62,845 nucleotides of DNA from Spirochaetales bacterium (GTDB lineage: Bacteria; Spirochaetota; GWE2-31-10; MWDO01): positions 1 to 62,845 of the forward strand of contig JAFYAI010000012.1 of the NCBI GenBank assembly GCA_017540815.1. Reading direction: 5' to 3'. This document shows, piece by piece, positions 1 through 62,845 of the stretch. The notes under the pieces are model-generated. The model saw only the letters and a list, made by a program, of their open reading frames with translations, searched no databases and had not been told where the DNA came from. Made by a program: the position numbers and the translations under genes. How positions within the stretch are numbered: position 1 is the first letter of the stretch; each line of letters opens with the position of its first letter.

Positions 1-213
1 CCCCTCCGGCACATCCCGTCGCCTGTCAATGCAGTAAACGGTATAATCCTTGGCAAACATTCGGTACATATACCACAGCCCGAATCCTGCCCCTTTGACA
101 TCTCTTATATTGAGTCCGGGGATTATTACCATCGGCTTATTGCCCTTGCCGAAACGAACATAATCAATTATTACATTATTATCGATTGTAACGAAACTTT
201 CATGTATAGCCAT
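1..213 (-). CDS. alpha/beta hydrolase fold protein (N-terminal part, cut by window edge)
   Basis: Seventy-one codons are visible, starting at ATG 211-213 and running off the left edge. The sequence has the N-terminal layout of an alpha/beta hydrolase: a beta-hairpin (IDYVRFGKGNKP), a strand ending in the oxyanion-hole turn (MVIIPGLN), then a helix and the strand DYTVYCIDRR. The nucleophile Ser and the His lie outside the window, so the substrate cannot be guessed. It is the downstream host gene of the toxin-antitoxin array and uses the first of three identical promoter repeats. The RBS GAGG sits in that repeat. Confidence 0.72.
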   Translation of the reverse strand, partial: MAIHESFVTIDNNVIIDYVRFGKGNKPMVIIPGLNIRDVKGAGFGLWYMYRMFAKDYTVYCIDRRRDVPEG

Positions 214-259
214 ATTTCTACCTCGTCTATATTATACATCACAAATGGGGAGAAGTCAA
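211..259 (-). promoter_or_regulatory. promoter/RBS repeat, copy 1 (of the hydrolase gene)
   Basis: On the minus strand this reads -35 TTGACT (254-259), 17 bp, -10 TATAAT (231-236), then a GAGG ribosome site and the ATG. The same 49 bp occur without a mismatch at 745-793 and 1588-1636. The stop codon of the yafQ-like toxin (256-258) lies inside the -35 box. Confidence 0.88.
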
Positions 260-525
260 AACAGATAACTGTGACTACCTACTCTAAATGCGGTCAATGT
301 TAGAATTTCATTTTCTAATTTATAGATTAACACTAAATCAGGTTCAACATGACAATCTCTATATTCTTTCAACTCACCTTTTAGTTGATGATCACTATAT
401 TTGGCAGGCAAAACTTCGCCATCAGCAATCATTTGAATAACAGCTTTTGTCTTATCAATTTGTTTCTTCGACAACTTCTTGGCATCTTTCTTAAAATGAT
501 TTGATAATATTATTCTATATGCCAT
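256..525 (-). CDS. YafQ/RelE-type mRNA interferase toxin
   Basis: An 89-residue basic protein with the RelE/ParE-fold pattern of the YafQ group: an N-terminal amphipathic helix rich in Lys (HFKKDAKKLSKKQ), a central region ELKEYRDCHVEPDLVLIYK and a C-terminal strand ending LTAFRVGSHSYLF. The conserved 'YRD.H..PD..LIYK' core and the late His are those of YafQ ribosome-dependent endoribonucleases, which cut mRNA in the ribosomal A site. It lies 3 bp downstream of its antitoxin gene and must be co-transcribed with it. The stop codon is inside the promoter of the next gene, so there is no terminator between them. The family call is firm; activity is inferred. Confidence 0.88.
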   Translation of the reverse strand: MAYRIILSNHFKKDAKKLSKKQIDKTKAVIQMIADGEVLPAKYSDHQLKGELKEYRDCHVEPDLVLIYKLENEILTLTAFRVGSHSYLF

Positions 526-528
526 AAA

Positions 529-747
529 TCACAAATCCGCAAAAGCCTCATCGACAGTATTATAAACTTTTAAAGTACCGTCAAGTCTTTGGCGACTGAT
601 TTCAGCTTCATCAGCCTTTATAGAATTAATTAAACTTTCCGGATATTCATCTTCTGCAACTATATCATATTGATGTTTGCTCATTTGATTAAGTGTCATC
701 AGCATCTGCAAAAGACTGTTATCTGCATTACTTATTGTTAATGTCAT
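529..747 (-). CDS. antitoxin paired with YafQ-like toxin
   Basis: A 72-residue acidic protein directly upstream of the toxin. It shows an N-terminal helical part (LLQMLMTLNQMSKHQYDIV) and a C-terminal tail LDGTLKVYNTVDEAFADL. The 'VYNTVDEAFADL' ending is typical of RelB-like antitoxins that neutralise YafQ/RelE toxins. No clear ribbon-helix-helix can be read by eye, so the DNA-binding class is open. The start codon is part of promoter repeat copy 2, so its N-terminus begins exactly where the repeat ends. Confidence 0.75.
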   Translation of the reverse strand: MTLTISNADNSLLQMLMTLNQMSKHQYDIVAEDEYPESLINSIKADEAEISRQRLDGTLKVYNTVDEAFADL

Positions 748-793
748 ATTTCTACCTCGTCTATATTATACATCACAAATGGGGAGAAGTCAA
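745..793 (-). promoter_or_regulatory. promoter/RBS repeat, copy 2 (of the yafQ cassette)
   Basis: Identical to copy 1: -35 TTGACT at 788-793, 17-bp spacer, -10 TATAAT at 765-770, GAGG ribosome site, ATG at 745-747. Upstream of the -35 it shares a further GGGG (as CCCC on the minus strand) with copy 3 but not with copy 1. Confidence 0.88.
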
Positions 794-814
794 GGGGAAG
801 AAAAAAAGTAGTTT

Positions 815-1306
815 TTATTTTATATTTTTCAGAAGCATTTCAATCAATTTTTCAGTTATCCTTAATTTTGATTTTCTTATAATCTCAACAGATTTACTAA
901 TATCTTCTTTAGATAAGATATTCTTCTGATTTGCCAACAATAGCACTCCAATCGTTCCCATCACATTGAGATTCATTCGTTTGGCAACTTTTCTACCACA
1001 CGCCTCATCTATCAACAACATCACATTGTCCATAGTCTCGGCAATAACTATCGCTTCACTTTCTCCGGCATCCAATCCTGTCGTTTTCCGCAAATGGCTC
1101 ACGGCAGACTTGTCTTCTATATTAACAGTAGTTATAAAATCACAATTCTGAATAATCTTGGATTCAATAGGAAATGAAACATTAGTCGTTAATTCATTAT
1201 AAACAGCCGTCGGAATAATGATCTTGCCAAACAGTTTTTGTAGAATTTCCAACTGATTAATCTTCATCAGAGAAATGAGCGGCGTTGTATCAGAAACAAC
1301 AATCAT
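815..1306 (-). CDS. PIN-like toxin of the DUF3368 family
   Basis: A 163-residue protein beginning MIVVSDTTPLISLMKI, the DUF3368 signature with its first metal-binding Asp, followed by KIIIPTAVYNELT, GLDAGESEAIVIA and the acidic stretch LLIDEACGRKVAKRMNL. The spaced acidic residues fit a PIN-domain ribonuclease active site. Family members pair with UPF0175 antitoxins, as here. The ATG overlaps the antitoxin stop by four bases (1303-1306), which indicates translational coupling. Target RNA is unknown. Confidence 0.88.
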   Translation of the reverse strand: MIVVSDTTPLISLMKINQLEILQKLFGKIIIPTAVYNELTTNVSFPIESKIIQNCDFITTVNIEDKSAVSHLRKTTGLDAGESEAIVIAETMDNVMLLIDEACGRKVAKRMNLNVMGTIGVLLLANQKNILSKEDISKSVEIIRKSKLRITEKLIEMLLKNIK

Positions 1307-1590
1307 GCAGTAACCTGCTCCGCAAGCATTGAAACAGTCTGCATTTCTTCGTCAAATTCCTCTGCGGTCATATCAAAGAAAGGAATACCAACAGAACTGT
1401 ATAATGCGATTAAATCCAATTTATTCAAACCTAACACTTCCGCTGCTTTCCCATAAGAAATATCACCTTGCCTAATATACGGATATACTAAAAGAGCCGT
1501 TTGCAATAATTTTGTATTCTTATCGGCATTCTTCACATATTCAGAAAAAGCTGTAGGTATATCAATAGTAATAGTTGTTTTCTTTAACAT
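1303..1590 (-). CDS. UPF0175-family antitoxin
   Basis: A 95-residue protein containing the UPF0175 core: LLYPYIRQGDISYGKAAEVLGL-type text at about residues 32-55 (a winged-helix-like segment), then LDLIALYSSVGIPFFDM and an acidic tail. UPF0175 proteins are the antitoxins of DUF3368 toxins and usually autoregulate. Its start codon closes promoter repeat copy 3, so expression is set by the same signal as the yafQ cassette and the hydrolase. Confidence 0.86.
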   Translation of the reverse strand: MLKKTTITIDIPTAFSEYVKNADKNTKLLQTALLVYPYIRQGDISYGKAAEVLGLNKLDLIALYSSVGIPFFDMTAEEFDEEMQTVSMLAEQVTA

Positions 1591-1636
1591 ATTTCTACCT
1601 CGTCTATATTATACATCACAAATGGGGAGAAGTCAA
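1588..1636 (-). promoter_or_regulatory. promoter/RBS repeat, copy 3 (of the DUF3368 cassette)
   Basis: Third identical copy: -35 TTGACT at 1631-1636, 17-bp spacer, -10 TATAAT at 1608-1613, GAGG, ATG 1588-1590. It is the most upstream copy and faces the divergent promoter of the DUF58 gene. Confidence 0.88.
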
Positions 1637-1656
1637 GGGGGGAGGAAAAATTATCC

Positions 1657-1691
1657 TTGACAAACAATAATATTTCCTTTAATATGCTGTT
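1657..1691 (+). promoter_or_regulatory. sigma-70 promoter of a leaderless DUF58 mRNA
   Basis: TTGACA (1657-1662), 17-bp spacer and TAATAT (1680-1685), then six bases before ATG 1692. With normal start-site spacing the A of the ATG is the first transcribed base. No Shine-Dalgarno can fit. Confidence 0.75.
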
Positions 1692-2915
1692 ATGGAACGA
1701 AAGAAAAAGTCTTTTAGTAGGATAAACATTCTTCTCATCGTGATATACATAAGCATCATTGCAGCGGGAACATATCTGACTGTTAAAGTCGAAAATCTCT
1801 TCATCCAGTTTCTGGGAACGACGGCTGCGATATTTTCGCTTTACAATCTCATCGTGCTGTGGCAGGCATTCCGACAGTTCAGGCATTTATCGGCACGGCT
1901 GAATATGCCGGTCACTATAACGGCACTAAGCACGGCAGATATGAGTCTGATCCCGGACAAGCATATAATGATGCTGCCGATGACTGATGCTCGCTTGGCA
2001 TTCTGTCTGTGTGACAATGCCGGTAAACTGCGATACACAGAGAATATAGACTTCTCCAAACAGGAGGACGGCACTACAGTCGGCAAGTTCCGCATAACAA
2101 CAGGCAGACATGGTGACTTTATAACTGACAAATGCCGGATCAAGATCCGCCCTGTGCTGTCATTATGGGACTACACATTCCCGATAGAATGCCGCTGCAA
2201 GGTAAGGGTCTTGCCTCAGAATGGCAGTGAGCAGTATCAGATCACGCACATCAACTACGGCGACACTGACGGCAGCAGTCATAAGTCGATGCAGAACAGC
2301 ACCGATTTGTTCGACAATCGTAAGTATTATCCCGGCGACGATCCGCGGCGTATTAATTGGAAGATATTCTCCCATATCGGTGAGCTGCAGATCAGGCAGG
2401 CTGAGAGGACTGCAACGCACTACGGCAATCAGAACATTGTATATATGCCGTGGTCAGATGACATTGAAGAATACGAACGGATAACGACGGCATTCCTCGG
2501 TATATGCCGCTCGCTGATTAAAGACGATATTAAACTCAACATCTACAGTCCGCTGCAGGACAAGCCGCTTAATATCGGCAGCAGCAACATTAGTCAGTTG
2601 GATAACATTATTAACGGATCATATAAGGACTTCGACAATAGCCGCATCCCGACAGAATATGAGATACTGGTAGGCAGTCCGTCACAATTATGCAAGACTC
2701 TTAAGAATATCAAGCCCGCCGAGTCTGTCATCGTCTCTGTCAATCCTAATCTTTTGTCAGCATTGAGACACTCACCGCTGCATATCGATAAACATGACCT
2801 TATGGCTGCGGATATGCACTCTGCGAAGAAAGCAAGGATGAAACTGAAAGACAAGCAAGCATTGGTAGAAGAATTAAAACATTTATCGAGAGATAATAAA
2901 CTGGTGTTATACTAA
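1692..2915 (+). CDS. DUF58 domain membrane-anchored protein
   Basis: 407 residues. Two hydrophobic segments follow a basic N-terminus (about residues 12-31 and 34-57), as in DUF58 proteins, which resemble a von Willebrand A domain held at the membrane. The diagnostic DUF58 block is at about 215-240: DNRKYYPGDDPRRINWKIFS, followed by ELQIRQAE. DUF58 genes usually stand next to a MoxR ATPase; here none is adjacent, and the nearest MoxR gene is at 47.5 kb with a different partner. The start is fixed by the promoter directly in front of it, and translation appears leaderless. Its role is unknown. Confidence 0.85.
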   Translation: MERKKKSFSRINILLIVIYISIIAAGTYLTVKVENLFIQFLGTTAAIFSLYNLIVLWQAFRQFRHLSARLNMPVTITALSTADMSLIPDKHIMMLPMTDARLAFCLCDNAGKLRYTENIDFSKQEDGTTVGKFRITTGRHGDFITDKCRIKIRPVLSLWDYTFPIECRCKVRVLPQNGSEQYQITHINYGDTDGSSHKSMQNSTDLFDNRKYYPGDDPRRINWKIFSHIGELQIRQAERTATHYGNQNIVYMPWSDDIEEYERITTAFLGICRSLIKDDIKLNIYSPLQDKPLNIGSSNISQLDNIINGSYKDFDNSRIPTEYEILVGSPSQLCKTLKNIKPAESVIVSVNPNLLSALRHSPLHIDKHDLMAADMHSAKKARMKLKDKQALVEELKHLSRDNKLVLY

Positions 2916-2922
2916 CCAAAAC

Positions 2923-2939
2923 AGCCGCCGAAGGCGGCT
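2923..2939. terminator. hairpin terminator between DUF58 gene and VapBC
   Basis: AGCCGCC-GAA-GGCGGCT, a perfect 7-bp stem with a three-base loop. It lies between convergent genes and is followed by ATTTATTG on the plus strand and TTTTGG on the minus strand, so it can serve both. Confidence 0.7.
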
Positions 2940-2954
2940 ATTTATTGTAATCAT

Positions 2955-3356
2955 TTAACATATACAAATAAGTCCATCTTCTTTATACTGCTCCATTTTC
3001 TCATCATGAGTCAATAGAATATAATTGTCTGAAATACTTAGTGAAATCAAAGCACGGTCAAACGGATCTTTGTGGTTAGCTTTCATAGGAAGGATTCGAT
3101 ACTGCCTTATCGCCGAAATCGGAAGCTGAACTATCTTAATATCCTGTTCATCACACATAGCTGCCAAATCATCAATACCAATTCCATGCAGATCAAGTTT
3201 CTTTATCGATAGTTTTATCGCAATCTCCCAAAAACTGACAGTCGAAACATATACTTCATTTGCTTTATTTTCAAGCAAAAACAAAATATCTTTCGAGATC
3301 TTTTCGGGAGAAATCGCAAGCCAAATTAGAATATGCGTATCAATCAAATATTTCAT
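2955..3356 (-). CDS. VapC-type PIN domain ribonuclease toxin
   Basis: 133 residues from ATG 3354-3356: MKYLIDTHILIWLAISPEKI. The PIN acidic residues are visible: Asp in LIDTH, Glu in SFWEIAIK, the KDPFDRALI block and LLTHDEKMEQY. This is the COG3744/VapC subgroup with THxxxW. It is expected to be a Mg-dependent endoribonuclease. A longer in-frame reading upstream exists but overlaps the antitoxin far more and lacks the family start. The ATG overlaps the antitoxin stop in ATGA. Confidence 0.9.
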   Translation of the reverse strand: MKYLIDTHILIWLAISPEKISKDILFLLENKANEVYVSTVSFWEIAIKLSIKKLDLHGIGIDDLAAMCDEQDIKIVQLPISAIRQYRILPMKANHKDPFDRALISLSISDNYILLTHDEKMEQYKEDGLICIC

Positions 3357-3568
3357 AAACAGCAAAGTTCCTCTTCGGTCATATCCCAATTATCAGCAAA
3401 TACTGCTGTCGCTTTCCCTGCAAATTGACCAAATTCACGTTTAGCAGACATAACAGGCTCAGCTTTGCTGCGATTCATATTCAACAAAGAAATTGTGAGA
3501 TTATATACTATCAACTGCTGTTCTTCGGTTAAAGCAGAATAAGCATTTTTCATTGTCTCATAGCTCAT
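3353..3568 (-). CDS. VapB-like antitoxin (71 aa)
   Basis: A small protein beginning MSYETMKNAYSALTEEQQLI, a helical N-terminus shared in outline with the antitoxin at 19331-19585 (MSYEAYNTFANAVQTEMQQL), and a second half with FGQFAGKATAVFADNWDMTE, the usual linker of antitoxins of the DUF2281/VapB type. A strong AAGGAG lies before the ATG. It is translationally coupled to the PIN toxin gene. Confidence 0.78.
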   Translation of the reverse strand: MSYETMKNAYSALTEEQQLIVYNLTISLLNMNRSKAEPVMSAKREFGQFAGKATAVFADNWDMTEEELCCL

Positions 3569-3589
3569 TATGAACTCCTTATTATGATA

Positions 3590-3637
3590 ATTATAACAAA
3601 AAAAACAGAAAAAACAAATGTTTTTTCTGTTTTTTTT
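3590..3637 (-). terminator. terminator of the wecG/tatT-like operon fused to the VapBC promoter
   Basis: ACAGAAAAAAC (3605-3615) pairs with GTTTTTTCTGT (3620-3630), flanked by A and T runs, so it terminates the minus-strand gene ending at 3666. On the same strand its 3' arm offers TTGTTT about 16 bp before TATAAT (3590-3595), the promoter of the antitoxin gene. Confidence 0.68.
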
Positions 3638-3665
3638 AACAATTCAAATTTAAGGCAAGATTTAT

Positions 3666-4442
3666 TTAGTTCACTTTCTTTAGCAGTGTATCTGCCAATT
3701 TCATTTTATCTTTCTCCATATCGGTAAGGTCTGATTTTTCACTGGCAATTTTTTTGGCATTGAGCAGCAGCTGCTTGGCAAACTCTTTATCCGATATACC
3801 GGCCGGACTATATGTATCGCCGGACTTAACCTTCTTAGCAGCATCCCAGCCGCGACCAATGAAACCGTCTGCGGCATCCACCATAAATACTATAACATTC
3901 GGAGAAACTTCCATCGCTTTCATGAAGTTCTGACTCATGCGGACTTTGTTGCCGCCGACTATGACAGGCAGCTCTTTGTCGATCATTGCTTTGAGATGAT
4001 ACGGCTCAGGGATAGTATCACATATAGCTATAGCTTTATCTGCGAATGCAAAAAAATCAGGAATCCTGTCCAATGACTCTTTGACACCCTTCGCCTGACC
4101 TCGGCGGCTAAGCAGCACATCATACCACTGGATTACTCTGGCTCGATCGGCAGGCTCGCCGACTGCAGTATCCATATACGGCTTAACGAAAGCAAGACCT
4201 TCATCACATTTGGCGACAATCTCTTTCTTCGACGGCAGTTTGTCGGCGATCTCGTAATAGTATCGTCCCAGCCGCCATATCACTGAGGCCTGAGTATTGT
4301 CTGTATTATACTCCGTCATCAAAGCAGCATGAGCCTTGTCAAACTGAGCCGCATCGAACAGCTTGTCTATCTCTGCAAAATCAGCAGCAAAAAGTATTGT
4401 CGAAATCATCATTAATAATGTAAGAATTGCGATTTTTTTCAT
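3666..4442 (-). CDS. periplasmic TatT/TP0956-like helical repeat protein
   Basis: 258 residues with a signal peptide (MKKIAILTLLMMISTILFAA, cleavage near residue 20). The rest is helical and TPR-like, e.g. IDKLFDAAQFDKAHAALM near the N-terminus and ELPVIVGGNKVRMSQNFMKA at about 170-190. The 'PVIVGGNK..S..F.KA.E.SPN' stretch resembles TatT, the accessory subunit of spirochaetal TRAP transporters, but no TRAP permease gene is nearby. It follows the wecG/tagA gene after 15 bp with RBS GGGAG, so the two probably form an operon ending at the hairpin near 3605. The periplasmic location is firm; the role is inferred. Confidence 0.62.
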   Translation of the reverse strand: MKKIAILTLLMMISTILFAADFAEIDKLFDAAQFDKAHAALMTEYNTDNTQASVIWRLGRYYYEIADKLPSKKEIVAKCDEGLAFVKPYMDTAVGEPADRARVIQWYDVLLSRRGQAKGVKESLDRIPDFFAFADKAIAICDTIPEPYHLKAMIDKELPVIVGGNKVRMSQNFMKAMEVSPNVIVFMVDAADGFIGRGWDAAKKVKSGDTYSPAGISDKEFAKQLLLNAKKIASEKSDLTDMEKDKMKLADTLLKKVN

Positions 4443-4457
4443 ATTAATACTCCCGGA

Positions 4458-5315
4458 TTACAAATTATGAATTGCACTTGTCTCCCTTGCATCGAAACTA
4501 AACTTCGGAGCTTCGTCCGGCAAAGTTTCAACATTCTCAGCAGGCTTATCATCCTCAATGATAACGCTGCCAACTCCGTTCTCATCACTTTTCTTATGAA
4601 CAGGTTTTGGATGTTTATTAAACATTTTATTGAACAGCAGTGCAAAACCGTAATCTATGAAATATATAAATCTGAAAAAATTCTTATCTACGACAGGGAT
4701 CTTCTTGCGGCTGGCATTCTTATCCTTACCGCCTATGATCTGCACAAAATCCTCAACTCCGAGGAATACACCTTTGGGGAATCCCTTCTTATTGCGGGCA
4801 ATCCACTGTTCCTGCTTCGGACGGCCTGTACTGACGATGACCAGAGACGGGGATGTTTTCTGCATTGCAGTAATGAGATTTTTCTCGAATGGCTTCTTAT
4901 ACCCCATGTGATAAGTCCCCATCAGGCGTATGCCGGGGAACGAACCTTTGACATTAGTCTCGGCTTTTCGGATAACTTTCTCATTCTTACCGCCGATCAT
5001 ATATATATTGCGTTTAAAATCCGTCAGCCGTGACAGCAGTCTGATAGTCAGGTTAAAGAAATTATGAAACTCTCCGGTCTGACCTGTGACAAACTTCAGT
5101 CCACTGACTACACCTTTGCTGATCGGTATAACCAACGCAGCAGAGTTAATAATCTGTGCAAGAGCCTTATCAAACTGAGCCTTCATCAGCAGATAAGTAT
5201 CAAGCAAAATAACATGCTCCGGCTTATCCCCCTCAGACAACTCCATTATCCTGTCAAAAATCTCCTCTTCTGTCAGCAAATCTACATTAATACCTAATAA
5301 TGTGTATCGTGCCAT
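4458..5315 (-). CDS. WecG/TagA/CpsF family glycosyltransferase
   Basis: About 285 residues. The WecG/TagA fold is visible: N-terminal MARYTLLGINVDLLT, a Rossmann core with NIYMIGGKNEKVIRKAE and RLMGTYHMGY, and the family hallmark VIVSTGRPKQEQWIARN followed by FLGVEDFVQIIGG. These enzymes move N-acetylmannosamine(-uronate)-type sugars onto lipid carriers in cell-surface glycan synthesis. The usual catalytic Asp-containing N-terminal PDG motif is weak here (VIPISKG). The C-terminal tail of about 45 residues after NKMFNK is charged and not part of the family. ATG 5313-5315 is chosen over a TTG two codons upstream. The gene ends with codons from an AATTCATAAT-type repeat. Confidence 0.83.
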   Translation of the reverse strand: MARYTLLGINVDLLTEEEIFDRIMELSEGDKPEHVILLDTYLLMKAQFDKALAQIINSAALVIPISKGVVSGLKFVTGQTGEFHNFFNLTIRLLSRLTDFKRNIYMIGGKNEKVIRKAETNVKGSFPGIRLMGTYHMGYKKPFEKNLITAMQKTSPSLVIVSTGRPKQEQWIARNKKGFPKGVFLGVEDFVQIIGGKDKNASRKKIPVVDKNFFRFIYFIDYGFALLFNKMFNKHPKPVHKKSDENGVGSVIIEDDKPAENVETLPDEAPKFSFDARETSAIHNL

Positions 5316-5436
5316 AATCAATCCCGTCTATTTCAAACTGTTTTCGTAAAGAATAATTCATTTTACAATAAAATTTCAGATAATGGAAGAAAAATTTATA
5401 AAAATTTTGAATAAAAATCATCAGCTGATGATTTTT

Positions 5437-6174
5437 TCAAGATTTATATTGCAGGAAACTCACCACTGATGCCATATAGATCGCGGCCGTCTCGCTGCGC
5501 ATAACATTCGTCGGACATGAGATGCCGATCCAGCCGTTATCACTCAGCAAAGCCTCCTCATCTGCAGTGAAGTCTCCCTCCGGACCGATACAGACCGCTG
5601 CGGGTTTACCGGCATTCTTAGGCAGGATGTCACCAGCCGGCACAGAACTCAGTATCTGTCCGAAACATCGGCACTCTGGCAGCTCGGCACTGCACAATTG
5701 AGACAGACTCATTATCGGCTCGATCGTCGGGATAAACTGCCGCCCGCTCTGCATAGATGCTTCTTTGGCGATCTGCTGCCAGCGGCTTTGCTTGGAGACG
5801 GCAGTTTTATCATCTACACGCATCACACAATTGTGCGTCACAATCGGGATGAAGCGGCTCACTCCGATTTCGGTGCAGCGTTTAATGATCTCTTCATTCT
5901 TGTCGCCTTTGAGCAATGCGAATGCCATAATCAACTCCGGCGGTGTGCCATTCTGCCTGACGAACACAGCATCTGCCGACAAGACGACCTCCCGCTTAGT
6001 GATCTGCACAATTGTGCATGACAGCTCATTGCCATCGGTATCGCCAACTATGAAATGCTCGCCGACTTTTGCACGCAGTGCATTAGCGATATGATTGTGA
6101 TCCTCTCCGCCGACGGCGATCGTGCTGCCGACATTGAACTCTGCTATATTATAAGGAAGAAATATTTTTTTCAT
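5437..6174 (-). CDS. rsmE: 16S rRNA (uracil-1498-N3)-methyltransferase RsmE
   Basis: 245 residues from MKKIFLPYNIAEF. The N-terminal PUA-like part has HNHIANALRAKVGEHFIVGD. The SPOUT knot part has ALLKGDKNEEIIKRCTEIGV, the RsmE hallmark RWQQIAKEASMQSGR, and the SAM-binding loops CIGPEGDFTADEEALL and the C-terminal MRSETAAIYMASVVSFLQY. It methylates U1498 of 16S rRNA. The upstream in-frame extension is AT-rich and not conserved, so the MKK start is used. It carries two copies of the CACAATTGTG palindrome. Confidence 0.95.
   Translation of the reverse strand: MKKIFLPYNIAEFNVGSTIAVGGEDHNHIANALRAKVGEHFIVGDTDGNELSCTIVQITKREVVLSADAVFVRQNGTPPELIMAFALLKGDKNEEIIKRCTEIGVSRFIPIVTHNCVMRVDDKTAVSKQSRWQQIAKEASMQSGRQFIPTIEPIMSLSQLCSAELPECRCFGQILSSVPAGDILPKNAGKPAAVCIGPEGDFTADEEALLSDNGWIGISCPTNVMRSETAAIYMASVVSFLQYKS
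5826..5835. repeat. CACAATTGTG palindrome (copy in rsmE)
   Basis: Ten-base palindrome inside rsmE, read as His-Asn-Cys. One of ten exact copies in the window. Confidence 0.9.
6007..6016. repeat. CACAATTGTG palindrome (second copy in rsmE)
   Basis: Exact copy, read as Thr-Ile-Val, 181 bp from the first and in a different reading frame. Confidence 0.9.
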
Positions 6175-6275
6175 AAACAACTCAAAATTATTTAGTAAAA
6201 TCGTAATTATCCGAAAATTATAATATAACATTATTCCAAAAATGGGAAGAATATTTTTATAATCAGGATTATTTT

Positions 6276-7349
6276 ATGAAAAAACTTCTTATTACGGCAG
6301 TGATGGCTATGCAGCTGACACTCCTTTTTGCACAAAATCCGACAATAACGAAGATTGATGAGAAGAATATTAAACTCGGCAATAAATATTTCTACGCATT
6401 TGAGGGTGCCAAATGGGAATGGACTCTCGACCTGCTTGGCAGCAAATCCAACTTTGCATGGAGCATTGCAGGTGTGTATAAGATCACCGACACTCAGAAT
6501 GGTCTGTCCAACAAAATCGGCTTGCAGTCACAGTGCAAACAACTTGGCACGACTTGGTACTTCATTGAGCATGACGGATTTCTCTGCAAATACGAGAAGA
6601 ACGACAGCACATACACAATAACGAAATTCCTGCCGCTCTCACCGAAGATCGGCACTAAGTGGATCGCAGACAGCCGACAGAATATCGTCACATCCGTGAC
6701 TGACGACTTCGTAAAGATTGAAGTAGAAGGTGACAAGAAAGCAACAAGCGGATATAAGCTGTTCCGCAAAAATGTCGGACTGTATGATCTGTTCGAGATC
6801 GAGAAGAACAAAAACGGTCAGGTAACGACAAAGTGGACTCTGACGAAGTATATTCCGCCGACGATAGAGACTCCGGCAACCACAACTACGACTACATCGA
6901 CAACTACAACGATTAAACCGGCTGCAGCGGTGAAACCTTCGCAGAATGCGGCAGCGACAGCAGTCACCACTACTACAACCGTGAAACCGGCTGCCACAAC
7001 TACGACAACTGCTGCGACTACAACGACAACAGTTAAGCCTGCTGTAACGACGACAAGCACAACGACTACGACAACAACTACAACGACGACAACGATGAAG
7101 CCGCAGACACCTGTGACTTATATCTCATCACTGCCGTCCAAGACTGATCTTATACAGGTTGGTTCATTCTCACGACAGGACTTCGCAGAGGACAGCTGCC
7201 GCAAATGTCTCGATCAGGGTTATCAGACGGTCATCTATCAGGAAAACGGCTTATACAAAGTGCTGATCATGCCGGGCGACACACCTGACATCCTGCAGAA
7301 GATCAAATCCGATATTGGGATAGACGGATTCTATAAGCAGAGGAAGTAA
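6276..7349 (+). CDS. secreted SPOR-domain protein with threonine-rich linker
   Basis: 357 residues. A signal peptide (MKKLLITAVMAMQLTLLFAQ) is followed by a globular domain of about 170 residues with repeated Trp/Tyr strands. Then, at about 195-280, comes a low-complexity linker of Thr runs broken by Lys-Pro and Ala-Ala-Ala. The C-terminal 70 residues form a SPOR domain (DLIQVGSFSRQDFAEDSCRK, then YKVLIMPG), which binds denuded peptidoglycan glycan strands. The protein is therefore probably periplasmic and recruited to the septum. The linker is encoded by ACN codons with some variation, so slippage may change its length. A TATAAT lies about 20 bp upstream, with AGGA before the ATG. Confidence 0.83.
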   Translation: MKKLLITAVMAMQLTLLFAQNPTITKIDEKNIKLGNKYFYAFEGAKWEWTLDLLGSKSNFAWSIAGVYKITDTQNGLSNKIGLQSQCKQLGTTWYFIEHDGFLCKYEKNDSTYTITKFLPLSPKIGTKWIADSRQNIVTSVTDDFVKIEVEGDKKATSGYKLFRKNVGLYDLFEIEKNKNGQVTTKWTLTKYIPPTIETPATTTTTTSTTTTIKPAAAVKPSQNAAATAVTTTTTVKPAATTTTTAATTTTTVKPAVTTTSTTTTTTTTTTTTMKPQTPVTYISSLPSKTDLIQVGSFSRQDFAEDSCRKCLDQGYQTVIYQENGLYKVLIMPGDTPDILQKIKSDIGIDGFYKQRK

Positions 7350-7363
7350 TGAAGTAATATAAG

Positions 7364-7400
7364 GAAAAAAAGCGATTTTCTGACGAAAATCGCTTTTTTT
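7364..7400. terminator. bidirectional intrinsic terminator (SPOR gene / feo operon)
   Basis: AGCGATTTTC (7371-7380), loop TGAC, GAAAATCGCT (7385-7394), preceded by A7 and followed by T7. It serves the plus-strand SPOR gene and the minus-strand feo operon. Confidence 0.92.
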
Positions 7401-7413
7401 ATCATTATATATC

Positions 7414-7614
7414 TTATCCACCGCAGCCATGACATCCGGCACATCCGCCTGAACAGCGGCTGTCAACAAGTGAACAGACATTAGTCAATATTCCGACATT
7501 TTCAAGATATTCAAGTTTGCGGCGAACATCCTCGGCGGTCGTGTTCAATTCTTCCGCAATCATTTCAATCGTCCGAGTCTGTCCGTCTTTCAGCAAATCA
7601 AGTAATTCCTGCAT
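7414..7614 (-). CDS. feoC: FeoC-like winged-helix protein with Cys-rich tail
   Basis: 66 residues. The first 45 form a small winged-helix: MQELLDLLKDGQTRTIEMIA, LNTTAEDVRRKLEYLENVGI. The last 20 carry six Cys with a closing CSGGCAGCHGCGG, a likely metal or Fe-S site. It follows feoB by 6 bp with the RBS GGTGAT overlapping the feoB end, so it is the last gene of a feoA-feoB-feoC operon. FeoC stabilises or regulates the Fe(II) transporter; the Cys cluster is a plausible iron or redox sensor. Confidence 0.85.
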   Translation of the reverse strand: MQELLDLLKDGQTRTIEMIAEELNTTAEDVRRKLEYLENVGILTNVCSLVDSRCSGGCAGCHGCGG

Positions 7615-7620
7615 AATATA

Positions 7621-9687
7621 TCACCAAATAAGCAACCCGATATGATATGCGGCGAATGCGAGCAGCAATGCCGTAATCGTGTAATATATCGATATGAGAG
7701 CAGTCCATTTAACCGAATGAATCTCCTGATATGTAGCAGCAAGTGCAACGATACACGGCATATTGAATGTCACTGCAATAATAAATGCAAGAGCCTCCGG
7801 CTTAGCAATATTTGCCAAAAGAAGCTCGTTAATGTTGGCAGCCACAGCCGCTCCGGATGTCGCAGCAATAACTGAACCTGACCCACTGTATAATGCACTT
7901 AGCACTCCGACAGCACCTTCTTTGCCAATCGATGATGCAATAAATGCGATAAACAGCTGCCATGGCATTCCGAAGAATTTGGTAACAGGCTCTATCAGCA
8001 TACCAAGCTTGGCAAGGAAACTCTCCTGTGCATCACCGCCGGAATAACTGATTAGCCAAAATACGAAGCATACTATAAGGATAACTTTAGTCACTCGGAA
8101 GAATGTGTCTTTAGTTCTGCCAAACACATATCTCATCAGGCTGCCCCATTTCGGTTTGTGATACGGCGGCAATTCCATTATCATTCCGTATCGATCCTCG
8201 GCTTTGACAAGTCCGCGACTGAAAATCTTACCTGTGATCCATATATGCAGCACCATTATCATTAGGATAACCGCTATAAGAAGCGGTGCCCACGCTCCGA
8301 AGAATGTCGTTGACAGCATTGGCACAATTGCCCAAGTCGCTCCGCAAGGCACTGCCCACGCAAGTGCGATTGTGAGAACTTTTTGTCCCCAGTTGTCGAT
8401 GACTCTTGCTCCTGCAGCTCCGCCCATTGTGCAGCCGAAACTTACGAGGAACGGCATAACCGACTTGCCTTGAAGCCCAAGTTTGCCCATTGTATTGTCG
8501 AAGACGAATGATATTCGAGCCATTATGCCGACTTCTTCAAGCAGTCCAAATACAAGAGTTACTCCGAATACGAAGCCAAGCATCTGGACAACGAACCCCA
8601 TTGACTGAATGATAACATCACAGATTATGCTTGATAAGAATGTCGGGCAATGAATAGCGGTCAATCCTGTCAGGACAGGTCCTTTTAATGCTCCTATGCC
8701 CATTCCGGCAGCCATCAGCGGCATAGCCGGTATGAATGAAGCAATCAGACCAATCAGCACTGTCAGCACAACTGCCGGCTTACCCCAAAACTTATGAGTA
8801 AAAATACGGTCAAGTTTGCCGATTGATTTCTTAACGTCAGCTTTATTAACGGCACCGTTTAGAATACCGTCAATCCAGGCAAACTTTGCACTGCCTGTGG
8901 CGATTGCTCCGCCAGACTGATTGGATAGCGACTCCACTCGGTTAAACCGATCAAGACTAAGAGTATTTTTAAGCGAATCAAGAACAACTTTGTCTTTCTC
9001 CATTGCTTTGATCGCCAGCCACATCGGCGTATAGCCGTGTCTGTCATTCTCGGAAAGAATCTCAACTATCTCATTATAACCGCTTATATTTTTATATTCA
9101 TTTTCAAGAGTGGACACATTCAGATACGGCTTGTCACGCAAGGCACACTCCAGCGTCTCATAGAATGTATCATAAGATTTAGTATCAGGTGCAGAGAATA
9201 GCATAACAGGCACACCGAGTTTCGCTTCGATTGTCTGCGGATTGATTTGCTTGCCCTGTTGTCTCGCAACATCTGCCATATTGAGAACAAGGAAACAAGG
9301 CACATTTATACCGGCATAATCTGCCAGCATAAAAAGGCTTCGTTCCAACTGAGAACTGTCCGCCAAAATGCAGACAATATCAGCCTCATCTGATGTAATA
9401 AAATCTCTTGTGATTACTTCTTCGTCGGAGTTAGCCGACATACTGTATGAACCGGGCAAATCCGCAATAGTATAACTTTTGCCGTTATGTGTAAAAGTTC
9501 CTGTCTTCTGCTCGACAGTCTTGCCCGGCCAGTTGCCGACATGCTGATGCAAGCCGGTCAGAGCATTGAATAATGTTGACTTGCCGGAATTTGGCTGACC
9601 TAACAGTGCAATCGTCGCAGCATTTTTGTCAGCCGAGTTTTTTCGTCCTTTTTCGGATTTATTATCACAATATTCACAACCGCTCAT
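7621..9687 (-). CDS. feoB: ferrous iron transport protein B (FeoB)
   Basis: 688 residues. After a short Cys-containing N-terminus, the G domain (about 25-190) has G1 LLGQPNSGKSTLFNAL, the switch region GNWPGKTVEQKTG, G3 IADLPGSYSM and G4 VLNMAD. A helical GDI-like spacer follows, then the membrane domain from about residue 315 with the two Gate motifs (PFLVSFGCTMGGAAGARV and FIASSIGKEGAVGVL). It imports Fe(II) through the inner membrane. ATG overlaps the feoA stop (9684-9687). The protein is complete and of normal length for the shorter FeoB type. Confidence 0.97.
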   Translation of the reverse strand: MSGCEYCDNKSEKGRKNSADKNAATIALLGQPNSGKSTLFNALTGLHQHVGNWPGKTVEQKTGTFTHNGKSYTIADLPGSYSMSANSDEEVITRDFITSDEADIVCILADSSQLERSLFMLADYAGINVPCFLVLNMADVARQQGKQINPQTIEAKLGVPVMLFSAPDTKSYDTFYETLECALRDKPYLNVSTLENEYKNISGYNEIVEILSENDRHGYTPMWLAIKAMEKDKVVLDSLKNTLSLDRFNRVESLSNQSGGAIATGSAKFAWIDGILNGAVNKADVKKSIGKLDRIFTHKFWGKPAVVLTVLIGLIASFIPAMPLMAAGMGIGALKGPVLTGLTAIHCPTFLSSIICDVIIQSMGFVVQMLGFVFGVTLVFGLLEEVGIMARISFVFDNTMGKLGLQGKSVMPFLVSFGCTMGGAAGARVIDNWGQKVLTIALAWAVPCGATWAIVPMLSTTFFGAWAPLLIAVILMIMVLHIWITGKIFSRGLVKAEDRYGMIMELPPYHKPKWGSLMRYVFGRTKDTFFRVTKVILIVCFVFWLISYSGGDAQESFLAKLGMLIEPVTKFFGMPWQLFIAFIASSIGKEGAVGVLSALYSGSGSVIAATSGAAVAANINELLLANIAKPEALAFIIAVTFNMPCIVALAATYQEIHSVKWTALISIYYTITALLLAFAAYHIGLLIW

Positions 9688-9911
9688 GCATTAATCTCCG
9701 ATACTCGAATATCTGCACATTCTCTGCGATTCACAGCAATCATTGTATCGCGTGAATACATCAGAACAGGTCGGTTTTTGTCATTCTTAATGACGGTAAC
9801 ACGGCAGCCCGGTGTAAGTCCAATCGAGGTAATCCTGCTTATAAATCTGGCATCTCCGTTTATGCCGCTTATAATAGCTTCGGTATTTGGTTTCAGATCA
9901 CTTAAACTCAT
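9684..9911 (-). CDS. feoA: ferrous iron transport protein A (FeoA)
   Basis: 75 residues with the SH3-like FeoA fold: MSLSDLKPNTEAIISGI, RFISRITSIGLTPGCRVTVI and a terminal region with IAVNRRECADIRV. FeoA binds FeoB and modulates its activity. ATG 9909-9911 with RBS AAGGA is used because it lies downstream of the promoter; longer readings run into promoter sequence. It is the first gene of the feo operon. Confidence 0.95.
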   Translation of the reverse strand: MSLSDLKPNTEAIISGINGDARFISRITSIGLTPGCRVTVIKNDKNRPVLMYSRDTMIAVNRRECADIRVSEINA

Positions 9912-9926
9912 AATGTGTCCTTGTTT

Positions 9927-9942
9927 GTTAGTCTTAACTAAC
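9927..9942. promoter_or_regulatory. DtxR-like iron box of the feo operon
   Basis: GTTAGTCTTAACTAAC, a 5-6-5 inverted repeat placed directly after the -10 box, where a repressor would block transcription. Two boxes with the same GTTAG-N6-CTAAC pattern stand before the flavodoxin gene (51703-51737). The half-site resembles the DtxR/IdeR consensus TTAGGTTAG. Confidence 0.7.
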
Positions 9943-9971
9943 ATTGTAACACTATTTAAGAATAAAGTCAA
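9943..9971 (-). promoter_or_regulatory. feo operon promoter
   Basis: Minus-strand TTGACT (9966-9971), 17-bp spacer, TACAAT (9943-9948). The operator follows at once. Confidence 0.83.
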
Positions 9972-9972
9972 T

Positions 9973-10013
9973 AAAAAACAGTGAGATTTTCTGTGTAATC
10001 CCACTGTTTTTTT
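9973..10013. terminator. terminator of the flavin reductase gene
   Basis: AAAAAACAGTG (9973-9983) pairs with CACTGTTTTTT (10002-10012) around an 18-base loop. On the minus strand it ends the flavin reductase gene and its T run leads straight into the feo -35 box. Confidence 0.72.
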
Positions 10014-10016
10014 GTT

Positions 10017-10574
10017 TCACATAAACTTTTTGCCGAGATTCCATGCCTTGCCGATGCTGTCACCGATGCTTCGGTAGCACAATTGTGCTCCGTCAAACAT
10101 GATCGGTTTGAGTTTGCCAAGATCTACTTTGCCGTCAGTCAGCACGCTGTCGTCGGCTTTCATCCCGACTATCTCTCCGACAATGCGAAGATCGCCAAAC
10201 TCATGCTGTATCTCTATCAGTTTACATTCGACAGCTACAGGCAGCTGATCGATTATGGGAGCGTTCACTTTATCCGACTTAGTGAATGTCCAGCCGCATC
10301 GTTCCATCTTATCCGGGACTTTATCCTGCGATACGATGCCAACATAATCGCACTCGGCAGCCTGCTCAACCGTTGCAAAACTGATCGTGGATGCCTTGGC
10401 TTTCTCAATGTTGTCAGTAGTGCGATGCTTGGACATACATATCGATACCTGATTGTCTCCGCACTGACCGCCCCATGCCGCATTCATAGCATTCGGCTTG
10501 CCGTTCTCATCATAGCTTGCCACGATAAACACCGGATACGGTGTCAAAAATGCTTTGTCAAATGATTGTTTCAT
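10017..10574 (-). CDS. flavin reductase family protein (flavoredoxin-like)
   Basis: 185 residues with an FMN-binding split-barrel: TPYPVFIVASYDENGKPNAM at the N-terminus, SICMSKHRTTDNIEKAKAST (the loop that contacts FMN phosphate) and ECDYVGIVSQDKVPDKMERC, then PVAVECKLIEI. Members pass electrons between ferredoxin/NAD(P)H and flavin. In anaerobes they often act with flavodoxins or Fe(III)-reducing systems, and the feo operon is next door. RBS AAGGAG is good. One CACAATTGTG lies near the 3' end. Confidence 0.88.
   Translation of the reverse strand: MKQSFDKAFLTPYPVFIVASYDENGKPNAMNAAWGGQCGDNQVSICMSKHRTTDNIEKAKASTISFATVEQAAECDYVGIVSQDKVPDKMERCGWTFTKSDKVNAPIIDQLPVAVECKLIEIQHEFGDLRIVGEIVGMKADDSVLTDGKVDLGKLKPIMFDGAQLCYRSIGDSIGKAWNLGKKFM
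10078..10087. repeat. CACAATTGTG palindrome (flavin reductase gene)
   Basis: Exact copy inside the flavin reductase gene, read as Gln-Leu-Cys. Confidence 0.9.
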
Positions 10575-10601
10575 TGATTACTCCTTATGATTTATTATTT
10601 A

Positions 10602-11036
10602 TTACTTATTTTTTTCTATCTCACCTGTCCATGTCATAATGCCGCCAAACTCCAGGATATTTGTATATCCGAGTTGAGCCAGTTTACCGGCAGCCTGCTT
10701 ACTTCGTCTGCCGCTGCGGCAATACACAAGTATCATCTGTGACCGGTCAGGCAGCTGAGTTAAGACATGCTCATCTATCGTCTCATTCGGGATGCAGATC
10801 GCTCCCGGAATATGTCCGCCGTTATACTCGCCCTGCGTGCGGACATCCAGAATGATATACCCGGTCTCCTCATTCATGATACGCTGTGCCTCATCCTGAG
10901 ATATTTGCCTGTATAACACTTCCTCATCAGCCGGTTTGGCATCATTATTGGGCTGCGGGATCACATTCTGTCTGTTACATCCGAATATAGCCACCGCAGC
11001 AACCGATACCATTACAATCCGTTTCCATAATTTCAT
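10602..11036 (-). CDS. rhodanese-domain lipoprotein
   Basis: 144 residues. The signal peptide ends in lipobox AIFGC (Cys 20). After a Pro/Asn-rich linker comes one rhodanese domain: GYIILDVRTQGEYNGGHIPG, ICIPNETI and the active-site loop VYCRSGRRSKQAAGKLAQLG with the catalytic Cys. It likely carries persulfide sulfur in the periplasm, anchored to a membrane; the acceptor is unknown. RBS AAGGAG is 7 bp before the ATG. It lies between dinG and the flavin reductase on the same strand and may be co-transcribed. Confidence 0.92.
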   Translation of the reverse strand: MKLWKRIVMVSVAAVAIFGCNRQNVIPQPNNDAKPADEEVLYRQISQDEAQRIMNEETGYIILDVRTQGEYNGGHIPGAICIPNETIDEHVLTQLPDRSQMILVYCRSGRRSKQAAGKLAQLGYTNILEFGGIMTWTGEIEKNK

Positions 11037-11046
11037 AAGTTACTCC

Positions 11047-13578
11047 TTATTTCTTGTTATGCCTGTCTTTCCCCTCATTCTCTTCAAAAAACTTCCCGAT
11101 CTCATCGCACAATTGTGGCAGACTGCCTGTCACGAATTGGCATCGCGGCAATGATCTGAAGAAAGTCCTGCCATAAGACTTATTCAATGCACGGGAGTCC
11201 AGCAAAGTCACGACTCCGTAATCATTCCTGCTCCGAATAAGCCGTCCGAATCCCTGCTTGAACCTGATAACCGCCGACGGCAGCGTATAATCCATAAAAG
11301 GATTAAGCCCTCGCCGTTCCATACTCTCGACTTTCGCCTGCTCCAGAGGATCACTCGGCATACGGAAAGGCAGCCGCGTGAGGATCACATACCTCAGCGT
11401 ATCTCCTGGAGCGTCCACTCCCTCCCAAAACGAGTCTGTTCCAAACAATGTAGAATGAATATCGTCTTTGAAAGTCGTCACTAATTTGCCGTTAGGCATC
11501 TGCCCCTGCTTCAATGCTCGGATGCCTTTGTCCTCCAGATAATCTGCCACGGCATCATAAGACTTGCCCAGCTGCGAATATGAAGTAAAAAGGACAAATG
11601 CCGATCCGCCGGTCTTGGCAATAGTCTGACGCAGAAACTCATTCAACTCATCGTTGTATGCAGACGAGTTCGGCTCCGGAATATGATCCGGCGAAATGAA
11701 AAGCACCTGTTTCATATAATCAAACGGCGACGGATAGATCTTCGCAGCGATAGCTTTATCTCTGACAAGCGACAAACCTGTCAGATTCTTGAAGTAATCA
11801 AACTTACTGTCCACAGACAATGTTGCCGATGTAAATACAATGCTGTCAAATACATCGTAGACTTTTTCTTTGAGGATCTTCGCCGTATCGATCGGAGCGG
11901 TATTAATAGTCCACAGCGGCGACTCATAATCACCGAACAGCTCAAACCACATCACATTGTCTTCGCAGTCCGAGTTAATGATCTTATTGATCACCTGCTG
12001 CATATTCTCAAGTTTGTTGAAATACGCCTTGAACATCTTGAAGTCTATATCATGCTTATCCTTAACACTGTCAGCAGCGATGTTAAATTTATCGATCAGC
12101 AGTTCCACAGACTTAGCGAAGTTCTCCAGATTGATATTGATCTGACCGATATTGCTGCGAACCTGCTCAATGAAAGTCGGATCTTCCCATTCTTCGGCTG
12201 TAATGCGGTGCTGATGACTGATCCGATTGCCACTGCGATACGGATTATCCGCCTTGATCATTCTGCCGATATACTCGTCGATCTCGTCAAATATCTCAAC
12301 CGAATTAGAATACAGCACTGTAAAATCAGGGATAATCTGATCATTGATAATATCTGCAAATTTATTGACAGCCGCAATCTTGCTCTTGCCAAACTTGTTA
12401 GCCATCTGAATGAGGAAGCCCTTGTTGCCACGCTGCTTAAACAGTCCGAGGAACTTATAAAATCCCCCCTTAGAGAACTGTCCTGCGAAGAACGAGCCTG
12501 CCGACTTGTCGATATTGTGAGCCTCATCGAAAATGATCTTGCGATACGGCGGCAGCAGAGAATTCTCATCAAGACCTGCACCCTCACTGCGTATCTGAAT
12601 GTCGGCAAAGAGCAGATGATGATTAAGTATAAGAATGTGAGCCTCAGTCGCTTTACGGCGAGCCATTTGGAGGAAGCAACTCTGAAAGAACTCACAATTG
12701 TGACCGAGACAAAAGTCCGGGTCTCCGCAGACACGCTCCCACACATCATTAGACGGTGTAAACTGCAGCTCGTCGATACATCCGGTCTCGGTATTCGCCG
12801 CCCAGTCCATCACATTCTGAGTCTCCTCATCATCGTCGAACATCAGTTCGCCCTGAATATTGAGCAGTTTCATCTTGCACAGGTAATTCTTACGGCCTTT
12901 GACAAGTGCTGCATTCAGCGGTGAGTTAAGCATCTTCTTGACCATTGGGATGTCTTTCTCAAATATCTGATGCTGCAGGGCGATCGTTGCAGTCGAGATC
13001 ACCACACGCTTGTCATTCTTCTCAGCCCATAAGAATGCCGGTATCAGATAAGCAAATGACTTACCGGTGCCTGTTCCTGCTTCCAAAATAGCGATGCTGT
13101 TATTATTGAATGCATCAGCCACATCGGCAGCCATATCCAGCTGCCCCTGACGAAACTCAAAATCGGACTTATGCTTGGACAGAATGCCGTCATTGGTAAA
13201 GTAAGCACGAATATCGTCAGCAGCAAGCGGTTTCTCTTTCGGAAGAACAACAGGCGGCACAACAGCCGTCAGATGCTCCGCATTATTATCGATAATGAAG
13301 AAACCTATCCCTTCGTTGGACATCCGTGCCGCATAACTCATATCAGCCTGCGACGGCTGTGTCACACCTGACGGGTGATTGTGCAGGATAGCATTGAACT
13401 GACGCGTTGCATACTCCGGAGCAAGCACCTCGTCACTCGTCCCGTAACAGATCGGCTCGACATCTATTATCGCTCCGTCATCGTCAAGATAACATCCGAA
13501 AAATATCTCATTATTGCCGTGCTCTGCGATCTCATCGCGTATCGCCTCGGCAACTTCTTCAACTATAAAATACTTGAT
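11047..13578 (-). CDS. JAMM domain-DinG helicase fusion, probable AUC start
   Basis: 843 residues if started at ATC 13576-13578. Residues 1-110 form a JAMM/RadC-like domain with NAILHNHPSGVTQPSQAD (H-x-H-P-S-G-x6-S-x-x-D) and an upstream Glu in NEIFFG. The rest is a DinG/XPD-type 5'-3' helicase: Walker A LEAGTGTGKSFAYLIP at about 165, four Fe-S cysteines (NYLCK, then CGDPDFCLGHNCEFFQSC), DEAH box IIFDEAHNIDKSAG, and C-terminal LFGTDSFWEGVDAPGD and QGFGRLIRSRND. AAGGAG (13585-13590) stands six bases before the ATC, and the promoter leaves no room for another start. The nearest alternative, GTG 13428, would delete half of the JAMM domain. It contains two CACAATTGTG copies. Confidence 0.88.
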   Translation of the reverse strand: MKYFIVEEVAEAIRDEIAEHGNNEIFFGCYLDDDGAIIDVEPICYGTSDEVLAPEYATRQFNAILHNHPSGVTQPSQADMSYAARMSNEGIGFFIIDNNAEHLTAVVPPVVLPKEKPLAADDIRAYFTNDGILSKHKSDFEFRQGQLDMAADVADAFNNNSIAILEAGTGTGKSFAYLIPAFLWAEKNDKRVVISTATIALQHQIFEKDIPMVKKMLNSPLNAALVKGRKNYLCKMKLLNIQGELMFDDDEETQNVMDWAANTETGCIDELQFTPSNDVWERVCGDPDFCLGHNCEFFQSCFLQMARRKATEAHILILNHHLLFADIQIRSEGAGLDENSLLPPYRKIIFDEAHNIDKSAGSFFAGQFSKGGFYKFLGLFKQRGNKGFLIQMANKFGKSKIAAVNKFADIINDQIIPDFTVLYSNSVEIFDEIDEYIGRMIKADNPYRSGNRISHQHRITAEEWEDPTFIEQVRSNIGQININLENFAKSVELLIDKFNIAADSVKDKHDIDFKMFKAYFNKLENMQQVINKIINSDCEDNVMWFELFGDYESPLWTINTAPIDTAKILKEKVYDVFDSIVFTSATLSVDSKFDYFKNLTGLSLVRDKAIAAKIYPSPFDYMKQVLFISPDHIPEPNSSAYNDELNEFLRQTIAKTGGSAFVLFTSYSQLGKSYDAVADYLEDKGIRALKQGQMPNGKLVTTFKDDIHSTLFGTDSFWEGVDAPGDTLRYVILTRLPFRMPSDPLEQAKVESMERRGLNPFMDYTLPSAVIRFKQGFGRLIRSRNDYGVVTLLDSRALNKSYGRTFFRSLPRCQFVTGSLPQLCDEIGKFFEENEGKDRHNKK
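11108..11117. repeat. CACAATTGTG palindrome (dinG, 3' part)
   Basis: Exact copy, read as Gln-Leu-Cys in the helicase C-terminus. Confidence 0.9.
12693..12702. repeat. CACAATTGTG palindrome (dinG, Fe-S region)
   Basis: Exact copy, read as His-Asn-Cys; it encodes one of the Fe-S cluster cysteines. Confidence 0.9.
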
Positions 13579-13600
13579 GGGAAACTCCTTATTTGCGAAT

Positions 13601-13629
13601 ATTATACACGAATTTTAGTTTTTTGTAAA
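13601..13629 (-). promoter_or_regulatory. promoter of the dinG-like gene
   Basis: Minus-strand TTTACA (13624-13629), 17 bp, TATAAT (13601-13606). The predicted start of the mRNA is about ten bases before the AAGGAG, which excludes an upstream start codon. Confidence 0.78.
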
Positions 13630-13631
13630 TT

Positions 13632-13682
13632 AAAATTTGGGTATAGCAGCCCGCCTACGGCGGGCTGCTATACCCAAATTTT
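13632..13682. repeat. 24-bp perfect hairpin with TAC loop
   Basis: Arms 13632-13655 and 13659-13682 are fully complementary, loop TAC, followed by T and A runs. It lies between divergent promoters, so it does not end either neighbour. It may insulate the lipoprotein gene. Confidence 0.8.
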
Positions 13683-13707
13683 TTTTGAAAAATTTTTGCT
13701 TTTAGTA

Positions 13708-13736
13708 TTGACAGATCAACTTTTTTTTTATAATAA
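13708..13736 (+). promoter_or_regulatory. promoter of the small lipoprotein gene
   Basis: TTGACA (13708-13713), 17 bp, TAATAA (13731-13736); a TATAAT with 15-bp spacing overlaps it. Confidence 0.65.
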
Positions 13737-13785
13737 GCGGACTTTTTTTAAAAAGTCAATAAATAATATTTTAGGAGTTTTTTTA

Positions 13786-14268
13786 ATGAAAAAAATTTAT
13801 AAAATTCTTTCAATCCTATTTTTGTTTTGTACATTTGCATGTACTACAGTTACAGTCGAACACAAATCCTTAACACGTCAACAAATAATTGAAGCACCAA
13901 ATGTGAATAAAGATGACTTATTTGTAAAAGCAAATACAACGGCTGTTGATGTATTCAATAATGCCGATGCAGTCATTCAATATAGCGACAAAGAAGCTGG
14001 TATTATAAAAGGGAAATTCATAACCGATATTGCTGTTTATGGAGGTACAACAAGAGCAGAAGTCACAATAACAATAGAAGTAAAAGATGAGAAAGTAAGA
14101 CTCTCATTCTCAGATGTTGATGCGTGGTATGTGAATATTTATGGACAAAAAGTTCCCGGAGAGCCAAATTTAAAACATCAATCTTCAAATTACAAAAAAC
14201 TATCAGCAATACTCGATGCTTTAGCAAATAGATTCACTGAAAAATTCAACGAAGATACTTCTTGGTAA
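13786..14268 (+). CDS. small secreted lipoprotein
   Basis: 160 residues from ATG 13786-13788 (RBS AGGAG). The signal peptide MKKIYKILSILFLFCTFAC ends in a lipobox with Cys 19. The mature part is a single alpha/beta domain with alternating strands (AGIIKGKFITDIAV, TRAEVTITIEVKDEKVRLSF) and a C-terminal helix, the layout of DUF4468-type TBP-like domains seen in anaerobe lipoproteins. The assignment to that family is a guess. The gene is more AT-rich than its neighbours and is enclosed by hairpins on both sides (13632-13682 and 14273-14301), which suggests an acquired single-gene unit. Confidence 0.78.
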   Translation: MKKIYKILSILFLFCTFACTTVTVEHKSLTRQQIIEAPNVNKDDLFVKANTTAVDVFNNADAVIQYSDKEAGIIKGKFITDIAVYGGTTRAEVTITIEVKDEKVRLSFSDVDAWYVNIYGQKVPGEPNLKHQSSNYKKLSAILDALANRFTEKFNEDTSW

Positions 14269-14272
14269 AAAA

Positions 14273-14301
14273 AACGAGGTTCTAAAGAACCTCGTTTTTT
14301 T
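14273..14301. terminator. bidirectional terminator, twin A
   Basis: AACGAGGTTC-TAAA-GAACCTCGTT with A and T runs, between the lipoprotein gene and hicB. Its core is nearly the same as the hairpin at 14574-14613. Confidence 0.9.
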
Positions 14302-14318
14302 TACCAAGTCAACTCTCT

Positions 14319-14507
14319 TCATGCGATAACCAACTCACCCACTTTCCGTATATATGGGATTTCGTCAGATACAATATCTTTATACAGGCTCATCAAATTT
14401 GTTTTCAGTTCCTCAAACGATAATCCTTGAGTTTCATAATCAGGGTATTCATTCAGGTAACCAAGAAAATAATCACCATCTCGCCAATAGGTAAACTGAT
14501 GTTTCAT
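14319..14507 (-). CDS. orphan HicB-like antitoxin
   Basis: 62 residues with the HicB partial RNase-H fold: QFTYWRDGDYFLGYLNEYPD followed by TQGLSFEELKTNLMSLYKDI. No HicA toxin is found on either side, so it is either an orphan regulator or part of a system lacking the usual partner. RBS AGGAG precedes the ATG. It stands between two near-identical terminators. Confidence 0.8.
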   Translation of the reverse strand: MKHQFTYWRDGDYFLGYLNEYPDYETQGLSFEELKTNLMSLYKDIVSDEIPYIRKVGELVIA

Positions 14508-14573
14508 AATACACTCCTAATACTATAAATATACATTCTAACTAAGAAAATGTCAAGAAAATTTTGAGAAAAA

Positions 14574-14613
14574 ACTAATAGCGAGGTCTAAAGACCTCGC
14601 TATTAGTTTTTTT
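14574..14613. terminator. bidirectional terminator, twin B
   Basis: A perfect 15-bp stem (14574-14588 and 14593-14607) with loop TAAA and T7. It lies upstream of hicB and of the divergent membrane protein gene, where no transcript needs to end. Its CGAGGTC-TAAA-GACCTCG core matches twin A. Confidence 0.88.
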
Positions 14614-14637
14614 TGATTGATTCCGATAATACTAACA

Positions 14638-15285
14638 ATGAAAGAAACAATAAGACGATACATACTTTTCATCATCAGCCTCTTCTTCTCCGGGCTGGGA
14701 GTGGCATTCACCAAGCACGGCGAGTTGGGTGTGTCTCCTGTGTCGTCAGTTGCCAATGTGATCAATTATAAATTCCCAAGCATATCACTCGGAACTTGTT
14801 TAATTCTGTGGAATGTGCTTCTGATACTCGGTCAGATTCTTATTCTAAGGAAGAAATTCAGATTAATTCAGTTATTGCAGCTGCCGCTGTCCGTCGTATT
14901 CGGTCTGTTCACCGATCTGGGTATGATAATAGTCGATAAGATCCCGATCAATTCTTATTTCACACAATTGTGCATGATATTCATCGGCATAACAATCCGC
15001 AGTTTCGGTGTAGCTCTCGCCGTCATCGCCAACGAGATACTCAACTCTGCCGAAGCATTCGTCAAAGCTATCTCCGATACGATCGGCAAGCCTTTCGGCA
15101 ATGTCAAAATTGTCTTTGATGTCAGCTGTGTCCTCATTGCCGTTGTGCTGTCGCTATTATTCTTCAATGGCACAATTGTGGGAACTCGGGAAGGCACATT
15201 CATTGCTGCATTCCTGACAGGAGAACTGGTTAAGATCTATACCGGGCTGCTGCAGAAACCGTTAGACAAGCTGCTGCGAAGCTGA
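14638..15285 (+). CDS. YczE/DUF6198-family membrane protein
   Basis: 215 residues, five or so membrane segments. The family marks are the first helix ILFIISLFFSGLGVAFTKHG, then GVSPVSSVANVINYKFPSIS, SLGTCLILWNVLLILGQILIL and the late GTREGTFIAAFLTGELVKIY. YczE/YyaS proteins are integral membrane proteins of unknown transport role. ATG 14638 follows a GATAAT box by seven bases with no Shine-Dalgarno, so translation may be leaderless, although the -35 is weak. It carries two copies of CACAATTGTG. Confidence 0.82.
   Translation: MKETIRRYILFIISLFFSGLGVAFTKHGELGVSPVSSVANVINYKFPSISLGTCLILWNVLLILGQILILRKKFRLIQLLQLPLSVVFGLFTDLGMIIVDKIPINSYFTQLCMIFIGITIRSFGVALAVIANEILNSAEAFVKAISDTIGKPFGNVKIVFDVSCVLIAVVLSLLFFNGTIVGTREGTFIAAFLTGELVKIYTGLLQKPLDKLLRS
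14963..14972. repeat. CACAATTGTG palindrome (yczE-like, first)
   Basis: Exact copy, read as Gln-Leu-Cys. Confidence 0.9.
15171..15180. repeat. CACAATTGTG palindrome (yczE-like, second)
   Basis: Exact copy, read as Thr-Ile-Val, in another frame from the copy 208 bp upstream. Confidence 0.9.
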
Positions 15286-15358
15286 TGCCAATATCATATA
15301 ATCTTCATCGGATGACTTCTCGGAACACATTTTTATATAACATCATATCACATCTGAC

Positions 15359-15387
15359 TTGACAAAATCAAAATATTATTATATCAT
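15359..15387 (+). promoter_or_regulatory. promoter of the ammonia-lyase gene
   Basis: TTGACA (15359-15364), 17 bp, TATCAT (15382-15387). The intergenic stretch 15286-15358 shows nothing else. Confidence 0.7.
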
Positions 15388-15436
15388 TTATTAGAAAATC
15401 AAATTACTATTAATGACAGTATCAAGGACTATAATC

Positions 15437-17020
15437 ATGTCGAAAAATATTACGATTGACGGCAATTCCCTTACGATAGATCAGGTTTGCGATGTAGCAT
15501 ATAACAATACTGAAGTGTCTCTTCCGCAGGATAAATCATTTTGGGAGACATTGGAACGCTCACGCAAATTCTTAATGGATTACATAAACACAGGCGTGCC
15601 GACTTACGGAGTAACAACCGACTTCGGTGACAGCTGCCACAATCAAATATCGATAGATAAAACAGGCGAACTGCAGCGTGATATATGTACATATCACGGT
15701 ATCGGACTCGGACCTAAGTTCGATCATGAGACAGGGCGGGCGGTTGTTTTGGCACGATTGAATGGCAATGTCAAAGGCGGACACTCTGCTATCAGACCAG
15801 AGCTTGCCAAAATCATGGTAGAAATGCTTAACAAAGACATTATCCCGGTTATCCCGCAGTTGGGATCTGTCGGTGCAAGCGGTGACCTCACTCCGCTGAG
15901 TTATCTCGGAGCAGCAATCATGGGGCAGAGAAAAGTATATTATAAAGGCAAGATAGTTCCGACAATGGAAGCATTCAACGCAGAAGGCATCAAACCGCTG
16001 CCATTGGAAGCCAAAGAAGGACTTGCTATTATGAATGGCACAAGCGTAATGACTGCCGTTGCGAGCCTTGCATGGAAAAAAGCAGAGCGGCTGGCGAATA
16101 TCTCTGACTTCTTTACGGCTGTAACGACAGAGATAAAATCCGGCAAAGATACTCCGTTTGTTGCCAAAGTAAGTGAGATTAAGAATCACAAAGGTCAGAC
16201 AGCATCTGCCAAATACATATATGACATTATAAGCACATCGAAGCGTGTTTACAAACTCGAAGACTTCCTCAAAGAAAAGATCGAAAAAATGAACGGTAAA
16301 GGATTCGTTGCTCAGCACAATAAGATACAGGAAAGATACTCTATCCGATGTGCTCCGCAGATTACGGGTGTTTATCGAGACACATTGTCTGTTGCATACG
16401 ATTGGATAACAGAAGAACTCAACTCCGCCAATGACAATCCACTTGTTGACATAGATGCCGGCAGAGTTTACAATACGGGTAATTTCTACGGCGGTCACAT
16501 CTGTGCCGCATGCGATTATCTGCGAACGGCAGTTGCTAACATATCAGACCTTGCAGACAAGCAGGCTGAACTTATCATCGACGGCAAGTTTAACGGACTT
16601 ACGGAAAATCTCATCCCGTTTACTCCGCCTGACCACCCCCGTGCCGGACTTCGACTCGGATTCAAAGCGGCACAGATAACGATCAGTGCTTTGCGCGGTG
16701 AGATACAGAGTTATTCATTCCCGATAAGCATCACATCCGCTCCGACGGAAGCTCTCAATCAGGACAAAGTGTCGATGGGAACAATCTCCGCAAGAAAGCT
16801 AAATGAACAGATTGAATTATTATTCCTGCAATACGGCACTCACATGCTCGCAGCAATGCAGGCTGTGGATCTTGTCGGACTTGACGATTTCTCGCCGTTT
16901 ACCCAAAAAGTCTATCAGGAAGTCCGCAAGATTGCAGCATTCATGGAAGACGACAGAGAACTCGATGCTGACGCAACAGCCGTTGCAGAATGGCTTAAGA
17001 CAACCGAGATATTCGGGTAA
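15437..17020 (+). CDS. histidine/aromatic amino acid ammonia-lyase
   Basis: 527 residues from ATG 15437 (RBS AAGGA), the normal size for the family. The MIO cofactor triad Ala147-Ser148-Gly149 is in GSVGASGDLTPLSYLG. Other marks are YGVTTDFGDS, RYSIRCAPQITG, LNSANDNPLVD and LNQDKVSMGTISARK. The enzyme removes ammonia from an aromatic amino acid. The RYSIRCAPQ segment recalls histidine ammonia-lyase (urocanate formation). The TTDFGDS loop is unusual, so phenylalanine or tyrosine remains possible. No hutU or hutI gene is in the window, but a cyclodeaminase that could accept downstream formimino groups lies at 19.7 kb. Confidence 0.85.
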   Translation: MSKNITIDGNSLTIDQVCDVAYNNTEVSLPQDKSFWETLERSRKFLMDYINTGVPTYGVTTDFGDSCHNQISIDKTGELQRDICTYHGIGLGPKFDHETGRAVVLARLNGNVKGGHSAIRPELAKIMVEMLNKDIIPVIPQLGSVGASGDLTPLSYLGAAIMGQRKVYYKGKIVPTMEAFNAEGIKPLPLEAKEGLAIMNGTSVMTAVASLAWKKAERLANISDFFTAVTTEIKSGKDTPFVAKVSEIKNHKGQTASAKYIYDIISTSKRVYKLEDFLKEKIEKMNGKGFVAQHNKIQERYSIRCAPQITGVYRDTLSVAYDWITEELNSANDNPLVDIDAGRVYNTGNFYGGHICAACDYLRTAVANISDLADKQAELIIDGKFNGLTENLIPFTPPDHPRAGLRLGFKAAQITISALRGEIQSYSFPISITSAPTEALNQDKVSMGTISARKLNEQIELLFLQYGTHMLAAMQAVDLVGLDDFSPFTQKVYQEVRKIAAFMEDDRELDADATAVAEWLKTTEIFG

Positions 17021-17061
17021 AATAATTCTATTGCTTATATCTTTACTTTTTTACAATACCC

Positions 17062-17121
17062 TTATACAAAATCTTTACTTTTATAACTAAAAATGCTATA
17101 ATAAGTAAAGATTTTGTATAA
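17062..17121 (+). promoter_or_regulatory. Fic gene promoter inside a 19-bp inverted repeat
   Basis: TTATACAAAATCTTTACTT (17062-17080) is repeated exactly in inverse at 17103-17121. The promoter fits across it: TTTACT (17074-17079) in the left arm, 17 bp, TATAAT (17097-17102), with the right arm over the transcription start. A third CTTTACTT lies at 17041. This is a likely operator, perhaps for the HTH domain of the gene product. Confidence 0.8.
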
Positions 17122-17135
17122 GGAGACTGCCTAAT

Positions 17136-18047
17136 ATGATCTCATACAAAGGGCTTGAAGTTGCACTGAAAGAAAAAGGCATCGGCAAGACAGAACTTTC
17201 CACTGAACTCGGTCTGTCCACAAGGACTGTCGCCAAGATCGCAAAAGGCGAAAGACTTTCCAAGCGTACCATTCTGCGGATTGCCTCATTCTTAGGCAGA
17301 TCTCCTGATGATATAATGCAGGAACTATCCGACAACCGTATTCTGCAGACTCTCCGCGAAGAAAAATCCGTCAACCTGTCAGGTGGTTTGTATCACACTC
17401 TGCAGGTGACGATGGCATTCAACTCCAATCATATCGAGGGCAGCCGACTCTCTGAGGATCAGACGAGATTTATCTTCGAGACCAATACTGTCAGTGCCGG
17501 TGACGGAGTTCCGATTGATGACATCTTGGAGACTGTGCATCACTTCCGAGCGGTTGATTATGTGATTGACATTGCGGAAGACATCTTGACCGAAGAGATC
17601 ATCAAGCAGCTGCATTATATCATCAAGCATGACACACAGGACTCCTCGCTTGATTGGTTTGCTGTCGGAGACTACAAGCGCCGTGCAAATGTCGTCGGCG
17701 GCAGAGAAACAGCAAAACCTGCGGAGGTCCACAAGCGGCTGCAAAAGCTGCTGGACAGCTATAATGCCATCCGGAATGCAGGGATCGAAGATATTATCGC
17801 ATTCCATGCGGAGTTTGAGCTTATCCACCCGTTCCAGGACGGCAACGGCAGAGTCGGCAGGCTCATCGCTCTCAAAGAATGTCTGCGTCATAATGTTGTT
17901 CCGTTCCTCATTGAAGATACTAAGAAAGCCTTCTACTACAGAGGACTTGCAGAATGGCATCATGAGCATAATTGGCTTATTGACACTTGCCTTGACGGGC
18001 AGGACACTTTTAAGCGGATGCTGGATATGCTGGATGTGGAGTACTGA
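17136..18047 (+). CDS. XRE-HTH/Fic-domain AMP-transferase-like protein
   Basis: 303 residues. Residues 1-65 are an XRE-like helix-turn-helix (KTELSTELGLSTRTVAKIAK). The rest is a Fic domain with core motif HPFQDGNGRVGRL at about 232-244, including the catalytic His. The class II inhibitory helix FNSNHIEGSRLS ([S/T]-x3-E-[G/N]) lies N-terminal to it at about 95-105. Fic enzymes usually transfer AMP to Ser/Thr/Tyr of a target. The self-inhibition motif and the DNA-binding domain suggest a regulated or autoregulated enzyme. The RBS is AAGGAG. Confidence 0.9.
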   Translation: MISYKGLEVALKEKGIGKTELSTELGLSTRTVAKIAKGERLSKRTILRIASFLGRSPDDIMQELSDNRILQTLREEKSVNLSGGLYHTLQVTMAFNSNHIEGSRLSEDQTRFIFETNTVSAGDGVPIDDILETVHHFRAVDYVIDIAEDILTEEIIKQLHYIIKHDTQDSSLDWFAVGDYKRRANVVGGRETAKPAEVHKRLQKLLDSYNAIRNAGIEDIIAFHAEFELIHPFQDGNGRVGRLIALKECLRHNVVPFLIEDTKKAFYYRGLAEWHHEHNWLIDTCLDGQDTFKRMLDMLDVEY

Positions 18048-18139
18048 ATATCGCAGTTTTTTTGCAAAGAGAGAACTTTTTTGTGATTGTGTTTGTTATC
18101 CGCTGCAAAATGTGATATAATAAAAACAGGAGGTCTGCT

Positions 18140-18322
18140 ATGCGAATTATTACCAAAGAATATCAGGAAATGCTCGATAAAAGCGAAGCATATAATTATA
18201 TCAAAAATACGCCCAAACCGGATTTCACGGAATTGGATAAATCAGTGGCAGAATTTGAATCATGGATTAAAGCAGAACATGAAAAAGACCGCAAACTTAT
18301 TAGGGAGTCGTATAAAAAATGA
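18140..18322 (+). CDS. small helical protein upstream of GNAT, antitoxin candidate
   Basis: 60 residues, highly charged and helical: MRIITKEYQEMLDKSEAYN, FTELDKSVAEFESWIKAEHE. It has a very good ribosome site (AGGAGG) and overlaps the GNAT gene by ATGA (18319-18322). No ribbon-helix-helix as in TacA/AtaR antitoxins can be seen. The pairing and overlap make an antitoxin or accessory role plausible, but this is inference. Confidence 0.65.
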   Translation: MRIITKEYQEMLDKSEAYNYIKNTPKPDFTELDKSVAEFESWIKAEHEKDRKLIRESYKK

Positions 18323-18894
18323 TAGTAGAATTTTCAGTGTATGACACCTCGGATTATTCTGTTGAACATTTATTAGATTCGTCTAATAATTTGAGATTGA
18401 TACAAGAGTTTGAAGTTGGTAATCAAGCCGGCGGTTTGGAAGATTATCTTAAATATCAAGCGGAAAATGATGAAAGGAATAATAACAGCCGAACATATCT
18501 TGTCAAAGATGTGGTTACAGGAGAATTAGTTGGTTATTTCTCTCTGCGAACAGGATTGATCACAATTCAAGTCACAGGTGATAGTTTTGACTCATTTCCG
18601 GCAATCGAACTTGCTAATCTTGCCGTAAATAAGAAATATAAAGATGCTCACCCTAACGCAACAGAATTAGGATTTTATACTTTCAGAAAATTCATCCTTC
18701 CGATCAGCCGCTGCATGGCTAAATATGTTGGCGTAAACTCTCTGTATATTTATGCTTTGCCGGAAGAAAAACTTATCCGGCATTATCAGAAAATGGGATT
18801 TTCACGCCTTCCTGCATCGCAGGAAAAATTTGTGCAGCACCATGTCAAACCCAAATATGATGAAGGATGCATTTTTATGTATCAGATATTATAA
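18319..18894 (+). CDS. GNAT-family acetyltransferase, possible TA toxin
   Basis: 191 residues with a GNAT fold: ELVGYFSLRTGLITI (strands 2-4), AIELANLAVNKKYKD (strand 4 and helix), the acetyl-CoA loop region ATELGFYTFRKFILPIS, and the C-terminal LYIYALPEEKLIRHYQKMGF with the conserved Tyr-x-x-x-GF. Toxins such as TacT and AtaT are GNATs that acetylate aminoacyl-tRNA and follow a small antitoxin gene, as here. The substrate is not deducible. The pyrophosphate loop R/QxxGxG/A is poorly kept. Confidence 0.72.
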   Translation: MIVEFSVYDTSDYSVEHLLDSSNNLRLIQEFEVGNQAGGLEDYLKYQAENDERNNNSRTYLVKDVVTGELVGYFSLRTGLITIQVTGDSFDSFPAIELANLAVNKKYKDAHPNATELGFYTFRKFILPISRCMAKYVGVNSLYIYALPEEKLIRHYQKMGFSRLPASQEKFVQHHVKPKYDEGCIFMYQIL

Positions 18895-19042
18895 AAAAAT
18901 TCCCGTATCTTAAATGGGGTATAGGAGTTTTTTCGTAGTTTTGAGATTCTTCTGCCCGAGTTAGCATTTTGTGATACGGGAATTTTTATAATTAATTCAA
19001 AACTACGGAGGTTCTGCTATGGCGGATTCATTTCTTCTTTAA
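18895..19042 (+). other. structured intergenic segment with mini-ORF
   Basis: Arm 18895-18909 (AAAAATTCCCGTATC) pairs with 18973-18987. CGTAGTTTTGA (18934-18944), inside that loop, pairs with TCAAAACTACG (18997-19007), so the two stems would cross as a pseudoknot. The second right arm touches GGAGG (19007-19011), which precedes ATG 19019 of a seven-codon ORF (MADSFLL, stop 19040-19042). The first stem with its T run can end the GNAT mRNA. The rest may be a control element or a remnant. Confidence 0.45.
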
Positions 19043-19116
19043 ATTTCTTTTTCTTTAAAAATCAACAATTTCGTAGTGTATGGTAAAAGTCATCAAAAGA
19101 TGGCTATGGTTTAACA

Positions 19117-19155
19117 TCCGCATAGTCGGATGATAAGTCACTGTGTCGCAGTGAC
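19117..19155. repeat. two adjacent small hairpins
   Basis: CATCCG-CATAGT-CGGATG (19117-19134) and GTCACTG-TGTCG-CAGTGAC (19137-19155). They lie downstream of the decayed vapC; neither has a T run. From 19043 to 19116 nothing is recognised. Confidence 0.55.
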
Positions 19156-19159
19156 AAAT

Positions 19160-19328
19160 TTACTTCAACAACGCTTCTTCAATACTAATTGCAGAAATAA
19201 CAGATGTCTTAAAATCTTTCAAATTATCAGTAACAATATAATCTCACAAGCCGACTAGAAACTTCATGCTTTTGATTTGTTTCAACAAGCCAATTTATTA
19301 AAACATTTGTATCAAGTAATATTTTCAT
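19160..19328 (-). pseudogene. vapC PIN toxin remnant with internal deletion
   Basis: The reading frame begins as a PIN domain (MKILLDTNVLINWLVETNQK) directly after the antitoxin gene, then hits a stop after about 30 codons. In another frame the DNA continues with a PIN C-terminus (DYIVTDNLKDFKTSVISAI, ending EEALLK and TAA at 19160-19162). About two thirds of the domain between the two parts, including central acidic residues, is gone. The toxin is therefore dead while its antitoxin gene is intact. Confidence 0.82.
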
Positions 19329-19330
19329 TC

Positions 19331-19585
19331 TTAATTTCCATACCGTTCATCAAGATATTCAAGATATTCATTTTTGCAATCAATCTGCTTATCACATTTT
19401 ATACAACCGGTAAATTCATCAAATAAAGCCATTTTTTCTTCACGAGACATCGGAATACTCTGCCTTTTCCTTTGATTCATTACGGAAACAACAATAGTGA
19501 GGATGCCTAGCTGCTGCTCATAATTTAATTGCTGCATTTCTGTCTGAACCGCATTGGCAAATGTATTATATGCTTCATAACTCAT
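19331..19585 (-). CDS. VapB-like antitoxin with dead toxin partner
   Basis: 84 residues, start MSYEAYNTFANAVQTEMQQL, similar in its first 30 residues to the antitoxin at 3353-3568. A helical, Arg-rich middle (VMNQRKRQSIPMSREEKMAL) and an acidic tail with three Cys follow. RBS AAGGAG is good. The toxin gene downstream is deleted internally, so this is a relic or a solitary antitoxin that may protect against related toxins such as the VapC at 2955-3356. Confidence 0.72.
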   Translation of the reverse strand: MSYEAYNTFANAVQTEMQQLNYEQQLGILTIVVSVMNQRKRQSIPMSREEKMALFDEFTGCIKCDKQIDCKNEYLEYLDERYGN

Positions 19586-19659
19586 AGAATGTCTCCTTAT
19601 TCTTTATATAATAAGTTACTTTGTCCAATTTGTCTATATTTTTTTATTAAAAATAAAAA

Positions 19660-20235
19660 TTATTTCACCCATTTCCCCATCCACTCCTCTATCTCCCTTT
19701 TCAGCCTTTCATCCTTCAAAAACGGCATATTAATATCAATATTGGCAAGTGCCGCTTCAAATGCGGCTGATGCAAAACTCTTGGCTACATCAAGATCACT
19801 AAGCAGCCATTTTTTGCACAACGGGCGGAAAGGCTCAATGCTTTCTTTGAATGACATTGACAGCTTTGCCAGATTATATGGCACGCTGATACAGCGGACG
19901 ACTGCCTCATTGACAGCTGCAGTTCGGACTTCCTGTTCTGCCGGAGTATCTTTGGGCAATGCCCGTGCATCTTTCCATGCAAGGAATGTCCGCTCATCAT
20001 CGGCGGCAAGCTGCAGAGCTTTCGCTGCACAGTCTTTGCATCGATCATAGAATGTCCTGACTGCCAGAGTGTCATCGATCCCGGAGAAAACCGCCGCTTT
20101 AGCCGCACAGTTAGCCGCAAGGCTAAGCACTACCCCGGCTGCCGAGCCTCCGCCAGGTGTTGCCGCATTTGAGCCGAGTACATCAGCATACTCTGCAATC
20201 GAGACTTCGTTATAGTTAAATGGTGAATTGGACAT
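19660..20235 (-). CDS. fchA: formimidoyl-tetrahydrofolate cyclodeaminase family protein
   Basis: 191 residues, all helical, with the family signature VLGSNAATPGGGSAAGVVLS at about 18-38 and RFxDRC-like TFYDRCKDCAAKALQL. FTCD_C/FchA enzymes convert 5-formimino-THF to 5,10-methenyl-THF and ammonia, or act as methenyl-THF cyclohydrolases. It would link histidine or purine breakdown to one-carbon metabolism and so fits the ammonia-lyase at 15.4 kb, though it is transcribed alone on the other strand. RBS AAGGAG. Confidence 0.88.
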   Translation of the reverse strand: MSNSPFNYNEVSIAEYADVLGSNAATPGGGSAAGVVLSLAANCAAKAAVFSGIDDTLAVRTFYDRCKDCAAKALQLAADDERTFLAWKDARALPKDTPAEQEVRTAAVNEAVVRCISVPYNLAKLSMSFKESIEPFRPLCKKWLLSDLDVAKSFASAAFEAALANIDINMPFLKDERLKREIEEWMGKWVK

Positions 20236-20347
20236 TGTGATACTCCTTGTATGAGATGAACTATTATATCATATTTTCCAACAAAATGAGAAAATAAGTT
20301 TAATTTTTTCATTGAAATAATTAAACTTATTTTATTTTAAATTCCGT

Positions 20348-20382
20348 TTGACTATCTGCTAAAATTTTACTATAATACACTT
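20348..20382 (+). promoter_or_regulatory. promoter of a leaderless phosphatidyltransferase mRNA
   Basis: TTGACT (20348-20353), exactly 17 bp, TATAAT (20371-20376), then six bases to ATG 20383. There is no Shine-Dalgarno. An AT-rich inverted repeat (AATAAGTTTAAT ... ATTAAACTTATT, about 20291-20334) lies just upstream. Confidence 0.8.
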
Positions 20383-21060
20383 ATGAGTGAAACAAACAAA
20401 AAATCGATATTTAATTTGGCGAACAGCCTTACAGTTTCCCGTGTTATTCTCGGATTTGTGTTTTTGGCACTGTTTCTGATCCAGAACTCGTGCAGTTTAG
20501 ATACACAATCCGCTTTGATTATTAACATTATCGCATTCTTCGTATTCGTTATCGCAATTATCACCGACGCATTGGACGGATATGTGGCACGCAAAACAGG
20601 CACTGTCACAGACTTTGGCAAGCATTTCGATCCGCTTGCAGACAGTATTTTCTTCGTGATAGTATTCGGAACATTTGTATATCTCGGTCTGATGCCGTGG
20701 TATCTGTTCCTCATCGTGCTTACCCGCGAATGTTACATGCACATATATCTGCGTCCGCACCTGCGTAGGCACGGCACGATGCTGCCTGCGAATATTTACG
20801 GCAAGACTAAGACATTCTGTCAGTGCATGTTCAGTCTGATCATACTGTTTATGATGATCCTGCGGCAGATACTTGTCCTGACAAATGTGATCGCTGCAGA
20901 CGAGACAATCTTCCAAAGCGTGATTGGCATCACTGCATTTGTGATGTTCTGTATTATCGCATTCCTATCGGCAGCGAGCCTGATGATCTACATCGTGCAG
21001 AATGCAGCGAAGATGAAAGAAATCCGCCGGCAAAACAGCGGTTCGCCCGAAGAAAAATGA
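20383..21060 (+). CDS. CDP-alcohol phosphatidyltransferase (PgsA-like)
   Basis: 225 residues with an N-terminal NLANSLTVSRVILGF segment and the full CDP-alcohol motif D-x2-D-G-x2-A-R-x8-G-x3-D-x3-D in DALDGYVARKTGTV ... FDPLAD. About six membrane helices. The N-terminal 'LTxSRxxLG' pattern is that of phosphatidylglycerophosphate synthase, so it probably makes PGP from CDP-diacylglycerol and glycerol-3-phosphate. The C-terminus is a short charged tail. Its stop overlaps the start of the next gene (ATGA). Confidence 0.87.
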   Translation: MSETNKKSIFNLANSLTVSRVILGFVFLALFLIQNSCSLDTQSALIINIIAFFVFVIAIITDALDGYVARKTGTVTDFGKHFDPLADSIFFVIVFGTFVYLGLMPWYLFLIVLTRECYMHIYLRPHLRRHGTMLPANIYGKTKTFCQCMFSLIILFMMILRQILVLTNVIAADETIFQSVIGITAFVMFCIIAFLSAASLMIYIVQNAAKMKEIRRQNSGSPEEK

Positions 21061-22289
21061 AACTTACCAAACGATTAGTTTTAACAGCGACGTTTATCTC
21101 GGTCATTGCATGTTCGCAGCATCTTGTCATTGATGATCTTTCTTCCTTATATATATCATTATCTGACGCATCATCTGACATAATCAGGCAGAATATCGCA
21201 GTCGGAATTGAAAATAACTGCAGCAGATTAGAACTACTTAGCACGAAAAAATTCAACTCACAGATACGACTATTCTCAGACAAGATTAACCGTGAGACTG
21301 ATCCGCTTGTTAAGCGAGAATACTACCGTGAACTTAATGTTTACAAGCGGCTATATTATGATAAAAATTATGACACTCTGCGGTTGTCTGACATTCCGCT
21401 TGCATACCGCAGGGACAGCGACAAACTTGACAGCGGCAGTGCATTGCTGACATTCGGCGATAACCGTTATATCATCACCGAAACAGAATATGAGTTATCC
21501 GGCTTATGTATCGCTTCGGCAGAAAGAGTCACACTCTATGTAAATGGCACAATTGTGTCGGAGCATAATTTCACAGACAGCGAGATGAGGACATTTGCGA
21601 AAAGACTGACTATAGACAGAGAACTGACACCCGGTGAAAATGTGCTGACTGTCAGGATGTCAAGAACCGGGAAAGAATATTACGACTTCACAAAGAAGAT
21701 CCTCGTTATAGACAGTGCTGCTGATGTTGCTCCGAATGAGAAGCATTTTGCGGTGAAACAGACCGATAAATCGGAAATCTTCCATTATACTATGTTTGAG
21801 ATCGATCTGTCGAAAGCCGCAAAAAATCTTGACCGCTATATTATAACACACAGTGGCGACGAACTCATCTTGGCTAATGATGTCAGTGATGACAAACTGT
21901 GGCTCACAGCAGTTATTGGCGAGCAGCACATTCCGCTGTTTGAGAATAACTCTGCCGCTCGGAACATTCTGACTGTCAAATGGTATAATGACGGCGTTAT
22001 TATTATCGAATACTATACCGGTGAGGAGAATTATACCGACTATCTCATTATGCAAAGCGGCACAGCGGTTAAAGCCTCGGAACTTGCGGCTGCTTATGGG
22101 CTGCACAATCCGATTATCATGAACCGCATTAATGACGGTTATCGGCTGATACAATACGGTGAGAAAAATGTCGTATCTCTCATTTATGATTTTGATTCAT
22201 CATTTGAGCTGCAGTCTATTCGTAAGCAAAAGATTGAAAAGTATCTGTATAAGCAATTCGGTAATGATGAAGTGTTTTATAATTTGTAA
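21057..22289 (+). CDS. secreted lipoprotein of unknown function
   Basis: 410 residues from ATG 21057-21059, which overlaps the preceding stop. An earlier in-frame reading would lie inside the phosphatidyltransferase gene. The signal peptide MKLTKRLVLTATFISVIAC has its lipobox Cys at residue 19. The mature part begins with a helical region of about 90 residues, then beta-rich segments such as RVTLYVNGTIVSEHNF and LTPGENVLTVRMSRTGKEYY that look like an Ig-like domain. No family is recognised. Translational coupling with a lipid-synthesis gene suggests an envelope role. Confidence 0.75.
   Translation: MKLTKRLVLTATFISVIACSQHLVIDDLSSLYISLSDASSDIIRQNIAVGIENNCSRLELLSTKKFNSQIRLFSDKINRETDPLVKREYYRELNVYKRLYYDKNYDTLRLSDIPLAYRRDSDKLDSGSALLTFGDNRYIITETEYELSGLCIASAERVTLYVNGTIVSEHNFTDSEMRTFAKRLTIDRELTPGENVLTVRMSRTGKEYYDFTKKILVIDSAADVAPNEKHFAVKQTDKSEIFHYTMFEIDLSKAAKNLDRYIITHSGDELILANDVSDDKLWLTAVIGEQHIPLFENNSAARNILTVKWYNDGVIIIEYYTGEENYTDYLIMQSGTAVKASELAAAYGLHNPIIMNRINDGYRLIQYGEKNVVSLIYDFDSSFELQSIRKQKIEKYLYKQFGNDEVFYNL
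21548..21557. repeat. CACAATTGTG palindrome (lipoprotein gene)
   Basis: Exact copy, read as Thr-Ile-Val. Confidence 0.9.
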
Positions 22290-22304
22290 AATAAAAGGAG
22301 CGAT

Positions 22305-23354
22305 ATGCCGAACACACCGCCATTTACCATATCTTCCAAAGCGATTAATTTCATTGCGGAGATTGCCGCACTTGCGGAAAGATATTCTATCCGTATGGAG
22401 CAGCCTGACGGATTAATGCTTCGCAAAGCAAACAGAGTTAAGACGATAAGAGGCACCGTCGCAATTGAAGGCAATACTTTGTCCGAAGAACAGGTGACGG
22501 CAATTATGGACGGCAAACATGTCATTGCTCCGATTCGTGAAATTCAGGAAGTTCGCAATGCTATTAATGCTTATGACCAAATAATGACATTCGATCCGTT
22601 CTCGGAGAATGATCTTCTAAAGGCTCACGGCATTATGGCATTGGGACTGGTTGACAATCCGGGACATTATCGTTGGAACGGAGTATGCGTAGCAGGCAAA
22701 AACGGAGTCAGTCATATCGCACCGCCCTGTGATATGGTTCCCAAACTTATGAGTGACCTGTTTGATTGGCTGACTCATTCTGAGGATCATATTCTTGTCA
22801 AGAGCTGCGTGTTCCATTATGAGTTCGAGTTTATTCATCCGTTCGAGGACGGCAACGGCAGGATGGGCAGAATGTGGCAGACCGCATTATTGGCTCAATG
22901 GAATCCCGTTTTTGCAAATCTTCCTATCGAGAATATGATTCGAGAAAATCAATCGGAATATTACAAAGCCATAGAAGCTGCATCGGCAAAAGCCGATTCG
23001 GGTGTATTTATAGATTATATTTTGGGAACTATATATAATTCTCTGCAAGCCAAACAAAAAGCTACTGAAAAGGTATCGAAAAATGATACTGTAAATGATA
23101 CTGTAAACCCAAGAAATGATACAGTAAATCCTAAAAATGATACTGTAAATGATACTGTAAAAGCAACTGTAAATCAGCAAAAGATTCTTGATGCAATTAA
23201 ACAAAATCCGCACATTACACAGGAAAAGTTGGCAGAACTTGTCGGCAAATCTCGTATAACGATAAACCGACAATTAGCACAAATGAAATCCGCCGGACTT
23301 ATTCGGCGAGTGGGTGCCGATAAAAACGGGCATTGGGAAATTATATCGCAGTGA
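22305..23354 (+). CDS. Fic-domain protein with C-terminal winged helix
   Basis: 349 residues. The Fic core is HPFEDGNGRMGRMW at about 183-196, and the inhibitory motif TVAIEGNTLS is at about 50-59, so this is a class II, self-inhibited Fic enzyme. After the Fic domain comes a linker of repeated NDTVN units (about 260-290), then a winged helix (KILDAIKQNPHITQEKLAEL, SRITINRQLAQMKSAGLIRR). AMP transfer is the family activity; the target is unknown. It follows the lipoprotein gene by 15 bp with RBS AAGGAG. Confidence 0.9.
   Translation: MPNTPPFTISSKAINFIAEIAALAERYSIRMEQPDGLMLRKANRVKTIRGTVAIEGNTLSEEQVTAIMDGKHVIAPIREIQEVRNAINAYDQIMTFDPFSENDLLKAHGIMALGLVDNPGHYRWNGVCVAGKNGVSHIAPPCDMVPKLMSDLFDWLTHSEDHILVKSCVFHYEFEFIHPFEDGNGRMGRMWQTALLAQWNPVFANLPIENMIRENQSEYYKAIEAASAKADSGVFIDYILGTIYNSLQAKQKATEKVSKNDTVNDTVNPRNDTVNPKNDTVNDTVKATVNQQKILDAIKQNPHITQEKLAELVGKSRITINRQLAQMKSAGLIRRVGADKNGHWEIISQ
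23082..23174 (+). repeat. short repeats encoding the NDTVN linker of the Fic protein
   Basis: AATGATACTGTAAAT units, some separated by CCTAAAA or CCAAGAA, six or so copies in frame. They code for Asn-Asp-Thr-Val-Asn steps between the Fic domain and the winged helix. Confidence 0.85.
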
Positions 23355-23370
23355 AGGGGTATTCAAGGCA

Positions 23371-23487
23371 ATGTATCAGTGTGCGATGGATGAAGTAGAT
23401 GAGTTGGCAGAGACAGGAGATGTAGAAGCGTGCGTTTGGGTGACTGCTCACAATTCGGTATACACTGCCACGGAAGCTGCACATTGA
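23371..23487 (+). CDS. possible small ORF (38 aa)
   Basis: ATG 23371 with AAGG five bases upstream, reading MYQCAMDEVDELAETGDVEA and ending TATEAAH before TGA 23485-23487. It is acidic in the first half. It resembles no family I know and may be a remnant of a longer gene, since the surrounding 150 bp hold no other coding signal. Confidence 0.35.
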   Translation: MYQCAMDEVDELAETGDVEACVWVTAHNSVYTATEAAH

Positions 23488-23523
23488 TAAATCGGAAGTT
23501 GTAAGACAGTTGGGAGAAGTGAG

Positions 23524-23979
23524 ATGTATATTGTCAAAGCAGAAGCAAATCAGGTAGAAAAAATCGTGGAAATGTCTGTCAGAGCATTTGAAACAGATGT
23601 AAATGTCGGCGGAGTAAAAGGTGACTGTCCGCCCGGATTTGATTCGGTAGAATGGCATAAACAAATAGCCCGGGAGGGACATTTGTATCTGGCAATGATA
23701 GAAAAAGATTTGGTCGGGGCTGCCATTGTATTCCCGGATGAAACAGAAAAAAGTGTATACATTGGCAGAATATTTATTGACAGCATCTATCATAGAAGAG
23801 GTTACGGAATTCGCTTGATGGATTGCATAGAAAAGAATTTCCCATGTGCTACTGAGTTTAATATGGATACTCCATGTTGGAATGAGCGGACAAATGCTTT
23901 TTACAAAAGATTAGGCTATCGCATCATAAAGGTTGAAGATGGATTCGTCTTTTACCAGAAAAATAAAATGGTACAATAA
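23524..23979 (+). CDS. GNAT-family N-acetyltransferase
   Basis: 151 residues with a complete GNAT fold: MYIVKAEANQVEKIVEMSVR (strand and helix 1), GHLYLAMIEKDLVGAAIV, then IGRIFIDSIYHRRGYGIRLM with the acetyl-CoA loop R-R-G-Y-G, and a C-terminal FYKRLGYRII. The substrate is unknown. RBS GGGAGAAG is just before the ATG. It is not paired with a typical antitoxin gene. Confidence 0.88.
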   Translation: MYIVKAEANQVEKIVEMSVRAFETDVNVGGVKGDCPPGFDSVEWHKQIAREGHLYLAMIEKDLVGAAIVFPDETEKSVYIGRIFIDSIYHRRGYGIRLMDCIEKNFPCATEFNMDTPCWNERTNAFYKRLGYRIIKVEDGFVFYQKNKMVQ

Positions 23980-23997
23980 CAAGTTGGGAGACATAAT

Positions 23998-24099
23998 ATG
24001 AAAAAAGACAAAAACGGCAATCAACCGACGGAAACACAAAACACAAAAAAAGAAGGACAAGGCAGGGATGCAAAAGTCGGCGGTGAACCGCTTTCATAA
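23998..24099 (+). CDS. small hydrophilic protein (33 aa)
   Basis: ATG 23998-24000, ribosome site GGGAG nine bases before, stop TAA 24097-24099. The product is Lys-, Gln- and Gly-rich (MKKDKNGNQPTETQNTKKEG, then QGRDAKVGGEPLS) and likely disordered. It lies 18 bp after the GNAT gene and may be co-transcribed. Function unknown. Confidence 0.5.
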   Translation: MKKDKNGNQPTETQNTKKEGQGRDAKVGGEPLS

Positions 24100-24124
24100 A
24101 AACCTGTTATTTTTTCAATAATTC

Positions 24125-24153
24125 TTTACTTTTTCAGAATAATATTGTAAAAT
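24125..24153 (+). promoter_or_regulatory. promoter of the CoA-dehydratase activase gene
   Basis: TTTACT (24125-24130), 17 bp, TAAAAT (24148-24153). The RBS CAGGAGAG stands before ATG 24200. Confidence 0.6.
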
Positions 24154-24199
24154 ATATTTTTAAATTATTCTAAAATAATATTCACAGGAGAGCGATTCC

Positions 24200-27100
24200 A
24201 TGAAGTCTTTAGGTGTATGTCTTGGTGCATCAACGATTACTTTCGTTGAGATTACCCAAGATGAGAACAACAAAATAACAATTGACAAGATTACCTCCAA
24301 AGCCCACGAAGGTAACGCAAAACAAAATTTTATTGATATATTAGGCAGTATTTCACCGGAAAAGTTCGACCGTATAACCGTAACAGGCCGAAAGTTCCGC
24401 GAGAATGTGAACCTCACAACGATAACAGAGCCGGAAGCGATCGAGTATGCACTTGATTATATCAATCTGGACAGCAGCAAATATAATGTGCTTGTTTCTG
24501 CCGGTGGTGAGACGACTATCGTCTATGAGTTGGACAGCGATCGTCACATCTCTAAGGTGCATATCGGTAATAAATGTGCTTCCGGAACGGGAGAGTTCTT
24601 CCTGCAGCAGATACGCCGTATGGACTTGAATGCCGATCAGGCTATCGCTTTGGCAGACGGTCAGCATCCGCACAAGATTTCCGGCCGATGCTCGGTATTC
24701 TGCAAGTCAGACTGTACACACGCACTGAATATCGGTGAGCCGAAAGGTGCAGTTGTAGCCGGTCTGTGTAAGATGATCTCCGGCAAGATTACAGAGCTCT
24801 TGTCATCTGTTAAGCAGAAGCGTGTCATTATGACAGGCGGTGTGGCTAAGAATAAGATAGTTGTGCAGTATCTGCGTGAACAGGTCGAGGACTTGTATAT
24901 ACCTGAGGAGGCTTCTTACTTCGAGGCTCTCGGTGCAGCGATATATGCATTGAAGACCAACACTATCGCTTATCCCGGCATTGACAAGGTTTATAAGGAA
25001 GGCATCAGTTCATTCGAGTTCCTGAAAAAACTCTCGCTTTCTGTTGACAAGGTGCAGTTCAAGACTGTCGAGCATGACACTCCACATGACGGCGATGTTT
25101 GTATCCTCGGTGTCGATGTCGGCTCAACAACAACAAAAGCTGTCCTTATGAATAAGGATAACAATAAGATGCTTGCTGATGTTTATCTGCGAACAAACGG
25201 TAACCCTGTCGAGGCAGCACGAAATTGTTATAAAGAGATTAAGAAACAGATCGGAGACAAGAAGATTAAGATTATCGCACTCGGTACAACAGGTTCGGGA
25301 CGACAGATTGTCGGTCTCCACGCATTCACAGAATGTGTACTTAATGAAATCTTGTGTCATGCATCGGCTGCCGTATTCTTCGACAAAGATGTAGACACTA
25401 TCTTCGAGATAGGCGGTCAGGATGCCAAATATACTTACCTCGTAAACGGCGTGCCTGCCGACTATGCTATGAATGAGGCTTGCTCTGCAGGAACAGGTTC
25501 ATTCCTTGAAGAGTCTGCCCGTGAGACACTCGGTGTCAAAACTGAAGAGATCGGTGACATCGCTCTCAAAGCCGAGAATCCGCCAAACTTCAACGATCAG
25601 TGTGCAGCATTTATCAGTTCCGATATTAAGGTAGCAAGTCAGGAAGGTATCAGCCGCGATGATATGATCGCCGGACTTGTTTATTCGATTTGTATGAACT
25701 ACACTAACCGTGTAAAAGGAAGCCGCCGAGTCGGTGACAAGATCTTTATGCAGGGCGGTGTTTGTTATAATAAAGCTGTGCCTGTTGCAATGGCTGCACT
25801 TACCGGCAAAGACATCGTTGTTCCGCCGGATCCGGGTCTGATGGGGGCATTCGGTGTTGCTCTGGAAGCCAAGAAACGATTGGAGAATAATCTGCTCGAA
25901 CCGAAAGAATTTGACCTTGACGAACTGATTAATCGTGAAGTAACTTACGGCAAGACATTCAAATGTGCCGGCGGCAAAGAGAAATGTGACATCGGCTGTG
26001 AAGTCATGACTATCATCATCGAGGGCAAGACTTATCCGTTCGGCGGTGCGTGCAACCGATATTATAATCAGGTCCACAATATCAAAGTCGATGACGACGG
26101 CAAACTTGACCTTGTTGCACGCCGTGAAAAGATGGTATTCGAGACTTACGCTCCTGAGATGGAGTGCAATCGTGCTGCAACTATCGGTATCAACCGAAGT
26201 TTCTATACAAATACATATTTCCCGCTGTATTACAACTTCTTCAGCAAGTTGGGATTCAAAGTTATACTGCCGGACAACTCCGACAAAGCCGGACAGGAAG
26301 CAGAGCTTGCTTCATTCTGTTATCCGATGCAGTTGGCTCACGGATTTTTCTACAATCTGCTTGACAAGAAACCTGACTATATCTTCATTCCGCATATCGT
26401 GCAGCTGGAGACAGGCGATCACTGCAAGAGCTGCCGTGAAGTTACAGGTCACCGCAAGGCTTGTGTGTTCAATCAGGGCGAGCCGTATGCAATGGAGTCC
26501 ACATTCAGAGAATACATCGGCAATACTAAGATCCTGAAACCTATCCTTGATTTCTCAAGAGGCTTGGAGCGTGAGAAGAAGTCATTCGTCAATGTAGCCG
26601 TTAAGAATCTCGGATGCAACACAGCCGAGGCGGAAGCAGCATTTGACTATGCAGTCGGACAACAGAGAGCATTCTTCGCAGAGATGAAGACAATGGGACG
26701 AGAGCTGATGAAAGAGCTTGAGTCCAATCCTGACAATATCGGCGTAGTTCTCTTCGGACGACCTTACAATGCGTTTACCGAGAAGGCCAACCTCGGTATT
26801 CCGCGAAAGTTCACAAGCCGAAATATCAAGATATTCCCTTATGATCTGCTGGATTATGAAAACGAAGATTTCAAAGCATTCATGCACTGGGGTATGGGTG
26901 AGATGATCCTCAAAGCAGCTCAGATTGTTAAGAAGCATCCTCAGCTGTTCGGTACATATATTACAAACTTCAGCTGCGGTCCTGACTCATTTATGGTTGA
27001 GTTGTTCCGCGAAGAGATGGAAGAGAAACCGTCTCTGACATTGGAGTTGGACAGTCACAGTGCTGATGCAGGTGTCAATACCCGTATCGAAGCATTCATG

Positions 27101-28549
27101 GATGTTGTTCGGTTCTACCGAGAGCTGCAGAAGAGCGGCAAGCTGGTTAAAGAGAGCGATAAGAACTTCCAGCCGGCTTGGATTGAGAATCCTAACAAAG
27201 GCTTCGGAGCGACAATGCACCTTTCTGACGGCTCGACAATACCTGCTAAGTCAGATAAATACATCTTCATGTTCCCGTCGCTGTCACGATATGTCATGGC
27301 TCCTGCCAATGAGTATCTTAACAAGATCGGCATTCACGGAGTGCTTGTCCCTGAGACGACGATGGAGTCTATCAAGATGGGACGAAGCCAGACATCAAGT
27401 AAGGAATGTCTGCCGCTGGCAATGATGATGGGTAATATGATGACTTACCTGCGGGACTACCGCAAAGGCAATGAGCCGGTTGTACTCTTGCATGCGACAG
27501 ATACTTCACCGTGCCGATTGGAGCAGTATCTTAACGCATTCGAGAAGTATGTCCGCCGAAATAAGATTGAGAATCTTGCAATATTCCGATTGGATGACCG
27601 AAAAGGTTATGCCGGATTCGGAACAGGACTGCTCCTGACACTGTTTAAGTCATTCGTTCTCGGTGATGTATTTGAGTATATCAAGAATGCGATCTGCGTC
27701 CTCGCCGTTGACAAAGAAGAAGGCTTACGCATTATGGAAGAAGAGTTCCAGAAAGTTATCGACAACTTCGGCGGTCGTGAGAAGATCTCACTGAAAAAGC
27801 GACTGCAGCTCACATCAAAGCGTCTGTCTGAGATCCCGCGTAAAATGGAACTCGATGATGCGAAATTCGTAACAGTTACAGGTGAGATATATGTCCGAAA
27901 CGACCACTTCGCTCGGCGAAATATCGAAGGATTCTTGGCTGACAGAGGATTCATCGCACATGTTATACCATTTATGGAAGTTCTGTTCTACATCGACTAT
28001 TGTCTGATGAATGACCTCACTGAGATAGATGTCAATGGCTTCCAGAAGATATACTTCTTCTTCAAGTCACTGTTCCAGAAGAAGATCGACCATGAGTTGA
28101 AAGACGCATTCAAAGACTGCGGATTCTACCGACCGGCGTATATCGACATTAAGGAAGTTATCAATGCTTCACGATACATTGTCGATGCTAAGCTCCGAGG
28201 CGAAGTGCCTATCACAAGCGGTGCTGCTCTCAAATACATCCTCCACGATGCGTGCGGCGTTATCTCTATCGGACCTTTTGCCTGCCTGCCGTCAAGAATG
28301 GTTGAGTCATTGTTGAAGAACAACATGAACCTCAAACATAAGATGAAGATCTACCCGAATAATCCGTTCTACGAAGAATTGGACAAAATGGGCGTAAATA
28401 ACCTGCCGTTCCTGCCGATCGAGTCTGACGGTAACCCATTCACTCAGGTTACTCAGGCACAGCTTGAAGTCTTCTGCTTACAGTCCAACAGAATGTATGA
28501 GAAGATGAAAGAAGCCAAAGAGAGACTGAAGGCTAAAGAAGGAAAATAA
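24200..28549 (+). CDS. 2-hydroxyacyl-CoA dehydratase activase, large fused form (DUF2229)
   Basis: 1449 residues. Two ASKHA (BadF/BadG/HgdC) ATPase domains follow in tandem. The first, about 1-265, has GASTITFVEI and CASGTGEFFLQQIRRM; the second, about 300-580, has GVDVGSTTTKAVLMN, EIGGQDAKYTYLV and CSAGTGSFLEESA. Cys pairs (CSVFCKSDC and QCAAFIS) recall the [4Fe-4S] site that bridges the HgdC dimer. Next come DUF2229 (about 660-900, with CFNQ/CKSC clusters) and an HgdB-like part. Such proteins are widespread in Clostridia and Treponema. They are thought to drive an ATP-dependent one-electron reduction for a radical dehydratase, but their substrate is unsettled. The gene is transcribed alone. 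Confidence 0.92.
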   Translation: MKSLGVCLGASTITFVEITQDENNKITIDKITSKAHEGNAKQNFIDILGSISPEKFDRITVTGRKFRENVNLTTITEPEAIEYALDYINLDSSKYNVLVSAGGETTIVYELDSDRHISKVHIGNKCASGTGEFFLQQIRRMDLNADQAIALADGQHPHKISGRCSVFCKSDCTHALNIGEPKGAVVAGLCKMISGKITELLSSVKQKRVIMTGGVAKNKIVVQYLREQVEDLYIPEEASYFEALGAAIYALKTNTIAYPGIDKVYKEGISSFEFLKKLSLSVDKVQFKTVEHDTPHDGDVCILGVDVGSTTTKAVLMNKDNNKMLADVYLRTNGNPVEAARNCYKEIKKQIGDKKIKIIALGTTGSGRQIVGLHAFTECVLNEILCHASAAVFFDKDVDTIFEIGGQDAKYTYLVNGVPADYAMNEACSAGTGSFLEESARETLGVKTEEIGDIALKAENPPNFNDQCAAFISSDIKVASQEGISRDDMIAGLVYSICMNYTNRVKGSRRVGDKIFMQGGVCYNKAVPVAMAALTGKDIVVPPDPGLMGAFGVALEAKKRLENNLLEPKEFDLDELINREVTYGKTFKCAGGKEKCDIGCEVMTIIIEGKTYPFGGACNRYYNQVHNIKVDDDGKLDLVARREKMVFETYAPEMECNRAATIGINRSFYTNTYFPLYYNFFSKLGFKVILPDNSDKAGQEAELASFCYPMQLAHGFFYNLLDKKPDYIFIPHIVQLETGDHCKSCREVTGHRKACVFNQGEPYAMESTFREYIGNTKILKPILDFSRGLEREKKSFVNVAVKNLGCNTAEAEAAFDYAVGQQRAFFAEMKTMGRELMKELESNPDNIGVVLFGRPYNAFTEKANLGIPRKFTSRNIKIFPYDLLDYENEDFKAFMHWGMGEMILKAAQIVKKHPQLFGTYITNFSCGPDSFMVELFREEMEEKPSLTLELDSHSADAGVNTRIEAFMDVVRFYRELQKSGKLVKESDKNFQPAWIENPNKGFGATMHLSDGSTIPAKSDKYIFMFPSLSRYVMAPANEYLNKIGIHGVLVPETTMESIKMGRSQTSSKECLPLAMMMGNMMTYLRDYRKGNEPVVLLHATDTSPCRLEQYLNAFEKYVRRNKIENLAIFRLDDRKGYAGFGTGLLLTLFKSFVLGDVFEYIKNAICVLAVDKEEGLRIMEEEFQKVIDNFGGREKISLKKRLQLTSKRLSEIPRKMELDDAKFVTVTGEIYVRNDHFARRNIEGFLADRGFIAHVIPFMEVLFYIDYCLMNDLTEIDVNGFQKIYFFFKSLFQKKIDHELKDAFKDCGFYRPAYIDIKEVINASRYIVDAKLRGEVPITSGAALKYILHDACGVISIGPFACLPSRMVESLLKNNMNLKHKMKIYPNNPFYEELDKMGVNNLPFLPIESDGNPFTQVTQAQLEVFCLQSNRMYEKMKEAKERLKAKEGK

Positions 28550-28556
28550 AGTTAAA

Positions 28557-28598
28557 TAAAAAATCGGTTTTGGTCACCAAAACCGATTTTTTTTGTTT
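28557..28598. terminator. terminator of the activase gene
   Basis: AAATCGGTTTTGGT pairs with ACCAAAACCGATTT around a very tight turn, followed by T8. Confidence 0.92.
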
Positions 28599-28643
28599 AA
28601 TGTCACGAGAGGATTGAATAGAGGAATATAATTAATTTTCTGC

Positions 28644-28672
28644 TTGAAATTGCTCTGTCAATATGATATATT
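28644..28672 (+). promoter_or_regulatory. promoter of the unknown three-gene cluster
   Basis: TTGAAA (28644-28649), 17 bp, TATATT (28667-28672). Confidence 0.6.
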
Positions 28673-28707
28673 TATTCTGACTATATTCGGATTTTGGCGG
28701 TAAAACA

Positions 28708-30129
28708 ATGTTTGCTTGCAATTATAAAAAACTGAGATTGTCGTTCAACAAATTCTACAATATGGACGACAAAACCAAGCCTGATTACTGGCAGCTGTGT
28801 CTGCTTGAACTGAAAGACGGGCGGCATACGGCAGGAGCGTGGGATCCTTCCGATAATGGGAAATCAGGGAAGTTTATACGGGGACAATTCGATTCTATTG
28901 AATTAGCCGAAGTGTCTAAATGGCATTCGATGGCATACAACCTTTCAAAGTGTTTGGAAGATGAAGAAATCAACTGGATAGACAACGAAGACGAGGTAGA
29001 AGGCCAATACAATATCCAGATCGAGAACTTCAAGTCGTTCAGCGACGGCGACAGTCCCAAAAATGAGCAGTACTGTCTTGTAATCCTAAACGACGGCACG
29101 CTTTCCGCAGGCAGATGGGACGAGGACTGCGAAAGATTTGACACTTGGGGACGACCAACCATCGGCGAGGATGAGGTGTGGGCTTGGTCGGCGTTAAGCT
29201 CCGACGATTTCTTTGCAATGGAAGAAGAATGGGAAAACGAACGCAAGCAGGAGGAGCAGCTTAACAGCAATGCAACTGCCGATCCTGAACTGTTCAAATA
29301 CGGAACCGACATCACGGAATACTATAGCAAAGCCTTGGAAAAACTCCGCGAAAAATATCCTTGGGCAACGCTGACGCAAATGCTGAAAAAAACACATTGG
29401 GATATTGTCCCACTCCACGGAAAATATGTTTTCGGGCAGGTAAGCGAAGGGTATCGCGGCTCCAAGATAGTAAAAGAATGGACCGATGGAACTACCGCCG
29501 ATGAATTTATAGACTTCCTTTGCAAATATGTCAAAGAGCCGGTGAAAAACTCCAATCCCAAAACGAAGTTCAAGTACGGCTATGACATTGAGATATACTT
29601 AGACAAGGCATACATGAAAGTCAAAAAAGATTACCATTGGCTTGACAAAAAGATGCTCAAAAAATACTGCCGATTCGACATACAGCAAATTGACGGCGAG
29701 TGGGAATTCATGAGGGCGTGGAAAAACGACAAAGAATATCATGTGCTCGAAGTCAGTGATGCCGACAACTTTTTGGAAAATGCGGAATACGCCTGTCAAG
29801 AGGCGGCAGTCAACGCCAATCCGGTAGTGGCAGAATATAAAGTACCGTTTGGACATATAGAAATACACGGCTGGAACCTGGAAAGGTACGAGTTTTTAAA
29901 GATGAAGACGGGTGACTATAAGGTAACAGTGCAGGCCGGCGACCGTGTGACAGGCGGCACAAGGACATTCTTTATCCCGCCAAAATGTTTCGAGGCAAAA
30001 ACATACGGCGAGTTTCTGGACCGTTATCTTGGAATCGTCTCTGAATCTTTCGGACTGACCAAGCAAGACCTTCTGTCTAACGCGGAATTGAAGAAGTTCC
30101 TCGGATACAGCGACAGCAGTGAAAGTTAA
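28708..30129 (+). CDS. protein of unknown function with duplicated segments
   Basis: 473 residues, acidic, no signal peptide or membrane segment. Two internal duplications can be seen. Residues about 25-70 and 118-160 share YWQLCLLELKDGRHTAGAWD against YCLVILNDGTLSAGRWDED. Residues about 195-280 and 287-370 share FKYGTDITEYYSKALEKLRE against FKYGYDIEIYLDKAYMKVKK, then MLKK..xxDI. No known family is recognised. It is first of three genes with a 9-bp gap to the next. ATG 28708 has a weak GGCGG; MDDK at 28762 is the alternative start. Confidence 0.65.
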   Translation: MFACNYKKLRLSFNKFYNMDDKTKPDYWQLCLLELKDGRHTAGAWDPSDNGKSGKFIRGQFDSIELAEVSKWHSMAYNLSKCLEDEEINWIDNEDEVEGQYNIQIENFKSFSDGDSPKNEQYCLVILNDGTLSAGRWDEDCERFDTWGRPTIGEDEVWAWSALSSDDFFAMEEEWENERKQEEQLNSNATADPELFKYGTDITEYYSKALEKLREKYPWATLTQMLKKTHWDIVPLHGKYVFGQVSEGYRGSKIVKEWTDGTTADEFIDFLCKYVKEPVKNSNPKTKFKYGYDIEIYLDKAYMKVKKDYHWLDKKMLKKYCRFDIQQIDGEWEFMRAWKNDKEYHVLEVSDADNFLENAEYACQEAAVNANPVVAEYKVPFGHIEIHGWNLERYEFLKMKTGDYKVTVQAGDRVTGGTRTFFIPPKCFEAKTYGEFLDRYLGIVSESFGLTKQDLLSNAELKKFLGYSDSSES

Positions 30130-30138
30130 GGAGCAGTT

Positions 30139-30759
30139 GTGGAAACAGAAAAAGACATATTTGACAGAGCTACCGAAAAGCTCGACCTTTATGTCCCGAC
30201 GCTTTTGAAACACGATTATGTCAAAGAAGCCGGGGAGTTCCTTGTTCCGGGTGGTGAGTATGTCAGGTTTGCCGTTAAGGAGTTTATGAAAGAACTGATC
30301 TTCGAGCTAATCAAACCGACAGAATATAAACAAGAATCAGTTTACATAGACATGGATCCGATTTACGAGACAGTAAAAAGTGAACTCCCGGAACATTTTG
30401 AGGTCAGCCACGGACTCGAAGGATATATTTTTTCCGAGTTCGTACATGTTAAGATTAACGATATTTTGTCATTCCACCTCATCAGAGGACATCACGCATT
30501 CTCTATTGTCGGGATACGTGTAGACGGCTTTTGGGACGACGATGAAATGTACTGGATGGGGACTGTCGCCGAAGAAACAGGCGACGAACTGCTTGCGTGT
30601 CAGGCAAACGGTGACTGTGAACAGTCCTCCGCCTATTTCTGCCCCGATCAAACGATGGAGTTCTGCCGTATTGCCAATTATGTGTACGATAATATAGATC
30701 GCTTCATGCAAATGGCGGAAGAAAAGGCACTGCAGGAGAGAAAAAAGTATAACCTGTAA
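30139..30759 (+). CDS. unknown protein; stand-alone form of a shared domain
   Basis: 206 residues from GTG 30139 with RBS AAGGAG. The product aligns along its length with the last 200 residues of the next protein: FLVPGGEYVRFAVKEFMKEL against YLSPDGGFVKNCITSFVKAL, YIDMDPIYETVKSELP against YEVDLNKVYDEIRSLLP, and matching helical C-termini ending in basic residues. It has no known domain, no membrane segment and an acidic character. It is the middle gene of the cluster. Confidence 0.65.
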   Translation: METEKDIFDRATEKLDLYVPTLLKHDYVKEAGEFLVPGGEYVRFAVKEFMKELIFELIKPTEYKQESVYIDMDPIYETVKSELPEHFEVSHGLEGYIFSEFVHVKINDILSFHLIRGHHAFSIVGIRVDGFWDDDEMYWMGTVAEETGDELLACQANGDCEQSSAYFCPDQTMEFCRIANYVYDNIDRFMQMAEEKALQERKKYNL

Positions 30760-30782
30760 ATCATACGGAAACCGGTGTTTTT

Positions 30783-32666
30783 ATGGAAACAATAGAAAAG
30801 TATAGAGACTGCAAAAAAGAAGAAGTAATCCGCAAAGTTCCGGATAATCTTTGGTACGATTGGCTTGAGCAAGCGTCGGAAGAAGACAGAGCGGACGAGA
30901 TTTTTATGAAAAAGATTATCCTCCGTCGCGGTGAGTGTCTGAAATTCGCCCCGGCATCGCTGAAGTCGGACAGAGACACAGTCCTTAAGATTGTGAAGTG
31001 CAGCCCCTCAGCTTTCGTTTACGCATCCGATGAATTACAAAACGATCGGAAATTTGTAAAGCAGGCGGTGAATATGAACGCCGAAGTAATACGCTTCGTA
31101 AGCGACAGATTCAAAAACGACAAAGGGCTCGCCCTCCTCGCCGTCAGAAATAACCGGGAAATATTCTCCTCTCTCACGGAGGAGATGCAGAGCGACGCCG
31201 ACGTGGCGGAAGCGTGGCTCGGCGGAAAGCCGTTCAAGCTGAAAAACGCACCGGAAATAATACGGGACAACAAGGCGTTTGCGATCAGAACGCTTTCCAT
31301 GTACGGCAGTTTCCTCAAAGACGCGAGCGAACATCTTCGTGCCGACAAAGAAGTCGTGATTGCAGCTGTCGGCTCGGCGTGGGATGCACTCGGATTTGCC
31401 TGCGAAACTCTGAGAAGTGACCGCGACATCGTCCTTGCCGCCGTAAGGCATGACGGATACGCACTTCAGTTTGCTTCAGATAAACTAAAGGACGACAAAG
31501 AGATAGTCCTCACTGCGATAGAGACCTACGAAGGCGATGTACTCGAATATGCTTCGGAACGGTTGAGAGACGACAAAGAAACAGTCATGACCGCCGTCAA
31601 GAGATGCGAATATTCTATTGGCTTCGCATCGGAGCGGTTAAGACACGACGGCGATGTTATCCGTACCGTCCTCGACGCATATCCCGGGCAGTTTGAAAAC
31701 CTGCCGGATGATGTACAGGAGGATCTCGATTACATACTGTTCGGACTTGAGAGTGTCGTCAGACATCTGCCCGATCCGAACAACTACAGTTTTTTTGAAG
31801 ACTCGACAAGCGAATACTATTCGGATTTCGCTCAGGCTGAAGAAGATTTTCTCGATATATTCGAGTCGATACCGAGCGGGCTGCTGCAGGACGACACGGA
31901 TCTCAGCGACAGAGTCAGTCGGCTCGCCATTGAACTGAACAACGCATATTACAAAGAAGCCAATTATCCTTATGAGGATGTTCACGACGATTTAATACGC
32001 CGTATGGAATCACTATACGAGGAATACGATATTCCTATAAGACCAATCCTCAAATATGCAATCGAATCACTCCACAAAGAGAGCAAAGAAAAGAAAGACG
32101 ATAAATACAAAGATCTCGATTCCGAGGAAAGGTGTTTTTACGAAAATCTCGACAATTATGAAAAAATCGTCTGTAAATCCGCTGCGAAATTCGGAACGGA
32201 AAGTGAAAAAGAGTATCTGAGTCCTGACGGTGGCTTCGTTAAAAATTGCATAACATCTTTCGTCAAGGCTCTCGTATATTCACAGAACGGACTTTACCGC
32301 GACAGCGAGCTTTGGGAGAACGATAATTACGAGGTTGATCTCAATAAGGTTTACGATGAGATTAGGTCACTGCTGCCCCCGAAGATTAAAACGGTTAGAA
32401 AAACCTGCGAATTCTATTACTCGGATAATATCACCGTAGATGTCACAGACGATATTCACCTGATCCTTGTCAGAGCGGTGTCACCGAAGATCATAAATAT
32501 CCGGGTGAATAGAGCAGATTCTGAACATGAGCACGACAAATGGCTCGCTCCGAACAGACTTGGTGAATTCTGCGATATGGTCAAACATATATCCGATATT
32601 TGCGGCAAATACACTGAAATTGCACAGCGACGTGCTGCAGAACTCAGAGACAGATTCGGATTGTGA
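30783..32666 (+). CDS. DUF4116-repeat protein with shared C-terminal domain
   Basis: 627 residues. From about 50 to 310 there are helical repeats of about 25-35 residues with the DUF4116 pattern (SDRDTVLKIVKCSPSAFVYA, LRSDRDIVLAAVRHDGYALQ, LRDDKETVMTAVKRCEYSIG). An acidic middle part follows. The last 200 residues repeat the protein encoded just upstream. DUF4116 repeats are probable protein-binding surfaces of unknown purpose. The G+C of the repeats is higher than in most neighbouring genes. Only a weak RBS precedes ATG 30783. Confidence 0.72.
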   Translation: METIEKYRDCKKEEVIRKVPDNLWYDWLEQASEEDRADEIFMKKIILRRGECLKFAPASLKSDRDTVLKIVKCSPSAFVYASDELQNDRKFVKQAVNMNAEVIRFVSDRFKNDKGLALLAVRNNREIFSSLTEEMQSDADVAEAWLGGKPFKLKNAPEIIRDNKAFAIRTLSMYGSFLKDASEHLRADKEVVIAAVGSAWDALGFACETLRSDRDIVLAAVRHDGYALQFASDKLKDDKEIVLTAIETYEGDVLEYASERLRDDKETVMTAVKRCEYSIGFASERLRHDGDVIRTVLDAYPGQFENLPDDVQEDLDYILFGLESVVRHLPDPNNYSFFEDSTSEYYSDFAQAEEDFLDIFESIPSGLLQDDTDLSDRVSRLAIELNNAYYKEANYPYEDVHDDLIRRMESLYEEYDIPIRPILKYAIESLHKESKEKKDDKYKDLDSEERCFYENLDNYEKIVCKSAAKFGTESEKEYLSPDGGFVKNCITSFVKALVYSQNGLYRDSELWENDNYEVDLNKVYDEIRSLLPPKIKTVRKTCEFYYSDNITVDVTDDIHLILVRAVSPKIINIRVNRADSEHEHDKWLAPNRLGEFCDMVKHISDICGKYTEIAQRRAAELRDRFGL

Positions 32667-32708
32667 AAATAATTATGGTAAAATTTAGTTTAATATATGA
32701 TTATTTTT

Positions 32709-32970
32709 TATAAATCTTCCATAATCATAAATAAGTTTCTGCCAAGCCTTGAAAGTTCTGCACATATAATCAGATCATCTTTTTGCACTTTGTCTATCAA
32801 TAGTCCAAGTTTTCGCTTGTCATAGTTTTTTGTTCCACTGATGGTTTCTTCAATCCAACCATCAATTATGAGATTTTCTCGAATACAAAAATTATTAATC
32901 TCAAATCGTTGATTTTTCTCTGTTTGTCACTTGGAACACGAATATAGCCGTATACCAGACTAATCTCCGT
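32709..32970 (-). pseudogene. serine recombinase (resolvase/invertase) remnant
   Basis: The minus strand encodes a degraded serine recombinase N-terminal domain. VYGYIRVPSDKQ (with the catalytic Ser one turn later than usual or replaced) runs into a frameshift at an A5 run. It continues in the next frame as NQRFEINNFCIRENLIIDGW, ETISGTKNYDKRKLGLLI and AELSRLGRNLFMIMEDL, then a stop at 32709-32711. The family motif ELSRLGRN is intact. The rest of the protein is missing and there is no proper start codon. It marks a past mobile element next to the accessory cluster. The remaining 33-bp and 130-bp flanks to 33102 show no other feature. Confidence 0.88.
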
Positions 32971-33102
32971 TTATATATCATAATTATTCTTCTTGATTTA
33001 TTCCCGCCGTTTTTGTATAATGGTGAAGGTGGTATTTTAACAGATATTAACAAGAATTTACATAATCTGTTCGCTTTGTAATTTCGATAATATGACGATA
33101 AA

Positions 33103-33146
33103 TTATGGCAATGTTATGGCAATGTTATGGCAATGTTACGGCAATG
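33103..33146 (+). repeat. four 11-bp tandem repeats (iteron-like)
   Basis: TTATGGCAATG is repeated four times head to tail, the fourth with one change (TTACGGCAATG). They end 28 bp before the ATG of the AlbA-domain gene, in its promoter/leader region. Confidence 0.92.
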
Positions 33147-33174
33147 TTGGATATGATTATTTTAGGAGTAACTA

Positions 33175-34602
33175 ATGAAAATAACCGAGTTATATTCTGA
33201 TGTTTTACTTGAAGATACTCATTACGAATTTAAGGCTGTTTTGAATTCTGATAATCCTATTAAATGGGCTAAAACAATTGTCGCTTATGCAAATGGGAAT
33301 GGCGGCTATTTGTTTGTGGGAGTGTCTAATGATAGGGAAGCTTTTGGTCTTACTCTTGAAGAAATTGACAAGACTAAAAATTTGATCGCTTTAGTAAATG
33401 ACAGGCATATATTCCCTCATGCTAAGATAACTTATATGCTTCGTAGCGTTGATGATAATGCTGAGCATTTTGTATTAGCACTAAGGATTTCAGTGTCAGA
33501 TTCTGTTGTTCGATATCGGGAAGGAGATTTTAACGAAACCGTATATGTAAAAGGTGACGGAAATTCAACTCCTGCAACACCTGAAGAAATAATTTCGCTT
33601 TCCAAAAGAAAATTCGGGGTAGATAACGAGACAACAGATATTATATATTCTGAAGAAGAATGGTCTGAATTTATCGATTTATGTAAAGAATTCAGAAGTG
33701 ATAAGTCTGAACCATCAATAAAAGAATTACAAAATGAAGAAATCTTATCAAAAGACAAATATGCAAAATCAGGATTTGTAATGTTTAGGGATGATTACAA
33801 TGAAGACGATTCATTGATATGCTGTCGTTTATGGAGAGGAACATCAAAAACTAGTGATGTTCTTGATAGCGGAAAGATAAAAGGATCACTTCCAAAAGTT
33901 TTACGCTTTGCATTGAATTTTATTGAACGAAATACAAAAACAGGATGGAAAAAAACAAATACAGGTGGGCGTGAGGAAATCCGCTCTTATCCAAAAGAAG
34001 CGGTAAGAGAGGCTTTAGTTAATGCAATTGCTCATAGGGATTATTCAATACGAGGAACACAGATAGATGTTGATATTTACACCGACAGGATAGATGTTGT
34101 TTCTCCAGGATCATGGCTATTGCCAAAAGATTATTATGACTATCCTCTTGGTTCAATTCCGTCAATCCGAAGGAATTCAATAATTGCAGCTTGTCTTGAT
34201 GTCGCAAATCTTATGGAACGTGGTGGAACAGGCTTTCAGACCATGATAGAGAGTTATAAGGATTCAGAACCTGAAAAACAACCTTGTGTTATGATTTATC
34301 CCGGTTTCCTGAATCTTAGATTATTCGATAGATTATATCAGAAAGAACAAAATGTTATGACATTGACTGATTCAGAAAAGGTACTTGCATCGCTTAAAGA
34401 ATGTCCTAAGTCCATAAAAGAATTGCAGGCATTGACAAATTACAAAAGTCGAAGCCGATTCCTTGAAGATGTTATAAATCCTCTTATTGACTCTGGACAA
34501 ATCTACCGTGAAGGGAATGTGAAATCTCCGACGGCAGTTTTTAAGATAAATGAAGATAATATGAGTATGGTAAAAGAAAGTCAGAGATGCAACAGAAATT
34601 AA
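33175..34602 (+). CDS. AlbA_2/Schlafen-domain putative transcriptional regulator
   Basis: 475 residues with RBS AGGAG. The N-terminal 130 residues are an AlbA_2/Schlafen domain (HYEFKAVLNSDNPIKWAKTI, GNGGYLFVGVSNDREAFGL). A middle region follows, then a HATPase-like RecG-associated domain (YPKEAVREALVNAIAHRDYS, IDVVSPGSWLLPKDY, ANLMERGGTGFQTM). The end looks like a winged helix. Proteins of this type are DNA-binding regulators or defence-linked nucleases; the exact role is open. Codon use is AT-rich relative to the core genes, as is common for this mobile family. The iteron-like repeats in front may be its operator. Confidence 0.87.
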   Translation: MKITELYSDVLLEDTHYEFKAVLNSDNPIKWAKTIVAYANGNGGYLFVGVSNDREAFGLTLEEIDKTKNLIALVNDRHIFPHAKITYMLRSVDDNAEHFVLALRISVSDSVVRYREGDFNETVYVKGDGNSTPATPEEIISLSKRKFGVDNETTDIIYSEEEWSEFIDLCKEFRSDKSEPSIKELQNEEILSKDKYAKSGFVMFRDDYNEDDSLICCRLWRGTSKTSDVLDSGKIKGSLPKVLRFALNFIERNTKTGWKKTNTGGREEIRSYPKEAVREALVNAIAHRDYSIRGTQIDVDIYTDRIDVVSPGSWLLPKDYYDYPLGSIPSIRRNSIIAACLDVANLMERGGTGFQTMIESYKDSEPEKQPCVMIYPGFLNLRLFDRLYQKEQNVMTLTDSEKVLASLKECPKSIKELQALTNYKSRSRFLEDVINPLIDSGQIYREGNVKSPTAVFKINEDNMSMVKESQRCNRN

Positions 34603-34674
34603 CAAATGCTATGAATTAATAATGTGTCAAAAAAGTTAATATGTGCACAGGATAAAGCACACAAGGAGTCCCCA

Positions 34675-36120
34675 ATGAAAAAAACATACATAACCACAAT
34701 GCCGGATCATATCGGAGCATTCCTGAAGGCAAGCGAGTGTTTTTCAAAGCTCGGCGTGAATATAACGCGTGTGAGCTACAACAAGGCTGTGGACTCGCAT
34801 ACGCTGTTCATCGATGCTGACGGCGATGAGTCACAGCTGGCCGAGGCGGATAAAATGCTGTCGGCAATCGGGTATCTCCAGCCTGTCAAGAATGAGCAAA
34901 GCATTGTCCTATTGGAGTTTATACTGAGAGACATTCCCGGCAGCGTAACGGATGTGCTGCGGGTTATACATTCTTATAGTCTCAATATCTCATATATCAG
35001 TTCGCAGGAGAACGGCACTGACTATCAGGCATTCAAGATGGGGCTGTTCGTCGATGACGGTCAGAAACTCCAGCAGTTCCTAAGTGAGGTGCAGTCGCTC
35101 TGTCAGGTGCGGGTGATTGATTACAACCATTCCGAAAAGGTCTATGACAACAGTATATTCTATCAGTCGTTCGTATCGGGGCTTATCCGCACTATCGGCA
35201 TTCCTGAGAATGCAAGAGATGATCTGCTGGTCAACACTAATATGATAATGCAGATGCTCGATGAGAAAGGACTGTCGCCGTATAAGACATTCGAGAGCAT
35301 AAGCCGCTTCGCTGAGTTGCTCTCTTCCTGCCGCGGCAGTGCATTCTCACCGAGGATATCACACCATACGATAACGGACAACTCCGAGATAATACTGATC
35401 GAGCCGCCATGCGGAAGCAACACTGCGATCATCAGGAGTCACGGTCAGACTCTGTTTATCGACAGCGGCTACGCATTGTATCGCGATGAGATGGAGTCGA
35501 TATTCCGCGGACTGCTGCCGGATTATGATACAATGACTAAACAGATATATGTTACTCATGCCGATGTGGATCACTGCGGACTGCTGCCGTTGTTTGACCG
35601 CATTATCGCAGGGCAGAAGACGAAAGAATGTCTGACATTGGAATATTGCGGTCAGAATGGCTACCGTGAGCAGAATCCGCTCCACCGCCCGTATATCAAT
35701 ATCTGCAAAAAATTGACATTCTATCAGCCGCCCAATCCCGACAAAGTGGAAACTCCGTGGCCATCTCCGAATAATCAGACTGAGCCATTGACTCAGATCG
35801 GTTTTTTTGATTTCGGTGAGATGCACTTTGAAGTCTATGAAGGCAAAGGCGGTCACCTGCCGGGCGAGACGATTCTGATTGACTATGTTCATCATGTTGC
35901 ATTCACCGGTGATGTCTATATTAACATGCACGGCATGACCAAAGAGCAGGCAGCGTATAATCAATACGCTCCGGTCCTGATGACTTCTGTAGATACCGAT
36001 CCGGGGCTGTGTGCACTTGAGCGGCAGGCTATTCTCCAGCGTCTCGGTGCAGGACGGTGGCAGATCTTCGGAGCTCACGGCATGAAGAAGGAATACGAGG
36101 TGGTAATGCATAATTCATAA
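34675..36120 (+). CDS. ACT-ACT-metallo-beta-lactamase fusion protein
   Basis: 481 residues from ATG 34675 (RBS AAGGAG), chosen over an upstream in-frame start without a ribosome site. Residues 1-75 and 80-155 are two ACT domains (TMPDHIGAFLKASECFSKLG and RDIPGSVTDVLRVIHSYSLN). A helical linker leads to a metallo-beta-lactamase fold: IIRSHGQTLFIDSG, the metal motif YVTHADVDHCGLLPLF (H-x-D-x-D-H), GGHLPGETIL and HHVAFTGDVYIN. The ACT pair probably senses an amino acid and controls a hydrolase or redox activity. The last codons (HNS) come from an AATTCATAATTCAT repeat. Confidence 0.85.
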   Translation: MKKTYITTMPDHIGAFLKASECFSKLGVNITRVSYNKAVDSHTLFIDADGDESQLAEADKMLSAIGYLQPVKNEQSIVLLEFILRDIPGSVTDVLRVIHSYSLNISYISSQENGTDYQAFKMGLFVDDGQKLQQFLSEVQSLCQVRVIDYNHSEKVYDNSIFYQSFVSGLIRTIGIPENARDDLLVNTNMIMQMLDEKGLSPYKTFESISRFAELLSSCRGSAFSPRISHHTITDNSEIILIEPPCGSNTAIIRSHGQTLFIDSGYALYRDEMESIFRGLLPDYDTMTKQIYVTHADVDHCGLLPLFDRIIAGQKTKECLTLEYCGQNGYREQNPLHRPYINICKKLTFYQPPNPDKVETPWPSPNNQTEPLTQIGFFDFGEMHFEVYEGKGGHLPGETILIDYVHHVAFTGDVYINMHGMTKEQAAYNQYAPVLMTSVDTDPGLCALERQAILQRLGAGRWQIFGAHGMKKEYEVVMHNS

Positions 36121-36152
36121 TTCATAATGCATAATGCGGAATTATGCATTAA
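36112..36152. repeat. AATTCATAATTCATAATGCAT element at the 3' end
   Basis: ATAATTCATAATTCATAATG covers the end of the ACT-MBL gene and supplies its stop; CATAATGC-GGA-ATTATGCAT then folds back. Similar AATTCATAATTCAT tracts end genes at 53239 and 60113. Confidence 0.7.
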
Positions 36153-37494
36153 TAGATATATCGCCATCAGAGCAATGCACAACTTTTGACGGAACCTCTT
36201 CATTCCATTGTTTGCCTTTTTTTATCTTTCTCCATTGTTCCATCGTGCCGCTGTATGTGATGGTTTTAAGCGATGAACAGTCTTTAAATGCACTTTCGCC
36301 AATTGATTCTACTTCAATAGGTATCTTTATTGACTCCAATGATAAACAATCATCAAAGGCATGTTTTCCAATATATTTCATGTTGGCAGATAGTTCTATC
36401 GATTCCAGTGATAAACAATCAAAAAATACATATCCTCCAATAGATTTTATTCCAGCAGGAAGTACTATTGATGATAATGATGTACATTCAGCAAATGCAT
36501 ATTTGCCAATATATATTACACCGATAGGTATATCTATCGACTTCAGCGATGAACAGCTTCTAAATGTCATAGATACAATTTTTGTTACTTTTGCCGGCAG
36601 TTTTATTGACTTTAGCGATTGACAACCTTCAAACGCACTTGTGTGGATTGATTGCACTTCACTAGGTATTACTATTGATTCTAATGATTCACAGTTTAAA
36701 AAAACCTTTTCTTCAATCGATCTTACTCTATGCGGCAATTCTATCGTTTTTAGTGATTTACAGCCTTCAAATGCACTTGTGCTGATTGATTGCACTTCAC
36801 TAGGTATTACTATCGATTCTAATGATTCGCAGTTTAAAAACACATTTCTTTCAATCGATCTCACTCTATACGGCAATTCTATCATTTTTAGCGATTTACA
36901 GCCTTCAAATGCACCACGACCAATCTCTGTAACTCCATCAGGTATTTTTATCGACTCCAACGATGAACAGTCATCAAATGCATCATCTCCAATTGATTCC
37001 ACTCTAATCGGAAGTTTTAATAATTTAATAAATTTATAAAAAGGTTGATAAAAAATACCAAATGGACCATTCTTTTTTTCAGACTCTTGAAATGAAGTAT
37101 GAAAAAAATTATATTCAAATTTCTTAATTCCATTCATATATATAGCATATTTCTTTTCATCACACTCTGCAAAAGCAAAATGGCATTTTATGAGATAATC
37201 TTCGATTTCTGAAAAAGGTCTTTTCATAGAAAAATATTCCAACAAATTCGGCAATATCTCTTTCCATTCCATTACCAAATTGTTAGAAAATGATATTTCT
37301 ATCTTACTATCATCAAGCGGAAGAACAAGTACAGTTGCATAATTTGTTCTAAGAATTTCATGTTTCATTTCGTATTTATCTGCAATAGATTTCATCACCG
37401 CATTTGCAGTTGCCGCTTCCATATCAGCTATTTTCTTTCGCTTGGCTTCTTCTTTTTCTTCATCCGTGAAAATGTCATTGTTTGTTTGTGGCAT
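36142..37494 (-). CDS. TpLRR/BspA-type leucine-rich repeat protein 1
   Basis: 450 residues, no signal peptide. The N-terminal 150 residues are non-repetitive, and their beginning (MPQTNNDIFTDEEKEEAKRK) closely matches LRR protein 4. About eleven 23-residue LRR_5 units follow, of the pattern SIGDDAFDDCSSLESIKIPDGV. The C-terminal tail SGTMEQWRKIKKGKQW ... VVHCSDGDISI is shared with all five LRR proteins here. These repeats form elongated solenoids for protein contacts; lack of export signals suggests a cytoplasmic place or a secretion route not seen in the sequence. Function unknown. Confidence 0.88.
   Translation of the reverse strand: MPQTNNDIFTDEEKEEAKRKKIADMEAATANAVMKSIADKYEMKHEILRTNYATVLVLPLDDSKIEISFSNNLVMEWKEILPNLLEYFSMKRPFSEIEDYLIKCHFAFAECDEKKYAIYMNGIKKFEYNFFHTSFQESEKKNGPFGIFYQPFYKFIKLLKLPIRVESIGDDAFDDCSSLESIKIPDGVTEIGRGAFEGCKSLKMIELPYRVRSIERNVFLNCESLESIVIPSEVQSISTSAFEGCKSLKTIELPHRVRSIEEKVFLNCESLESIVIPSEVQSIHTSAFEGCQSLKSIKLPAKVTKIVSMTFRSCSSLKSIDIPIGVIYIGKYAFAECTSLSSIVLPAGIKSIGGYVFFDCLSLESIELSANMKYIGKHAFDDCLSLESIKIPIEVESIGESAFKDCSSLKTITYSGTMEQWRKIKKGKQWNEEVPSKVVHCSDGDISINA
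36626..36901 (-). repeat. 138-bp tandem duplication within LRR gene 1
   Basis: Two units of 138 bp (starting at 36626 and 36764) match nearly base for base, and the next block begins at 36902. Each codes for two LRR units (46 residues). Confidence 0.88.
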
Positions 37495-37535
37495 TATAAA
37501 TTCCTGTTATCATTATCCTCATCAACTTGTAATCC

Positions 37536-37570
37536 TCGCCCTGTGTCAGCCGTCGGCTGACACAGGGCGA
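37536..37570. repeat. 16-bp perfect hairpin with GTC loop
   Basis: TCGCCCTGTGTCAGCC-GTC-GGCTGACACAGGGCGA lies between the divergent LRR gene 1 and the CDF gene. No T run follows, so it is not a classic terminator. The rest of 37495-37739 holds AT-rich DNA with a possible TATAAT at 37652-37657. Confidence 0.82.
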
Positions 37571-37739
37571 AATATGATTTATATTATATCACATATTTTG
37601 ATTTTTATATTATTTTTATAAAAAATTAGTGAGTAATTCAAAAATATATGATATAATAATTTTGGAAAATGTATGAATATTTATAAATTTTTCCGACGTT
37701 TACTAAAATGGAATAAAAAGACCAGCAAGGACTCCACCA

Positions 37740-38891
37740 ATGACAAATCCATTCAACATAGCAGAAAACACAGATGCAATCAACCGCGATAAAACAATAG
37801 TCCGCACAAGCATAATCGGCATAATAGCCAATGCTTTTTTGGCGGGATTCAAAGCAGTGATAGGTATACTGTCAAACTCTATCGCAATCACTCTCGATGC
37901 GGTGAACAATTTAAGTGATGCCGGCTCGAGTCTTGTTACGATAATCGGCACGAAGCTCGCCGGCAAACAGCCTGACAAGAAACATCCGTGGGGCTACGGC
38001 AGGATAGAGTATCTCTCCGCAATGATCATCGGTATAATCGTTATGTATGCCGGCGTAACTTCACTGCGAGAGTCGATCATCAAGATCATCCACCCGGAAG
38101 TGCCGTCCTACTCGACAGTCTCACTGATTATAGTCGGCTCTGCAGTACTCGTTAAAATCCTGCTCGGACTGTTCGTGCAGTCAACCGGCAAGAAAGTCAA
38201 CTCCGCATCGCTTGTTAATTCCGGTAAGGACGCACTTATGGACTCAATCATCTCTGCAGCGACGCTTGTTTCGGCGATTATCTTCGTAATGACAGGATTC
38301 AGTCCGGAAGCATGGCTCGGTGCTGTTATCTCATTGATGATAATCAAGGCAGGCATTGAGATGCTCTCAGAAACCGTCTCATCGATACTCGGTCAGCGTG
38401 TCGAAGCTGAGACTGTCAAGACCGTTCGCCAAAGCATTATGAGTTTTCCGGAAGTCCGCGGTGTATATGATATGATATTCCACGACTATGGTCCTGACAG
38501 ACTGAACTGTTCTGCCCATATTGAAGTTGATGACACAATGACTGCCGATAAGATCGACAAACTCCAGCGAGACATCACTGCCAAAGTATTTATGGAACAT
38601 AACATCATCATCACGGCACTGAGTGTCTATTCTGTCAACACACAAGATGAAACAGCCATCAAGATCCGCAGTGAGATATACAAAACTGTTACGGCTATAC
38701 CTCATGTCATACAGGTTCACGGATTCTATGTAGATGAAGCAGCTAAACGCATACAGTTTGATGTGATATTTGACTTCGATGCCAAAGACCGCTGTGCCTT
38801 ATATGAGCAGGTCGTGACCAAAGTCAAGAGTCTTTATCCTGATTATGATATTCTGTGCGTGCCTGATACGGACTTTAGTGTCAGTGAATAA
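37740..38891 (+). CDS. cation diffusion facilitator (CDF) metal transporter
   Basis: 383 residues. An N-terminal cytoplasmic segment is followed by six membrane helices with the metal-site residues of CDFs: ITLDAVNNLSDAGSSLVT in TM2 and NSGKDALMDSIISAATLV in TM5 (D-x3-D type), plus HPWGYGRIEYLSAM. The cytoplasmic C-terminal domain is duplicated in length (about 180 residues rather than 90). It would export divalent metals such as Mn, Fe or Zn in exchange for protons. RBS AAGGA is before the ATG. It is not preceded by a recognisable metal box. Confidence 0.92.
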   Translation: MTNPFNIAENTDAINRDKTIVRTSIIGIIANAFLAGFKAVIGILSNSIAITLDAVNNLSDAGSSLVTIIGTKLAGKQPDKKHPWGYGRIEYLSAMIIGIIVMYAGVTSLRESIIKIIHPEVPSYSTVSLIIVGSAVLVKILLGLFVQSTGKKVNSASLVNSGKDALMDSIISAATLVSAIIFVMTGFSPEAWLGAVISLMIIKAGIEMLSETVSSILGQRVEAETVKTVRQSIMSFPEVRGVYDMIFHDYGPDRLNCSAHIEVDDTMTADKIDKLQRDITAKVFMEHNIIITALSVYSVNTQDETAIKIRSEIYKTVTAIPHVIQVHGFYVDEAAKRIQFDVIFDFDAKDRCALYEQVVTKVKSLYPDYDILCVPDTDFSVSE

Positions 38892-38907
38892 TCATATAGG
38901 AGCAACT

Positions 38908-39348
38908 ATGAACTACAAAAAAATCGGAGAAACATATTACATAAGAGCCGATAAAGGCGTTGAGATTATCGGCACAATCCTAAAAATGTGCCAACAGGAA
39001 CAAATCCAATCTGCGCTATTCAGCGGCATAGGCGGCTGCTCCGATGCTGTTATACAGACATTCATACCTGAGACACACTCATTCGAGGAACAGCATCTGC
39101 ACGGGATGCTGGAACTGATTAGTCTTAACGGCAATGTCATAACAGACGATGACGGCAGTTACTATCATCATACTCATGCGTCATTTTCATATAAAAATGG
39201 TGAACACCACGAGATGGCAGCAGGTCATATCCGATCTGTTACAGTATTATATACGGCAGAGATTGAGCTGCGTCCTGTCATTGGCGGTGCTATCAAACGC
39301 AAATTCGATCCTGAGACAGGAACAGGTTTTTGGGACTTTGGAGAATAA
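38908..39348 (+). CDS. PPC/DUF296 domain protein
   Basis: 146 residues from ATG 38908 (RBS AGGAG). It has the PPC fold: YIRADKGVEIIGTILKMCQQ, SALFSGIGGCSDAVIQTF, LHGMLELISLNGNVI and the His cluster in YYHHTHASFSYKNGEHH that binds a metal, with C-terminal GHIRSVTVLYTAEIELRP. PPC proteins occur alone in bacteria or with AT-hook motifs in plants; the bacterial role is unknown. It follows the CDF gene closely (16 bp) and may be co-transcribed with it. Confidence 0.9.
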   Translation: MNYKKIGETYYIRADKGVEIIGTILKMCQQEQIQSALFSGIGGCSDAVIQTFIPETHSFEEQHLHGMLELISLNGNVITDDDGSYYHHTHASFSYKNGEHHEMAAGHIRSVTVLYTAEIELRPVIGGAIKRKFDPETGTGFWDFGE

Positions 39349-39391
39349 ATGTGACAAGGCTCGCCTACGGCGAGCCTTGTCACATTTATTC
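39343..39391. terminator. 23-bp perfect hairpin between convergent genes, TAC loop
   Basis: Arms 39343-39365 and 39369-39391 are fully complementary with loop TAC. It starts inside the stop region of the PPC gene and ends before LRR gene 2, so it can terminate both. Confidence 0.85.
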
Positions 39392-39395
39392 TTTA

Positions 39396-40184
39396 TTATA
39401 TCTCCACATCCCCATCGGTGCAGTGTATAAACTTTGTCCCGACATATCTAAACCAATATTGACCTTTTTTGACATTATCCCACTGCTGTTTTGTGCCTTT
39501 ATATCGAATGTCCGTCAAATTATAACAGCAGGCAAAAGCCTCATTTCCAATCTCGGTTATGCCGCTCGGCAGCTCTATCGAAGTCAAAGACAAACACCTG
39601 CTGAATGCTTCGACACCAATCTTAGTTACACCTGCCGGTATTTCAATCGATTTCAGGGAATAGCAATCCACAAAAGTCCTGTCACCAATCTCAGTTATCC
39701 CCTTAGACATCATATAGTAAGTCAGATACTCTTGAAATGTCACTGCATTTTCATCTGTCTTTGTTACACCATTGTTATGTATCACAATTGTGCCGGGAAT
39801 CGGAGTATTGTCATCGCCGTTCCAATTAGAGCCGACAAGATACGGATTATGAACACCATATTCACCGCCGAGTCCGACATCCAAACTGCGATAGCATCGC
39901 TCGTTGCAGTATTGTTCAATGCCGCTCTCAGTGCCGATAAACAGTATGAAAGCATAATCCGGCTTATCGTCGTATTGCTTATTCATCAGACTCATTATGA
40001 CATAACGAATTTCATCTGCAAGCTGAGACTCCTTCTCCAATTTCACATTTTCCGCATGGAATACGGAAACTCCGTCGATATAACCGAACTCATAGTCGCT
40101 TATACCGTTTCGCTTCAAAACTTCCTCAAACATCTTGCTTGAAGCATACTCTGCCGTAATCTGAATTATTGCTTTTTTTGACAT
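39396..40184 (-). CDS. TpLRR/BspA-type leucine-rich repeat protein 2
   Basis: 262 residues with RBS AAGGAGG. The N-terminal 160 residues are a unique domain (IIQITAEYASSKMFEEVLKR, YDDKPDYAFILFIGTESGIE) unlike the other LRR proteins here. Three LRR_5 units follow (GITEIGDRTFVDCYSLKSIE) and then the common tail (YKGTKQQWDNVKKGQYW ... FIHCTDGDVEI). No signal peptide is present. The N-terminal domain might be an effector or binding module attached to a standard LRR tail. It contains one CACAATTGTG. Confidence 0.85.
   Translation of the reverse strand: MSKKAIIQITAEYASSKMFEEVLKRNGISDYEFGYIDGVSVFHAENVKLEKESQLADEIRYVIMSLMNKQYDDKPDYAFILFIGTESGIEQYCNERCYRSLDVGLGGEYGVHNPYLVGSNWNGDDNTPIPGTIVIHNNGVTKTDENAVTFQEYLTYYMMSKGITEIGDRTFVDCYSLKSIEIPAGVTKIGVEAFSRCLSLTSIELPSGITEIGNEAFACCYNLTDIRYKGTKQQWDNVKKGQYWFRYVGTKFIHCTDGDVEI
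39783..39792. repeat. CACAATTGTG palindrome (LRR gene 2)
   Basis: Exact copy, read as Thr-Ile-Val on the minus strand. Confidence 0.9.
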
Positions 40185-40242
40185 ATTTGCCTCCTTAGTT
40201 AATAACTGTCACACGGATTTGGATTTTCCTACGGAAAATCAG

Positions 40243-40908
40243 TTATATTTTTTCATTGCTCATTGCAATAACATAATCAACACCGAAGTCCAATTTTTCA
40301 GAGATTGGCTTCCTATCAGAAATATATTTATGCCAAATATCACAAAACTTTTTGGAAAGTCTCTCTACACCGACTTTTTCCCCTTTATATTCAAACTCAA
40401 TACTTGTACAAATATATCTGCTGTCAGAAGAAGTGTTTCTAATAATAATCCTAATGTCATTATCTTTATCCTCATAAGCAAGGAAAGTTTTAACACCTCT
40501 TCCGATATTCTTTCGATAGAACATATTCTCAGGAACATAAAGGTCACAAGTATTGGGATAAATTAAAATAAAATCCACTCCAACTTCCAGATGAATCCCC
40601 GACTGTATCTGACCATTTTCTCTGATATAATGCACCATTTGCAGAAACTTCTCCGACTTGCCGCGAGCTTTAATCGGGTCACCGTTATTAACTTTATCAA
40701 CATAATGCAGAACAATCTCGCGGTTTAAAAGACCTTTTACAATTGCATACAGCCAAGTCTGTTCGTCTTCATATATCGTAAACTTGCGAGGACCAACGGG
40801 TTTCTTAAACAAATCAAACAGCGTTCCGTCATAAGGTCGATTGCTCCTGTCATTCTCCCCCATTGCCCTCATTATTTCATCGCTTAAATCCAATTTTTTT
40901 TCGTCCAT
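40243..40908 (-). CDS. protein of unknown function (221 aa)
   Basis: 221 residues from ATG 40906-40908 with a perfect AGGAGG. The product starts MDEKKLDLSDEIMRAMGEND, is rich in charged residues and aromatic strands (FTIYEDEQTWLYAIVKGLLN, GVDFILIYPNTCDLYV) and has no signal or membrane segment. No family is recognised. Its upstream region is very similar to that of the 82-residue protein gene at 44179, which suggests common regulation within the island. A small hairpin with TAC loop (40222-40240) sits just after the stop. Confidence 0.65.
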   Translation of the reverse strand: MDEKKLDLSDEIMRAMGENDRSNRPYDGTLFDLFKKPVGPRKFTIYEDEQTWLYAIVKGLLNREIVLHYVDKVNNGDPIKARGKSEKFLQMVHYIRENGQIQSGIHLEVGVDFILIYPNTCDLYVPENMFYRKNIGRGVKTFLAYEDKDNDIRIIIRNTSSDSRYICTSIEFEYKGEKVGVERLSKKFCDIWHKYISDRKPISEKLDFGVDYVIAMSNEKI

Positions 40909-40928
40909 AATAAAGCCTCCTTTTTTTG

Positions 40929-40990
40929 CTTTACACATTTTTCTTACACTATACTTTATAATTTTTTTTTTGCAAAAGGTCTAAATTTGA
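40929..40990 (-). promoter_or_regulatory. promoter element shared with the 44179 gene (copy 1)
   Basis: Minus strand: TTTAGACCTTTTGC, A/T run, then CTATA and TGTAAGAAAAATGTGTAAA. It contains TTGCAA (40970-40975), 16 bp, TATAGT (40948-40953). The same string recurs at 44502-44560. Confidence 0.72.
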
Positions 40991-41037
40991 AGAAAAAAAA
41001 TGCTTTTTTTTGTAAAAAATTGCATTTTTTTCTGATT

Positions 41038-41319
41038 CTATTTTTTCCCATCACCATTAAATCTCACTCCATATACTTTTTTCAGTATATCGAATTCTTT
41101 TTCTGTCAGTGAATGAGAGTCCTGCGACAGATCTCTGACATCATCGCCAAACAGATTCTTTTCGATACATTTGTTTGCTTCCTGCACATTCTGCTCAACA
41201 CCATCTCCTCTGAAATACATCTCCGCCAGCTGACACTGAGCCTTGCCGTCTCCGGCTTCTGCTTTTTGTTTTAATTCTTCAATTTCCTTAATTTTTTCAA
41301 TGCTTGTTTTTTCGTTCAT
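41038..41319 (-). CDS. short Sel1-like repeat protein
   Basis: 93 residues from ATG 41317-41319 (RBS GAGGTG). One Sel1/TPR-like unit is visible, LKQKAEAGDGKAQCQLAEMY followed by FRGDGVEQNVQEANKCIEKN, after a coiled-coil-like start (IEKIKEIEEL). Sel1 repeats bind proteins. A single unit is short for the family, so it may work as an adaptor or be a fragment of a longer gene. Its promoter (TTTCAC-17-TATAAT) resembles the near promoter of the 44179 gene. Confidence 0.75.
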   Translation of the reverse strand: MNEKTSIEKIKEIEELKQKAEAGDGKAQCQLAEMYFRGDGVEQNVQEANKCIEKNLFGDDVRDLSQDSHSLTEKEFDILKKVYGVRFNGDGKK

Positions 41320-41367
41320 TTCACACCTCACAATTATTATAAGAAGAAAATCTCAAAAGTGAAAGTT

Positions 41368-41403
41368 CTAATTGTCAATTCTTTGAATAAATTTATTTTT
41401 CAT
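41368..41403 (-). CDS. 11-codon leader ORF candidate
   Basis: ATG 41401-41403 with AGGAG six bases upstream, reading MKNKFIQRIDN and TAG 41368-41370. It lies upstream of the Sel1-like gene on the same strand. It could be a leader peptide or chance. The remaining DNA to the dispersed repeat at 41503 is AT-rich without signals. Confidence 0.3.
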   Translation of the reverse strand: MKNKFIQRIDN

Positions 41404-41502
41404 AGAAATCTCCTTTTAAAAAAATGATACATAGAAATTAACAAAAATTTTTATTTTCAATGTCGTTTTTCTCAAAAAAATCAATTTTTTTCATTTTTAA
41501 TC

Positions 41503-41597
41503 TCTCTCTGACAGACATTACCAACCAATCGCGGTGGTTTATGCCCCTCTCCGTGCAATCTGCATGGAGAGGGGATGCCGTAGGCAGGGGTGAGGCC
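41503..41597 (+). repeat. dispersed two-hairpin repeat, copy A
   Basis: CCCCTCTCC ... GGAGAGGGG forms the first hairpin (about 41544-41574), then TGCC-GTA-GGCA and GGGGTGAGG. Over about 95 bp it matches copy B (43984-44079) at roughly four bases in five. It abuts the 3' end of LRR gene 3. Confidence 0.85.
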
Positions 41598-41614
41598 TCA
41601 TTTCTCATTACTCA

Positions 41615-42073
41615 TTATTCATTAATCTCCACATCGCCGTCAAGGCAGTGAACGACTTTAATACCGCTTTGCATATTCCAATTCGAGCCTTTCACAATAT
41701 CGGCCCACTGCTTTGTAGTTCCTGCATAGCGGAGTTCTTCCAAAGACGCACATCCCAAGAATGCATAAGTCCCTATCTGTGTTACTCCAATCGGAATCTC
41801 AATCGATTCCAAAGAGAGGCAAACCATAAACGCATTGTGGCCTATCGCTTCCAGACTATTCGGCAAGACTATCGACTTCAAACCGTAACATTCTTCAAAT
41901 GCTCCGCTGCTTGTCATCGTTATGCTGCCTATGAAAGCACATTCATCTATTGCCGGCTCGTTTTCATTTACCTGCTCAATTCGCATCTTTTTACAGGTTT
42001 CTCTAATGTATTGTTTATCTTTTTCGGTTAATTTAAAATGCTTCCTTTCTCGCCCATTGTTTCTGATTGACAT
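41615..42073 (-). CDS. TpLRR/BspA-type leucine-rich repeat protein 3 (short)
   Basis: 152 residues with RBS AGGAGG. After a basic N-terminus (FKLTEKDKQYIRETCKKMRI) there are three LRR_5 units (GAFEECYGLKSIVLPNSLEA, NAFMVCLSLESIEIPIGVTQ) and the common tail (YAGTTKQWADIVKGSNW ... VVHCLDGDVEI). It lacks the N-terminal domain of LRR proteins 1, 4 and 5 and may be a shortened paralogue. No export signal. Confidence 0.85.
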   Translation of the reverse strand: MSIRNNGRERKHFKLTEKDKQYIRETCKKMRIEQVNENEPAIDECAFIGSITMTSSGAFEECYGLKSIVLPNSLEAIGHNAFMVCLSLESIEIPIGVTQIGTYAFLGCASLEELRYAGTTKQWADIVKGSNWNMQSGIKVVHCLDGDVEINE

Positions 42074-42149
42074 ATATGCCTCCTGCTAATTTGCGGTATA
42101 ATTTAAGCTGGCGAAACCGACTTAAATCATACCGCAATATTAAATAATT

Positions 42150-43826
42150 TCAAAACCCGATTTTAAATTTCTTCTCGCCGAGTTTTTCATTCGTGCAGAG
42201 TTCAATAAGCTCGTTATAGTCGGCGTGTCGGCCGGTAATAATCTCATCCATCTCAACTTTACGGGCAATGTTATCTATCTGACCGCCGCTGAAATCATAG
42301 GCTCCGGCTATCGTTTCCAATGATTTGTCGTCAAGCCAGTTCAGTTTGTTCTTCCAGATTTTTTTCTTCGCTTCGATTGACGGATTGTCAAATTTCACTT
42401 TGAATAAAAACCGCCGCTCGAATGCCGCATCAAGATTGTCAGCGAGGTTTGTCGTGGCAATCATTATCCCTTCAAATTTCTCCATTTCTTCGAGAATGAT
42501 ATTCTGCATCGCATTCTCAGTCTGAGCAACATTGCTGCTTGAAGTGTCTTTTCGCTTGGAGAGAATGCCGTCGGCCTCGTTAAACAGCAAAATCGGAATG
42601 CGGGTATCACCTGACCTGCGGCACATTTTGCACAAATCACGATAATCAGTAAAAATCTTCTTAATAATCTTCTCACTCTCACCGAACCAGCAAGACTTGG
42701 ATGCACTTATATCGACTCGGAGAATCTTCCTGCCCGTTGCTTTGGCAATCTGGAAAGCACTCTCAGTTTTGCCCGTTCCGGGAGCTCCGTAGAGAAGCAC
42801 AGCAACGCCTTTATTCATTCCCTTCTCAGTAAGACGATTCTGAATCTGAACAAAAGTATCCTCGGAAACAATATCTTTGAGCCGCAGCATTTGATGTTCA
42901 TTCTCATCAGAGTAAAACATATCTTTGTGAATGATGCTGTCAGGACTGATAATATCTGCTCCTTTTATCGATTTAGTGTAATATTTAAGGTCATCACCAA
43001 GGAGCATCTGCTTGGCATTGTATGTCAGAGTCAGTGTTGCATCGTTAATTGACTCTTTTTTGATAAACTCTATCAGATCGGATGCAAACAAAACATTGCT
43101 CTCATTCATAAATTCTGCAAAATGCTCCCGTGCACCGGCTCGACCGTAAGTCGCATTCAATGTCGCAACCAAATCGGATTCATCACGCTTCAGAAAGTCA
43201 TTGCATACATTGTAAAAAAATATTCTCTGTTCAATGTCAGGCACAAGAGCATTTATGTGGCTGATGAACTCAAGTTCAGCGAAGTTCTCCTCTGCCCGAT
43301 CTATCACTGCTGAGATGTCGCCACGTCTCATGCGTCTTTCCAATCTATCAAATAATTGTGCGATTTCTCCAAAAAAGCCATATACCGTCTGATCTGTCTC
43401 ATCAGCGGCGATCTCAATCGGTTTATTATTCAGGATGCAGTCAATCAACTCTTTGTTCAACTCAAATATATTACACAACTCCATGTTGCCGGCAATGCGA
43501 TAGCTGCCGTTATGACGGATATAATGTTTCCCAACAAGTGATGATATATCATCCCAATATGTCAAAGCAGTCATTATGGAGCAGTCGAAAAACCTTGCTA
43601 TGTCTCTTACGGAACACTGTTCCTCCATATCGTCAAAACAATATGATACTATCGCACACAGCATATAAGTCTCATTCTCGTCAGTACCGAAATATTCATT
43701 CAATTTTTCAACACTCTCCGTCAATTCCGCACTCTTCCTTATTTTCAGCTTGGAATCTTTAAGTTTCTCAGAAACTTTTGCTATCGCCTTAACAACATTG
43801 AAATTAATTGATTTTTCCTGCGTCAT
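42150..43826 (-). CDS. AAA+ ATPase with N-terminal helical region
   Basis: 558 residues with RBS AAGGAG. Residues 1-320 are helical, with a winged-helix-like stretch (CSVRDIARFFDCSIMTALTY). The AAA module covers about 340-540: Walker A LLYGAPGTGKTESAFQIA, Walker B ILLFNEADGILSKR (Asn-Glu instead of Asp-Glu), sensor 1 GIMIATTNLADNL, arginine finger LDAAFERRFLFKVKF and sensor 2 GGQIDNIARK. It resembles ATPases of the SpoVK/CbbX-like or FtsH-like classical AAA group that remodel protein complexes. Partner unknown; it sits between LRR genes. Confidence 0.88.
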   Translation of the reverse strand: MTQEKSINFNVVKAIAKVSEKLKDSKLKIRKSAELTESVEKLNEYFGTDENETYMLCAIVSYCFDDMEEQCSVRDIARFFDCSIMTALTYWDDISSLVGKHYIRHNGSYRIAGNMELCNIFELNKELIDCILNNKPIEIAADETDQTVYGFFGEIAQLFDRLERRMRRGDISAVIDRAEENFAELEFISHINALVPDIEQRIFFYNVCNDFLKRDESDLVATLNATYGRAGAREHFAEFMNESNVLFASDLIEFIKKESINDATLTLTYNAKQMLLGDDLKYYTKSIKGADIISPDSIIHKDMFYSDENEHQMLRLKDIVSEDTFVQIQNRLTEKGMNKGVAVLLYGAPGTGKTESAFQIAKATGRKILRVDISASKSCWFGESEKIIKKIFTDYRDLCKMCRRSGDTRIPILLFNEADGILSKRKDTSSSNVAQTENAMQNIILEEMEKFEGIMIATTNLADNLDAAFERRFLFKVKFDNPSIEAKKKIWKNKLNWLDDKSLETIAGAYDFSGGQIDNIARKVEMDEIITGRHADYNELIELCTNEKLGEKKFKIGF

Positions 43827-43983
43827 TTCCTGCTCCTTATGATTATTTTTTATACCTTATTATAACCGATGACTCTATCATATTATGATAAAGTGAGAAT
43901 TTTTTTTCGTCCTCACCCCCTATCCTCCTCTCCACCGAAAATGATGACGAGGTGGAACTAAACTATATTATTCCTATTTAGTA

Positions 43984-44079
43984 TCTCTCCGACAGACATT
44001 ATAAACCAATCACGACGGTATTGTCCCCTCTCTATGCAGACCTGCATGGAGAGGAGATGCCGTAGGCAGGGGTGAGGTC
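43984..44079 (+). repeat. dispersed two-hairpin repeat, copy B
   Basis: Second copy, same orientation as A: CCCCTCTCT ... GGAGAGGAG, TGCC-GTA-GGCA, GGGGTGAGG. It lies in the 350-bp gap between the AAA gene and the 44179 gene. The other parts of that gap hold only the AAA promoter (TATAAT near 43860), a CTCACCCCC tract near 43915 and an imperfect hairpin at about 44083-44114. Confidence 0.85.
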
Positions 44080-44178
44080 TTGCGACACATACCTTCAGCA
44101 GTCACTGACGGTGTGTGTCCGGATTACTAAAATAATATAACCCCTTATTAATAACAAAATACACAATCTGACAACAAA

Positions 44179-44427
44179 TTATTGTTTTTTTTCTTCCATT
44201 CGTGACTTAACCAAAGAGGTCAAAGAGTCCAGCAGCTTCAACGCAGATTCTTCATTCAAATGTAAAAAATAATCTTTCACAATATCATCAAAAGATTTCT
44301 CTGTGAGTTCATTAAAAATTTTGTTATACAAGTTAAATCGATCACTAAATCTGTATGTCACGCCATTTATTGATACTGTAGCGTAACATATTCCGGGTCC
44401 CAAATACTTAACGGTTAAATCTTTCAT
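44179..44427 (-). CDS. small protein of unknown function (82 aa)
   Basis: 82 residues, RBS AAGGAGA. The first half is beta-like (MKDLTVKYLGPGICYATVSI, GVTYRFSDR); the second is helical and charged (FDDIVKDYFLHLNEESALKL). No family is recognised. Three promoters can be read on its strand: a near one (TATAAT 44459-44464 with TTTCAG), one shared with the 40243 gene (44521-44549) and a distal one with two iron-box-like operators (44615-44643). This is unusually rich control for so small a gene. Confidence 0.6.
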   Translation of the reverse strand: MKDLTVKYLGPGICYATVSINGVTYRFSDRFNLYNKIFNELTEKSFDDIVKDYFLHLNEESALKLLDSLTSLVKSRMEEKKQ

Positions 44428-44501
44428 AATAAAGTCTCCTTATTTACTCTACACACTTATTATAACCAGAAAAACTGGAAACTGAAAGTTTTTTAATAAA
44501 A

Positions 44502-44560
44502 TTTTACACATTTTTCTTACACTATATGTTATAAGATTTTTTTTGGCAAAAGGTCTAAAC
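44502..44560 (-). promoter_or_regulatory. promoter element shared with the 40243 gene (copy 2)
   Basis: Minus strand TTGCCA (44544-44549), 17 bp, TATAGT (44521-44526), inside a block of about 60 bp nearly identical to 40929-40990. Confidence 0.72.
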
Positions 44561-44582
44561 TGCTGTAAAATTTGCAACTTAT

Positions 44583-44643
44583 TTAGGTTATACACAACCT
44601 AATCTTCAAGGTTAAACATAACCTAAATAATGAGATTTGTCAA
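44583..44643 (-). promoter_or_regulatory. promoter with two DtxR-like operators
   Basis: TTAGGTTATACACAACCTAA (44583-44602) and AGGTTAAACATAACCT (44609-44624), centres 24 bp apart. The second covers the -10 box TATGTT (44615-44620) of a minus-strand promoter with TTGACA (44638-44643) at 17 bp. The sites are close to the DtxR/IdeR consensus. Confidence 0.68.
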
Positions 44644-44702
44644 GTACTTTTTTTAAAAATTTTTAAATTTTTTAGATTTTTTAAGTAGAAGAATTAAATC
44701 TA

Positions 44703-45986
44703 TTATATCTCCACATCCCCATCGGTGCAGTGAATAACTTTGGCAGGAATTTTATAATAACAATTTGTTCCTTTTTCTATCTTTTCCCATTGCTCTCTTG
44801 TTCCGCTGAATGTAATATTTTCAAGTGATGTACAGCCTGCAAATGCTCTGAATCCGATTGATGTTACTCTTTCAGGCAGTTGTATAGATTTCAGCTGTGT
44901 GCAGTGGTAAAATGCCTGTCTCCAGATTGATTTCACTCCTTCAGGCAATTGTATTGATTCCAGCGATGTACAGTTTTCAAATGTACCATCTCCGATTGAT
45001 TTCACTCCTTCAGGCAGTTGTATTGATTCCAACGATGTGCAGACTTTAAATGCACCTTCTCCGATTGATGTTACTCTTTCAGGCAGTTGTATTGATTTCA
45101 GCTGTCTGCAGCAGTAAAATGCCTGTCTCCCGATTGATGTCACTCCTTTAGGCAGTTGTATTGATTTTAGCGATGTGCAGACTTCAAATGCACCTTCTCC
45201 TATTGATGTTACTCCTTTAGGCAGTTGTATAGATTCCAGCGAGAAGCAGTTGCTAAATGCATCTTTCCCGATTGATTTCACTTCAGCAGGCAGTTCTATA
45301 GATTTCAGAGATTCGCAGCCCCAAAATGCAGCATTCCCGATTGATGTTACTCCTTTAGGCAGTTGTATAGATTTTAGCGATTTGCAGCCACTAAATGCAC
45401 TGCTTCCGATTGATGTTACTCCTTCAGACAGTTGTATAGATTCCAGCGATGTGCAGTTGCTAAATGCATCTTTCCCTATTGATGTTACTCCTTCAGACAG
45501 TTGTATCGATTTTAACGATTTGCAGGACCAAAATGCATCTTCTCCTATTGATGTCACTCCTTCAGTCACAAATACTGATTCAAATGAAGAAACATTGATT
45601 TCTTTGGAAATTTTATCTATAATGGCATATTTTCGTGCTTTGTATCCGAGATATTCAATGCGATTATCCCGACAGTATGTGACAACTTCTCCAACCGACG
45701 CTCCGCTGGATATGAAATCATACAGTTTGGTAAGTTTATCCTGTATTATTTGCCTTTGATTGATAATAGCTGAGTCGCTCAGGCTGATCTCAATACCGCT
45801 ATTTCCGATTGGGATAATCAGTACACAGTATTTTATAAAATGATATTGTTCATATTTGGCACCAAGCTGGGCAAGTATAATTTTGAGAATCGCTTGTGCG
45901 GTTACAGCATTCATCTCGGCGATTTTCTTTCGCTTGGCTTTTTCTTTTTCTTCCTTTGGGAAAATGTCGTTGTTTGTTTGTGACAT
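44703..45986 (-). CDS. TpLRR/BspA-type leucine-rich repeat protein 4
   Basis: 427 residues from ATG 45984-45986 (RBS GGAG). The start MSQTNNDIFPKEEKEKAKRK matches LRR protein 1. A 130-residue N-terminal domain is followed by eleven very regular 23-residue LRR_5 units, each close to SIQLPEGVTSIGEGAFKVCT. The shared tail SGTREQWEKIEKGTNCY ... VIHCTDGDVEI ends the protein. The 69-bp units are so alike in DNA that they must be kept uniform by recombination or recent expansion. No signal peptide. Confidence 0.9.
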   Translation of the reverse strand: MSQTNNDIFPKEEKEKAKRKKIAEMNAVTAQAILKIILAQLGAKYEQYHFIKYCVLIIPIGNSGIEISLSDSAIINQRQIIQDKLTKLYDFISSGASVGEVVTYCRDNRIEYLGYKARKYAIIDKISKEINVSSFESVFVTEGVTSIGEDAFWSCKSLKSIQLSEGVTSIGKDAFSNCTSLESIQLSEGVTSIGSSAFSGCKSLKSIQLPKGVTSIGNAAFWGCESLKSIELPAEVKSIGKDAFSNCFSLESIQLPKGVTSIGEGAFEVCTSLKSIQLPKGVTSIGRQAFYCCRQLKSIQLPERVTSIGEGAFKVCTSLESIQLPEGVKSIGDGTFENCTSLESIQLPEGVKSIWRQAFYHCTQLKSIQLPERVTSIGFRAFAGCTSLENITFSGTREQWEKIEKGTNCYYKIPAKVIHCTDGDVEI

Positions 45987-46002
45987 TCTTTCGTCTCCTA
46001 AA

Positions 46003-46072
46003 GCCTCATCCCCGCCTGCCACTCGGCAGGCTGCCCCTTCTCCATGCAAGCACGGAGAAGGGGCTTCATTAC
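46003..46072 (-). repeat. dispersed two-hairpin repeat, copy C (inverted)
   Basis: Opposite orientation to A and B: CCTCATCCCC, GCCTGCC-ACTC-GGCAGGC, then CCCCTTCTCC ... GGAGAAGGGG. It lies in the leader of LRR gene 4. Confidence 0.78.
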
Positions 46073-46113
46073 CTGTTTGGTGTCATCACGACAGTTTTAT
46101 AATAATAACTTTG

Positions 46114-46142
46114 ACGGAAAAAAGTCAAAGACTTTTTTCCGT
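46114..46142. terminator. hairpin ACGGAAAAAAGTC / GACTTTTTTCCGT
   Basis: A perfect 13-bp stem with AAA loop and flanking T/A runs ends the vWA gene on the minus strand. The right side (minus strand) gives TTGACT followed by TATTAT about 17-18 bp on, a promoter for LRR gene 4. A near copy is at 53085-53121. Confidence 0.72.
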
Positions 46143-46157
46143 TTTACAAAAATTGTC

Positions 46158-47528
46158 TCACTCCCCTCGCGGTATATATGTTGCCCGATTTCGTGCAATC
46201 TTTTTAATCTCATCTTTGCATTCTTCATACTCATGCTTGCCGCACAATACCCAGAGGACATCGATCGGACGCTTGGTGTTGAATGTCGGCAGAGGTGCAT
46301 AGCCGTCGGTGAAATAGATAAGTCCGTCGTATTCGGGATGAGCACAGTAATAGTCCGCAGCCGGCTGAAAGCTCGTGCCGCCCCGTCCGATAATCTTAAC
46401 TTCCGAGCGGGCTTTCTTCATCGGAATAGGTTCGCCTTTTAGCTCGGCATCGAACTGAATGACATCGAGTTTTTCAATGCCGTACTTGAAGAAGCGGTTA
46501 ATAATCGAGAAAAAGTTCGACAGACTCTCATTGGAGACCGAGCCGCTGACATCGACTGCGATAAGGAGATTGCTTGCAAGTGCGTAGCGGCTGCCCATCG
46601 CATCGAAACCGTAGCGGCGGCTCGGTTTCATCCGAGTCAGATAACGGCGGCTTGACAGCACCGATGTCCTAAAATGCGACAGCATCCGCCGATAATCCAT
46701 CTCAATACGGCAGCTTGCTTTGATAAGACTGACAAGATCTCCCGACATATTTCCCCATTGATTGGAGCGTTGTGCCTCTTCGATGATCTTGTTAATGTCG
46801 CAGCAGGTTTCTTCGTCTTCTTTCCATTCCACCGCAGTTTCATAAGACTGCCGGAGGATATTCTTCAGTTTATCACTTATGCCGGAGCCGCTGCCCTGAG
46901 CTGCATCTGCTGAGTTTTGGTCATCGCCGGACTCTCCACCGCCATTCTGACCGGCTTCGTCTTGATTGGGTTCTCCATTGCCGTTTTGGGTCTGTTCATC
47001 GCTGTCGCTGTCGCCGGATTCTCCGCTGTTTTGACCTTGCTCATTCTTAGCATCTTCATTTTGACTTCCGTGCTCAGCCTGTTCCATCAATGCGGTAAAC
47101 GCGGTAAGCGGCGGAACAAGATGCTTAATCTTCTCATAATATTCCTCGAAACAGAGGTTGTCCGGCAAGTCATATTCCAATCCATGAAGGAACTCTCTCG
47201 CCGCATCGCCTATGCGGCACGAATCGTTAATCGTCACATTGCTCGCCATCGCCATCACTATCGGGTTGGCGGCAGTCGGCTGACGCTGATACGGATGCTT
47301 TAGGAGAATGCGGATCACTTCGATTTTGAGACCTTCTTCGATAGTATCATCATCCATATTCTCCAAAATGTGCGGAGCATACTCAATCCTACGCTTGCCA
47401 ACACGAAACGGCACAGAGAGTTTGTCATTCGACACAAGAGCATGCGTGCAGAATGTCGGGAACAATACCGGTTCTGTGAGAAACCACTTGTCCGTGATTT
47501 TTTTGATTATCGCTTCCAGATTTTTCAT
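46158..47528 (-). CDS. vWA-like metallopeptidase-related protein (DUF2201/VWA-like)
   Basis: 456 residues. The N-terminal DUF2201 part has a zincin-like helix without the metal motif (LKIEVIRILLKHPYQRQ). An acidic, Gln/Asn/Gly-rich linker lies at about 175-235. The C-terminal VWA-like domain has NLLIAVDVSGSVSNESLS (MIDAS D-x-S-x-S), GGTSFQPAADYY and LIYFTDGYAPLP. Such proteins pair with MoxR AAA ATPases, which use them to reach targets. Start ATG overlaps the MoxR stop (47525-47528), so the two are a unit. Confidence 0.9.
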   Translation of the reverse strand: MKNLEAIIKKITDKWFLTEPVLFPTFCTHALVSNDKLSVPFRVGKRRIEYAPHILENMDDDTIEEGLKIEVIRILLKHPYQRQPTAANPIVMAMASNVTINDSCRIGDAAREFLHGLEYDLPDNLCFEEYYEKIKHLVPPLTAFTALMEQAEHGSQNEDAKNEQGQNSGESGDSDSDEQTQNGNGEPNQDEAGQNGGGESGDDQNSADAAQGSGSGISDKLKNILRQSYETAVEWKEDEETCCDINKIIEEAQRSNQWGNMSGDLVSLIKASCRIEMDYRRMLSHFRTSVLSSRRYLTRMKPSRRYGFDAMGSRYALASNLLIAVDVSGSVSNESLSNFFSIINRFFKYGIEKLDVIQFDAELKGEPIPMKKARSEVKIIGRGGTSFQPAADYYCAHPEYDGLIYFTDGYAPLPTFNTKRPIDVLWVLCGKHEYEECKDEIKKIARNRATYIPRGE

Positions 47529-48595
47529 ATTGAACTGATAAATTTCATTACCTTATTATACAGCGGTCCGCAGTGTTCGATTATGAACATTATCGCATTC
47601 TGATAAGTGCCCGACTGATAGCAGTTGGCGAAATGAGCCATCGCCTCGCGGTAATCTTCCATAAACAGCAGTTCATAATACGCTGTGAGATTATTCGTTA
47701 TTTTCGCAATGTCATTCGGCGTGTATGAGTCCGCTTCGATAAATCGGAACAGAGATTCATTGACTGCTGCGAAGTCCGGAGTAGTGTATTTCTTAATCTT
47801 GTCCTTGAGCTTGTCGAAGTCACCCAAGAGGATGTCCTTAGCCGACAGAAGTCTCAGCTTCGCAATCGACTCAATGAACTTTGATGCCGCCCCCATTCCG
47901 ACAATGCCGGCTGCCATTTTTTTAAGCAGGTCTTCCGACACATTTTCTTCCATTATATTGGAGATTCGCTGCCAGCCTCGGCGGTCGGGAGTTTTGTCCA
48001 ACCCCTGATCCTCGCGTTTGAATGCCGCACCGTCAAGCATGTCGGGATTCTCCGAGATGAAGTCTATAATATGCTGGTTAATGCCATTCTGAGCTGCCCA
48101 CAGCAGCCACTCCTCAACGGTCGGCCGAAACTCATATATGTTGAATCGGCTCACCAAAGCCGGATCGAGATCGGTCAGCTGATACTCCTCACCGTCATTA
48201 ACGGCACTGATTATTCTGCTGCCTTCGGGAAGTCGTTTGCCGGCGAGAGTTCGATTCAGAGTGAGATCCATTATTGTCTGCAGCACCTCAGGTCTTGCAC
48301 GATTGAGCTCATCGAGGAACAGCACAACCGGCTGATTGTCAGTCGGCCACCAATACGGCGGCATAAATGTTGTCTTGCCTGTCGCCTCATCCTTATTCGG
48401 CAGACCGATTAAGTCGCCCGGATCGCTCATCTGCCCCAAAAACAGTATTACTACCTTGTGTCCCTGTGCGGTGAAATATCGCTCCAAAATCTGTGATTTG
48501 CCGATACCGTGCCGCCCCGTGAGCATTATATTCTGCTCCGCCGGTGTTGCGGCAAGTATCTTTTGCAGTTCGCCTGCACTTATGCTGACTGACAT
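47525..48595 (-). CDS. MoxR-family AAA+ ATPase
   Basis: 356 residues with RBS GGAG. It shows Walker A MLTGRHGIGKSQIL, the loop DPGDLIGLPNKDE, Walker B VVLFLDELNRARPEVLQTIM with the typical ELNRA, sensor 1 RIISAVNDGEEY, arginine finger LDPALVSRFNIYEF and a lid domain. MoxR ATPases act as chaperones with vWA partners; the partner is the next gene. It is divergent from the NYN-like gene across a 130-bp AT-rich region with TATAAT boxes both ways. Confidence 0.92.
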   Translation of the reverse strand: MSVSISAGELQKILAATPAEQNIMLTGRHGIGKSQILERYFTAQGHKVVILFLGQMSDPGDLIGLPNKDEATGKTTFMPPYWWPTDNQPVVLFLDELNRARPEVLQTIMDLTLNRTLAGKRLPEGSRIISAVNDGEEYQLTDLDPALVSRFNIYEFRPTVEEWLLWAAQNGINQHIIDFISENPDMLDGAAFKREDQGLDKTPDRRGWQRISNIMEENVSEDLLKKMAAGIVGMGAASKFIESIAKLRLLSAKDILLGDFDKLKDKIKKYTTPDFAAVNESLFRFIEADSYTPNDIAKITNNLTAYYELLFMEDYREAMAHFANCYQSGTYQNAIMFIIEHCGPLYNKVMKFISSI

Positions 48596-48725
48596 CTTTG
48601 CTCCTTTTTTTGTTGAATGTTCTTGCTTGTATATTATAATACATATTTTGGTTTTTGTCTTGATTTTTTATACTTTTTGATATAATATGTATGATATAAT
48701 AATTTTTTTTAAGTAGGTTTATGAA

Positions 48726-49397
48726 ATGATTGATTTCTTCCAAACAATTAATATTAAACGATTTATTTTTGTAGATTGTGACAATGCAAGTAATGCTAAG
48801 TTATTTATTTTTTTCCTTATTAAGTATGAATATCTCAATCTTGAGACACAAGTTATTTGTTTTTTAGGAGCAAATCAAAACCAAAATACATGGTATAATA
48901 ATGCTATAAAATATATTCAATCTCAAAAATCAAAAAGTTCTTATAATATAACGCCAATTAGAATAAAAACAGAAGCTAATAATGCTTTAGATATGGTTAT
49001 TTCATCATATTGCGGGTTATCAATGGCTCAAAACTCTCATTCTGAATTTATTATTGTATCAAACGATAATGGTTATTCTTCTATCATTGAACATTTTACA
49101 ACTTTAGGAATTAACATTCAACAAAAACATTTAGATTTACAAGAACCCTCTGTACCAAAACAGAATAATACAGAAAACAATCCTATAAAAAATATATATA
49201 AGAAAATTGATGAAATAAAAGGCAAGTCAAAGGATTCCCTACCAATAAAGGAAAAATCATTTAAAAATTTCTTACTTTCTACATTTAGAAAAGAAATCAC
49301 AAAAGATAACATTAATGAAAAATATAAAACTGTTATTGAAGGATTAATAAAAGATGAAAAAATCAAAATAAACTTAAATAAAATTGAATGGCTTTGA
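48726..49397 (+). CDS. NYN/PIN-like RNase with lysine-rich tail
   Basis: 223 residues, encoded by markedly AT-rich DNA. The first 140 residues fit a NYN/Limkain-type PIN domain: RFIFVDCDNASNAKLF (first Asp cluster), EANNALDMVISSYCGLS (middle Asp) and FIIVSNDNGYSSIIEHFTTL (Asp before the last helix). The C-terminal part is Lys/Asn-rich and ends in a winged-helix-like stretch (FKNFLLSTFRKEITKDNINE) that may be an OST-HTH-like RNA-binding module. It likely cuts structured RNA. ATG 48726 overlaps a three-codon ATG AAA TGA. Foreign origin is probable. Confidence 0.75.
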   Translation: MIDFFQTINIKRFIFVDCDNASNAKLFIFFLIKYEYLNLETQVICFLGANQNQNTWYNNAIKYIQSQKSKSSYNITPIRIKTEANNALDMVISSYCGLSMAQNSHSEFIIVSNDNGYSSIIEHFTTLGINIQQKHLDLQEPSVPKQNNTENNPIKNIYKKIDEIKGKSKDSLPIKEKSFKNFLLSTFRKEITKDNINEKYKTVIEGLIKDEKIKINLNKIEWL

Positions 49398-49522
49398 GAA
49401 AAATAATACTATAAACTTAGTACTGAAAAAGGCTCTGCAGAGTATCTATCAGCATCACACCTGCCTTTGGCATCCCTGTCGACGGATTTATCCGATTTAT
49501 CAATCAATAATCCAGTTAGCTT

Positions 49523-49579
49523 CCCCTCTCCACAGTGGAGAAGGGTGTCAGCGGCTCGCAAGCCGCTGACGGGGTGAGG
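49523..49579 (+). repeat. dispersed two-hairpin repeat, copy D
   Basis: CCCCTCTCC-ACAGT-GGAGAAGGG, then GTCAGCGGCT-CGCA-AGCCGCTGAC and GGGGTGAGG. Same order as A, but the second hairpin has an entirely different and longer stem. It ends at the last base before the LRR gene 5 stop codon. Bases 49398-49522 show nothing. Confidence 0.8.
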
Positions 49580-51205
49580 TTATATCTCTATCTCCTCGTC
49601 AGAGCAATGAATAACCGCACCGCGATTGAGATGCTTCTGCCAATCGGGATATTTGTTTATCGCTTTCCAGCGGCTAAGAGTTCCGCCGAATGTGATATTT
49701 GTCAGACTGCCGCATGCAACGAACTGAAGTCCGTCTATCTCTTCGACGCTGCCTGGGATTTCCACCGATTTTAAGCAGTCACATTCCGTAATCGCCGCAT
49801 CATCTATCCTAATGAGACTTGACGGCATTTTGATTGAGCGGCAGCGGCACATTCTCAACGCATTTATATGGATCTGCTCAACTCCGTCAGGGATAACGAC
49901 TGTCTCGACATTCTGTCTGCAATAGAACAGGACATTTTTGATGATGAGCATTGCCGGTATGACGGCATCTCCGTCAGCACAGTGAACCGTCTCCGCTTCG
50001 GTATGCACGGTCAGCGATCTGGTATTGTTGATGACGCTATCCCATTGCGATACAGTTCCGCCGAATGTTACATTATTTAACGACTCGCACTCCGAGAAAG
50101 CATCGGCTCTAATATTCGTTACGCTTTGCGGAATATATACTGAGTGAAGGTGATCGCATCCGCCAAACGCATTCTCTCCTATAATACGCACTCCATCAGG
50201 AATTGTGACGGACTCGGCAAACAAGCTACATGTAACAAAACAATCGTTTTCGATTACAAACTGCGGAATCTCCACATCGCCGTCAAAACACTTAACAAAC
50301 CGAACAGGCGATGATCTGACGATATTGACAGTAATATTTTGTCGCTGCTCATATTGTGACTTCGTTCCTTCAAAAAACAGATACTCAAGCGAGTCACACA
50401 CAGCAAACACCTGACTTCTGATTTGTTTAATTCCTTCAGAAATCCACACGGACTTAACGGTTCCGACTCCCACACCAAAAGTTCCGCCTGTCTTTTCATC
50501 AAAAACGGCATAGTGCTTGGAATAAAACGAAGGCAAAATGATATTATGCTCTCTGCAGCAGGCGACCAGCTCGGCGATAGCAATCCCGTTCTTAACTCGC
50601 TCTAACAGATTCGGCAGGAATGTCATCCATTTCTGAAAGTCCTCATCTGCCAACATAATATCCACACCGCCAATGTCGGCAGGCAGTGAAAGTGCAGTTA
50701 TATAATCTTGGATTCGATACTGTTCAATGTCCATTCCTGATTTGGCAATGATATTTTTCAGCAGTGCGGCGGCAGTTGCAGCATCCATTTCTGCTTTCTT
50801 TGCAAGTTTTGCCTGATTTTTCTCCGCTTCTTTGGTTATCAGATCGAGTATCTCATCGCTGCCGCCTGTGTCCTGCAGATCACATTTTATATCGACGAAC
50901 TCCCCACCGGGCTCGAATGAGACTGATGTACAGTTGGTCAGACCGCCATACCTGACTCCCCGGACTTCTCTCGGGATGACAACGCTGCCGCAGACGGTGG
51001 TGATAAGCATTCTATTCTTCGCATCATACAGGCAGCCTGACTTGCTGACGAACAGCGGAGATTTCGATATAATTTGTCTCAGTTCGGCACATCCTGCGAA
51101 AGCATTGTCTGCGATGAATTTGACATTCTCAGGTATCTCTGCTGTTATTGTATCAGTGGGGCATTTCTCCAATACTCCGGCTTCGATTCGCATATCGCTG
51201 GTCAT
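49580..51205 (-). CDS. TpLRR/BspA-type leucine-rich repeat protein 5
   Basis: 541 residues. It begins with an LRR_5 unit (NVKFIADNAFAGCAELRQII) and a strand-rich segment. It then has the helical N-terminal module of proteins 1 and 4 (KLAKKAEMDAATAAALLKNI, ending in KHYAVFDEKTGG), and more irregular LRR units broken by three copies of the tail motif (EGTKSQYEQRQNI ... VKCFDGDVEI, GGTVSQWDSVI ... VHCADGDAVI and GGTLSRWKAINKYPDW ... VIHCSDEEIEI). Thus the tail motif can also be internal. No signal peptide. Confidence 0.87.
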   Translation of the reverse strand: MTSDMRIEAGVLEKCPTDTITAEIPENVKFIADNAFAGCAELRQIISKSPLFVSKSGCLYDAKNRMLITTVCGSVVIPREVRGVRYGGLTNCTSVSFEPGGEFVDIKCDLQDTGGSDEILDLITKEAEKNQAKLAKKAEMDAATAAALLKNIIAKSGMDIEQYRIQDYITALSLPADIGGVDIMLADEDFQKWMTFLPNLLERVKNGIAIAELVACCREHNIILPSFYSKHYAVFDEKTGGTFGVGVGTVKSVWISEGIKQIRSQVFAVCDSLEYLFFEGTKSQYEQRQNITVNIVRSSPVRFVKCFDGDVEIPQFVIENDCFVTCSLFAESVTIPDGVRIIGENAFGGCDHLHSVYIPQSVTNIRADAFSECESLNNVTFGGTVSQWDSVINNTRSLTVHTEAETVHCADGDAVIPAMLIIKNVLFYCRQNVETVVIPDGVEQIHINALRMCRCRSIKMPSSLIRIDDAAITECDCLKSVEIPGSVEEIDGLQFVACGSLTNITFGGTLSRWKAINKYPDWQKHLNRGAVIHCSDEEIEI

Positions 51206-51295
51206 ATTATTCCTTTTCCTTCCAAATATTATTTGATATTATAACTCATATTTTATGTTTTGTCTTGAATATTTTTCAGAAAAAGAGAAAAATCC

Positions 51296-51329
51296 TTGAT
51301 TTTTTCTCTTTTTCTGTTATAATATCTCT
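51296..51329 (+). promoter_or_regulatory. promoter of a leaderless NIF3/CutA-like mRNA
   Basis: TTGATT (51296-51301), 16 bp, TATAAT (51318-51323), then six bases to ATG 51330. There is no ribosome binding site. Confidence 0.72.
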
Positions 51330-51656
51330 ATGTCTCAATATTATAAACTCGAAATATACATCCCTGAATCGCACTTCGCAGCACTGCAAAAGGCTTTGAG
51401 AATTGTCGATGCCGGTCACATTGGCAATTATGACAGTTGTTTGTCTTATTCGCGAGTTATCGGAATGTGGCGGCCGCTGGCAGGAACTCATCCATATATC
51501 GGATCTGAGAATGTCATGAGCGAGGAAGAAGAACTGAAAGTCGAAGTCACAATTGTGTCTGACAAGTTAGAAGAAACTCTTTCAGCAGTAAAAGCTGTCC
51601 ACCCCTACGAAGAACCCGTCATAAATGTGATTAAACTCGAAAAAGTCGGCATATAG
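51330..51656 (+). CDS. NIF3/CutA-like stand-alone domain protein
   Basis: 108 residues with the ferredoxin-like fold that is inserted in YqfO/NIF3 proteins: YYKLEIYIPESHFAALQKAL, then GHIGNYDSCLSYSRVIGMWR, GTHPYIGSENVMSEEEELKV and AVKAVHPYEEPVINVI. The 'GxIGNYxxC' and 'HPYEEP' motifs are diagnostic. Stand-alone members exist in many bacteria; the ligand is unknown, though a metal or nucleotide link has been proposed for the family. Translation seems leaderless. It contains one CACAATTGTG. Confidence 0.88.
   Translation: MSQYYKLEIYIPESHFAALQKALRIVDAGHIGNYDSCLSYSRVIGMWRPLAGTHPYIGSENVMSEEEELKVEVTIVSDKLEETLSAVKAVHPYEEPVINVIKLEKVGI
51548..51557. repeat. CACAATTGTG palindrome (NIF3/CutA-like gene)
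   Basis: Exact copy, read as Thr-Ile-Val. Confidence 0.9.
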
Positions 51657-51686
51657 AACTTTTTTGCTGTTTTATGCAAATTTATC

Positions 51687-51737
51687 TTGACTTTTTTTAA
51701 ATGTTAGTTTAACCTAACATAGTTAGATAACGCTAAC
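51687..51737 (+). promoter_or_regulatory. flavodoxin promoter with two DtxR-like iron boxes
   Basis: TTGACT (51687-51692) begins the promoter. GTTAGTTTAACCTAAC (51703-51718) covers the -10 region and GTTAGATAACGCTAAC (51722-51737) follows it, centres 19 bp apart. Both have the GTTAG-N6-CTAAC pattern of the feo operator. Confidence 0.72.
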
Positions 51738-51765
51738 TTAAATATAAATGGAGGTTCAAACAGAA

Positions 51766-52182
51766 ATGAAAAAAGCTATTGTATATGCAAGTATGACCGG
51801 CAACACTGAAACAATGGCAAATGCCGTTGCTGACGGAGCAAAAGCCAGCGGAGCAGAAGTGATCCTGACTACAGCTGACAGTGCCAATGAAGCCGATGTG
51901 CTGACATGTGATGTTATATTCTTAGGCAGTCCTGCAATGGGAGCAGAAGTCCTCGATGATGCAATGGAAGCATTCTTCTCAAAGATCGAAAGCAGTCTCT
52001 CCGGCAAAAAGATCGGTCTCTTCGGCTCGTATGATTGGGGAGATGGTCAGTGGATGCGTGATTGGGCGGCAAGAACTGCCGCCGCAGGTGCAGCAGTCAT
52101 TAATGGAGATGGTTTAATATGCCATCTGACATCTGATGATGATGCTCTAAGCGAATGCAAAAAACTCGGTGCTCAAATATAA
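51766..52182 (+). CDS. flavodoxin
   Basis: 138 residues from ATG 51766, with GGAGG ten bases upstream (an ATG at 51748 precedes that site and is not used). The FMN phosphate loop YASMTGNTETMANAV is at residues 6-20, the second FMN loop is FLGSPAMGAEV and the third GSYDWGDGQWM with the flavin-stacking Trp. It is a short-chain flavodoxin that can replace ferredoxin when iron is scarce, and the iron boxes in front of it fit this role. Confidence 0.95.
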   Translation: MKKAIVYASMTGNTETMANAVADGAKASGAEVILTTADSANEADVLTCDVIFLGSPAMGAEVLDDAMEAFFSKIESSLSGKKIGLFGSYDWGDGQWMRDWAARTAAAGAAVINGDGLICHLTSDDDALSECKKLGAQI

Positions 52183-52205
52183 ATCTTCTTACAAAACCTA
52201 CTATT

Positions 52206-52242
52206 GCAGGAGATCGTCATTTGATGGTTTCCTGCTTTTTTT
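52206..52242 (+). terminator. flavodoxin terminator
   Basis: GCAGGA (52206-52211) pairs with TCCTGC (52230-52235), with partial pairing inside the loop, followed by T7. Confidence 0.8.
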
Positions 52243-52260
52243 ACAGAAGCAGAGTCTGCA

Positions 52261-53055
52261 TTACTCATAGAAACGGCAAATAACACCTTTTGGATTGTCG
52301 GGGATCTTCAGGTCTCGTTGTTTTTTGCAGATAAGGCTATTCCACACATCGATAATATTGATTATACCGGCGAAGTCATTCCCAAATCTCTGCGGATCGA
52401 CAAAGACTCTTAGGATCATGTCAGTCTCGAATTTCACCCTGACAATAAAACGGCCGTCACGAAGTCCGTGCATTTCCCAATAAAGATCCGAGTCTTGGAA
52501 ATAATTCTTCAGAGTCGTCTCTAATCCGACGCCAACCATTTGCCTCACTTTATTCGCTTTGGCAATCTCTATCTCACATCTGTTATTATCTTCATCTGCG
52601 GTCCGATAAAGTTCCGCCATGACTTTGCCAATCTGCTCAGGATTTTCGCAGATAAGATTCTTCATATTTAGCGGATTGCGGAACATTATCTCATCGGGAG
52701 TGATGCAGCACAGATGAACCACCCCATCTCTAATACCGACAGAGAAACTGCAGACTATCTTAGCTTTACCTGATTTATATTCTTTTTCGGCCAGCAAATC
52801 CACGAATCCTGTAATATCAATATACTCTGTCTGTTCTGCTTCTTGGAACATATTTTTGATACACTCGGCTGGAACACTGTCGCCTATCCCGGTCTTAACT
52901 CTCCCGGTAAAAGAACTCACATAGTCTCTTGTGGCTTCCCTATCCGGCAAATCCAAAGTCTGCTTTTTGACAGTCTGCTTTAATCCGTATTTTTTATATT
53001 CTTTCTTTATACGCCTTATCCAAAATTGTCTGCTGAGTTCACCTAAGTTTCTCAT
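52261..53055 (-). CDS. protein of unknown function (264 aa)
   Basis: 264 residues with RBS AAGGAG. The N-terminus is basic (QFWIRRIKKEYKKYGLKQTV), the rest mixed alpha/beta with strands such as KAKIVCSFSVGIRDGVVHLC and GRFIVRVKFETDMILRVFVD. No signal peptide or membrane segment. No family is recognised. It has its own promoter within the hairpin 53085-53121 and is convergent with the flavodoxin gene. Confidence 0.65.
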   Translation of the reverse strand: MRNLGELSRQFWIRRIKKEYKKYGLKQTVKKQTLDLPDREATRDYVSSFTGRVKTGIGDSVPAECIKNMFQEAEQTEYIDITGFVDLLAEKEYKSGKAKIVCSFSVGIRDGVVHLCCITPDEIMFRNPLNMKNLICENPEQIGKVMAELYRTADEDNNRCEIEIAKANKVRQMVGVGLETTLKNYFQDSDLYWEMHGLRDGRFIVRVKFETDMILRVFVDPQRFGNDFAGIINIIDVWNSLICKKQRDLKIPDNPKGVICRFYE

Positions 53056-53084
53056 AATAACTCCTTGTTGTATGGATTATAACA

Positions 53085-53121
53085 AAAACCGAAAAAAAGT
53101 CAAAGACTTTTTTTCGGTTTT
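53085..53121. terminator. hairpin AAAACCGA7GTC / GACT7CGGTTTT with built-in -35
   Basis: A perfect 17-bp stem with AAA loop. On the minus strand its 3' half contains TTGACT, 16 bp from TATAAT (near 53078), the promoter of the 52261 gene. It is almost the same sequence as the hairpin at 46114-46142. The DNA between it and 53239 has no other feature apart from an AATTATGAATT tract at about 53234. Confidence 0.7.
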
Positions 53122-53238
53122 CCAATTGTGCAGTTGACTGTGCAAAACTTGTCATTGCCGTACTCGATACGGCAATCTGTTAAATAAGATTGTCGGCTCA
53201 AGACCTACAATGACATCCTTAATAGAGTTTTTTATGAA

Positions 53239-53844
53239 TTATGAATTGATTACCACGCTCATATCATTATGCAGATAGCCGGTGATAATCTTATAATCAG
53301 TAATTTTACATTCTGACAGAAGTGTTTCGACACGCTGCTTATTGAAGTAGAAGTAACCTGCCTCTTTGTCAAGGCTCGTATCGGCAAGCAGATTGAATAC
53401 TACATAACGCTTAGACAATGACATAAACCGTTTAACCGCATTCCGCAGGAAGTCATAGTTATTGCCGAGATCAATATTGAATATCCCTGACGAATAGACG
53501 ACATCAAACCGATCAGGCAGCAGATCATCGGCAAAAATATCACCTGCGATGAGCTGTAAGTCGGGATGCTGCTGCTTCGCCAAACTAATCATCTCCGGCA
53601 GAATGTCAATCCCGGTATAACCGCTGCGAATATCAAACCTGACAAGATAATCATACAGATCCGCCAAACCGCAGCCGACATCAAGCAGCGTAATATCAGT
53701 CAGATTATTGGCGAGGATAAAGTCTTTGAGAATAGAAAATCTTATCTCCTGAGCATCACGGCTCTCCCAATCAAGTATCTTGTCATTAGTCAAAGCCTTG
53801 CCGAAGTTATCCTTGTAATGATCATAAATACCTGATACTGACAT
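53239..53844 (-). CDS. class I SAM-dependent methyltransferase
   Basis: 201 residues from ATG 53842-53844 (GGAG seven bases upstream). Motif I is ITLLDVGCGLADLYDYL at about 55-70; motif II YTGIDILPEMISLAKQQ; motif III LLPDRFDVVYSSGIFNI. The substrate is unknown; the TrmR/UbiE-like layout allows small molecules. It follows the ATPase-like gene by 17 bp and probably shares its mRNA. The last codons (Ile-Asn-Ser, stop) derive from an AATTCATAATTCAT tract. Confidence 0.88.
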   Translation of the reverse strand: MSVSGIYDHYKDNFGKALTNDKILDWESRDAQEIRFSILKDFILANNLTDITLLDVGCGLADLYDYLVRFDIRSGYTGIDILPEMISLAKQQHPDLQLIAGDIFADDLLPDRFDVVYSSGIFNIDLGNNYDFLRNAVKRFMSLSKRYVVFNLLADTSLDKEAGYFYFNKQRVETLLSECKITDYKIITGYLHNDMSVVINS

Positions 53845-53861
53845 CTGCAACTCCGTATCAG

Positions 53862-54686
53862 TTAGAACTCTGTATCTATCACGAAATGGATCTCGACGAT
53901 CTTATCTTCCAGATAGTTGACATTATATTTAGAGATATTATAGTTATAGATACTTGTGATAAGTCCCAGATGTTTCTCTTCATTAAGCATATATTTGAGC
54001 AGCAGTTCCTCGTGATTCTCACAATCAGAGATTTCCTTAACTATCTCCTGCAGCTGAGCGACATTCTTCTGTTCTGCGAAGTTGCGAACAGTTATATCGA
54101 ATGCTCCGACATTATACTTGAGGACAAGCTCATAATCATGCATATCGAAACTGTACGCATTGGCATTCTGCAGCAGCTCCTGCACAACATAACTCGCATT
54201 GGAGACATTGCGGCTAATCGAGTCTACATCCTTGAAGTCTCCTGAATGGAACTTCGTCAGATAGTATGTCATATATCGGACAAAGAACACACGGAACTCG
54301 TTGATCTCATTCCAACTGATCTTCTTGAAGTAAACATGCAGCAGGATGCTCGGATCGGCATACTCCACATCTGTAGGCTCGTCCTCTCGGTGCAGGATTA
54401 CAGACGGAATGGAACTGTCCCGCTCAAATGTTATCTCGATCACATCCTCATTGCGGATCTGTGCATCTTTAATATATTTATTAATATCAGCAAACAGAGA
54501 AGCCTGTATAGACCGGATAATCTTATTAGACTCCTTCTCATCAAAGTCATCACCCTCAGCCTGCTTCTTGTAGAACAACTCAAATATCTTAAGCGTAAAA
54601 TCAGTCGTAAATCTGATTAAAGTAGTCTTGTCTATTACTCTCTGATAAAAATGAATAATGTTATTCTGCGATTCTTTACCTAACAT
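53862..54686 (-). CDS. histidine-kinase-like ATPase domain protein
   Basis: 274 residues with RBS AAGGAA. The C-terminal 130 residues look like a HATPase_c fold: an N box in SYVVQELLQNANAYSFDMHD (E-x3-N-A), a strand DITVRNFAEQKNVAQLQEIV, and a late HLGLITSIYNYNISKYNV that replaces the G2 box. The N-terminal half is helical with no receiver or HAMP domain. It resembles the anti-sigma/slr1658-type stand-alone ATPases rather than a full kinase. Its regulatory target is unknown; it precedes the methyltransferase gene. Confidence 0.68.
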   Translation of the reverse strand: MLGKESQNNIIHFYQRVIDKTTLIRFTTDFTLKIFELFYKKQAEGDDFDEKESNKIIRSIQASLFADINKYIKDAQIRNEDVIEITFERDSSIPSVILHREDEPTDVEYADPSILLHVYFKKISWNEINEFRVFFVRYMTYYLTKFHSGDFKDVDSISRNVSNASYVVQELLQNANAYSFDMHDYELVLKYNVGAFDITVRNFAEQKNVAQLQEIVKEISDCENHEELLLKYMLNEEKHLGLITSIYNYNISKYNVNYLEDKIVEIHFVIDTEF

Positions 54687-54700
54687 ATCGTTTCCTTATC

Positions 54701-55801
54701 CTAATTTTGTCTGCTGTCCCATATCACACTGCCGCCGGTCATCCGCAGATAAGAATATGACTTTGAGAAAAGCGTCTTGTGTCCGACACGGGCAATGCCG
54801 TCCTTGACCGGCTCACATAACTCATAGTCGGGATAAATCACGACCTCACCGTTGAGATCGATATACCCCCACTTCGATTTGACACGCACCTGTGCATATC
54901 CTTCGGAGAATGACTGAACTTCCGAATATATCATCGGAATAATGACCTGATTTCTTGAATTTATAAATCCCCATTTGCCGTTTTTGCAGACAGCGATGAG
55001 CCCTTCTGACTCATTGCGAATGTCTTCATATTCATGTGGGATAACTATCTGTCCGCTGCGGTTAATAATACCCCATTTGCCGCTGAGCTTTACTCTTGCC
55101 ATGCCTCCGGCGAAACTGTGAGCGTCCTCATATATAGGATTGATGATGAATTTATTATCCTTATTAATATAACCCCACATCTTGCCGAGCCGCACCCGTG
55201 CAGTCCCCTCGCTGAACTTCTTCGCTTTATTATACAGATTCCAGATGACCACATCGCCTTTGGTATTGATATAACCCCATTTACCGTTCTTCTTATATGC
55301 AGCGACACCTTCATGAAAGTCACTACCACCGGCAAGATTAGGCTTAGCAATATATCGCCCGGTCTCATCAATGAATCCAAAACTTCCTTTATAATACACC
55401 AACGCCCGATGCTCACTGAAATCCCAACAGTCATCGAAGTCACATTTTATGATTTGCTTTCCGGTTTTGTCTATATATCCCCACAGTCCGCCGATACAGA
55501 CTCTGGCATACCCGTTGCAGAATGATTTGACTTCTTCATATTTTGGTGAAGTCAGCTGCTCTCCGTCAGCATTAATAAAAGTCCACTTTACACTGTGACC
55601 GCTCATATCCGCTTCATAGACAGCAACTTTGGCAAAACCTTCACAGAACTCTCCTGCCGATATGTATATCGGATCAATGACCATTTTGCCGGCCTCATCG
55701 ATATAACCGAACCGTTCATTGTGATACACCGGCAGCAGCTGTTCTTCGCAAAATGAGCACACGGCGATAAGACTATATATCAATATAAGCAGCTTCTTCA
55801 T
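54701..55801 (-). CDS. secreted WG-repeat protein
   Basis: 366 residues from MKKLLILIYSLIAVCSFC (signal peptide, possibly a lipobox at Cys 15 or 18). Nine or ten WG/KWG beta-repeats follow, each about 35 residues, e.g. GGLWGYIDKTGKQIIKCDFD, NGKWGYINTKGDVVIWNLYN and SGKWGIINRSGQIVIPHEYE. WG repeats form beta structures of unknown function, common in Spirochaetes and Bacteroidetes. The gene follows the outer membrane protein by 13 bp, so both envelope proteins may be made together. Confidence 0.9.
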   Translation of the reverse strand: MKKLLILIYSLIAVCSFCEEQLLPVYHNERFGYIDEAGKMVIDPIYISAGEFCEGFAKVAVYEADMSGHSVKWTFINADGEQLTSPKYEEVKSFCNGYARVCIGGLWGYIDKTGKQIIKCDFDDCWDFSEHRALVYYKGSFGFIDETGRYIAKPNLAGGSDFHEGVAAYKKNGKWGYINTKGDVVIWNLYNKAKKFSEGTARVRLGKMWGYINKDNKFIINPIYEDAHSFAGGMARVKLSGKWGIINRSGQIVIPHEYEDIRNESEGLIAVCKNGKWGFINSRNQVIIPMIYSEVQSFSEGYAQVRVKSKWGYIDLNGEVVIYPDYELCEPVKDGIARVGHKTLFSKSYSYLRMTGGSVIWDSRQN

Positions 55802-55814
55802 AGTCATATCACCG

Positions 55815-57029
55815 TCAGAACTTGATCTCGACTGCTGTCGTCAGGACATGCTCTCGAACCGAGTCTCCGTTGGCAGAGCCGTCATCATAAGTCCAGTATG
55901 GCAGCTGATATGCGATCTCCACATCGAAATACTTATTGCCAAATGATACGGAGAACTCCGTCGAGAAGTTATAATAATCATCATAAGATGAGTAATTGCC
56001 GTCAATCAGATTGGCAGCCAGGTAATTCTTCTCATCCTCGTATATAAATGGTTTATAACCGAGTGTAAAATACTTCAGTCCGTCCCATTTGATACCGAGA
56101 TATGCTTTTTTCTTCATCTCAAGATTGCGTCCTGTGAACTCTATCGTACTGCGGAATGCCGCCGTAAACTCTATATCTATCTTGCCATTGATGAAATTAA
56201 ACGGTTTAATGTCAAACTCTATGTTATTCTTAACCGTAAACCATAAGAGCTCATACAGATACAGGCTGTTGACCGATGTCGAGTATACATCACCGCCGAA
56301 CATAAACGAGTTCTTTAGATTAAAGCCAAAATGATACGGCTTAGACTTGATCTGCAGATGAGCGACAAGGTGTGTTCCCAGCACAAGATGTGAGAAGTAG
56401 TCGATCTCCTCGGAGTTATCAGGCACAGTGATATAATCGTTAGTATCATTGCAGACAAAGTTGATCATAAACGGAACAGTGAATGTAAACTTAGATCCTG
56501 CAAATGCCGCCTTGCCGAATGTCGTACCTATCCTGATACCTGCGTAGTTAAGGAACTTGCCTTCCTCGAAGAAGAATATACTCTTCGTATTGACTTTGGT
56601 TACAGCACCGTCAGTATCGTATTTGACTTTGGTCACGACATCTTTATGATCCATCTTGCCTTCGATATATGAGTATGCGACCGGTCCGAATATAATGTTG
56701 TCATGCTTAAAGATGAGCAGTTTTGCCGAGACATCTGCTTCTGTCGTAAATACGGGACGGTTCTTCGCTATCGTAATGTTGGTCTCTCCGGAGTCATCGT
56801 TACTGTCAACAAATCCAAGTTTAACAGTTGACTTTATATCACCGCTTATGGTAACATACTCGGATGTTTTCCTGTCTTCATTTTCTTTTTTATTTTCGCC
56901 GCGCTTGTCTGTCTTTGTCCGTGCCTCGGATACAATCTCGACTGTATCATCCGTGTTGTCTTTGCCTTTGGCAGACATCGGCAGGCACATCGCCAATACC
57001 AAACATATAATCCATAATCGCTTACTCAT
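55815..57029 (-). CDS. outer membrane beta-barrel protein
   Basis: 404 residues from ATG 57027-57029 (RBS AGGAG; a GTG six codons upstream contains this RBS and is not used). A signal peptide (MSKRLWIICLVLAMCLPMSA) is followed by a charged linker and amphipathic strands with alternating aromatic residues (NIEFDIKPFNFINGKIDIEF, NYYNFSTEFSVSF-type segments). The protein ends in VLTTAVEIKF with a terminal Phe, the BAM recognition mark of outer membrane proteins. No family is recognised; a porin or transporter role is inferred. This shows that the organism has an outer membrane. Confidence 0.8.
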   Translation of the reverse strand: MSKRLWIICLVLAMCLPMSAKGKDNTDDTVEIVSEARTKTDKRGENKKENEDRKTSEYVTISGDIKSTVKLGFVDSNDDSGETNITIAKNRPVFTTEADVSAKLLIFKHDNIIFGPVAYSYIEGKMDHKDVVTKVKYDTDGAVTKVNTKSIFFFEEGKFLNYAGIRIGTTFGKAAFAGSKFTFTVPFMINFVCNDTNDYITVPDNSEEIDYFSHLVLGTHLVAHLQIKSKPYHFGFNLKNSFMFGGDVYSTSVNSLYLYELLWFTVKNNIEFDIKPFNFINGKIDIEFTAAFRSTIEFTGRNLEMKKKAYLGIKWDGLKYFTLGYKPFIYEDEKNYLAANLIDGNYSSYDDYYNFSTEFSVSFGNKYFDVEIAYQLPYWTYDDGSANGDSVREHVLTTAVEIKF

Positions 57030-57051
57030 AAACAACTCCTGTTTCACAAAA

Positions 57052-57078
57052 CAGACCGTCTGTTTTGCAGGCGGTCTG
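57052..57078 (-). terminator. terminator of the acyl-CoA synthetase gene
   Basis: CAGACCG (57052-57058) and CGGTCTG (57072-57078) form a stem; on the minus strand it is followed by TTTTGTG. Confidence 0.65.
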
Positions 57079-57085
57079 AAAATCC

Positions 57086-58948
57086 TTAATCTAACTCACT
57101 AATCTCTTTTGCGTATTTCTTGGCAACGATGTGTCGCCGAACTTTAAGTGTCTGCGTCAGTTCATCGCCAATCTCAAACTCCTTAGTCAGCACTCTGAAG
57201 TCGAAGACCTTCTCAAACGGCTTAAGCTGTGCCGAGTGTGCTTCCAACTCATTCTTATACAGTTCGATAATCTTGTCATTCTTAACCAGATCATCAAGGT
57301 CTTTATATTCGATATTGTTTGCTTTGGCATATTCTTTGAGATTCTCAATACTCGGTGAGATCAATGCGGACAGCCGCTTCTTATCCTGACCGAGAACAAC
57401 AATACCTGAGATATAAGTCGAACTCTTCAGATAACCTTCGACAAACTCCGGCTCGACATTCTCACCGCCGTTAAGGACGATAGTATCTTTGATACGGCCT
57501 ACAACGCTTATCTCTCCGCCGCGTGTCATCACACCGAGATCTCCTGTATGCAGCCAGCCGCCTGCAAGAGTCTTAGCAGTCGCTTCAGGGTTATTGTAGT
57601 AGCCCTGCATAACCATATCACCTTTGAGGATAATCTCGCCTCTCTGACCTCTCGGCAGTTCGTTGCCCTGCTCATCGACGATCTTAGCCTGCAATGACGG
57701 CAAAGCCTTACCTATGGTCGATCGAACCTGTTTAAGCGGATGACGCACACCGACGATCGGAGAACATTCTGTCATACCGTATCCGTCAAGGAAGTTTACA
57801 CCGATTGCGGTATAGAACTCATCAAGATACTTCGGAGAAGCACCTCCGCCTGTTACGCATATCCTCATCCTGCCGCCCAGAGTCTTGTGTATCGTTGAGA
57901 ATACGAGACGGGCAACCTTCTTAGGCAGCCAGAGCAGTATCACTGCCAGCAATGAACCGATCAGCTTAAAGAAATTCCTTCTTTTATAAGTCGGTGCTCT
58001 GCCGGTCAGATACTGATACGGGAACATATACGCTTTGCATATAGCCAACGCTCCGTAGAATGCCCCTTTCTTAAGGAATGAGCCTTTATTGACAGTAGTT
58101 GTGACTTTCTCATAAACCGCTTCAAGTATTCGCGGAACGAATATCTGCATCGTTGGTCTGATCTCTTTGAGATCCTTGATAAATGACTTCAGCGATGAAT
58201 AGTAACATGTCGATCCTGAGAAGTTACAGATATACTCACATGTTCGCTGCATTACATGCCAGATCGGCATAACCAATAGGAATATATCCTTATCCGAGAT
58301 AAGCAGCCGCTGTGCCGACTCGATGCTGTCCCGCAGCATCGCATACTGTGAGAGCATTACGCCTTTCGGATTGCCTGTAGTACCTGATGTATAGATATAT
58401 GTCACCGTATCATCCGGCTGTATGCCGCTGTCGATTCGTTCATTGATAAATGCTTCATTCTGTGCAAAGGTCTTTTTCCCCAGTTCCATAATTTCGTCAA
58501 AACACGGAATGTCTTTGCCGGCAGCGTCAAGTTTGTCTACACTGAGATATTTGACATTAAGGTCAAGTTCCTTTATCTTATCGAATGCTTTCTGCGTATC
58601 GATCATGATGTAGTTGACACCGCTGTGCTCCAGGATAAACTTCAGTTCATCACTGGCTGTGTCTGTACCTCGCGGAACGGAGATAACGCCCAATATCTGG
58701 AATGCGTAATCATTAAGCATCCACTGCATACGGTTGTCTGCGTAGATAAATATCTTATCTCCCTTAGTCAGTCCCAACTCTTTATATCCAGATGCCATAT
58801 ACAGAACCATCTGATAAAACTCATTGTAAGATGTCTCTTTGAATCCGTCACCTTCTCTTTTGATATAAATCGCTTTCTCTCCGTATAAATCCCGCGATCT
58901 GCGCAGCATCTGCGGAAGATTTTTTAATTCTTCTATGGTCTGTGCCAT
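57086..58948 (-). CDS. long-chain acyl-CoA synthetase (AMP-forming)
   Basis: 620 residues with RBS AAGGAG. The AMP-binding motif is VTYIYTSGTTGNPKGVMLSQ at about 186-205; the adenine motif GYGMTECSPIVGVR is at about 393-406; the hinge region HTGDLGVMTRGGEISVVGRI and a C-terminal QTLKVRRHIV with the catalytic Lys are in place. A hydrophobic stretch at about 335-350 (LLAVILLWLPKKV) is typical of spirochaetal and plant-like FadD proteins that touch the membrane. It activates fatty acids with ATP and CoA. It is monocistronic. Confidence 0.93.
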   Translation of the reverse strand: MAQTIEELKNLPQMLRRSRDLYGEKAIYIKREGDGFKETSYNEFYQMVLYMASGYKELGLTKGDKIFIYADNRMQWMLNDYAFQILGVISVPRGTDTASDELKFILEHSGVNYIMIDTQKAFDKIKELDLNVKYLSVDKLDAAGKDIPCFDEIMELGKKTFAQNEAFINERIDSGIQPDDTVTYIYTSGTTGNPKGVMLSQYAMLRDSIESAQRLLISDKDIFLLVMPIWHVMQRTCEYICNFSGSTCYYSSLKSFIKDLKEIRPTMQIFVPRILEAVYEKVTTTVNKGSFLKKGAFYGALAICKAYMFPYQYLTGRAPTYKRRNFFKLIGSLLAVILLWLPKKVARLVFSTIHKTLGGRMRICVTGGGASPKYLDEFYTAIGVNFLDGYGMTECSPIVGVRHPLKQVRSTIGKALPSLQAKIVDEQGNELPRGQRGEIILKGDMVMQGYYNNPEATAKTLAGGWLHTGDLGVMTRGGEISVVGRIKDTIVLNGGENVEPEFVEGYLKSSTYISGIVVLGQDKKRLSALISPSIENLKEYAKANNIEYKDLDDLVKNDKIIELYKNELEAHSAQLKPFEKVFDFRVLTKEFEIGDELTQTLKVRRHIVAKKYAKEISELD

Positions 58949-59081
58949 TATATCACTCCTTGGAATGTGATGATAGTTAAATATATTTTTACAATCGCTT
59001 AATGTTTACTATTAAAGTAAGATTTATTATAAAATATTTCTGACAATTTGTCAATTATTTTATTTTATGCTCATTATTCAC

Positions 59082-59110
59082 TTGCACTCTTGCTCAATAT
59101 ATGATAAAAT
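59082..59110 (+). promoter_or_regulatory. promoter of the membrane HTH protein gene
   Basis: TTGCAC (59082-59087), 17 bp, TAAAAT (59105-59110); the RBS AAGGAG precedes ATG 59142. The divergent gap back to 58949 holds TTTACTATTAAAGTAA, a small inverted repeat near 59003. Confidence 0.65.
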
Positions 59111-59141
59111 AGCGTCATTCAAATTTTGGCAAGGAGATGTT

Positions 59142-60044
59142 ATGCCGTATATCATTCTTTTTACGGTATTGTCCATTTTTATAATACTTGTTCTTACATT
59201 TCAATGGATCTTAGGAGATGAGAAGAGACAATATTACATAGCAGGACTTTTCTTATGCTACGGATTATGCACGATAGTTCGCCGCATACCGATTGTAGCA
59301 GAGTCACTCGATGCAACAGAATACGGACTGTCAATTATAGTATTCTCATGCTTTTTGCTGCTATCGGTATGGTGTGCCACAGGATATATCATGCAGATTA
59401 TCGACAATATGGTATTCCGCAGCGGAGTCGGCATCGCTATGGCTGCCGAAGGTGTAGTACTTAGCCTGTCAATCGCATTATGGCAGATGCATGTACACAG
59501 CTATCTCAAAGTATTTATCATAGGTATATTCATCATCGGATTGGCTTCGATCATATACAGCGTCTCATTCGCAATGATGCACAGAGCCTCATTCAGCAAA
59601 AGCGATAAAGCATACCTTATTGTTGCTTATATGATGATAACATGGTTTATGATCTCACTCATTATGAACCTCACCGAAACTAAATATATGTATATCGGTG
59701 GAGGCGGATTAGTTATATATTGTGTATTATACATCATTGACTCTGTTCTCAGAGTGCGCTACAAAATCGATCTTGCCGCAGCTCTAACTAAAAATGCTGC
59801 ATATAACGAAAAACAGAGACGCAAAAGTGAGTCTGCACTAAGCATATCAGGTATGACACATCGTGAGATAGAGATACTCGACATTATGGCACTGCACAAT
59901 GTCTTCTCCACACGAAGCATCCTGCCTTATCTGCCGGAAGATACCAGCGAATCGCAGGTAGACTCTATATTATCCGAACTGATGCACAAAGCTAATGTCT
60001 ATACACGGCAGGAACTGACTGAGAGATATAAGATAAATAACTGA
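59142..60044 (+). CDS. seven-helix membrane protein with C-terminal HTH-like domain
   Basis: 300 residues from ATG 59142. Seven hydrophobic helices (e.g. YIILFTVLSIFIILVLTFQW at the N-terminus, VFIIGIFIIGLASIIYSVSF, YLIVAYMMITWFMISLIM) make up about 225 residues. The C-terminal 60 residues, GMTHREIEILDIMALHNVF, ILPYLPEDTSESQVDSILSE, have the beginning of a LuxR-type HTH and helical continuation, though the recognition helix is not typical. It may be a membrane-bound one-component regulator with a 7TM sensor. It shares a terminator with pyrE. Function unproven. Confidence 0.7.
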   Translation: MPYIILFTVLSIFIILVLTFQWILGDEKRQYYIAGLFLCYGLCTIVRRIPIVAESLDATEYGLSIIVFSCFLLLSVWCATGYIMQIIDNMVFRSGVGIAMAAEGVVLSLSIALWQMHVHSYLKVFIIGIFIIGLASIIYSVSFAMMHRASFSKSDKAYLIVAYMMITWFMISLIMNLTETKYMYIGGGGLVIYCVLYIIDSVLRVRYKIDLAAALTKNAAYNEKQRRKSESALSISGMTHREIEILDIMALHNVFSTRSILPYLPEDTSESQVDSILSELMHKANVYTRQELTERYKINN

Positions 60045-60087
60045 CACAAGAAACAAGAACGCAGTCTTGTTGCTTGTGTTAGTTATT
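60040..60087. terminator. bidirectional terminator (membrane HTH gene / pyrE)
   Basis: AACTGACACAAG and CTTGTGTTAGTT with an inner ACAAGA/TCTTGT stem form a long, slightly imperfect hairpin between the convergent genes. Confidence 0.75.
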
Positions 60088-60112
60088 TATCCAAATAATT
60101 GTGAATTATGAA

Positions 60113-60808
60113 TTATGAATTGCTCTTCGCACCATACTGCTCATAGTATTTATCCAGCTCAGCCTTAATCTCATCAGTGATAACACTCTTATCACCGTGC
60201 GTATACAGAGCGTCAATAACATCTGCCATCGATACGATCGCACGAGCCGGGAAGCCGTATTTATCTGTGATAGTCTCAAGTGCAGACTTGTCTGTATCTG
60301 CGGCTTTCTCCATCCTGTTAAGGCTGACTATCTCACCAATGATCTTTATCCCGCCCGGCACAGTCTCCTGAGCTCTGATCTTCGGCATCACCTCTTCGAT
60401 AGACTTGCCGCTTGTGGTAACATCTTCGATAATGACAACACGATCTCCATCTTTTATCTTATATCCAAGCAGTCCGCCTTTGTCAGCACCGTGATCTTTA
60501 TCTTCTTTGCGGTCACAGCAGTATCGGACTTCTTTGCCGTAGAGATTGTAGAATGCGACAGCCGTCACAACCGCCAGCGGGATGCCCTTGTATGCCGGTC
60601 CGAAGAATACATCTATATCATCTCCGAAGTTATCATGGATCGCCTTAGCATAATACTCTCCGAGACGGGCAAGCTGACTGCCTGTCGTATATGCACCTGC
60701 ATTCATAAAGAACGGACTCTGGCGGCCGCTTTTCAGCGTGAATGATCCGAACTTCAGCACCTGACACTCAACCATAAAATCAATAAATTCTTTCTTATAC
60801 TGTTCCAT
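60113..60808 (-). CDS. pyrE: orotate phosphoribosyltransferase
   Basis: 231 residues with RBS AGGAG. It has LKFGSFTLKSGRQSPFFMNA at the N-terminus, FFGPAYKGIPLAVVTAVAFY, CCDRKEDKDHGADKGGLLGY (the flexible catalytic loop) and the PRPP motif RVVIIEDVTTSGKSIEE. PyrE makes orotidine 5'-phosphate in pyrimidine synthesis. The C-terminal extension of about 30 residues is charged and ends SNS, encoded by an AATTCATAATTCAT repeat that also gives the stop. It lies 2 bp after the ParB-like gene and is probably co-transcribed. Confidence 0.95.
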   Translation of the reverse strand: MEQYKKEFIDFMVECQVLKFGSFTLKSGRQSPFFMNAGAYTTGSQLARLGEYYAKAIHDNFGDDIDVFFGPAYKGIPLAVVTAVAFYNLYGKEVRYCCDRKEDKDHGADKGGLLGYKIKDGDRVVIIEDVTTSGKSIEEVMPKIRAQETVPGGIKIIGEIVSLNRMEKAADTDKSALETITDKYGFPARAIVSMADVIDALYTHGDKSVITDEIKAELDKYYEQYGAKSNS

Positions 60809-60810
60809 AG

Positions 60811-61731
60811 CTACTCCTGTTTCATTCCGAATAATTTCTTAATAAAATCAAAAAATCGCTGCAGCACTGTTCTGCTGCCATACTGTCTGCCGTATGACTC
60901 AACCGCTTCGGAGAGAGGCACATCCTGACCGTATCGCTTCTTCACATCATCCCAATGAGCCATTATCCACAGATAGAGGTCACTCGATGTTCGGTTCTTG
61001 AACATTTTCAGGATATGATGTTCTTCGATCTCACGAATGATAGGCATATACAATGTATCGTACCAATTCAACATCGCTTCGGTAAAATCGACATACCCGT
61101 TCCGCTCAATGCCCATATAATACTGATGACCGCATATATGAGTCATAATGTCGTCAAACCGTCCGGGACAGCTGAAATCAAGCATACTGACATCACGATA
61201 CTGATCGAGTTTGGTATTCTCAAGGAATATCTCCTTCTCATGTGCGATGATGATCCGCATCAGCTCTTCGTGACTCATCCCGGGAGTCAGCTTAATATCC
61301 GTCTGAATGTCTGTAACCTCGGCATCTATAAAGTCACATCCCTGACGCTTGGCAACTGACACGCGGTGATTGCCATCACGGACAAAATAAACTCCGCCGA
61401 GCTGATAAACCTTGATAGGCGGCAAAATAATATCTTTCAGATGAGCTTCATCGACACTCTGCCATCGCCGGCGCAGCATCTGTTTATCAGGCAGGAACTC
61501 GCGGGTAAAGTCATTATACCGCCCTTCACTGCCGACGATCTCATCGATCGGAACATATCTCATTCCGCCGTAAGACTCATTTTTGACTTTAAGATAGTGC
61601 ATCACTTCGTTAAATGAGATGAGTTTATTGTTCTGTCCTTTGAATTTCGATACGATATTTTGAAATACAGCCTTAGAATACGCCCGGTCAAAATCTTTGC
61701 CTGCAATATCCTTAATCATGGCATCATTCAT
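60811..61731 (-). CDS. ParB/Srx-like N-terminal domain protein
   Basis: 306 residues with GGAG five bases before the ATG. A central segment at about 85-140 has the ParB-like layout: IILPPIKVYQLGGVYFVRDG, then NHRVSVAKRQGCDFIDAEVT, close to the conserved 'DGNHRVxxAKxxG' of ParB-like nuclease/CTPase domains. The C-terminal part is helical (FTEAMLNWYDTLYMPIIREI). There is no HTH as in true ParB and no parA gene nearby, so chromosome partition is unlikely. Related genes often stand alone in spirochaetes and anaerobes. Confidence 0.82.
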   Translation of the reverse strand: MNDAMIKDIAGKDFDRAYSKAVFQNIVSKFKGQNNKLISFNEVMHYLKVKNESYGGMRYVPIDEIVGSEGRYNDFTREFLPDKQMLRRRWQSVDEAHLKDIILPPIKVYQLGGVYFVRDGNHRVSVAKRQGCDFIDAEVTDIQTDIKLTPGMSHEELMRIIIAHEKEIFLENTKLDQYRDVSMLDFSCPGRFDDIMTHICGHQYYMGIERNGYVDFTEAMLNWYDTLYMPIIREIEEHHILKMFKNRTSSDLYLWIMAHWDDVKKRYGQDVPLSEAVESYGRQYGSRTVLQRFFDFIKKLFGMKQE

Positions 61732-61836
61732 GGCAGCTCCGATATTTATTTTCGTTTACGGTATTATTTTAACATTTTTTATAATTAATTACAACTGATT
61801 TTTGAAGGCTGAGATTAAGAAAAAAGCAAGTTATTT

Positions 61837-62845
61837 CTAATCTGTCGATTTCATCTGCTCTTCCATCCTCTCCACGAAATGCTGCCCCCAATAGTCGCAC
61901 AACATTTGGCGTGCTTCGTTCTGCAAGTCCGGCACAACTGTCTGTCTGAGCTGCAGCAGATTATTCTGCAGATAGAATGATGTCCTCTGCCGGATATTTA
62001 TCATCTCATCATCGGCGAGGGGCTGTCTGCCTGCCGCAGTTTCCTGTTCTATCCATTGTATTATCACACTGAATACGCTCGCCGCCGAGCAAACCATCTT
62101 CCACTTATGGAGCGTGTCAATCTTGCGGACAGATGACATGCCTGTCGTCACACCGTAGCGATATACCTTATCCCGAATGCCGACATATCGATGTGCATAT
62201 TGCGAAATGAAGAAAAACAGCAGGAAGTCCTCTGCCATGTTGCACTCTGTATACGGGATATGATCAAAAGCCCTGACAAATAAATCACGGCGGATCAGTT
62301 TGCCCCAGCTTGTGCCGCTCATTGCCTTGCCGGCCAGCCATCCTCGGAAAATGTCATGCCCGGTAAGTGTTCCGTAGGTAATCTGCCCGTATCGATTGGG
62401 AGTGATCGGAGTAAACAAGCCGTCCTCACCGAATACTCCGGCAACAGTTGTGCCGTGGACTATATCGATCTCACCACCATCGGTATTAAGCCCGCCCGCC
62501 AAAGCACTCAACGCACCGTCTTCCAGCACATCATCACTATCCACCATTGCGATATACTCGCCGCTCGACTCGTGCATCAGCGTCCGGCGAACTTCGATCA
62601 GACCTCTGTTCTCCCTGTGCTCACGGAAATAAATATTGACCTTTGATAATCCGTGAGCCCTGCGGTATCTGCTGCACTCCCTCTGCATCGCTAATGCGAT
62701 CTGTTTGGCATCTCTGCCATTACTGTCATGCCCTCGGCTCTTATCACTTACGATAACGATCTCGAAGTTGGGATAATCCTGCGTTATAACAGAGCGTAAA
62801 CACCGCTCCAGAACAGGCTCGGTATCATAAACGGGGAGGCATACA
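61837..62845 (-). CDS. family 2 glycosyltransferase (5' end outside window)
   Basis: At least 335 residues are visible; the start lies beyond the right edge. The frame at the edge reads VCLPVYDTEPVLERCLRSVI, the GT2 N-terminal strand and helix, then YPNFEIVIVSDKS, HESSGEYIAMVDSDDVLEDG with the metal-binding DSDD, and NMAEDFLLFFFISQYAHRYV with the ED motif. It adds a sugar to a surface glycan. The intergenic space down to 61732 shows only AT-rich DNA. Confidence 0.9.
   Translation of the reverse strand, partial: VCLPVYDTEPVLERCLRSVITQDYPNFEIVIVSDKSRGHDSNGRDAKQIALAMQRECSRYRRAHGLSKVNIYFREHRENRGLIEVRRTLMHESSGEYIAMVDSDDVLEDGALSALAGGLNTDGGEIDIVHGTTVAGVFGEDGLFTPITPNRYGQITYGTLTGHDIFRGWLAGKAMSGTSWGKLIRRDLFVRAFDHIPYTECNMAEDFLLFFFISQYAHRYVGIRDKVYRYGVTTGMSSVRKIDTLHKWKMVCSAASVFSVIIQWIEQETAAGRQPLADDEMINIRQRTSFYLQNNLLQLRQTVVPDLQNEARQMLCDYWGQHFVERMEEQMKSTD

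Follow-up and report, generated by a model that had tools for sequence, protein, structure and literature searches.

A laterally acquired cluster of three modular protein genes in a Spirochaetales bacterium and its likeness to polyimmunity loci

The closest described counterparts of the gene cluster reported here are the polyimmunity loci, in which closely spaced genes on one strand, with no toxin gene between them and with content that varies from locus to locus, encode immunity proteins of known families, including multi-domain proteins combined with repeat domains; a recombinase lies nearby in several cases (Zhang et al. 2012, PMC3482391). Such proteins neutralise toxins, and their families lie beside a polymorphic toxin in some genome. 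Immunity proteins directed against a single toxin keep their interface conserved (PMC3482391). A second point of comparison is provided by the tandem type VII secretion system immunity paralogues esaG and tipC, of which neighbouring copies are gained, lost and fused (PMC9484751).

Our cluster consists of genes A, B and C (Table 1) and lies in the window, by which we mean the whole 62,845-nucleotide stretch of DNA analysed. Like polyimmunity loci, it shows a common orientation, small intergenic gaps (9 bp between A and B, and 23 bp between B and C), no interposed toxin gene, variable content, a nearby recombinase, and multi-domain proteins combined with repeats. Unlike them, it has three genes only, no recognised immunity family, no toxin gene recognised at the loci read and low dN/dS values. 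The neighbouring paralogues B and C resemble esaG and tipC in the gain, loss and fusion of copies, with a fusion that here occurs at a short shared sequence; they differ in that B and the C-terminal domain of C (C-CTD) are only 20 % identical, and in that their surroundings showed no type VII effector.

Anatomy of the cluster and its surroundings

Table 1. Features of the cluster and its immediate flanks, in window coordinates
Feature	Position	Strand	Remarks
Intrinsic terminator of upstream CoA-activase-family gene	28558..28592	+	16-bp stem and T tail
Promoter-like site of cluster	28644..28672	+	TTGAAA-17-TATATT, extended TG; consensus scan only
Gene A	28708..30129	+	473 aa, acidic; A1 twin at residues 1-185, A2 twin at 186-370, A3 at 371-473
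Gene B	30139..30759	+	206 aa, GTG start; shared domain alone
Gene C	30783..32666	+	627 aa; DUF4116 solenoid, then linker, then B-like C-terminal domain
DUF4116 repeat cassette of C	30873..31757 (approximate limits)	+	Missing from the C homologue of L010
C-CTD, B homologue	32121..32663	+	Assigned by sequence comparison
Serine-recombinase N-terminal remnant	~32708..32970	-	Frame-shifted, truncated; fragments YGYIRVPSDKQ and IIDGWIEETISGTKNYDKRKLGLLIDKVQKDDLIICAELSRLGR; family assigned from sequence motif, not from a profile run

Protein A consists of A1 and A2 units, two of each, and ends in an A3 module. The two kinds of internal duplicate, already noticed in the preliminary description, gave z scores of 6.5 and 11.7, and none of 500 shuffles reached either. 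A is not related to B, and an AlphaFold2 model of A from the single sequence was uninformative (pLDDT 38).

The same description had proposed that B and the end of C share motifs in the same order, and this was borne out: BLASTP aligned the two over 178 columns with E=5e-12, at C residues 477-627, the similarity had a z score of 18.7 that was reached by none of 500 shuffles, and both proteins carry E[FY]LxPxGx[YF]V followed by D..x[VI]Y[DE].[IV].S.LP. The homology at the end of C is thus real, but the domain spans approximately 150-180 residues rather than the 200 first suggested. The DUF4116 repeats were likewise recovered, with eight stretches of C matching PF13475 at E=3.3e-79 (260.7 bits against a gathering score of 24.9). 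Published modelling makes DUF4116 an alpha-solenoid (PMC8078820). DUF4116 relatives are found in Mycoplasmopsis, on Escherichia coli plasmids and in one Fusobacterium phage; the B-like domain of C was not seen in them. The phage gene, in phiFN37 (L012:7773-8930), is situated downstream of an endolysin gene.

Neither Pfam nor NCBIfam holds a profile that matched A, B, C-CTD or the associated family S, described below, with a score above the cut-off, so that none of the four belongs to a known immunity family by this measure, the shared domain keeps its description as undescribed, and the housekeeping family that might have accounted for it did not appear. The weak Pfam matches beneath the cut-off (Lumazine_bd_2 at E=0.024, Y_Y_Y and SdrD_B) were rejected. 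The same profiles assigned none of the proteins A, B and C to an enzyme family; PADLOC-DB 2.0.0 had no match for any of the three, no nuclease, NADase or membrane domain was found in them, and no signal peptide was evident by inspection. Structure prediction, which had been suggested as a check, gave a confident AlphaFold2 model of B on seven homologues (pLDDT 84.5, pTM 0.83), with a predicted fold that combines a helical N-terminal part, a sheet of four strands and a long helix at the C terminus. At E<=0.001, neither the PDB nor the viral models of BFVD gave a Foldseek match to it.

The suggestion that the cluster has its own promoter agrees with its layout, as the upstream gene is closed by a strong terminator and the promoter-like site then precedes A, one of 13 such sites found in the region by the consensus scan against 9.4 expected. 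The recombinase remnant reported beside the cluster is also there. The G+C content does not single the cluster out as had been thought: the three genes have 44-47 %, against 46.1 % for the upstream gene, 48.5 % for one downstream gene and a window mean of 42.2 %. All three proteins are acidic, with a pI of 4.6-4.9.

Downstream of the cluster lies a Schlafen/AlbA-type gene (33175-34602; G+C content 34.9 %), directly preceded by four tandem copies of the 11-bp unit TTATGGCAATG (33103-33148). Several BspA-type LRR_5 genes follow, grouped within a span of 15 kb (36142-37494, 41615-42073, 44703-46049 and 49580-51205), of which three were confirmed and that at 44703-46049 resembles that at 36142-37494. 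Interleaved with the LRR genes, at 42150-48595, are genes for an AAA ATPase and for a DUF2201 protein of VWA-like/metallopeptidase type, as well as another ATPase-like gene; the best NCBIfam match of the ATPase was the IteA anti-phage ATPase, far under cut-off. An ORF of 191 aa at 18319-18894 had no Pfam or NCBIfam match.

Distribution, lateral transfer and cassette exchange

Homologues of A, B and C are very rare in the genomes compared, and almost confined to certain (rumen and other) Clostridia. Among 393 genomes of the host's phylum no other carrier of the B/C domain was found; a marginal match in one of them (G235) had no matching gene and was judged to be due to chance. In the order to which the genome of L011 belongs, only that genome, one of 392, carries the domain. 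B and C of Clostridia are 70-80 % identical to ours in amino-acid sequence, and the B homologues at L009, L010, L011, L061, L071 and L072 are 70-78 % identical. In a scan of GTDB contigs the domain appeared at three loci (75-78 % identity), all in metagenome-assembled genomes whose names refer to Clostridia, Bacillota or Lachnospiraceae and of which two bear rumen (RUG) isolate names. Beyond these three, copies occur in G975, G1162 and G1164.

The best match to B and C comes from G975, in the class Clostridia, with 77.8 % DNA identity over 1660 bp that run across the B-C gap; the first 340 aa of C are 79 % identical to the G975 orthologue. The flanking CoA-activase-type gene has 75-78 % protein identity to orthologues of the host's own family, in which relatives carry other genes downstream of it and lack the cluster. 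Because the DNA of B and C is as similar to that of Clostridia as the flanking gene is within the host family, the cluster is, on these comparisons, a lateral acquisition by this distant bacterium. The genome set comprises nine genomes for the host's class and more than 391 for that of G394, and the boundary crossed is therefore at least that of class. B and the start of C are 96.8 % identical in DNA between G394 and G1162, which the genome listing assigns to different families, a similarity that reflects either recent exchange or mis-binning.

C carries its repeats in the window and in G975, where the contig ends after 340 aa of C. In G394 the repeats are missing, and the start MEKIEKYINCKKEDV is joined directly to the linker. 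C is broken in G1162; in G395, B and C are fused in frame, with the junction at a short shared sequence, and G393 and G1164 have B alone. Counted together, B and C occur in five or more arrangements, to which are added loci of A with S (G910 and G975). S is a fourth family, of approximately 220 aa, absent from the window's genome. It adjoins A in G910. Of two loci in G975, one has S and A side by side, and in the other approximately 1.2 kb separates them; in G1162 S lies approximately 3.6 kb from B, and in G395 it stands upstream of the B-C fusion. Homology between the C terminus of S and A3 was suspected but weak (hhalign 14 %), and was set aside. The parts of the cluster are, as the comparison of loci indicates, exchangeable cassettes whose domains duplicate and fuse.

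Five full-length homologues of A (56-61 % identity) occur in four genomes of G394's class. The A2-A3 module is also found at the C terminus of a protein of the type I phosphodiesterase/nucleotide pyrophosphatase family (L055:8102-9766), and A3 within the unrelated protein L057; a match of A in L058, to a GH88 hydrolase, was judged to be due to chance. Scattered, unlinked homologues had been named beforehand as evidence against the preliminary reading, and here the picture is divided: B and C are linked in other genomes too, but beyond the window A mostly lies apart from them. A and S nonetheless share genomes with B and C or occupy accessory regions of the same type, and S ties A to them.

The dN/dS ratios of A, B, C and S, taken where synonymous sites were unsaturated, lie between 0.07 and 0.19, from which it follows that all four are conserved, functional proteins.

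Possible roles of the cluster

Our tentative reading, which we consider somewhat short of an even chance, is that the locus works like a polyimmunity locus, a small, laterally acquired set of cytosolic, non-catalytic binding proteins, although we do not file it as one. One transcript would yield three acidic, cytosolic, non-catalytic proteins assembled from exchangeable binding domains. B would be the basic unit, C would present a diverged B domain on its DUF4116 alpha-solenoid, and A would string together its duplicated A1 and A2 units and the C-terminal A3 module. Whereas the anatomy, homology, cassette exchange, transfer and purifying selection are direct results of the comparisons, it is from the duplicated domains, the alpha-solenoid and the lack of a catalytic family or evident signal peptide that we infer cytosolic protein binding: each domain may bind and occlude a protein, most likely a toxin from rumen or gut competitors, or else an endogenous target.

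Beyond the shared traits of layout, the repeats, acidity and accessory location lend this reading weak support. Against it, the dN/dS range is lower than is expected of fast-diversifying immunity genes, although a conserved interface is described for immunity proteins against a single toxin (PMC3482391), and the A2-A3 module is also carried by an ordinary member of the phosphodiesterase family. The association with toxins that is decisive for such loci did not appear: neither a toxin nor a secretion gene was recognised at the loci that were read, where part of the neighbours was covered and several of the contigs stop next to the genes.

Strong purifying selection is equally compatible with an ordinary, conserved accessory role. 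The main rival, which we regard as quite possible, if a little doubtful, is a laterally spread cytosolic module that serves in stress response, in regulation or as a protein scaffold and plays no part in conflict. Such a module would suit the selection on all four families, the occurrence of A2-A3 on the phosphodiesterase-family protein L055 and of A3 in the unrelated protein L057, and the metabolic and acetyltransferase genes that neighbour the homologues; it sits less well with their very patchy distribution, and with a C gene that is often lost or decayed and domains that are shuffled. An improbable alternative is that the genes are cargo in the decaying island of an integrative element, with no selected host function. 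The adjoining recombinase relic, the C pseudogene at L071 and the position of B at L009, approximately 2.4 kb from genes that by eye resemble those of conjugative elements, point that way, but the three window genes are intact, the low dN/dS holds across a long divergence, and collections of phage, plasmid and viral contigs contained no homologue of A, B or S, DUF4116 being the sole match. That these accessory, modular genes serve anti-phage defence or encode secreted effectors is highly improbable, since the three proteins have no defence-database match, nuclease, NADase, membrane domain or evident signal peptide, and the downstream Schlafen/AlbA-type gene, which with the phage-borne DUF4116 might have favoured it, differs in G+C content and was not seen beside homologues. 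The preliminary view of a modular, mobile conflict or effector system is thus borne out for modularity and mobility, given the gain and loss of the DUF4116 cassette, the B-C fusion and the lateral transfer. A conflict role draws no support from the low dN/dS, from the loci read, where no toxin or secretion gene was recognised, or from PADLOC, which gave no match, and effectors have no support.

A wider proposition, which is unlikely, is that A, the B/C-CTD domain and S represent several new domain families that serve in binding or immunity, a cassette-swapping repertoire of Clostridia in which B has a new fold and DUF4116 is an exchangeable scaffold, and which has moved across a boundary of class rank or higher. 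Should the immunity reading be true, these unnamed families would enlarge the set of antidotes that rumen and gut bacteria possess, and DUF4116, almost absent from the open literature searched (two papers), would gain a role. Should it be false, the findings would still comprise four unnamed families that are linked to one another and a clear example of lateral transfer accompanied by the gain and loss of domain cassettes.
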